From the IMG/VR virus record IMGVR_UViG_3300024054_000052, positions 1 to 26,459 of that record: a stretch of DNA of 26,459 bases; one strand, written 5' to 3'. The DNA comes from a virus. This document shows positions 1-26,459 of the stretch, piece after piece; the first letter of the stretch is position 1; each line of letters starts with the position of its first letter. The notes under the pieces are model-generated. The model was given only the letters and a program-made list of their open reading frames with translations. It did not search any database and was not told the DNA's origin. The position numbers and the translations under genes are program-made.

Positions 1-25
1 CCAAATTTTTTGGGTAATATCAGTT

Positions 26-52
26 AAGCCCCGAGCGGGGCTTTCTTTTTTT
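26..52 (+). terminator. Rho-independent terminator of an upstream unit
   Basis: A perfect 7-bp stem (AAGCCCC at 26-32 with GGGGCTT at 37-43, loop GAGC) is followed by a T-rich tract up to about 52. This is a classical intrinsic terminator. It most likely ends a plus-strand transcript entering from left of the window and insulates the next gene, which has its own promoter right after it. Confidence 0.85.
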
Positions 53-63
53 AACAACTTTTC

Positions 64-92
64 TTGACAATAGCCGCGACTTTTGATAAATT
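64..92 (+). promoter_or_regulatory. Sigma70-like promoter of the DUF4065 gene
   Basis: A perfect -35 box TTGACA (64-69), a 17-nt spacer and a -10-like TAAATT (87-92, 4 of 6 matches) lie just after the terminator and 22 nt before the ATG at 115. The TTG of the -35 box is in frame with the gene and could be mistaken for a start codon. The promoter reading explains it better and gives a short leader. It implies that the gene is transcribed independently of the late operon. Confidence 0.6.
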
Positions 93-114
93 TTATGCAA
101 GGCGTGGTTTATTT

Positions 115-675
115 ATGATTAGATTTAAATTCAACGAAATCAAGACTACTGAGGCGGTCGGTTTGCTTTTAAAAGAAAACGGCGGCAAGATGAATTATAT
201 GAAGCTTATCAAATTATTATATCTTGCCGATCGTGAAGCTTTGTCTCGATGGGCAAGACCAATAACAGGCGATTTTTATGTCTCAATGGATCGAGGGCCT
301 GTTTTAAGCAAAGTGTTGGATATAATTAATTCAGGCAAAGCCCCGGGGGTTGATTCATATTGGCATAAATATATTTCCCCTCCCGCAGGTTACGAGGTAG
401 CAATAATTGAGGTCCCTGCTGCCGATGTATTGAGCAAGAGAGAGAGAGAATTATTATTAAGTATTTATGAAAAATATAAACCATTTGATGAATGGGAAAT
501 GGTTAAAATTTGTCATGACACATTACCAGAATGGCAAGACCCCGAAGGAAGTTCTATTCCAATTCGAATTGAAGATATACTGAGAGAACTTGGCAAAACT
601 GAGCGGGATATTGCATTGATTGATGATGAAGTATCTGATTTAAATTATGTTGCAGCTATATTACATGCCAATTAA
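115..675 (+). CDS. Panacea/SocA-like antitoxin-domain protein (DUF4065)
   Basis: The 186-residue product from ATG 115 has the pattern of the SocA-like Panacea (DUF4065) family: a segment like KMNYMKLIKLLYLADREAL followed by ITGDFYVSMDRGPVLSKVLD. The family is known from ClpXP adaptor/antitoxin SocA and as a versatile antitoxin domain paired with many unrelated toxins. In phages it also occurs alone, where an anti-defence or moron role is possible. I chose the ATG over an in-frame TTG at 64 because that TTG lies inside a TTGACA -35 box. The gene is AT-rich compared with the structural genes, sits between a terminator and the late leader, and has its own promoter. No toxin-sized partner gene is visible immediately next to it, although a partner could lie left of the window. 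Family assignment is by motif recognition only. Confidence 0.8.
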   Translation: MIRFKFNEIKTTEAVGLLLKENGGKMNYMKLIKLLYLADREALSRWARPITGDFYVSMDRGPVLSKVLDIINSGKAPGVDSYWHKYISPPAGYEVAIIEVPAADVLSKRERELLLSIYEKYKPFDEWEMVKICHDTLPEWQDPEGSSIPIRIEDILRELGKTERDIALIDDEVSDLNYVAAILHAN

Positions 676-880
676 TGATCGGCCTTTGGGTTCAGGACCA
701 TTATTATCATAGAATTTCCTGAAATGGAAGGAAATTTATGACAAAAATTATGACAGATCATTTTTATCTTCTTCTGTTTGATTTTCCATAAGTGAAATCT
801 CAGGTTGCTTCCGGCTAATCTCGGCAAGGAAGAAAAAGGATTGTTTTTTAGTGAAGGTCACAAAATCGCATAAAATTTTC
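676..880. other. Intergenic stretch with an 8-bp inverted repeat, no convincing gene
   Basis: There is no substantial reading frame here. A perfect inverted repeat (AATTTCCT at 713-720, AGGAAATT at 729-736, 8-nt centre) could be an operator or a weak hairpin. It has no T-run, so it is not a normal terminator. A 17-codon frame at 738-791 follows a GGAAGG-like ribosome site but is too short to claim. A small palindrome GTGA-AGG-TCAC lies at 851-861, about 20 nt before the -35 box of the late leader promoter. Confidence 0.4.
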
Positions 881-910
881 TTGACTTTTGCGGTTGCCTT
901 GCTTTATTTT
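881..910 (+). promoter_or_regulatory. Candidate promoter of the structured leader and late operon
   Basis: TTGACT (881-886, 5 of 6 matches to the -35 consensus), an 18-nt spacer and TATTTT (905-910, 4 of 6 matches) predict a transcript start near 917. That would transcribe the whole structured region and then terS and the packaging genes. The same -10 variant, TATTTT, appears in the minus-strand promoter near 12880, so the phage may use this form. This is a consensus reading only. Confidence 0.45.
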
Positions 911-916
911 AGGAAA

Positions 917-1205
917 TTAAGAAGATACGCCTTGCAAGGCCCCTGGCCGGGGGGGTTAAAATCCTAGGAACTGCGCATAGGTGTCGCTGGTAGCCGGTGG
1001 GAAGTGCACTCCTGAGTCCTGCCAGTGATTATTGTTTCTCCGATACGGGGATAGGCTCCGCGGAATGCCGGGCCGAACTTAGTGGAAGGAGGGAGGGCGA
1101 ACGAAGAACGAAGCGTCGGCCCTCCCCAGTTTTAAGGTTTCTCTCCGGCGAAGCAAGGACTGAGTCTCAATATGATGTCCCGATAGTGAGCCGGGTGGTG
1201 GAGGG
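917..1205 (+). ncRNA. Highly structured leader RNA, resembles HEARO/omega RNA without an adjacent iscB
   Basis: About 290 nt of GC-rich, non-protein-like DNA lies between a candidate promoter and terS. Visible helices include CCTA/TAGG (963-966/978-981), CGCTGG/CCAGTG (985-990/1022-1027, one G-U pair), GGC/GCC (1054-1056/1067-1069), a perfect 8-bp stem GGGAGGGC/GCCCTCCC (1091-1098/1119-1126) extended by ACG/CGT around a loop AAGAACGAAG, GACT/AGTC (1158-1161/1163-1166) and a long-range CCGGC/GCCGG (1145-1149/1190-1194). From memory, the single-stranded blocks GCCGAACTTAGTGGAAGGA (1072-1090), GAACGAAGAACGAAGCG and GGCGAAGCAAGGACTGAGTC recall HEARO RNA, the omega RNA of IscB/IsrB. That RNA normally abuts the nuclease gene; here it abuts terS. 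The ends are approximate. Alternatives are an unknown phage leader, a packaging site or another ribozyme-like RNA. Confidence 0.55.
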
Positions 1206-1212
1206 ATATGGT

Positions 1213-1584
1213 ATGCCAGTAAATCCGGTAACAGAAATTACACCAGAAAAAAAAGCTAAGTTTTTAAACGCTTTGCGGGAATGGCCTAATGTGTCTAAAG
1301 CTGCAAAAAAGGCTGGGATGTCCCGGATGAGCGTCTACAGGATTGTAAAAATTGATCCTGAATTTGAAAAGCAGTTTAAAGAAGCAAGGGAAATGGGTAT
1401 TGATGCACTAGAAGATGATACCTTGGAATCTTCTAACAGGTCCGATACGCTAAGAATCTTTCTACTGAAAGGAAACCGGCCAGAAAAATATGCTGATAGA
1501 AAGCATATTGATGTTGAGGGGAAAGTAACAATCAACTTTAGCTATACTACAGCAAAAGATGATAACCCCGACAAAATTACATAG
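1213..1584 (+). CDS. terS: Terminase small subunit (DNA-recognition HTH protein)
   Basis: The product has 123 residues from ATG 1213. A helix-turn-helix spans about residues 24-45 (NVSKAAKKAGMSRMSVYRI) and is followed by a helical charged segment (about 47-70), as in small terminase subunits that bind the pac/cos site. The gene directly precedes and overlaps terL by 26 nt, the usual pairing. The frame stays open back to a GTG at 997. That upstream translation is protein-unlike and lies over the structured RNA, while GGAGGG at 1200-1205 is well spaced from ATG 1213, so I start there. The role in packaging initiation is inferred from the HTH and synteny. Confidence 0.8.
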   Translation: MPVNPVTEITPEKKAKFLNALREWPNVSKAAKKAGMSRMSVYRIVKIDPEFEKQFKEAREMGIDALEDDTLESSNRSDTLRIFLLKGNRPEKYADRKHIDVEGKVTINFSYTTAKDDNPDKIT

Positions 1585-2980
1585 CATAAATATCACTTGG
1601 TCGCCTACTGCATCGGCGTTCATTACGTCAAATGCTGATATAGTTGCCCTGATAGGCCCTAAAGGTGAAGGTAAAACAACTGCTGGAGCCGGGGCTTTAT
1701 TTCACTGGGGTCCGAAGTTTAAGGCACAACATGGCCGGAAGATGCCATGCGCTATTATTAGAGATACTCATATCAATATTAAGCGCATGACCAAGAAAAG
1801 CATGGAAAAGTCTTTTCCTTTTGCTCTTAGATTCTATGACAGTGATTTAAAATGCGAATCTGAATGGTTTGAAATAGACCTGATCGGTATTGATGGCCCT
1901 GGAGCGCTCAATAAGATTCAAGGGAGTGAGTACGCTTTTATTTGGTTAGAGGAGCCAGCGCCTATCGTAGACGCTGCAAACGCTGGGTTGCCGTTATGGG
2001 TCTATGAGGAGGCCCTGAAGATCGTGGCCAGGGGGGGGCATGGGTTTGGACGGCTCCAGATCACCATGAACCCAGCCGACGAATATCACTGGACCTTCGA
2101 CGAACTGGTCGAGAACCCCCGCTTTCCCCATCCAACTTACCCTGATATTCATCTGGAAGTTTTCAACATACCCTTCGGCGAAAACAAACACCTGGCGGCA
2201 AAGGCCCGAGCCTTGACCGACATTGCCACCATGCACGACCCAGGCCAAAGGGCAAGGTATGTTGAGGGAAAGTTTGCCTTTGTGCAGCTTGGCGAGGCTG
2301 TGACCCCCGAATATAATGAGGATATTCACCGGGCCAAGCATGATTTGATGCCTATTCCCGGCGCTTTAGGTTTTCGATTTTGGGACGGGGGTCTTAATCC
2401 TACCTGTTTAGTGGGGCAAGTTACCCCTGCGGGCGGGCTATGGTTTATCGATAGCAAAGTGGGTGAAAACATCGGGATGACCCAACTAGTTGAAGGCATT
2501 ATAATTCCCTTAATGGAAGATAAATATTCCAAGGTCACCCGGTGGCGAGACATAGGAGACCCTTCTCTTAAAGACGTTTCTACTACCGATTCAGAGACCT
2601 CGCCAGCAGCGATCATTGAAAGTAGACTGAAAACCATCTTTGAGCCTGGCCCTATTCCTTGGGGACCACGCCGGGAGGCGTGGAAGGTCGCCCTTAACCG
2701 GATGGTGGGGGGATACCCTTATGTCATGCTTTCTCAGGGAGAACGGGTATTGAATCGGTGCTTGAGGGGCGGGTGGCACTACCGCAAGGATAATTCAGGA
2801 CGGATTATCAGGGAGAATGCCGTGAAGGACATTCATAGCCACCCTGGAGATGCCGGTGGGTATGGCCTTTCACGGCTCCTAGGGATGTTGGCCCAGCAGG
2901 AAAGGCAACGGCAGCGCCAGGCAGTTCAACGGAGCCGGGGGTCGGCTGTCAATCGGTATAGAATGGGGGTCAGGAAATAA
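1559..2980 (+). CDS. terL: Terminase large subunit (packaging ATPase and nuclease)
   Basis: This 473-residue protein powers DNA translocation through the portal and cuts concatemers. The ATPase domain shows Walker A GPKGEGKTT (33-41) and a Walker B-like YAFIWLEE (125-132) with the catalytic acidic pair. The RNase H-like nuclease domain begins with FRFWDGG (Asp276), then RDIGDPSL (Asp331/Asp334), and ends with HSHPGDAGGYGLSRLL (Asp432), a usual arrangement of acidic residues. The C-terminus is basic and Gln/Arg-rich, typical for contact with the portal or DNA. ATG 1559 lies inside terS and gives translational coupling. Length is normal for the family. Confidence 0.93.
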   Translation: MITPTKLHSINITWSPTASAFITSNADIVALIGPKGEGKTTAGAGALFHWGPKFKAQHGRKMPCAIIRDTHINIKRMTKKSMEKSFPFALRFYDSDLKCESEWFEIDLIGIDGPGALNKIQGSEYAFIWLEEPAPIVDAANAGLPLWVYEEALKIVARGGHGFGRLQITMNPADEYHWTFDELVENPRFPHPTYPDIHLEVFNIPFGENKHLAAKARALTDIATMHDPGQRARYVEGKFAFVQLGEAVTPEYNEDIHRAKHDLMPIPGALGFRFWDGGLNPTCLVGQVTPAGGLWFIDSKVGENIGMTQLVEGIIIPLMEDKYSKVTRWRDIGDPSLKDVSTTDSETSPAAIIESRLKTIFEPGPIPWGPRREAWKVALNRMVGGYPYVMLSQGERVLNRCLRGGWHYRKDNSGRIIRENAVKDIHSHPGDAGGYGLSRLLGMLAQQERQRQRQAVQRSRGSAVNRYRMGVRK

Positions 2981-2982
2981 AG

Positions 2983-3342
2983 ATGCCCACATTGGCCCAA
3001 CTTAAGTCGGAAATTGCCCGCATCGCCCGCAGCATACCACCTGGAGGGTATCGGTATGATCCTTCCGTATGCCCATATCACGGCTCATGGGCAGGTAAAG
3101 AATTTCTTGGGAACTTGCTATTCCTTGACTCGCCCATTACCTACCAGGTCTTCGAGTGTCCCGGTTGCGGTAAGAGGGACGCGGTGGAGCGTTTGCCCCA
3201 TGAGATTGACGCTGATGATCCCCGGTATATTCGTGGGGCTATACCAATAAGGGATTGGAAGCTGCGGAAAGGGGTAAAGCCTGACGCTATTTTGGAGGGG
3301 AGGGTCATTTTCAAGGCTAATGGGGAAATGGTGGAGATATGA
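2983..3342 (+). CDS. Small hypothetical protein with putative zinc-binding cysteines
   Basis: The product has 119 residues. It starts 2 nt after the terL stop, and the AGGAAATAAAG before ATG 2983 provides a Shine-Dalgarno-like site. A CPYH pair near residues 30-33 and a CPGC knuckle near residues 60-63 could together bind one zinc. The C-terminal part is short beta-like and basic. I do not recognise a family. Its position between terminase and portal suggests a packaging accessory or head-assembly role, but this is inference from synteny only. Confidence 0.7.
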   Translation: MPTLAQLKSEIARIARSIPPGGYRYDPSVCPYHGSWAGKEFLGNLLFLDSPITYQVFECPGCGKRDAVERLPHEIDADDPRYIRGAIPIRDWKLRKGVKPDAILEGRVIFKANGEMVEI

Positions 3343-3500
3343 CAGATGTGGAATGCTGCTCTACCTGTCTTCACTTAAAGCCGGGCGATGCAGGGGCAAC
3401 CTCCAGGGTATGCCGGGAATATTGCCAGATGGGAGAATGGTTTCCTTTCAAGCCGGAAGAATTTAGATGCGAGGGATATAAACACAAATGCCCCCCATAA
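3339..3500 (+). CDS. 53-residue cysteine-rich mini-protein
   Basis: A short frame begins with an ATGA overlap on the stop of the preceding gene and ends 13 nt inside the portal gene, so it sits tightly in the operon by translational coupling. It carries seven cysteines (residues 6, 7, 10, 25, 29, 44, 51) in pairs such as CCSTC and CREYC, suggesting a small zinc- or disulfide-stabilised fold. The central segment is hydrophilic, with WFPFKPEEFRC near the C-terminus. Similar tiny Cys-rich proteins (CxxC...C, ending in a FxC pattern) are common in phages but their function is not known to me. Confidence 0.6.
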   Translation: MTDVECCSTCLHLKPGDAGATSRVCREYCQMGEWFPFKPEEFRCEGYKHKCPP

Positions 3501-5335
3501 AACTGACAGAGAAAGAGATAATTGACTTCGTTATTGCTCAGAAAAACGAGGCCAAGGATACCAGGGAAGAAATAGAGGACACCTGGAATAACCTGGAAGC
3601 TCTTTATTTGGGTAACCTCGACTGGTCCGACGCTGAGGATTGGCAGTTCAAGGTCAACCCAGGCATGGTATGGCGTACAGTAAAGAACGCTATGGCCGTA
3701 TTATCCCGGATTCTCACTAATTCCCCCAATTATTTCAGCATCGAGGGGGTGGAATTTAACCAGGACCAGCCCCTGGCCGAGGCTATTGAAAAGGATTTGA
3801 AGTTCTGTTTTACTCAGGCGGGCCGGGAAATCCGCAATAACAAGCAATCCTTTATCTCTGAGTGGCGGGAGGGGGCGGAGAGCAGCATTCTCTTTGGATT
3901 TGGCAGCTTGAAATGGGGTATCAGGGCCAATCAAGACTTCCTGGGGCGGCTTTATGCGGAACCGTGCTGTCAGGCCATCGATCCCCGGGACCACTTATTC
4001 CCCCTGGATCAGTCATTCGACATTCATTCCTACCGTAAGCCCTTATCAGACCTCAAAAAAGAAGCTATGTGGGGGCGGTATGACAAAGGACGCATTACCA
4101 AGTTATCAAAGGGCGATTATTACGGCACCTCGACCCTGGATGATTGGGAAGAGCGGATGGACAGGCTCAACCTTAAGCACGTAGTCAATGAATATCGCCG
4201 GGAAGTGCATATTGATGAATATTGGGGCGATATACTGACCAGGGAAGGGGATATTGTGGCCGAAAATCAGAGAATTATCATTGCCAACGAGCGTCATTTA
4301 TTGAAGAAGGGTGACAATCCTTATGAATGCAAGCGACGGCCCTTTGTTACTCTTAACCCTCTCCGGGTGCTATTCAGGCATTTAGGGGCAGGCATCTTTG
4401 ACCAATGTGAAGGGCACCAGGTGGCTTTAACGCGGTTAATTAACCTTCTTCTGGATTCAGAATTATTCAGGATTATGCCGGTGCTTGAGGGTAATGTGAA
4501 TATTGTAGATGATGAGGAAGACCTTTACACCTGGGAGCCGGGGAAGGTGATTCCTAAGAAGAGTGCGGAACAGGCCCTTACTCCGGTATTAGCCGGGGGG
4601 AGCAGTCAGGGGGGGCAGGCCCTGGCTCAATTTCTCCGGCAAGACACCCAAAACCATACCGCAGTCAGCGAGTGGATAATGCCCGCCGGTGATTTTAAGG
4701 GCGGGTCTCCTACAGCTACCGAAGTAGCGCAAAAGACCGGCCAGGCGAACGCTTATTTTGAGCAGGTAGCTAAAGACCTCGAAGATCAAGGGATAGTGCA
4801 GAGTGTCAAGTTGGCCGCGGATTTGCGGATTCAGTGTCTGTCTATCCCTGGGGCAGTCATTAATCGGGCTGCCCGCATTTATCAGCAGTCGGGCGTGATG
4901 TTGGACCAATTAGCCCAAGACCCTATGGCCAGGGCCGAGATATACGGTTCCTGGGATATTAAGGCCAGGGGAATCAGTCTTTTCTTTGAGAAGCAAGAGA
5001 GCCTCAAGGGGTTGCTCCAGTTGGGGGAGTTGATAATGAAAGCTCCGCCCGAAGCTCAACAGTTAGTGAAAATTGACGGTTATTTCCGGCGCACCGTGGA
5101 TGCTTTGCAGATCAGCAACCCGGATGAGATTGTTAAGTCGGAAGAGGAAATTGCCCAAGAACAGGCCCAGGCCCAACTTCAACAAGAAATCCTCATGGCC
5201 CTTGGGGAGAGGCTGGGAATAGTCCCCCAGCAGCAAATGATACCTGAATCTGGTGGCATGGCCCCGGATCAGGTCGTTTCCGGGCTGGCTCAAAGCCTTT
5301 TGGGGGGAGTGCCTGAAGGGGTAACGGTGCAGTAG
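3488..5335 (+). CDS. Portal protein
   Basis: The product has 615 residues, a usual size for a portal of a short-tailed phage. The N-terminus is helical and acidic with W-rich motifs (residues about 30-60). The middle contains WREGAESSILFGFGSLKWG, typical of the portal wing region. Around residues 405-430 lies GSPTATEVAQKTGQANAYF, the classic TATEV motif of the portal clip/stem region, followed by a long helix. The C-terminus is Gln-rich and then Gly/Pro-rich, like a barrel or flexible tail. It follows terL and precedes scaffold and capsid, as expected for the DNA-entry vertex. Assignment is by motif and order; I cannot name the closest portal family. Confidence 0.88.
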   Translation: MPPIKLTEKEIIDFVIAQKNEAKDTREEIEDTWNNLEALYLGNLDWSDAEDWQFKVNPGMVWRTVKNAMAVLSRILTNSPNYFSIEGVEFNQDQPLAEAIEKDLKFCFTQAGREIRNNKQSFISEWREGAESSILFGFGSLKWGIRANQDFLGRLYAEPCCQAIDPRDHLFPLDQSFDIHSYRKPLSDLKKEAMWGRYDKGRITKLSKGDYYGTSTLDDWEERMDRLNLKHVVNEYRREVHIDEYWGDILTREGDIVAENQRIIIANERHLLKKGDNPYECKRRPFVTLNPLRVLFRHLGAGIFDQCEGHQVALTRLINLLLDSELFRIMPVLEGNVNIVDDEEDLYTWEPGKVIPKKSAEQALTPVLAGGSSQGGQALAQFLRQDTQNHTAVSEWIMPAGDFKGGSPTATEVAQKTGQANAYFEQVAKDLEDQGIVQSVKLAADLRIQCLSIPGAVINRAARIYQQSGVMLDQLAQDPMARAEIYGSWDIKARGISLFFEKQESLKGLLQLGELIMKAPPEAQQLVKIDGYFRRTVDALQISNPDEIVKSEEEIAQEQAQAQLQQEILMALGERLGIVPQQQMIPESGGMAPDQVVSGLAQSLLGGVPEGVTVQ

Positions 5336-5665
5336 ATGATAAACAAGTCTACCAAAGTTGAAGATATGCGCCGGAAGATGGATCGGCACCGCGCCCGGTT
5401 TGAGGAGGCAAGGCGGGTACATCAAATAGTCACTGCTCCAAACTGGCCGGAAATTAAATGGTGGATTGAAATGCAGATGGCAAAGAGCGGGGATTCGGTA
5501 ACAAACTTAACTGAACCCCTGCAAATTGCTTCCTTAATGGGCGGATGGAACGCCTTAAGGCTGCTTCTCCAGTCTGCGGAAAAGTGTATAGACCTTTCGG
5601 AAATGGAAGCTAACATGCGCCAGTTGCATGATGAATATCAGAAAAAAGCAATGGGAGGGAGATAA
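5336..5665 (+). CDS. Small helical head-module protein, function unknown
   Basis: The product has 109 residues starting immediately after the portal stop. It is predicted mainly alpha-helical, with basic N-terminal helices (KVEDMRRKMDRHRARFEEA) and a short hydrophobic middle (IASLMGGWNALRLLLQSAEK). Its C-terminal end precedes the GGAGGGAG ribosome site used by the next gene. Small helical proteins between portal and scaffold are common in phage operons. I do not recognise the family. A portal- or head-associated role is inferred from location. Confidence 0.75.
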   Translation: MINKSTKVEDMRRKMDRHRARFEEARRVHQIVTAPNWPEIKWWIEMQMAKSGDSVTNLTEPLQIASLMGGWNALRLLLQSAEKCIDLSEMEANMRQLHDEYQKKAMGGR

Positions 5666-5666
5666 A

Positions 5667-5858
5667 GTGCCGAAACCGATGAAAGTTAAGCCAAAAGCTA
5701 AAAAGGCGGTTGGAAAGCCAAAGGTTGCTAAGGGGTTGGCTAAATCTTTAATGCAGGGCGGTGCGTCCATGCCGATGCCTGGCGGCGCTCCTATGCCGAT
5801 GCCTGGTATGCCCATGAAAGAACCTATGGTGCTGCCCAAGCGCCGGGGGCGGAGATAA
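5667..5858 (+). CDS. Short Lys-rich, Pro-Met-Gly repeat protein
   Basis: I start this gene at GTG 5667, where GGAGGGA (5654-5660) is well placed. An in-frame ATG at 5628 lies inside the upstream gene without a good ribosome site. The 63-residue product has a very basic N-terminal half (KPMKVKPKAKKAVGKPKVAK) and a Met-Pro-Gly tract made by a 14-bp DNA repeat at 5769-5782 and 5793-5806, ending with KRRGRR. It is almost surely disordered and positively charged, so it may bind DNA or the negatively charged head interior. No family is recognised. Confidence 0.65.
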   Translation: MPKPMKVKPKAKKAVGKPKVAKGLAKSLMQGGASMPMPGGAPMPMPGMPMKEPMVLPKRRGRR

Positions 5859-5859
5859 A

Positions 5860-6003
5860 TTGGAAAAGATTCCTGCTGTGACGCCGCCGGTGCCTTTAGT
5901 TGTTAAAGTTAAACGCCGGATAATAAATGCCTTGCATTTGGCGTCAAAAGAGAAAATAATGGAGGTGGCTAAGATTTTGGAGGTGAAAACCAGCAATAAC
6001 TAA
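5860..6003 (+). CDS. Small basic protein from a TTG start
   Basis: A frame of 47 codons starts at TTG 5860, one base after the previous stop, behind a GGAG (5851-5854) with a 5-nt spacer. The product begins MEKIPAVTPPVPLVVKVKRR and continues as a basic amphipathic helix (IINALHLASKEKIMEVAKIL). The close packing to its neighbour, the Shine-Dalgarno site and the sensible composition support it. The short length and rare start lower confidence. No function can be assigned. It is the last gene before the terminator at 6068. Confidence 0.5.
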   Translation: MEKIPAVTPPVPLVVKVKRRIINALHLASKEKIMEVAKILEVKTSNN

Positions 6004-6021
6004 CATTTGTAAATAGGCACC

Positions 6022-6069
6022 GCACCGCAAGGCACTGCTTAATAAGGGCGCTGCATAGCACCGCAAGGC
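6022..6069 (+). repeat. Pair of 12-bp direct repeats in front of a terminator
   Basis: GCACCGCAAGGC occurs at 6022-6033 and 6058-6069, with 24 nt between the copies that include a related GGGCGCTGCATAGCACC context. The second copy runs into the 5' arm of the terminator stem. The stretch has no coding potential. It could be a transcript-processing or protein-binding site, or slippage in GC-rich DNA. Confidence 0.6.
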
Positions 6070-6107
6070 CGCTTTATCTATCAGTAAGATAGAAAGCGGC
6101 TTTTTTT
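6068..6107 (+). terminator. Strong intrinsic terminator between portal and scaffold modules
   Basis: GCCGCTTT (6068-6075) pairs with AAAGCGGC (6093-6100). CTATC/GATAG pairs further inside, with a 2-nt bulge, and seven T residues follow. This is a convincing rho-independent terminator inside the late gene cluster. It should lower or separate expression of packaging genes from the abundant scaffold and capsid transcripts, which may therefore need a promoter or antitermination. Confidence 0.85.
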
Positions 6108-6128
6108 ATTAAAAACTTGGAGGATTAT

Positions 6129-6875
6129 ATGTTCGACGATGACGATCAGGCCCATTACGGACACCCTGACTATGACCAAACCGCCAATCCTGACCGCGAC
6201 CCCGTTATCACCGATGCGGACACCTCGGGGGCAGGCAAATTGTTCGCCGGGAAATACAAGACGGCTGAGGACTTGGAAAACGCTTATCGGAACCTGGAAA
6301 GCAAGTTGGGGGCACAGGGCCAAGAACTCGGGAGTATGCGCCAACAGTGGGAGGCCATGCAGCAGGCAATCAATCCCCACCGGCAACTATCGCCCGAAGA
6401 AGCTCAGGCTCAGATGCTCCAGCATTATGAGCAGAACCCCATCGGCTTTATCCAGCAATTCGGGCAGGGCATCATGCAGGAGGTGTTGACTCAGACCCAA
6501 CAGCAGATAGCGGCCCAGGCCGTAGTCAACTCCTGGCTGGGAGACAATCCCGAATACCGCACGGATAAGCGGCAAGCCGGCCTCAAGTACTTCCTGGACA
6601 ACGCAGTGAATGTGGACCCGAACCTGCGCTATCTCTCGCCTTACAAACGTCTGGATAAAGCCAGGGAACTTCTGGACGGGTTTATTCAGGAGGAGATGGC
6701 ATTGCGGGACAAAACCAGAACTCAGGCCGAAGCCGAAGTCAAAAAGATGGCGGCTATGGACACCGGGCAGTCTGCCGGGCCTCCGGGCAAGTCTGGGGAA
6801 TCTGATATGTCTCACGAAGCATACATGGAAAGTCGCCGGAAGTTTAGCGACCAGATAAGGACTCCGGTCAAATAA
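6129..6875 (+). CDS. Capsid scaffold / head assembly protein
   Basis: The 248-residue product starts at ATG 6129 behind GGAGG (6119-6123). An in-frame TTG at 6117 overlaps that ribosome site and is rejected. The N-terminus is very acidic (MFDDDDQAHYG), followed by the scaffold-like FAGKYKTAEDLENAYRNLE and a KLGAQGQELG coiled-coil start (about residues 38-70). The rest is Gln-rich helical, and the C-terminus is charged (SHEAYMESRRKFSDQIR), as in scaffolds whose C-terminal helix binds capsid protein. It sits directly before the major capsid gene, the usual order. The scaffold would direct procapsid assembly and then leave. Confidence 0.82.
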   Translation: MFDDDDQAHYGHPDYDQTANPDRDPVITDADTSGAGKLFAGKYKTAEDLENAYRNLESKLGAQGQELGSMRQQWEAMQQAINPHRQLSPEEAQAQMLQHYEQNPIGFIQQFGQGIMQEVLTQTQQQIAAQAVVNSWLGDNPEYRTDKRQAGLKYFLDNAVNVDPNLRYLSPYKRLDKARELLDGFIQEEMALRDKTRTQAEAEVKKMAAMDTGQSAGPPGKSGESDMSHEAYMESRRKFSDQIRTPVK

Positions 6876-6906
6876 TCTCTCCCGGCGGCTAAAGGGAGAA
6901 TAATTT

Positions 6907-7842
6907 ATGAGTGGTCAAGTATACTCGGTTAGTTCGCTGGGCGGCTATGGAGCCGTGCCACAACTGACCGCTGAAGTGCGCGATCAGGCCCAACCGTTGA
7001 TTCGATTTCGTCAATTCGATGACCTGATCGACGGCTACGGCGGTTCGCGTAAAGGCGATACCTTTAATTGGGATATTATCGCCAATGTCGCCACCGCCGG
7101 GGGCACCCTGGTGGAAACTTCCACTATCCCCCGGACGAACTTTACTATTAACCAGGGGACCGGGAGCATTACGGAATATGGGAATGCGATTCCCTACACC
7201 AAAAAGCTCAAAACCTTGTCCCAAATCGAAATCGACGGAGCCACGCGCCGGGCCTTGCGGAATGATATGGTCAAGGTGCTGGATTCTGCGGTTCACGCTC
7301 AGTTTGACGCGGCCAAAATTCGTTACGTCGGCACCGCCACTGATGGCGGCGCTTTCACCACGAACGGCACCGCCACCGCGACCTGCACTTCACAGCTTAA
7401 CAAGTACCATGTGAAGGCCATTGTCGATTATCTCCAAAAGAATATGCTGGCCCCGCCTTACGATGGCAACAGCTATATGGCCATCGTCACGGTGGCCGCC
7501 CATAACGGTCTGTATACCGATGTCGAGGCGGTTATGCAATACACCAAATATCCCGCCAATGGGGAATTTGGCATGTATTACAACTGCCGCTTTGTCAAGG
7601 AGACTCATATCCTGGACAACGACATGGGTAACGGCAGCCTCTACGGGCAAGCCTTCTTCTTCGGGGAGGAAACCGTGGCTGAAGCCGTGGCTGAAGCGGA
7701 GCATATTATGTTCCAGCCGGATTACGTTGACTTCCAGCGGAACCCGGCCCTGGCCTGGTACTTCATCGGCGGTTTCAAAATCATGCACTTTGCCAACCCT
7801 GACAACCGGATCGTAAAGTATACGTCCGTGGAAGTAAATTAA
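6907..7842 (+). CDS. Major capsid protein (HK97-fold type, probable)
   Basis: The product has 311 residues starting at ATG 6907 behind GGGAGA. It directly follows the scaffold and precedes decoration-like genes. The sequence has the mixed features of coat proteins: an N-terminal arm, a GDTFNWDII strand, a segment like LSQIEIDGATRRALRNDMVK resembling the long spine helix, a central A-domain-like part (MAIVTVAAHNGLYTDVEAVM) and a C-terminal YFIGGFKIMHFANPDNRIVKY. These resemble HK97-fold coat proteins of short-tailed phages. Fold assignment is from pattern and synteny, not from a computed match. Codon use is GC-rich and regular, as expected for a highly expressed gene. Confidence 0.87.
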   Translation: MSGQVYSVSSLGGYGAVPQLTAEVRDQAQPLIRFRQFDDLIDGYGGSRKGDTFNWDIIANVATAGGTLVETSTIPRTNFTINQGTGSITEYGNAIPYTKKLKTLSQIEIDGATRRALRNDMVKVLDSAVHAQFDAAKIRYVGTATDGGAFTTNGTATATCTSQLNKYHVKAIVDYLQKNMLAPPYDGNSYMAIVTVAAHNGLYTDVEAVMQYTKYPANGEFGMYYNCRFVKETHILDNDMGNGSLYGQAFFFGEETVAEAVAEAEHIMFQPDYVDFQRNPALAWYFIGGFKIMHFANPDNRIVKYTSVEVN

Positions 7843-7855
7843 GGAGGGTGCTAAC

Positions 7856-8224
7856 ATGGGAGACCAGTACACCGCCGGTCGTTATGGCACCCGGCAGATG
7901 CTTTCTGCCTATTTTGACGCTAACAAAACTGCTAATACCGAAGTAGCGGTGCTGCGGTTTTTCACTCCTGTCGTGGTTCAGGAAGTTCAGGTAGGCGTGA
8001 TTTTAGCTGGCACCAGCCATGCTACCCATGCCCTGGATGTCTACAAAGGCACTACGTCTATCGGCGCTGTGCTTGTGGGCACAAACACCAAAGGGTCTGT
8101 CGTGGCGGCTTCGCTGACCGACACCACCTTTGCGGCTACGGATGTTCTGAGCCTCAAAACCACGAACTCGGATGCGACATGCAAGGGCAACATCATGGTC
8201 GATTATGTGGAGCAGTACAGTTAA
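7856..8224 (+). CDS. Decoration-like protein, copy 1 (type A)
   Basis: This is the first of four tandem paralogues. It has 122 residues with a GGAGGG ribosome site just before ATG 7856. The protein is beta-rich and Thr/Ala/Gly-rich: MGDQYTAGRYGTRQ, then RFFTPVVVQEVQVG, YKGTTSIGAVLVGT, SLTDTTFAATDVL and a C-terminal SDATCKGNIMVDY. The copy ends in a type A motif (SDATxKGN) shared with copy 3. Its position directly after the capsid gene fits a head decoration or head-fibre protein. The repeated beta pattern also resembles immunoglobulin-like surface domains, but that is not shown. Confidence 0.8.
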   Translation: MGDQYTAGRYGTRQMLSAYFDANKTANTEVAVLRFFTPVVVQEVQVGVILAGTSHATHALDVYKGTTSIGAVLVGTNTKGSVVAASLTDTTFAATDVLSLKTTNSDATCKGNIMVDYVEQYS

Positions 8225-8232
8225 ACCTCTAA

Positions 8233-8264
8233 GCCGGGGAAGGAAAGAAAGAGCCTTCCCCGGC
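8233..8264 (+). promoter_or_regulatory. Perfect 11-bp hairpin between decoration copies 1 and 2
   Basis: GCCGGGGAAGG (8233-8243) pairs perfectly with CCTTCCCCGGC (8254-8264) around the purine loop AAAGAAAGAG. No T-run follows, so it is not a standard intrinsic terminator. It could protect the upstream capsid/decoration mRNA against 3' exonucleases or partly attenuate transcription into copies 2-4. It fills most of the only sizeable gap (60 nt) inside the array. Confidence 0.65.
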
Positions 8265-8284
8265 AGTTATAACGGAGTAAAAAC

Positions 8285-8656
8285 ATGGGACAATATACCG
8301 ATGGCAGATTTGAAACGCAACTAAGCCGGGATATTGGTATGTTGCACTCGAATCGTACGGCAGCTTCTGAGGTGGCCCGGATCAGATTTTCTACCCAAAC
8401 ATTGGTCAAGGAAGTATCCGCCAGTGTTTTAACTGCGGGCACGGCTACGACTGCCGGTTTCACGGTACTAAAAAATACTTCTAGTATTGGGGCCGTGATT
8501 ACCGGGACTCAGACCGCAGGGTCGGTAGTAATTGCCACCCTTGCCGATACCACCTTTGCATCGACCGACGCCCTGGTGCTAAAAAATATAACCTCAGACC
8601 TCAATATGGACGCCCGAGTTTGGGCGGACTATCAGGAACTTTTTAGCGCCACTTAA
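8285..8656 (+). CDS. Decoration-like protein, copy 2 (type B)
   Basis: This second paralogue has 123 residues starting MGQYTDGRFETQ. It shares the core KNTSSIGAVITGTQTAG and IATLADTTFASTDALVLKN with copies 1, 3 and 4. Its C-terminal motif TSDLNMDARVWADY is matched only in copy 4 (TSDLNLDARAIVDY), which defines type B. Its extreme N-terminus and its C-terminal ELFSAT, however, match copy 3. It lies behind the hairpin at 8233-8264, with an AACGGAG site before ATG 8285. Probable capsid surface protein. Confidence 0.8.
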   Translation: MGQYTDGRFETQLSRDIGMLHSNRTAASEVARIRFSTQTLVKEVSASVLTAGTATTAGFTVLKNTSSIGAVITGTQTAGSVVIATLADTTFASTDALVLKNITSDLNMDARVWADYQELFSAT

Positions 8657-8677
8657 AAAGCACGGAGGATTATCATC

Positions 8678-9049
8678 ATGGGACAATATACTGACGGGCG
8701 ATTTCAAACCCGCCAGAACATCGCCAACAAAATTGACTCGAATCTGGCGGCTACGGGCGTTTGCGCCATTGTCAGGTTTTTCACCCAATCCCTTGTTTAT
8801 GAGGTAGCCATCGGCATCGGCGTTGCCGGGACCGCTGCGGCTACTTCAAAATTTGACATTTACAAAAATACCTCATCCATTGGGGCTGTTGTGTTCGGTA
8901 CAGAAACTGCCGACCAGGTAGTTATCGCAACCTTGGCCGACACCACTTTCGCCGCCAATGACCGGCTTGTGCTAAAAAACAGCGACTCGGATGCTACCTT
9001 CAAGGGCAACCTGAGCGTAGATTACTCCGAACTGTTCTCGGCCACCTAA
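8678..9049 (+). CDS. Decoration-like protein, copy 3 (type A)
   Basis: This third paralogue has 123 residues starting MGQYTDGRFQTR behind CGGAGG. Interior motifs RFFTQSLVYEVAIG and SDATFKGNLSVDY match copy 1 (type A). The start and the ELFSAT end match copy 2. The mosaic pattern suggests gene conversion at the ends after duplication of a two-gene unit. The central KNTSSIGAVVFGTETAD and IATLADTTFAANDRLVLKN are the family signature. Probable head decoration or fibre protein. Confidence 0.8.
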   Translation: MGQYTDGRFQTRQNIANKIDSNLAATGVCAIVRFFTQSLVYEVAIGIGVAGTAAATSKFDIYKNTSSIGAVVFGTETADQVVIATLADTTFAANDRLVLKNSDSDATFKGNLSVDYSELFSAT

Positions 9050-9064
9050 AAGGAGTACTGAATT

Positions 9065-9448
9065 ATGGGAGACCAATTTCACTATCCCTCTGGCCGTCCG
9101 AAACTTCGGCTTCAGCTTGAAACCCCGTTGCTTAACAGCAATAAGGAGGCTGCTTCAACCCTCTGGACTATCAGGTTTAAGACTCCTGGTTATGTCAAGG
9201 GGATTACGGCGGAAATCGCTACGGCGGGGACCGGGGCCACGGCGGGATTTACCATCTTTAAAAATACGACCAGCATCGGGGTTGTCACTTGCGGGGTTAC
9301 TGCTGCGGGAACCTACGTCACCGGCACTATGGCGGAGACCTATTTCTTGACTACCGACAAACTGGTGCTGAAAAACGTCACTTCGGACCTCAACCTTGAC
9401 GCCCGGGCGATTGTTGACTATTACGCCAACCATGAGAGGTTTTCGTGA
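9065..9448 (+). CDS. Decoration-like protein, copy 4 (type B, most diverged)
   Basis: This fourth paralogue has 127 residues, behind AAGGAG. It starts MGDQFHYPSGRPK and has the longest N-terminal variant. The core FKNTTSIGVVTCGVTAAG and the C-terminal TSDLNLDARAIVDYY group it with copy 2 (type B). Its C-terminus NHERFS is unique, and its stop overlaps the GTG start of the next gene. The divergence suggests an older or specialised copy, perhaps at another capsid site. Confidence 0.78.
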   Translation: MGDQFHYPSGRPKLRLQLETPLLNSNKEAASTLWTIRFKTPGYVKGITAEIATAGTGATAGFTIFKNTTSIGVVTCGVTAAGTYVTGTMAETYFLTTDKLVLKNVTSDLNLDARAIVDYYANHERFS

Positions 9449-9981
9449 GCCTGCCAATCCCCGGATCATTAATCTCAGAGGGGGGTCGCAAGATTCTCTG
9501 CGAATTGGCCGCGGCCTCCCCTCCTGGGTGTTTCGTGGAGTTTGGGGTATTTAACGGCGGGAGTGCTTACGAACTGGCAAAAGTAGCTGAAGAACAAGGC
9601 CGAGAGATTTTCCTGTACGATACCTTTGAGGGTATGCCTTATCAACATCCTGAATATGATCGGCATAAGGTCGGGGATTTAAAAACAGTCGATTATGAAC
9701 TTTTGCAACTGCAAATTCCCAATGCGGTCTTCGTTAAGGGCATTTTCCCGGACTCACTATTGGAATACATGCCGCCCATTGCCTTCTGTCATGTGGATGC
9801 CGATCAGTACGACTCGATCAAGGCGGCTTACCGGGTATTCGGTCCATTAATGGTTAAGGGCGGGATTATGGTCTTTGATGATTACCTGGCGTTGCCTGGT
9901 GCAACCAAGGCTCTCGATGAAGTAGCGGGCAAGGAGAACATCGAACTGACCGCCAACAATAAGGCCCTGTTGAGGTTTTAG
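9445..9981 (+). CDS. TylF-like SAM-dependent methyltransferase
   Basis: The 178-residue product starts at GTG 9445, which overlaps the previous stop (GTGA). A Rossmann-type glycine motif VEFGVFNGGSAYELAK begins at residue 31, EIFLYDTFEGMP follows as the acidic end of strand 2, and AFCHVDADQYDS and GGIMVFDDY match the metal-dependent TylF/macrocin O-methyltransferase pattern. Members methylate sugar hydroxyls in antibiotics and polysaccharides. In phage structural modules such genes may modify glycans on virion or host surface. Its substrate here is unknown. The GT9 fusion gene downstream suggests they act on the same glycan, which is inference. Confidence 0.78.
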   Translation: MSLPIPGSLISEGGRKILCELAAASPPGCFVEFGVFNGGSAYELAKVAEEQGREIFLYDTFEGMPYQHPEYDRHKVGDLKTVDYELLQLQIPNAVFVKGIFPDSLLEYMPPIAFCHVDADQYDSIKAAYRVFGPLMVKGGIMVFDDYLALPGATKALDEVAGKENIELTANNKALLRF

Positions 9982-9983
9982 TC

Positions 9984-10145
9984 ATGCCTAAAGAGATGGA
10001 AAAGAAACTCAAGGCTGAGGCCAAGAAGAAAGGGCTGAAGGGCGAGAGGGCCGATGCTTACGTTTATGGGACCATGAGAAAGACAGGTTGGGTCCCTTCT
10101 GCTCAAAAACAGCCGAAGCAGAGAGGTAAAAGTCGTGGCAAGTGA
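9984..10145 (+). CDS. Small basic virion-module protein with YVYGTMRKTGW motif
   Basis: A 53-codon frame from ATG 9984, 2 nt after the methyltransferase stop, encodes MPKEMEKKLKAEAKKKG and then GERADAYVYGTMRKTGW. This KxxxxGLKGxxADAYVYGTMRKTGWxP pattern is a recurrent small phage protein that I have seen near structural genes. Its function is not established as far as I know. It is strongly basic and probably helical at the N-terminus. It ends 11 nt inside the next gene, so the two are translationally coupled. Confidence 0.75.
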   Translation: MPKEMEKKLKAEAKKKGLKGERADAYVYGTMRKTGWVPSAQKQPKQRGKSRGK

Positions 10146-10653
10146 TTGGTTAGCACCTTTGGTTCAAGCACTCTTGGGGCAAGGTAGGATTAAGCCCATA
10201 CCTATTACTGGCATGGGGCAACCTATGGGTAATAAGGCTGATTATATTAATCCCATTACCGGCATGGGGCAGCCTATCACTAGGACGATGATGAGTGATC
10301 CTGACCGCACCTTTAATGCGGAAGTGGGCTTGCCCACACCCAGCAAAACTATGATGTCGCAGCCAAGCGTGGGTCCGCCCCCGCAGACCTTGCCCCGGCC
10401 ACAAATAATGGAGGGGGGCATGAGTGTTCCGGGTAAGAAATTGACCGTTCCTCCTGGGTTTAGTTATACCGGCTCCCAAAAGTCAACAGGGATTCCACCC
10501 CGGCCATTTGTAGGGTACGGCACCGAAGCGGAGGGGCATGTGGGTATAGGGCGGCCCGAGCCGCAAGTGATCTATCCTGGAGGCGCTCTAGGCGGCGGTG
10601 AGGAGTATTACGGAATGCAAGAGAGGTGGGCACCGCAGGTGATGGGGAAATAA
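10135..10653 (+). CDS. Pro/Gly-rich, probably disordered virion-module protein
   Basis: The 172-residue product starts at GTG 10135, just inside the end of the preceding gene, behind GAGAGG. It contains two copies of PITGMGQP (about residues 22-30 and 40-47), encoded by a partly conserved DNA repeat, and many Pro and Gly residues (VGPPPQTLPRPQ, YPGGALGGGEEYY). No domain is recognisable. Such low-complexity proteins occur among minor virion proteins and linkers. The gene ends one base before the fusion glycosyltransferase gene starts. Confidence 0.7.
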   Translation: MASDWLAPLVQALLGQGRIKPIPITGMGQPMGNKADYINPITGMGQPITRTMMSDPDRTFNAEVGLPTPSKTMMSQPSVGPPPQTLPRPQIMEGGMSVPGKKLTVPPGFSYTGSQKSTGIPPRPFVGYGTEAEGHVGIGRPEPQVIYPGGALGGGEEYYGMQERWAPQVMGK

Positions 10654-12444
10654 ATGGCCTGGACACGCGAAACCTCATGCGGCAACGAAGCCTCTAAATG
10701 CAGACATCGGGTATTGCCTTTTCTGCGAGGTCTGGGTATTGACCTGGGGTGCGGGACAGACCGCATTCACCATAAGGCTATCGGCATAGACAAAGCTATC
10801 GGGGCCGGTATTTGCCATGATGTGGAAAGGTTGCCGATGTTCAAGGATGCTTCCTTGGATTTCGTCTTTTCCTCGCATTGTCTTGAAGATTTGGGGCCGA
10901 CTGAGGACATTTTAAAAGAATGGTGGCGGGTGTTGAAGGTCGGCGGTAACATGGTTCTCTATCTGCCGCACAAAGACTTGTACCCTAACGTGGGGCAGCC
11001 TGGGGCTAACCCTGCCCACCTACATGATTTTTACCCGGAAGATATATTGAAAATCGTTAAACGTAATTTTGCCGCCAAGTTAATTAGAAATGACGTTCAT
11101 GCAGAAGGGAATGAATACAGTTTTGAAATGATTCTACAAAAACTTCCTGGCGGCCCTCGTTTGGAACGGGATTTGCAGGTGACGCCGGAAAATGCCTGCA
11201 TGATTATTCGATATGGGGCCTTTGGGGATGCAATCCAGGCCACGCCCATAATTCGGCGCATCAAGGAAGAAGGGTATTTTACCGTTGTCCAATGCTCCCA
11301 CCGGGGCGCGCAGGTATTGAAAAACAATCCCCACATTGACCGTTTAGAAGTCCTGGACGAGGGCATGTTATTGCCCCAAGACCTGCCCGGTCATTGGGAG
11401 AAGTTGGCAAAGACATATAAGCGGTTTGTCAACCTGTCAGGCATAGTAGAGCAGGTCTTGCTCAAGATCAAGGGGCAGCCCGGCTATGATTCTCCCGATA
11501 GCCTCCGACACCTGATATGCAACGTCAATTACGGGGATTCCCTGCACATGACCGCGGGGTATCGGGATAATGCCGGGATGACTTTGCCGGAACTGTATTA
11601 CCTTCCCAAAGAAGAAGTCTGGGCGGAAAAGTTTGTCAGAAAGGTTAAACAGGATACCGGGGCTGAATACCTGATTCTCTGGTCCTTGGCCGGATCGGGG
11701 TGGAATAAGAAATACCCTTGGGCAGAATTTGTGCAACGGACCTTTTTGGAAGACTTCACGGATGCGGCGATCATCACCGTAGGAGATGAAAGTTGTAAAA
11801 TCTTGGAATGGGATCATCCGCGCCTGGTGAAAATGTCGGGCAAAACCACCATGCGGCAGTCCTGCCTGTTGACCAGGTATGTTGACTGCGTGGTGGGGCC
11901 GGAAACCGGGGTGCTTAATGCTGCTTCCTGTTGGGATACCCCCAAAGTGTTAATGCTCTCCCATAGCTCCAAAGAAAATCTGTCGAAATACTGGCAGAAT
12001 ACCGTCAATATCACCCCGGAACCGGAGTGCGAGTGCCACCCTTGCCACAAGTTGGTCTACGTTTTGGAGGAATGCCCCCAGAAGCCCATCACTATTGAAA
12101 AGAAAGACGTACTGCGGTTCATCTTCTTTGTTCGGGCAAACTCTGGTTTAGGGATTGATATTGGCCGGGCTGTGACTGCCGAATCTTGGCAGGAGAAGAT
12201 GAAGAAAGTTCCCGAAGGCCCTATAACTATGGAATATACGGGATGTATGGCCTTGACGGAACCCATGAAAATCTTGCAGGCGATGGAGAAATTTTATGAC
12301 CAACGTCAGAAAGAAGCGGACAACGAAAGTGCAGGCGAAGGTAGACAAGCGTCCCCGGAGAGAGAAGAATATCCCGATAGTGGCGCATCCTTACGACCCG
12401 GAGCCGATACCGGCAATGGAGCAATGGGTTGCTCCGCCTCCTGA
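10654..12444 (+). CDS. Methyltransferase-GT9 glycosyltransferase fusion protein
   Basis: The frame encodes 596 residues. Residues about 25-165 form a class I SAM methyltransferase of the Methyltransf_11 type: GIDLGCGTDRIHH (motif I), ERLPMFKDASLDFVFSSH (motif II) and WRVLKVGGNMVLYLPH (motif III). From residue 183, MIIRYGAFGDAIQATPIIRR is the N-terminal signature of GT9 heptosyltransferases, and GPETGVLNAASCWDTPKVLML at 415-435 is their sugar-nucleotide site. GT9 enzymes add heptose or related sugars to LPS and other glycans. The fusion suggests a sugar that is methylated and transferred, perhaps onto a virion protein or the host surface. The last 45 or so residues look out-of-frame-like and overlap the next gene. 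Confidence 0.8.
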   Translation: MAWTRETSCGNEASKCRHRVLPFLRGLGIDLGCGTDRIHHKAIGIDKAIGAGICHDVERLPMFKDASLDFVFSSHCLEDLGPTEDILKEWWRVLKVGGNMVLYLPHKDLYPNVGQPGANPAHLHDFYPEDILKIVKRNFAAKLIRNDVHAEGNEYSFEMILQKLPGGPRLERDLQVTPENACMIIRYGAFGDAIQATPIIRRIKEEGYFTVVQCSHRGAQVLKNNPHIDRLEVLDEGMLLPQDLPGHWEKLAKTYKRFVNLSGIVEQVLLKIKGQPGYDSPDSLRHLICNVNYGDSLHMTAGYRDNAGMTLPELYYLPKEEVWAEKFVRKVKQDTGAEYLILWSLAGSGWNKKYPWAEFVQRTFLEDFTDAAIITVGDESCKILEWDHPRLVKMSGKTTMRQSCLLTRYVDCVVGPETGVLNAASCWDTPKVLMLSHSSKENLSKYWQNTVNITPEPECECHPCHKLVYVLEECPQKPITIEKKDVLRFIFFVRANSGLGIDIGRAVTAESWQEKMKKVPEGPITMEYTGCMALTEPMKILQAMEKFYDQRQKEADNESAGEGRQASPEREEYPDSGASLRPGADTGNGAMGCSAS

Positions 12445-12586
12445 GCCGGAATTACCGGCTCCGGGGATGCTCGATAAATCACGTCCTTATGGAGAAAGTG
12501 TCAACGAAACTCGGGGACGGCATTATCTCCAGGATGACAAATGGTATCATTATGAGACGCTGGAGGAGATACCACCTCCTATTTAA
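12296..12586 (+). CDS. Small basic/Pro-rich protein overlapping the glycosyltransferase gene
   Basis: The 96-residue product starts at ATG 12296 behind GATGGAG with a good spacer. It overlaps the preceding gene by 149 nt in another frame. Its translation looks more protein-like than the other frame there: a basic start (KKRTTKVQAKVDKRPRREKN), a proline-rich middle (APPPEPELPAPGM) and a C-terminal WYHYETLEEIPPPI. I think this frame is the selected one in the overlap and that the GT9 protein carries a variable tail. No family is recognised. The stop overlaps the tail of the minus-strand gene by 8 nt. Confidence 0.65.
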   Translation: MTNVRKKRTTKVQAKVDKRPRREKNIPIVAHPYDPEPIPAMEQWVAPPPEPELPAPGMLDKSRPYGESVNETRGRHYLQDDKWYHYETLEEIPPPI

Positions 12587-12857
12587 CTAACGGATTATTG
12601 GGGTCATAACCCCCCACATAGGGGTTAAAGGTTTTCGGATTGTAAAGAGGTGGAGTGAGGTAGATATGGGAATCGCTCTTGGGCGTAACGAAACCATAAT
12701 AGACTTGGCCGCCGGGGGTGCTTCCCGAAACCGTACCGTCCCGGTCTATCTGCAAAAAATGGGGCAGTTGGGAGTCGGGGGGATGGAATATGATGTCCTT
12801 GGCGGCAACCGGGCAAACCAGGGAACAGATAATGAAAGCAATCATCAAGATTTTCAT
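12579..12857 (-). CDS. Secreted small protein on the opposite strand (moron-like)
   Basis: This is the only convincing minus-strand gene in the window. The 92-residue product from ATG at 12857 begins with a Sec signal peptide: MK, a hydrophobic core ILMIAFIICSLVC and a VAA|K cleavage site near residue 19. A second reading as a lipobox is possible because a Cys lies near the core end, but a canonical LxGC is absent. The mature part is about 70 residues, polar and beta-like, with aromatic and Pro/Gly turns, and ends PYVGGYDPNNPLVK. AAAGGAGG (12866-12873) lies 8 nt before the ATG, and a good promoter is upstream. An independently expressed exported protein suggests a moron acting on the host envelope, such as exclusion or fitness. 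The function is unknown. Confidence 0.75.
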   Translation of the reverse strand: MKILMIAFIICSLVCPVAAKDIIFHPPDSQLPHFLQIDRDGTVSGSTPGGQVYYGFVTPKSDSHIYLTPPLYNPKTFNPYVGGYDPNNPLVK

Positions 12858-12879
12858 GAGCAAAGCCTCCTTTGGCTAT

Positions 12880-12908
12880 AAAATAAGTTAATTGAAGGAA
12901 CCTGTCAA
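12880..12908 (-). promoter_or_regulatory. Sigma70-like promoter of the minus-strand gene
   Basis: On the minus strand a perfect TTGACA (12908-12903), a 17-nt spacer and TATTTT (12885-12880) predict a start near 12873, just at the Shine-Dalgarno site of the gene. The -35 box overlaps the start codon of the divergent plus-strand gene at 12908. A host-type promoter facing against the late transcript is typical of a moron expressed from the prophage or early in infection. Confidence 0.7.
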
Positions 12909-13630
12909 TGGCAGATGGAATTAACCAATCTATGACAAACCAACTACCTCCCCTGCCGTGGGAATATACGGGCGGCAGTCCTTGGGAAAGATATAGCGCA
13001 GCATTGAAGGATTCAAGTAGATTGGGCAGAGCTGAATACTTACAGGGCTGGGGAAAGCCTCAACAAATAAAGGAAGCAATTAATCCCATTGAAAGCATAA
13101 GAAATTCACTCATGAAAGCTATATTGCCCTCTGAAACAAGGCAGTTGGCTTTAGCTCAACATCGGTACATTATGAATGATAGTGGGCCAATGGCACATTT
13201 AAGAAATTTAGTTAGCAAATCTCCGAAGTTTACAGATTTGCCGACAGCAGTAGTGACTCCAGAAATGATTTCAAATAATCGGGCTATTACTGCATACCCA
13301 CAAGACAATGATAATGCTGTGCTTATGGCCGTTACTCCTAGATATTTATGGGGAGGGATTGGCTCATCTGGAGTGCATGAGGGGATGCACGTTGCTCAAG
13401 GGTATCACGATAATCGGCAAGCATCAGAAGGGTTAGCTGTTGGGTTAGAAAAAGGACTATATGGTAAAGATTGGTCTGGTTCTGGCTATCACCATTTACC
13501 TGAATTTGCTAATAACAAAGATTTTTGGCGAGGGCAATCCCACGGAGAAAGGTTAGCACAGTCATTAATGAGGTCCGGGAATATCCCGCAAACTGAGATA
13601 GATTATGTTAGCCGACTATTCCAAAGGTGA
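12908..13630 (+). CDS. HExxH protein, putative zinc metallopeptidase
   Basis: The product has 240 residues starting at ATG 12908, with GAAGGA upstream. The motif GVHEGMHVAQGYHD contains HExxH at residues 157-161 (H157, E158, H161) and acidic residues E174 and E181 further on that could be the third zinc ligand. A second His-rich element SHGERLAQSLM lies near the C-terminus. The N-terminal 50 residues are Trp/Pro-rich and probably attach it to something else. The DNA is more AT-rich than the neighbouring structural genes, which suggests later acquisition. It might be a virion-associated protease or a peptidoglycan/host-protein processing enzyme. Activity is inferred from one short motif. Confidence 0.7.
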   Translation: MADGINQSMTNQLPPLPWEYTGGSPWERYSAALKDSSRLGRAEYLQGWGKPQQIKEAINPIESIRNSLMKAILPSETRQLALAQHRYIMNDSGPMAHLRNLVSKSPKFTDLPTAVVTPEMISNNRAITAYPQDNDNAVLMAVTPRYLWGGIGSSGVHEGMHVAQGYHDNRQASEGLAVGLEKGLYGKDWSGSGYHHLPEFANNKDFWRGQSHGERLAQSLMRSGNIPQTEIDYVSRLFQR

Positions 13631-13634
13631 TAAG

Positions 13635-13940
13635 ATGCGACTCCTATTTTGCCCCGATTGCTTCGATTTGTTCAAAATGACAGCAATATTAAGAAGTTGT
13701 GCATGTGGAAAAGTAAAGGGCAGGTATTTGAATGAACTGGACGCGGAAACTAATGGAGAAGGGCATTGTATAGGTATTGATAATTATACCTTAAAAGAGG
13801 CTACCAATTTATTAGATCAAGCCATTGAACAAGGGGCAACAATTAAACAAGGGCTTCGGCCCATGTTTATGATCTGGTGTTGGGCGATGCCTCATGAAGG
13901 CACGGCCAACCCCACTACCAAAGTCAATAAGGATTTATAA
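13635..13940 (+). CDS. Zinc-ribbon-like phage protein of unknown function
   Basis: I start the gene at ATG 13635 (101 residues) because AAAGGTGA precedes it and the upstream in-frame ATG at 13605 lies inside the previous gene. The N-terminus has FCPDCFDLF and, after a short loop, SCACGKVKGRYLNEL, giving two CxxC/CxC knuckles for one zinc. The GRYL...EGHCIGIDNYTLKEA continuation matches a widespread small phage/plasmid family that I recognise by pattern but that has no established role. It sits in an AT-rich pair with the HExxH gene. Confidence 0.72.
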   Translation: MRLLFCPDCFDLFKMTAILRSCACGKVKGRYLNELDAETNGEGHCIGIDNYTLKEATNLLDQAIEQGATIKQGLRPMFMIWCWAMPHEGTANPTTKVNKDL

Positions 13941-15068
13941 ATGGAAATCCAAATTGCCGGTGAATGGACAGGCTACACCATCAATGACCTGATTCGCAAG
14001 ACCCTGAAGCTCTGTTTCCAGGAAGTCACTAAAAGCGGTGCGGGCATAGTCACCGGCGATTTCTCCCGCTATGAACAGACGGAAATCATCGAAGCCTTGA
14101 ACGAGGCCAATGAGGACATTTCCTTAGAGGCCAAACTTGCAGAAACCTTTGCCTTTATCCGCCTCCTGGACGGTCAGCGGCAATACCCGTTACCCAAAGA
14201 CCTCTGGTGTCTGAAATATGCTTGGTACTTCGATACCGGCGGGACTCCCTGGCCCCTGAAGATTTATGATATGCGCTGGGCTTTTGAAATACGGAATTAC
14301 CTAATGACCCTGGAAGGTAGCCCTCCGGAATTTATTTATCCTGGCGATAGTTATGGCAATATCCGTAAGATCGGGGTTTATCCTATTCCAGGAACGGACG
14401 GTACGGCCATAACCTTCAGTGCAGCGACCGGGGCCGTAACTGGTTCCAGTTTGGGAACCTTTGTCGGGGAGATTACGGGGCAGCATAAAGCCGGATATGT
14501 GGCCAGTCCTTTCTTGGTAGATTCTGCTGGGCGTAACTTCGTTACCCTTGGGGCCAAGGTGGGGATGATGATATTCAACGTCTCGGACGGCTCCAGCGGT
14601 CAGATTACCGCTATCGGCAACCAAGATGCTACTAATGATAAGGTCTCAGTGACATTGACTGGCGGAACTCTTAATTATTGGACTCCGACAGATTCTTTTG
14701 AACTGCCTGCTGGCGAATATGGGGAGATTGTCTCCTTAACCAGTAATGAGGAATATATTTTCAGTTCAACCTTGGGCGGCATTACCGGCATCACGCCGCA
14801 GCCCGGCAATTTAATGATCCAGTATACCCGGTATCCAGGGCGGTTTACCGATGTAAGCCAATACCCGGAGATGTATAAGTATTTCCAGAAGGCTTTGCCT
14901 TATGGTGCGGCGGGAAGGCTCTTACTCGATTCCGCTGCGGCCAAATCCGAATACGTGGAACGAGCCAAATATTGCCAGAGTATGTTTCAAGACTTTGTAA
15001 ATAAGGCTCGGCGGTATGAAGCACACACCAGAAACCGGCGGAAGCCGACAATTAAGCCGTTGAGGTAA
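13941..15068 (+). CDS. Head-tail adaptor protein with inserted beta module
   Basis: The 375-residue product starts immediately at the previous stop. It resembles podovirus adaptor/tail-connector proteins: helical N-terminus (EALNEANEDISLEAKLAETF), LLDGQRQYPLPKDLWCLKYAWY, an IGVYPIP strand, and a C-terminal helical FQKALPYGAAGRLLLD with a basic end. Between about residues 170 and 255 there is a beta module with LVDSAGRNFVTLG, NVSDGSSGQITAI and TLTGGTLNYW. A similar module occurs in the large nozzle-like protein at 15317. It probably binds the portal and the tail nozzle. The family call rests on pattern and order. Confidence 0.72.
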   Translation: MEIQIAGEWTGYTINDLIRKTLKLCFQEVTKSGAGIVTGDFSRYEQTEIIEALNEANEDISLEAKLAETFAFIRLLDGQRQYPLPKDLWCLKYAWYFDTGGTPWPLKIYDMRWAFEIRNYLMTLEGSPPEFIYPGDSYGNIRKIGVYPIPGTDGTAITFSAATGAVTGSSLGTFVGEITGQHKAGYVASPFLVDSAGRNFVTLGAKVGMMIFNVSDGSSGQITAIGNQDATNDKVSVTLTGGTLNYWTPTDSFELPAGEYGEIVSLTSNEEYIFSSTLGGITGITPQPGNLMIQYTRYPGRFTDVSQYPEMYKYFQKALPYGAAGRLLLDSAAAKSEYVERAKYCQSMFQDFVNKARRYEAHTRNRRKPTIKPLR

Positions 15069-15071
15069 ACC

Positions 15072-15311
15072 ATGTATATAGTTAAATATATGTGCAATGA
15101 GAATAATAATACTATTCAATACAATATGGAACCATCAACACCGGGAGAATATCTGCCCGATGAGATATTAATAAGTGATGAAGACGAATCATCGGCAACT
15201 GTAATAGGAATTAATGATTTGTGCGATTCATTAATAATTGTTATGGGTTATGATAAATTAATCAAATACTTAAATGACAGAAACATTATGATGGCACAGA
15301 AGGAAGGTTAA
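15072..15311 (+). CDS. Small acidic hypothetical protein
   Basis: The product has 79 residues starting at ATG 15072, 3 nt after the adaptor stop. It is AT-rich and acidic in the middle (PDEILISDEDESSATV) and ends with a helix-like NDLCDSLIIVMGYDKLIKYL. Composition differs strongly from the two GC-richer genes around it, so it looks like a later insertion between adaptor and nozzle. No family is recognised and no strong ribosome site is seen. Confidence 0.55.
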   Translation: MYIVKYMCNENNNTIQYNMEPSTPGEYLPDEILISDEDESSATVIGINDLCDSLIIVMGYDKLIKYLNDRNIMMAQKEG

Positions 15312-15316
15312 AGAAA

Positions 15317-18139
15317 TTGCCCAAATTTCCCCTAACCAACCTGCACGGCGGCATGAACCGGCACCAACAGCCGGAAATGTTACCGCCTAATATCTTGGCG
15401 AATGCCATTGGGGTAGACATGTTTAAGCCCGGACTACTCCGCCCCCTGCCTGCTGGCCGCAAACTGTCCAGTGGGATTAGCGGCGTAGTCTGGTCGGAAA
15501 CGGCCTGGGTTAATGGAGTTTTCACGCTATATTATACTACCAGCAGCGGGCTTTACAGATGTACCAATATTGAAGATAAAATTAACCCGGGCACCCTGCT
15601 CGACAGTGGGATCACCGGAAGGTTCTCAGTAGATGTTTTAAACAATGTGGCATATATCGCCGCCAGTCAAAAACGGCTCCGGGATGATAGGACCTCCTGC
15701 ACCGCTTGGGGTATTTCTCGCCCCGCCACTCGCCCTTCTATCGCCACGGTAGCTATGAGTACCAAGGTCATTAATGCCTGTGAATCAACCTCCGGTTGGA
15801 CGGTTGTTGATGGAACTTTGTCATTAAGTACCGAGGCTGCTTTTGGAACATACTCTCTGTCCTTCCTTGCCGGAACCTCCAGTACGATTGTCAGCACTAA
15901 TACAAATACGCATACCGGAACATATTTAGGAACAGCAACAGGCACGGATACTGATAATAATTTACAAGATACTACTAAGAATTTTAGCAATAATAAGGTA
16001 ATAGTAGGTACAAGCACTATTACAAATGTAACTGATACATCTACAATGCTGCCTACAGGCATTATAACTACAACAACGGATGGAGATACATTAACCGGAA
16101 CATTAGCGGGCGGAGTGGCAAATTATTGGCAAGAAAACGACGCATATCTTTATACCTCCATCAGTACGGAAACGGTAGTGTCTACGTCAGGGACAGGTAT
16201 GCGGATAATTGCCTATACGACTGGAAACTGGAATTTGAATGAATTTGCGGGCGGGTCTCCTTCTACAGAACAAGATTATATTGAACTGCATATATATTAT
16301 CTAAATATCAAAGATTTAACTTCTATTATAATCTCTTTTGATTGTAACGATGGTTCATTTACTACTGACGGATATTATTATCTAATTCCCCTGGAATCCG
16401 TTAGTGCTTCGATATTAAGTATTGGAGCGGGGCAGACTAGTCTGTTTCCCGGCACGCCCCGGCAGGATACGCCTCATGGCGGCATACCGACAAGCCAGAG
16501 ATACAAGGACAGTTCTCGCTTGGGATATTCATCTCCTACGCCTGCTACAGACGATGGAGCCGCTTATGCTCCATTTACAACTTTGCCGCATTACGATAAA
16601 GCGTCTCATCAGCCCAAGACAAGAATCCGGCCTGGAGTTCAAAAACAAACACCTATCGCCGACAATTCTCGGTGGATCAGGCACCGTATCCATAAATCGG
16701 ATTTTGTGCGCTACGGGGCTACATCGGGCAAGGATTGGTCTACTGTCCGGGCAGTAATGATTATGGGTCAGGCGGCTTCTAAAAAAGCGGCCGCGTTTCT
16801 GATAGACAATATCTGCCTAGCGGGAGGTGGTAAGCATCAGGGACAGTATTACGGCATGTGCGCCTTTGCGGTAAGGGACGTGAGTAACAATACCTTACGG
16901 GTGTCCGGCTGCTCTGATGTCTCAGCAGTAGTGGAAGCGGATCAGCAGAAATTGATTTGGACCGTGACAACCTCAACCGATCCGCAAGTAAACCAGCGAT
17001 TGCTATTTATTAAAGGCGGATTGCTGGAAGATTGGTTTTGTGTAGGAAAAATCAATAATAATACCGACTTGATTGCTGAAACCAATATTGCCGATTGGGA
17101 GTATCAGGATGGTATAGAGAATTATTACGATCTGGAGGGGGGGCGTGATGTCCGGGATGAAAATTATCCCAGAGCCTTCACTCGGGTTATCCAACATCAA
17201 GATCGCATGGTGGGGTTTGGGATAGCAAATTACGAAAATTATATGTATTTTTCCTGCCGGACCAGGGGGGATGATTGCCCGGAACTACATGGGATAGCGG
17301 TAACACATCAGGGCGAGAAGATATTGAACGCCGTGGATATGGGCAATTATATTCATGTCAGAAGCGACATACGGGAATACCGGGTTGCCTTTGGCGATCC
17401 CCAAGACATTGCTACGGTTGATAAAAAGCCCATAGACGGCGATTATGCCGGGGTTGGCCCCAGAGATGCGGCCAAGGCCCCGAGTGGTCAACTGGTGGGA
17501 GTGGGCAGGCATGATATTATCGCTTCCAACGGTTATGTTACCGGCCCGCTGGCGGAAGGATTAATCGACCTTGTAAACGAAGCCGGGGCCGATTTAGATA
17601 AGGCGTCCGTTTGCGCTATGGGGCGTTATCTCTATGTTTCCTTGCCTACCGAAGACGGGGACCGGACCCTGATTATAGATTTCATTGCCGGTGCCCCCAG
17701 GCCGGTTTATATATGGGACAGGTTTTTTAGCTGCCTATCTGCCAATGTGAAGACTAAGCGGCTATACGGCATCTATGGCGGCGACCTCTGGGAACTTCTG
17801 GGCGATTATGGCTGGCGGGAAGCAAACGGCACTTTGATTGTCGGGTCTACTTGGGAATTTACCACTGCCAAGTTGGGACTGGCCGACTTCTTCCATGTGG
17901 ATCGGATGCGCTTAAACTATCTGGGGGACATGACGGCCTACGTCTACTTGGACGGTAAAGAGAAGGCAGCGCATACTATATCTGCCACCACGGAGACTGA
18001 AAAAGACTTTGGGGTTGCTACGCACGGTAACGGGAGGTTCCTGGAGTTTAAAGCCAGCGGCACGGCTACAGAACAGGCGCAACCGTCCATTAATCTGCCG
18101 ATTATGTTCAGGTATGCCAAGGGGGAAGATGATGGCTAA
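15317..18139 (+). CDS. Large beta-rich tail nozzle / tail-hub-like protein
   Basis: The product has 940 residues from TTG 15317. An ATG at 15353 would remove the well-formed N-terminus PKFPLTNLHGGMNRHQ. The N-terminal and C-terminal parts look like a beta-propeller nozzle of short-tailed phages (YYTTSSGLYRCTNIEDK, YIAASQKRLRDD, WGISRPATRPSIA, later RMVGFGIANYENYMYFSC and VKTKRLYGIYGGDLWELLGDYG). Inserted at about residues 150-185 is a jelly-roll-like ESTSGWTVVDGTLSLS segment, and at about 216-275 a module (LQDTTKNF, NVTD, TLAGGVANYW) shared with the adaptor. These extras could contact glycans. It overlaps the next gene by 11 nt. Confidence 0.72.
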   Translation: MPKFPLTNLHGGMNRHQQPEMLPPNILANAIGVDMFKPGLLRPLPAGRKLSSGISGVVWSETAWVNGVFTLYYTTSSGLYRCTNIEDKINPGTLLDSGITGRFSVDVLNNVAYIAASQKRLRDDRTSCTAWGISRPATRPSIATVAMSTKVINACESTSGWTVVDGTLSLSTEAAFGTYSLSFLAGTSSTIVSTNTNTHTGTYLGTATGTDTDNNLQDTTKNFSNNKVIVGTSTITNVTDTSTMLPTGIITTTTDGDTLTGTLAGGVANYWQENDAYLYTSISTETVVSTSGTGMRIIAYTTGNWNLNEFAGGSPSTEQDYIELHIYYLNIKDLTSIIISFDCNDGSFTTDGYYYLIPLESVSASILSIGAGQTSLFPGTPRQDTPHGGIPTSQRYKDSSRLGYSSPTPATDDGAAYAPFTTLPHYDKASHQPKTRIRPGVQKQTPIADNSRWIRHRIHKSDFVRYGATSGKDWSTVRAVMIMGQAASKKAAAFLIDNICLAGGGKHQGQYYGMCAFAVRDVSNNTLRVSGCSDVSAVVEADQQKLIWTVTTSTDPQVNQRLLFIKGGLLEDWFCVGKINNNTDLIAETNIADWEYQDGIENYYDLEGGRDVRDENYPRAFTRVIQHQDRMVGFGIANYENYMYFSCRTRGDDCPELHGIAVTHQGEKILNAVDMGNYIHVRSDIREYRVAFGDPQDIATVDKKPIDGDYAGVGPRDAAKAPSGQLVGVGRHDIIASNGYVTGPLAEGLIDLVNEAGADLDKASVCAMGRYLYVSLPTEDGDRTLIIDFIAGAPRPVYIWDRFFSCLSANVKTKRLYGIYGGDLWELLGDYGWREANGTLIVGSTWEFTTAKLGLADFFHVDRMRLNYLGDMTAYVYLDGKEKAAHTISATTETEKDFGVATHGNGRFLEFKASGTATEQAQPSINLPIMFRYAKGEDDG

Positions 18140-18626
18140 TAAGTTGGCCCAGTCTTTGGTCCCTAAAAATAAATCTCCGAACTGGATGGGGTTGACCTAT
18201 GTATTGCCAGATATTCCCCAAACCCCACTGCTTACATTATCTCCTGAACAAGAGAGACAATTTCAATCGGAGATGCAAAATGCCCCCTGGTTTAAAGAAT
18301 TAGCGAAGTTTCAAGGCGGCATTAACCCAAACCTTAATGATCCTAATTATGATTATCGGCGGGCTTGGAAATTAGGGGTTCAGCCCCAAAGAAGTCCGGT
18401 GGATAATTTTTATCATTGGGGCGATGCTGCCCCTACTGGAGAGTGGCTCAAGTCTCCAAACCATCCTACGGCCTGGGCAAATCCATTCATTAATCAGTTC
18501 GGTATTAATCCTGACGATTTGCCGCCGACTGACCCAAGAATTATTAGTTTCTCTAAACAATGGCACCAGAAATATCCACCAAATTATGGCAATCAGAATA
18601 TAAATAGCCAATATCAGGGAAAATAA
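18129..18626 (+). CDS. Minor virion protein with YDYRRAWKLG motif
   Basis: The product has 165 residues if it starts at ATG 18129 (a second ATG at 18132 follows directly), behind AAGGGGGAAG inside the end of the previous gene. The DPNYDYRRAWKLGVQP...HWGD...SPNHPTAWANPF segment matches a recurrent motif of phage minor structural proteins (YDYRxAYxxG...HWPDxFKxPNHPT). The motif is well known to recur; its function is not. The rest is hydrophilic. Its position after the nozzle suggests a virion or ejection component. Confidence 0.75.
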   Translation: MMANKLAQSLVPKNKSPNWMGLTYVLPDIPQTPLLTLSPEQERQFQSEMQNAPWFKELAKFQGGINPNLNDPNYDYRRAWKLGVQPQRSPVDNFYHWGDAAPTGEWLKSPNHPTAWANPFINQFGINPDDLPPTDPRIISFSKQWHQKYPPNYGNQNINSQYQGK

Positions 18627-18628
18627 TC

Positions 18629-18919
18629 ATGGCTAACAATTACCTCTTAGGCAAACTCGATCCCGATACCAGGCGAATTGTAGAGGATATATACGACAAA
18701 ATTAATAGAATAAGGGTTGACAATGGCCAAAAAAGTTCTGCCGAAAGCGGTGAGAAGGCAGACAATAGCAAGGAAAAACCGCAAATAGTTAATAACTTAA
18801 ATCAATTTGACTCTGTTACGGGAAGCGACCAGGTAGATTTAGCGAGTCTTGATAGCACTTTAGACCAACTGCGAATCAATATTAACGCTCTCTCTATAGC
18901 CGTGAGGAAGCTATTATGA
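18629..18919 (+). CDS. Small hypothetical protein, possibly coiled-coil
   Basis: The product has 96 residues starting 2 nt after the previous stop. An N-terminal helix (TRRIVEDIYDKINRIRV), a polar Ser/Glu/Lys linker and a C-terminal hydrophobic-heptad helix (LASLDSTLDQLRININALSI) suggest a short trimerising or adaptor protein. AT-rich composition resembles the gene before it. The stop overlaps the next start (ATGA-type), so the genes are coupled. No family recognised. Confidence 0.6.
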   Translation: MANNYLLGKLDPDTRRIVEDIYDKINRIRVDNGQKSSAESGEKADNSKEKPQIVNNLNQFDSVTGSDQVDLASLDSTLDQLRININALSIAVRKLL

Positions 18920-19407
18920 AAGTGCGCCCCCTGGAATATCGAGACCTCGACTCAGTTCTTGCTTTATTGGAAGACATGGCGCATTATAATGTTATTCATG
19001 GGGGCAAATTCTTTGAACCTGATGTGCAGGCCCGACGCAATGGTTTTATGGAGACATTGGTAAAAATTTTGTCTATCCCGGAGTTTTATAAGGAATCTCT
19101 GTTGCTGGTGGGCGATTATCAGAATCAACCTGCTGCGGTTCTTATGGCGCACGCTATGAACAATTACCCTTATGCTCGGCATAAGAAGGGAATCTATATC
19201 GCCGCCCTCTGGTTTAAGAAAGGTGTCCCACCGGCGGCTGCTGCTGGTATTATGCGTCATGGACTTACTCACTTGCGGCAATTTACCGAAGAACAGCAGG
19301 CTACTACATTTTTTGGGCACACATTCCATGCGGATATGCGGGCCAGGAAGTTGATGCAGAAAATAGGACTTCGGGCATCGTTTATCCGTTATGAAGGGGA
19401 GGTATAG
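18916..19407 (+). CDS. GNAT-like acetyltransferase-fold protein
   Basis: The product has 163 residues starting at ATG 18916, overlapping the previous stop. The opening MKVRPLEYRDLDSVLALLED is the typical first strand and helix of a GNAT fold. It continues with a central beta part (ESLLLVGDYQNQPAAVLMAH, GIYIAALWFKKG) and ends DMRARKLMQKIGLRASFIRYEG, like GNAT beta6-beta7. The pyrophosphate-binding Q/RxxGxG/A loop is weak here (PPAAAAGIMRHG), so acetyl-CoA binding is uncertain. In phage structural operons such proteins occur as virion or host-modifying cargo. The substrate is unknown. Confidence 0.72.
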   Translation: MKVRPLEYRDLDSVLALLEDMAHYNVIHGGKFFEPDVQARRNGFMETLVKILSIPEFYKESLLLVGDYQNQPAAVLMAHAMNNYPYARHKKGIYIAALWFKKGVPPAAAAGIMRHGLTHLRQFTEEQQATTFFGHTFHADMRARKLMQKIGLRASFIRYEGEV

Positions 19408-19410
19408 GCA

Positions 19411-19869
19411 ATGGCAGGCGGCGGTGGACCGCAAAGCAGCGGATCAAGCCAAGGATATTCTCGGCCTCTCTCCGAAAGGGCACATCCGGCGCAATGGGCA
19501 CTATACGGTCCCTTGGCTGCGCAGTTATTTGAGAAGGCTTTCGGGGGAGATCGGGACCGGCAAATTACCGAGACCGGATTACGAACCCAGGCCCTACAAG
19601 GCGGGGCCGGGGCCTCAAGACGACTTACCGGGGTCTTGGCGGGACAGGGAGTAAATGCCAACTCCCCTCTATTTGGTTCTCTCCAGAGAGGACTGCAAGG
19701 CAAGGTAATGGATCAACTGGCCGAGGCCCGCTTGCAGGGGGAAAAAGCCCAGCGAGCTACGCAAGCGGGATGGGGCGGCCTAGCTACAAAACTTATCGGC
19801 GACTGGCCCCCGGCGGAGTCTTGGTCAACAAGCCAGCAGCAAAGTTCCGGTGGCGGGGGAGGTAAATAG
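19411..19869 (+). CDS. Gly/Gln-rich ejection-type protein
   Basis: The product has 152 residues behind GGGGAGG (19396-19402), which is well placed for ATG 19411. An overlapping frame at 19391 lacks this site and is rejected. The N-terminus is Gly/Ser-rich (MAGGGGPQSSGSSQG), the middle is helical (PLAAQLFEKAFGGDRDRQ, LQGKVMDQLAEARLQGEKAQRA) and the C-terminus is again Gly-rich. Small, flexible, helix-forming proteins at this position are commonly ejection proteins of short-tailed phages. I do not recognise the family. Confidence 0.68.
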   Translation: MAGGGGPQSSGSSQGYSRPLSERAHPAQWALYGPLAAQLFEKAFGGDRDRQITETGLRTQALQGGAGASRRLTGVLAGQGVNANSPLFGSLQRGLQGKVMDQLAEARLQGEKAQRATQAGWGGLATKLIGDWPPAESWSTSQQQSSGGGGGK

Positions 19870-19872
19870 CCC

Positions 19873-20208
19873 ATGATGTATACTGACTTGATAGACGCTT
19901 TAAGTCCAAGTGGCTTTGCCATGCCCTCCAGTATGGTTAATCCTCAAGCATTGACTACTCAGGCTGCTATGTTACCGGCTGCCGGGGCTTCCATGCCCGC
20001 CTGGGGAGGTCCGGCGGTTGCGGGAGCAGGACAATTAGCTCAATCCTTAGTAAGCGGAGACCTTTGGGAAAAGCCACTAACCTCTTTACGGAAGGTAGGG
20101 GGGGCGGTAGGGGGATCGGCGGCGGGGGCGGCTTTGGGCAGCGCCGTTGCTCCTGGTCCCGGAACCATGATAGGTGGAGCCTTGGGGTCTATGTTTGGAG
20201 GTAAATAA
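19873..20208 (+). CDS. Glycine-zipper membrane-active protein
   Basis: The product has 111 residues starting at ATG 19873 (or 19876). The C-terminal third (about residues 77-110) is a glycine-zipper-like hydrophobic stretch with GGAVGGSAAGAALGSAVA and IGGALGSMFGGK, which can insert into membranes. The N-terminus is Ala/Pro-rich. This fits a DNA-ejection protein that forms a channel in the host envelope. The neighbours, a Gly-rich protein before it and a helical protein after it, fit an ejection-protein set. Function is inferred from composition. Confidence 0.68.
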   Translation: MMYTDLIDALSPSGFAMPSSMVNPQALTTQAAMLPAAGASMPAWGGPAVAGAGQLAQSLVSGDLWEKPLTSLRKVGGAVGGSAAGAALGSAVAPGPGTMIGGALGSMFGGK

Positions 20209-20210
20209 TC

Positions 20211-21071
20211 ATGGGATGGATAAGTTCTCTGGCCGCCAGCATCGGCGCACCACTAGCCGCGGGTCTGGTGAATCGATTCCTGGTACTGCCCTATCAGGAG
20301 CAGATAGAACGGCAAAAACAGGTAGATAATCCGCTTGCCTTCCGCCGGGGCGTAGTTGATTTAAACAAAAGCATCATGGGGGAATACGGTTCGCCCCAGA
20401 CCCCGGAAGAAGCATACGGCAAATTTCCTTTAATGACCTCATTAGCTGCGGGCATGGAACCGGAAAAATTTGCTCCTTTTGTCGGTCAGTACGGTATGGG
20501 ACGAAGATTGATGCAGATGACTCCCGCAGAAGAGGCAGCGGAAAGGGCCAAGGCCGGATTGTACAGCGGTCAGGAGGCTTATCAGCGTGCCCATGCTAAA
20601 GCTACGGAAATGTTGGCTCCGGCCCAGGTTCAAGAACACTTGTCTACATCGTTGTTGAAAGGAGCAATGGCGGATAAAACTGCGGTCGAGACCAGTGAAC
20701 TTGCGAAGTCTATGGCTGCCAACATTGACCTGAAGAAAGCCCAAGCGGAACTCGGCAGGGCGAATGCGGAAGCACTAAAGACGGGAGATAAATCGGGATT
20801 AACCAAGGCTTTGCTGGAGTCTTATAAAGACATTTACCCCCAAATTAAAATGGGCTATGCGGCGGCTAATAAAGGTGGATGGTTCACTACCGGGATGTCT
20901 CAAGGGGAAATAGACAGCCGGGCGCATCAGGATACTATCAATATGTTGATGGGTGTAGTAGGGTCGGCGTTTCCGGCCCGGCAAACGGGGCAGGCTCCAA
21001 CGTCCCGGCAAACAGCCCCCGTTACCGGCAACAGGCCCCCTTGGTTAGACGCCAGACCCCCGGCAAGGTAA
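20211..21071 (+). CDS. Helical ejection-type internal virion protein
   Basis: The product has 286 residues, starting right after the glycine-zipper gene. The N-terminus is hydrophobic (ISSLAASIGAPLAAGLVNRF), the long middle is charged and helical (EEAAERAKAGLYSGQEAYQRA, DLKKAQAELGRANAEALK), and the C-terminus is Pro/Arg/Thr-rich and disordered. This layout fits an internal virion protein placed between a membrane-active protein and the giant polyvalent protein. I do not recognise a named family. Confidence 0.68.
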   Translation: MGWISSLAASIGAPLAAGLVNRFLVLPYQEQIERQKQVDNPLAFRRGVVDLNKSIMGEYGSPQTPEEAYGKFPLMTSLAAGMEPEKFAPFVGQYGMGRRLMQMTPAEEAAERAKAGLYSGQEAYQRAHAKATEMLAPAQVQEHLSTSLLKGAMADKTAVETSELAKSMAANIDLKKAQAELGRANAEALKTGDKSGLTKALLESYKDIYPQIKMGYAAANKGGWFTTGMSQGEIDSRAHQDTINMLMGVVGSAFPARQTGQAPTSRQTAPVTGNRPPWLDARPPAR

Positions 21072-21077
21072 AGAGAA

Positions 21078-24000
21078 ATGGCTGAAGAGCAGAATCTTCC
21101 TAACTATCTTGAAGAAGCAAGCAACTGGTCTGTGCCAGACCTGCAAGACATGGCAGACCAGATTGCCGATCACTATGGCATAGACAAGGGTATGTTTCGC
21201 GCCCTTATTGGCCATGAATCAAGTTGGAAGGTAGACGCGGCTAATAAGACAAGTTCTGCTCTGGGCTTAGGGCAATTTCTGGATAGCACCAATCGGGATT
21301 ATGATCTCGGACTTCAGACTTATGACCGGGGGCCGGGAGGCAAGATTAATCCCGCAGACGAACGCTTGCACCCCGGCAAAATGATGGACGCCGCGGCCCG
21401 GTTACTCCTTGCCAAAAAGGGAAACACCTGGGCAGAAAGAATAAAGAATTATGGGGAAGGGACAGACGAATATCTTAGCCGGGTAGTCCGTCAGTGGCAG
21501 AAAGACCAGGCCCGGCCTACTGCGGGCTTGCCGGGGGCAATCGCCAAAGGATTACATGAAGGCACCGCCAAGACTGCGGCGGCTATCGCTTCTATTCCTG
21601 CCCGCGGTGCCGGATGGGTAATGGAACAGGCCGGAAAACTCGGCTTACCAGAACCTTCCCCGGAAGAATTGTTAAACGTAAAAGAGTCTATTAAAAGCAT
21701 GGAAGGAGGGATTGAGAGGGCCATCAATCCTACTCCTTATGGCCCCACAAGCCCGCTTAATATTCCTATTTATGGCAAAAGCCAATTTGCCGGTGATTTA
21801 GCTGCTGGCTTAGCTTCCGGTGCCCCGGAGATTGCGGGCCTTATCCTGTCCGGTGCGATGGTGCCTCACATAGCGGCTCCCGCAGCTTTGGCCCGCGCTT
21901 CTTCTTTAGCCGCCCGCCTATTCCCGGCTATGACTCATGGAGCCGGAACCTTCGGCCTCTGGGACATCCTTAAAGGGGAAGGCCCGGAGCGGGCGGCTAT
22001 CGGAGCAGGTATGGGGGCGGCGCTTCCTATAGTTGGTCCTACTTTCGGCAGGTTGGCAAGGGCAGGTTATGGCGGGGCGATTGGCGGGGTAACGGGATTG
22101 GTACAGTCTTTGCTTGAGGGTCGTACCCCCACGGCGGAAGAATTGGGTCATAGTATCGCTACTATGGGCATTTATCATGCTCTGGGGCGCAAGAGGTTGT
22201 CTCCTGAAGAAGCGCTTAAAAAGCAGCAGGAAGCATTCTGGAAGGATGTTAAGATCGACTTGAGCCAATTTGAAACGGTGCCCCAAGGGACGCCGGGCAA
22301 GCCTCCCCAACTGCCGCCGCCCCAACTGGCCTTACCCGCTCCAGATACACTTTATGGAGAAGATTTCACGGCTAGACCAGCAGGGCCTACCCCGCCGCCA
22401 TTTAGAAATGTTTTACCGGGGCCAGTGGCAGGACAGAAATATCTACCCCCTCCGCCGACAGGTACGTATGGCCCTGAGACTGGAGGGGGGCCAGGTTTTG
22501 TCATTCCGACGCAGCGCCCCGAAACTATCCGCCGTCCTTTATGGGAGAGCATGGTCAATACTCCGGTGCCGCCTTCCTATCCTCCAGTTCTGGAAACCAT
22601 CCCCGGCATATCGCCGGGCAAAGCATTAGGATTACGGCCCCAAGATATAGTGGAAAGACTCATGCTCCAGGCTGCGGGTTTGCCGGAGAGTGCAGGATTG
22701 AGGGCGGGGCCAGGATTAGGGGCGCAGCTTCCGGTAAGGATGGGGAAGCAGACGGAGATAGTTAAAGAAATGTCCCCACAAGCCCCTACACCGCCCCAGG
22801 AGGCCCCGGTTCCTCCCGCAAGGGTAATGGGCGGGGTAGTACCGGAACGGGGCGTAGGGGGGGGTGGAGCGGCAGTATTTAATGAGACGACTACTGGCAC
22901 ACCCCATTGGGATAATATACTTAAAAAAGGCGAGGCATCTATTGAACGCATGTCGCCTGATGAATATTTGAACCGAGTTGCGAAATTGCAAGGAATATCC
23001 CTTGAACAGTCTTTAAGAGCAGTCCCGGATAATTTACCTCGCCAATATGCCGAAAGAATGAGGAAAGGAGAAAAAGCACCGCTACCGATTCTTGATGAAG
23101 TTGAAAAAGCCCAGGAGGGCAGAGCCAGGGCATTAGCGGCAAAAGAACTTGGTATTGAAGAAATACCTGTATTGGTAAGAAAAGCAACTCCTGTTGTGAA
23201 GGAACTCACCCTTGAAGCCCGCAACGCCCGCAACGCCTTAGCCAAGTCCCGCGGACTGAACCCGGAGAGCCTGACCTACATCGGCGAGAGCGAGTTGGGG
23301 CATTATTTTAACGTGAAACTCCCGGACGGCGGGGAGACTACGTTGAGTTGGAAGGGGGGAGAGAAACCTTCAGGGGTTGCGAAGAAAGAGGGGAAAGAGC
23401 CTTGGGAGATGACAAAGGAAGAGTTTAGGGACAGTCTTGCTGATAAGAAGATGGCCAATATTCATAATAATGCAATACGTCTAAGGGGTATTGATATAGC
23501 AAGCGAAGCACAGGTTAAATCATATTTCAAAGAATTAAGAAAACTGGCTGATTCTGCTGACGATTTATCAAAACAAGATGCTCATAAATTAATAGACGAA
23601 GCAGAAAACAATTATTATGCAGGCAATCTAAAGCAGGCTATTGTCAAGTCAGAAGAAGCAATGTCACTTGTCCATGACTATTATAAAGAAAATGAATCTC
23701 AAGTTGCATTGGCAGATTTATTGCACTTTGATATTTTAGATAAAGCCATTAACGAAGGAAAGAAAGTGCCCCCTGAAATAGCAGAGGGATGGGGGTTATC
23801 AGCATCTAAATCTAAAGAACCTTGGGAAATGACACGTGAGAAATTAAAAAAGGGGAAAGAAGTTTGGGAGATGACTTTCCCTGAATTTAGAAAAATGATG
23901 TCGCGACCAGAAATGGGGGACCAAAATCCTGAATTATTTAAAGATGGACACCGCTGGCAGGTAGAAGTAGCATTAAAGGAAGGCAAACCCGTCCCCCCCG

Positions 24001-26459
24001 AAGTCCTCGCCGACTACCCCGACCTGGCGGCGAAGTATGAGAAGGGAGAGGAGAAGCCGCCAATTAGCAAGGAGGCAATTCCTACAAAAGAAGAATATGG
24101 AAGGGCAGAATTGGCTAATGCTATTGAACAAACGGAAAAAGAATTAGCCAAAGCTAAAAGGGGGGAATTAACTGTTGGTAAATTTTCTCAATACAAATCT
24201 AAAGCAGATGCGATTAGGAAAATATCTAAATTATTAGAGACATTGAAAAATGATTCCCCAATGCGACACACAGGGAATTACGAAAAAGATATTAGGACTG
24301 GAGAATGGAGGGAATTATACCCCGACCTGGCGGCGAAGTACGGGAAGGCTCCAGATGTTGCAAAAAGTGCAACAGGTGAAGCCGAATACTCCCCCGCCGA
24401 CCTTCAGGCCCAAGCTAAATCTGTCAAAGAGAAAGGCGTTAAGGCAACGGAAGAATTAAAACCCTTAAATCTTAAAGATCAAAAGAAGTTTGCCATAGAC
24501 AAACTTGATGATGCTTTAGCGGGTCCGTTTAAAGACAAAGGTGGTCCTAAAACGATTACCATAGATATTCCCGGAGATGGTGAATTTACGATTCATAATG
24601 AGAAGGAAGTTTTAGAACAAGTCAAAAAGAACTTTGCTAAATTACCGACTACAGAGCCTAAGCCAGTAAACTATGAGGCGCAACCATATAAGGTCCCCAA
24701 GCCATTAGGCACCCGTAATGCTTTAGATAATATCGAAGAATTTGAGTATTATTCCCCGAAATATACGCCAAAGAAAAGTCCTTTAGAAATAAAGGAAGGG
24801 AAAACGACTTGGCAGGACGGTTATTATTCTACAGGAAATCTATTGATCTATATGCCAGAAAAACCTAAAGGCATTGGAGAGGAACATTTAAAATGGCAAT
24901 CAAGGGAAAAGAGTTTAAAGGATTATTTAACCGACCAATTTGCCCAACAAGCAACTATGCAAGCAGATATAGAAGGAGAATTTAAACCAGTTAATTCCAA
25001 AATATCGGTTGTTGTTATTAAATCTGGTGATACTCGTAAAGCTATATCAGCGAAATTTGTTGACAGCATTATTGCTGAACACCCCAGGGCAAAACCTTAT
25101 TTATCTGAAAATCAAGAACATCCGGTAGTTTTTAGAGTGAATGATGCCCCCGTTGCTGCTGTATCTGGATATAGATTAGATGAGAAAGGATGGGAACGGT
25201 ATAATGAATTAAGGACTGAAGCGGCACATCGCACTTTGCCGGGGGTGGAGTATAAGGGGAAATTGTTTTCCGTCCGCTCTCCCGCCCCCGTCTTCTACTC
25301 TAAACTGGAAAAGACCGTCCGGGAAAGTCTGCCGAACCGGGGCACCGGGGCGCAGATTGCCGAAGTCTTGGAGTCCTGGGCCAAGAAGGGGCAGTTCAAG
25401 GCGGACGAACTTAAGTGGAGCGGGGTGATCCCGTGGCTGAAAGAACAAACCGGCCCCGTGACCAAAGAACAGGTCTTGGAGAAGTTGCGGGAAGGGCGGG
25501 TAGAGGTGAGGGAGGTTGAGAGGCAAGACAAGTCTCGACTTCCTGATTGGGAATATTATTTTGATGAATGGTTAGCAGATAATTATACGCCTGAGCAGGC
25601 AGAAGGAAGGAGAAATGAATTATACGACAAATGGAGAAAAGAGACGGGACAACCTAAATTCCAATCCTTCATGAAGTTGCCGCCGGGGGGTGAGAATTAT
25701 AGGGAAGTGCTGTTGACATGGCCCAAAGAAAAAGAATTGCCAAGGGTTGATGTTAAAGACCCTGATGCCTGGAAAAAATCAAATGTTGTAAGATGGTTGC
25801 CGCCAGGCAGAACTGAAACGCGTACACAGGAATGGTCAAGGGATATAGACGGGAAAGAATATCGTATAACTTATTACCCCCACACAGATAAATATGTATT
25901 GAATGGTGGGAAAGGGAAGATTCAAAATGCCCATGCGGATAGTCTTGAAATTGCTATGTATTGGGCGGAACAGGGGAAAACTACTCATGTAGGATATTTT
26001 ACAGATACTTCTCTATTCCGCGTCCCTTCCTCTCACGCCTATGGCGATACCGCTGCGGACGTAAACCGCTTCACTCATGTCATCGCGGATGACCGGGTAA
26101 TTGGTGGCAAGAAGTATTTGACGGTGTGGGAGATGCAGAGTGATTGGGCGGCGGAGGGGAGGAGGAAGGGGTATCAAGGACAGGTTCCTAAAATAGGAGA
26201 AAAATTTTTAGGCAGGCAACAGGAACTTGAACGAATTGCAGATATTGAAGGACAGCCTGTGGGCATTATTCGCGTTAAGGATTCTCTTAGAAATGAATTT
26301 AACTTCCCCATATCTGAACTCAAAGAAGGCGTTCCCCCCTTCCCCTTCTCCAAGAACTGGCATGAAGTAGCCCTAAAGCGGGTTATCCGCTACGCTGCGG
26401 AACAGGGATATGATGGTGTGGCGATTGCCTCTGGGGATATGGTAAAGGAGAGGTATGAT
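21078..26459 (+). CDS. Giant polyvalent virion protein with N-terminal SLT-like domain (partial)
   Basis: One frame is open from ATG 21078 to the window end: 1794 codons with no stop, so the gene is incomplete at the C-terminus. Residues about 30-150 resemble a lytic transglycosylase: GHESSW with Glu47, then SALGLGQFLDSTNRDY. A Gly/Ala-rich hydrophobic stretch (about 235-350) may span membrane. A Pro-rich linker follows. Around 620-695, KAPLPILDEVEKAQEGRARALAAKELG and EEIPVLV look like a ParB-type module with an altered GRHR (here GRAR). EPWEMT-like motifs at 775, 914 and 929, EGKPVPPEVLADYPDL, and a distal WEMQSDWAAEGRRKGY...FSKNWHEVALKRVIRYAAEQGYDGVA are typical of polyvalent proteins delivered with phage DNA. 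It lies after the ejection genes. Confidence 0.82.
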   Translation, partial: MAEEQNLPNYLEEASNWSVPDLQDMADQIADHYGIDKGMFRALIGHESSWKVDAANKTSSALGLGQFLDSTNRDYDLGLQTYDRGPGGKINPADERLHPGKMMDAAARLLLAKKGNTWAERIKNYGEGTDEYLSRVVRQWQKDQARPTAGLPGAIAKGLHEGTAKTAAAIASIPARGAGWVMEQAGKLGLPEPSPEELLNVKESIKSMEGGIERAINPTPYGPTSPLNIPIYGKSQFAGDLAAGLASGAPEIAGLILSGAMVPHIAAPAALARASSLAARLFPAMTHGAGTFGLWDILKGEGPERAAIGAGMGAALPIVGPTFGRLARAGYGGAIGGVTGLVQSLLEGRTPTAEELGHSIATMGIYHALGRKRLSPEEALKKQQEAFWKDVKIDLSQFETVPQGTPGKPPQLPPPQLALPAPDTLYGEDFTARPAGPTPPPFRNVLPGPVAGQKYLPPPPTGTYGPETGGGPGFVIPTQRPETIRRPLWESMVNTPVPPSYPPVLETIPGISPGKALGLRPQDIVERLMLQAAGLPESAGLRAGPGLGAQLPVRMGKQTEIVKEMSPQAPTPPQEAPVPPARVMGGVVPERGVGGGGAAVFNETTTGTPHWDNILKKGEASIERMSPDEYLNRVAKLQGISLEQSLRAVPDNLPRQYAERMRKGEKAPLPILDEVEKAQEGRARALAAKELGIEEIPVLVRKATPVVKELTLEARNARNALAKSRGLNPESLTYIGESELGHYFNVKLPDGGETTLSWKGGEKPSGVAKKEGKEPWEMTKEEFRDSLADKKMANIHNNAIRLRGIDIASEAQVKSYFKELRKLADSADDLSKQDAHKLIDEAENNYYAGNLKQAIVKSEEAMSLVHDYYKENESQVALADLLHFDILDKAINEGKKVPPEIAEGWGLSASKSKEPWEMTREKLKKGKEVWEMTFPEFRKMMSRPEMGDQNPELFKDGHRWQVEVALKEGKPVPPEVLADYPDLAAKYEKGEEKPPISKEAIPTKEEYGRAELANAIEQTEKELAKAKRGELTVGKFSQYKSKADAIRKISKLLETLKNDSPMRHTGNYEKDIRTGEWRELYPDLAAKYGKAPDVAKSATGEAEYSPADLQAQAKSVKEKGVKATEELKPLNLKDQKKFAIDKLDDALAGPFKDKGGPKTITIDIPGDGEFTIHNEKEVLEQVKKNFAKLPTTEPKPVNYEAQPYKVPKPLGTRNALDNIEEFEYYSPKYTPKKSPLEIKEGKTTWQDGYYSTGNLLIYMPEKPKGIGEEHLKWQSREKSLKDYLTDQFAQQATMQADIEGEFKPVNSKISVVVIKSGDTRKAISAKFVDSIIAEHPRAKPYLSENQEHPVVFRVNDAPVAAVSGYRLDEKGWERYNELRTEAAHRTLPGVEYKGKLFSVRSPAPVFYSKLEKTVRESLPNRGTGAQIAEVLESWAKKGQFKADELKWSGVIPWLKEQTGPVTKEQVLEKLREGRVEVREVERQDKSRLPDWEYYFDEWLADNYTPEQAEGRRNELYDKWRKETGQPKFQSFMKLPPGGENYREVLLTWPKEKELPRVDVKDPDAWKKSNVVRWLPPGRTETRTQEWSRDIDGKEYRITYYPHTDKYVLNGGKGKIQNAHADSLEIAMYWAEQGKTTHVGYFTDTSLFRVPSSHAYGDTAADVNRFTHVIADDRVIGGKKYLTVWEMQSDWAAEGRRKGYQGQVPKIGEKFLGRQQELERIADIEGQPVGIIRVKDSLRNEFNFPISELKEGVPPFPFSKNWHEVALKRVIRYAAEQGYDGVAIASGDMVKERYD
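24015..24340 (+). repeat. 23-bp direct repeat flanking an AT-rich in-frame segment
   Basis: An identical 23-bp GC-rich sequence occurs at 24015-24037 and 24318-24340, encoding YPDLAAKY both times. The offset is 303 bp, exactly 101 codons, so the frame is kept. Between the copies the DNA is clearly AT-rich and encodes a Lys/Glu-rich helix (EKELAKAKRGELTVGK). The simplest reading is insertion or module duplication inside the polyvalent gene with retained repeat ends. Confidence 0.75.

Follow-up and report, generated by a model that had tools for sequence, protein, structure and literature searches.

A cysteine-free giant phage protein with a lytic transglycosylase domain and predicted ParB- and GNAT-like folds, a probable ejection protein of the polyvalent class

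The window, i.e., the whole stretch of DNA analysed here, is the complete record of a 26,459-base virus fragment, in which one strand encodes, in order, the small and large terminase, the portal, the capsid, tail-region genes, small ORFs and a giant ORF. The major capsid protein showed 38% identity to that of Vibrio phage D65 and 50% identity to that of an IMG/VR contig, and no DNA similarity of the window to named phages was found. Behind the capsid gene lie four tandem ORFs of 122-127 aa (7856-9448), which look like paralogues from their similar starts (MGDQYTAGRYGTRQ, MGQYTDGRFETQ, MGQYTDGRFQTR, MGDQFHYPSGRP). Between structural genes, a 596-aa ORF with 18 cysteines (10654-12444) gave weak methyltransferase matches at residues 61-110. 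The giant (21078..26459, + strand) is encoded among the late virion genes, with terminase, portal, capsid and tail genes upstream on the same strand. Its ATG at 21078 is preceded by a purine-rich stretch (AAAGAGAA), and the frame stays open for 1,794 codons up to the final base of the contig, confirming the uninterrupted frame of at least 1,794 residues described in the initial annotation. When viral_contigs was searched with 25 bases from close to the right end, requiring an exact match, no overlapping contig was found. Among the named polyvalent Pfam families, SLT alone matched the visible 1,794 residues; no LPD, ART or metallopeptidase family and no zincin HExxH motif was found there, and Pfam, PHROG and NCBIfam gave no match to an RNA polymerase domain. 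Sequence searches of the PDB with the giant protein and with the profile of its C-terminal module returned no match.

The N-terminus carries an SLT lytic transglycosylase domain (aa 26-129; 21153..21464, + strand), identified by Pfam (PF01464, E 6e-7, over the curated cut-off) and by alignment with T7 gp16 and four other giants. The catalytic Glu47 (nt 21216-21218) sits in ESS, followed by GLGQ; it aligned with the conserved ES glutamate of the T7 gp16 SLT domain, and the GxxQ motif was kept across T7 gp16 and the four giants. The window giant and T7 gp16 also have in common a P-x-D-[DE]-R-L-x-P stretch with an Ala-rich helix behind it. Judged by its sequence, the N-terminus, noted earlier as SLT-like, is an intact SLT lytic transglycosylase. 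Its best PHROG match was an internal virion protein with endolysin domain, and the phrog_342 match was confined to the SLT part (positions 15-112 of 1235). Peptide-pattern searches with the N-terminal 400 residues found no relatives. Further on, a Gly/Ala-rich, weakly hydrophobic stretch (aa 239-298; 21792..21971, + strand) was identified by hydropathy, its mean Kyte-Doolittle value being 0.89 for the best 60 residues. Since the best 19-residue windows reached only 1.3-1.6, it contains no clear transmembrane helix; the membrane-like region of the initial annotation thus stands as a weakly hydrophobic, Gly/Ala-rich stretch for which membrane contact is possible. A 'GRxPT' motif behind the hydrophobic stretch, considered as a candidate feature of polyvalent proteins, was dropped (5 of 134 relatives, mostly unconvincing). 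A Pro-rich linker with 44 Pro in 200 residues occupies aa 401-600 (22278..22877, + strand).

Residues ~609-706 (22902..23195, + strand) are predicted to take a ParB/sulfiredoxin fold. The AF2 model of the window sequence with ten relatives reached a pLDDT of 90.3, and the ParB reading holds as a predicted fold because its best PDB matches were ParB-N, Noc, sulfiredoxin and Osa (Foldseek probability 0.97 for ParB-N; VIA Z 6.7 for sulfiredoxin). In sequence comparisons, residues 600-700 matched a stand-alone protein encoded by a Bacillus velezensis plasmid (E 7e-11) as well as a small Octadecabacter DB virus 2 protein; further relatives were found at 12 more loci by pattern scan and as 17 copies by profile. 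The PF18763 (ddrB-like ParB) profile gave no match in the window giant. In the Octadecabacter DB virus 2 protein, an ART-like stretch, judged by eye, follows the ParB-type part. The GxxR motif of the window reads G681-R-A-R684 (nt 23118-23129) and departs from the GRHR of its relatives (GRNR in two of them), so that the description of an altered ParB-type element was accurate. The active-site Arg, R684, was kept in all aligned relatives, and nucleotide binding may be weakened by the window's His-to-Ala change.

A WEMT ... YPDL repeat region follows (aa 773-986; 23394..24035, + strand), delimited by motif positions and alignment. The WEMT repeats, already noted from the sequence, lie at 776, 916 and 930, with VPPE at 897; VPPEVLADYPDL occupies 972-983, the second half of the repeat, GKPVPPEVLADYPDL, ends at 983, and a lone YPDL stands at 1081. 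WEMT and YPDL halves with differing inserts between them also occurred in the giants of four other loci (L002, L004, L040 and L057). The L040 and L057 giants combine these halves with the C-terminal module, and L057 has an N-terminal SLT domain too; with all three elements in its giant, it is the closest architecture found. In the stretch between the repeats and the module (aa 990-1400; 24045..25277, + strand), phmmer searches of segments gave at most one weak match.

The C-terminal module consists of two parts. The first (aa 1402-1480; 25281..25517, + strand; FYS...EL.WSG..WL...VTKEQVL) was recognised by matches to relatives, and the second (aa 1534-1794; 25677..26459, + strand; PGGENYRE ... 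EMQSDW ... WHEVALKRVIRYAAEQGYDGVAIASG), GNAT-like as modelled on the relative L097, ends before its last strands at the contig edge. Residues 1402-1794 matched an LPD23 protein of 4,400 residues from a Pseudomonas aeruginosa plasmid (pairwise E 4e-19, far past chance). Further matches were to a Dolichospermum phage protein carrying four ART-PolyVal domains, to a spring-water phage and to Pelagibacter phage HTVC028P. The claim of C-terminal polyvalent modules is supported by these matches to polyvalent-type proteins; the GNAT-like nature of the module had gone unrecognised. No Pfam family covers the module. It was found in at least 206 IMG/VR loci with one peptide pattern and in at least 165 genome contigs of many phyla with two patterns, and, at the sensitivity used, in 3 of 50,697 named phage records and 6 of 72,556 plasmids. 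Downstream of the module, LPD38 was present in 12 of 43 proteins and LPD39 in 3 of 43; upstream, relatives carried LPD22, InPase, SLT, ART-PolyVal, ddrB-ParB, PBECR1 and others. An N-terminal SLT domain and the module recurred in a single chain at L024, L057, L069 and L082. In a Variovorax plasmid protein (L199, 7677-9560), a HEAWH zincin-like motif comes after the module, and the protein is encoded directly before DotD/TraH, T4SS and IcmT genes of conjugative type IV secretion.

Across the 57 aligned copies, the window kept 13 of the 13 invariant, mostly polar module residues (E1543, P1549, H1653, N1663, H1667, R1673, E1685, Q1687, S1688, D1689, G1698, P1756 and G1786). It has Ala where 54 of the 57 copies have Gln and Ile where 56 have Arg; because of these two substitutions and the Ala in the ParB-like GxxR motif, the window giant may be partly degenerate. 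Of the 63 relatives whose end is complete, some four fifths run on for ~600 to 1,700 residues beyond the module, mostly near 1,000, and the remaining fifth mostly end within ~150 residues of it. Because most complete-ended relatives extend that far, the window giant is most likely missing both the final part of its GNAT-like domain and some 1,000 residues beyond it.

Since the window copy is truncated, the fold of the module was modelled on the relative L097, using the alignment of 57 copies. The AF2 model (pLDDT 84.7, pTM 0.80) predicts that the module folds like a GNAT acetyltransferase. Acetyltransferases ranked first in the Foldseek search of the PDB, with an E value of only 0.05 and low TM. 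VIA Z scores were 10.3 for the C-domain of isocitrate lyase 2 (ICL2), 9.2 for GCN5, 9.2 for NatD, and 8.9 and 8.4 for the toxins GmvT and TacT, respectively; most rows scored 7 to 9, and the structural aligner warns that Z below 8 may be chance. The acetyl-CoA motif Q/RxxGxG/A was not exactly present; [RK]xxG[YF] occurs after beta-4, and the last Gly/Ala is not conserved. The C-domain of ICL2 is GNAT-like and binds acetyl-CoA, yet it is not known to be an acetyltransferase, and activity should therefore be read from the module's fold with caution.

The giant contained 0 Cys in 1,794 residues, a total absence that the initial annotation had overlooked. Five Cys-free ORFs precede it on the + strand: a 96-aa ORF at the start of the putative ejection cassette (18629..18919), a stand-alone GNAT-like ORF of 163 aa (18916..19407; phrog_1249 acetyltransferase, E 2e-4), a Gly/Ser-rich ORF of 152 aa (19411..19869), a Gly/Ala-rich ORF of 111 aa (19873..20208) and, directly before the giant, a 286-aa ORF (20211..21071). 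From its Cys count and the gene order in relatives, the 286-aa product is likely a second ejection protein; peptide-pattern searches with it found no relatives. Together, the giant and the five preceding ORFs (18629-26459) had 0 Cys in 2,602 residues, compared with 52 in 4,504 in the earlier late genes (Fisher P 5e-11; as Cys counts take related proteins as independent, P values are descriptive only). These six consecutive Cys-free genes may delimit the whole ejection cassette. Similarly, Cys made up 0.025% of 80 module-bearing IMG/VR proteins and was absent altogether from 57 of them, compared with 0.755% in the other + strand ORFs of at least 300 aa at the same loci. With genome contigs included, 157 module-bearing proteins contained 145 Cys in 454,947 residues. 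At many module loci, one or two genes before the giant were Cys-free and the next gene further upstream was not. In the cultured Pelagibacter phage HTVC028P (L008, 7692-15736), four consecutive genes of 156, 565, 954 and 985 aa are Cys-free, with the module in the third, which offers a cultured model.

Known ejection proteins showed the same pattern: zero Cys was found in T7 gp15 and gp16, P22 gp7, gp20 and gp16, and N4 vRNAP, gp51 and gp52, and one Cys in T7 gp14. By contrast, plasmid homologues of the module contained 18 Cys in 4,420 residues and 5 in 627 (L199, Variovorax), an ordinary or half-ordinary content given 0.7% in their neighbours, a contrast drawn from two plasmid lineages. The absence of Cys from the giant, its cassette and known ejection proteins but not from the plasmid copies points to virion ejection. 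P1 DarB, a phage polyvalent protein, has 9 Cys in 2,255 residues; therefore, not every phage polyvalent protein excludes Cys.

Taken together, the ORF encodes, with good probability, the N-terminal portion of a giant ejection (internal virion) protein of the polyvalent class from a short-tailed-type phage. The class assignment draws on unnamed modules in common with polyvalent-type proteins, on a gene position behind the tail genes and on Cys exclusion; since no named Pfam polyvalent family other than SLT matched, the polyvalent link claimed in the initial annotation runs through the unnamed modules. One large chain joins unrelated domains, namely SLT, the predicted ParB/Srx fold and the predicted GNAT-like module, so the earlier statement of many effectors holds only at the level of predicted folds.

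The competing explanations concern both the protein as a whole and its parts. The giant could be a purely structural, T7 gp16-like ejection protein in which SLT and body form a transient conduit and the ParB- and GNAT-like parts are decayed or structural. The PHROG match of the N-terminus to an internal virion protein, the His-to-Ala change, the loss of two near-invariant module residues and the non-canonical acetyl-CoA motif are in line with such a role. However, the phrog_342 match covers the SLT part only, the window module retains its full set of invariant residues, and a conduit does not explain a module that also occurs in unrelated architectures and on plasmids, with one copy beside conjugative T4SS genes; we consider this explanation rather unlikely. 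Far less probable still is a late lysis enzyme, a giant endolysin that is not ejected, as would be suggested by the SLT domain and by phrog_7348, which is named endolysin and matches 54 of the 57 module copies and the window weakly. We rejected this reading of the PHROG name because the match lies over the GNAT-like module (positions 1806-2075 of 2564), away from any cell-wall domain; the name misleads annotation of module giants. The position of the gene behind tail genes with Cys-free neighbours, as in the ejection cassettes of T7, P22 and N4, also argues against an endolysin.

The GNAT likeness of the module might reflect a mere common alpha/beta arrangement, consistent with the Foldseek E value, the low TM and the Z range that straddles the aligner's warning. 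Against this, nearly all of the 50 structural matches listed were acetyltransferase or GNAT-fold chains, the best aligned 131 residues at 3.1 A, and the order of strands and helices in the L097 model fits GNAT, which leaves chance resemblance with a small share of the probability. Cys exclusion, in turn, might have another cause, for example if proteins inside virions, or very large proteins, were generally poor in Cys, and some capsid or scaffold proteins are Cys-free too (T7 gp9, P22 gp8 and the N4 coat protein). However, other large virion proteins contain Cys (N4 gp65, 11 in 1,382; T7 gp12, 5 in 794; the window tail protein, 12 in 940), as do the plasmid copies of the module, and the comparison with other + strand ORFs of at least 300 aa at the same loci (0.755% versus 0.025%) points the same way, making another cause improbable.

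The analysis establishes the open frame, an SLT domain that retains its glutamate, predicted folds, module conservation and Cys exclusion, whereas packaging, ejection, unfolding, enzyme activities and targets are inferred as follows. The giant would be synthesised late and enter the head together with the Cys-free products of the genes immediately upstream, and it is most likely delivered with the DNA. On infection, it would exit via the tail, at least partly unfolded; the SLT domain would cut peptidoglycan locally, and the domains behind it would then reach the cytoplasm. Without Cys, the protein could form no disulfides while crossing the tail and the oxidising periplasm. Inside the host, the C-terminal module may be a GNAT acyltransferase with a host target, or a derivative of one; the ParB/Srx-fold domain, probably weakened by the His-to-Ala change, may act on or sense nucleotides or DNA.

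Two of the new results are the most useful, namely the GNAT fold predicted for a module that is widespread yet unnamed, and the phage-versus-plasmid Cys contrast. The module occurs in hundreds of uncultivated phages and in almost no cultured phage (3 of 50,697 records); it is therefore an unstudied tool of early infection. Cys absence in N4-like virion RNA polymerase, with an explanation by the tail or periplasm, is in print (PMC3715699, PMC3915230), and within the literature found this was the only protein for which it was previously known. The main text of the paper on polyvalent proteins (PMC5512222) makes no mention of cysteine, and the part of the literature covered contained no paper extending Cys exclusion to polyvalent proteins or whole cassettes. 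We tentatively propose, as an idea that may well prove too broad, that near-complete Cys exclusion is a general sequence-only mark of proteins ejected by short-tailed phages, separating ejected polyvalent giants from conjugation-borne homologues and delimiting whole cassettes, and that the module represents a new and widespread family of acetyltransferase-type effectors in uncultivated phages. If the exclusion holds, ejected effectors would be recognisable in raw sequence without homology, and why conjugation tolerates cysteine and ejection does not becomes a question.

Compared with known systems, the window giant resembles the phage-type polyvalent proteins (Iyer et al. 2017, PMC5512222) in being a giant multidomain protein that joins a cell-wall enzyme to unrelated enzyme-like domains in a late-gene context. 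LPD38, InPase, ddrB-ParB and lysozyme are among the domains described in that paper, and the C-terminal module of the window giant recurs in giants with LPD38, LPD22, InPase, ART-PolyVal and ddrB-ParB. Unlike those proteins, the visible part of the window giant has no named LPD, ART or metallopeptidase domain, and its main C-terminal module is unnamed. Polyvalent proteins include GNATs, with two RimI-like families (PMC5512222), so an acetyltransferase-type fold inside such proteins is shared with the window module; in contrast to the RimI-like GNATs, the module is missed by every Pfam model, has large insertions and has no canonical acetyl-CoA motif. The ParB/Srx-fold domain likewise differs from ddrB-like ParB (PF18763), whose profile misses the window and whose counterpart here has GRAR in place of the GRHR of its own relatives, but it shares the fold and the conserved Arg. 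No similarity to T7 gp16 was detectable past the SLT domain, where ParB/Srx-like, WEMT and GNAT-like modules take the place of the gp16 body in the window giant; nevertheless, both have an N-terminal SLT domain with the same catalytic Glu, are encoded by the last ejection gene and contain zero Cys. The N4 virion RNA polymerase differs in its polymerase domain, none being found in the visible part of the window giant, but both proteins are giant and Cys-free, and N4 vRNAP is injected with the DNA.
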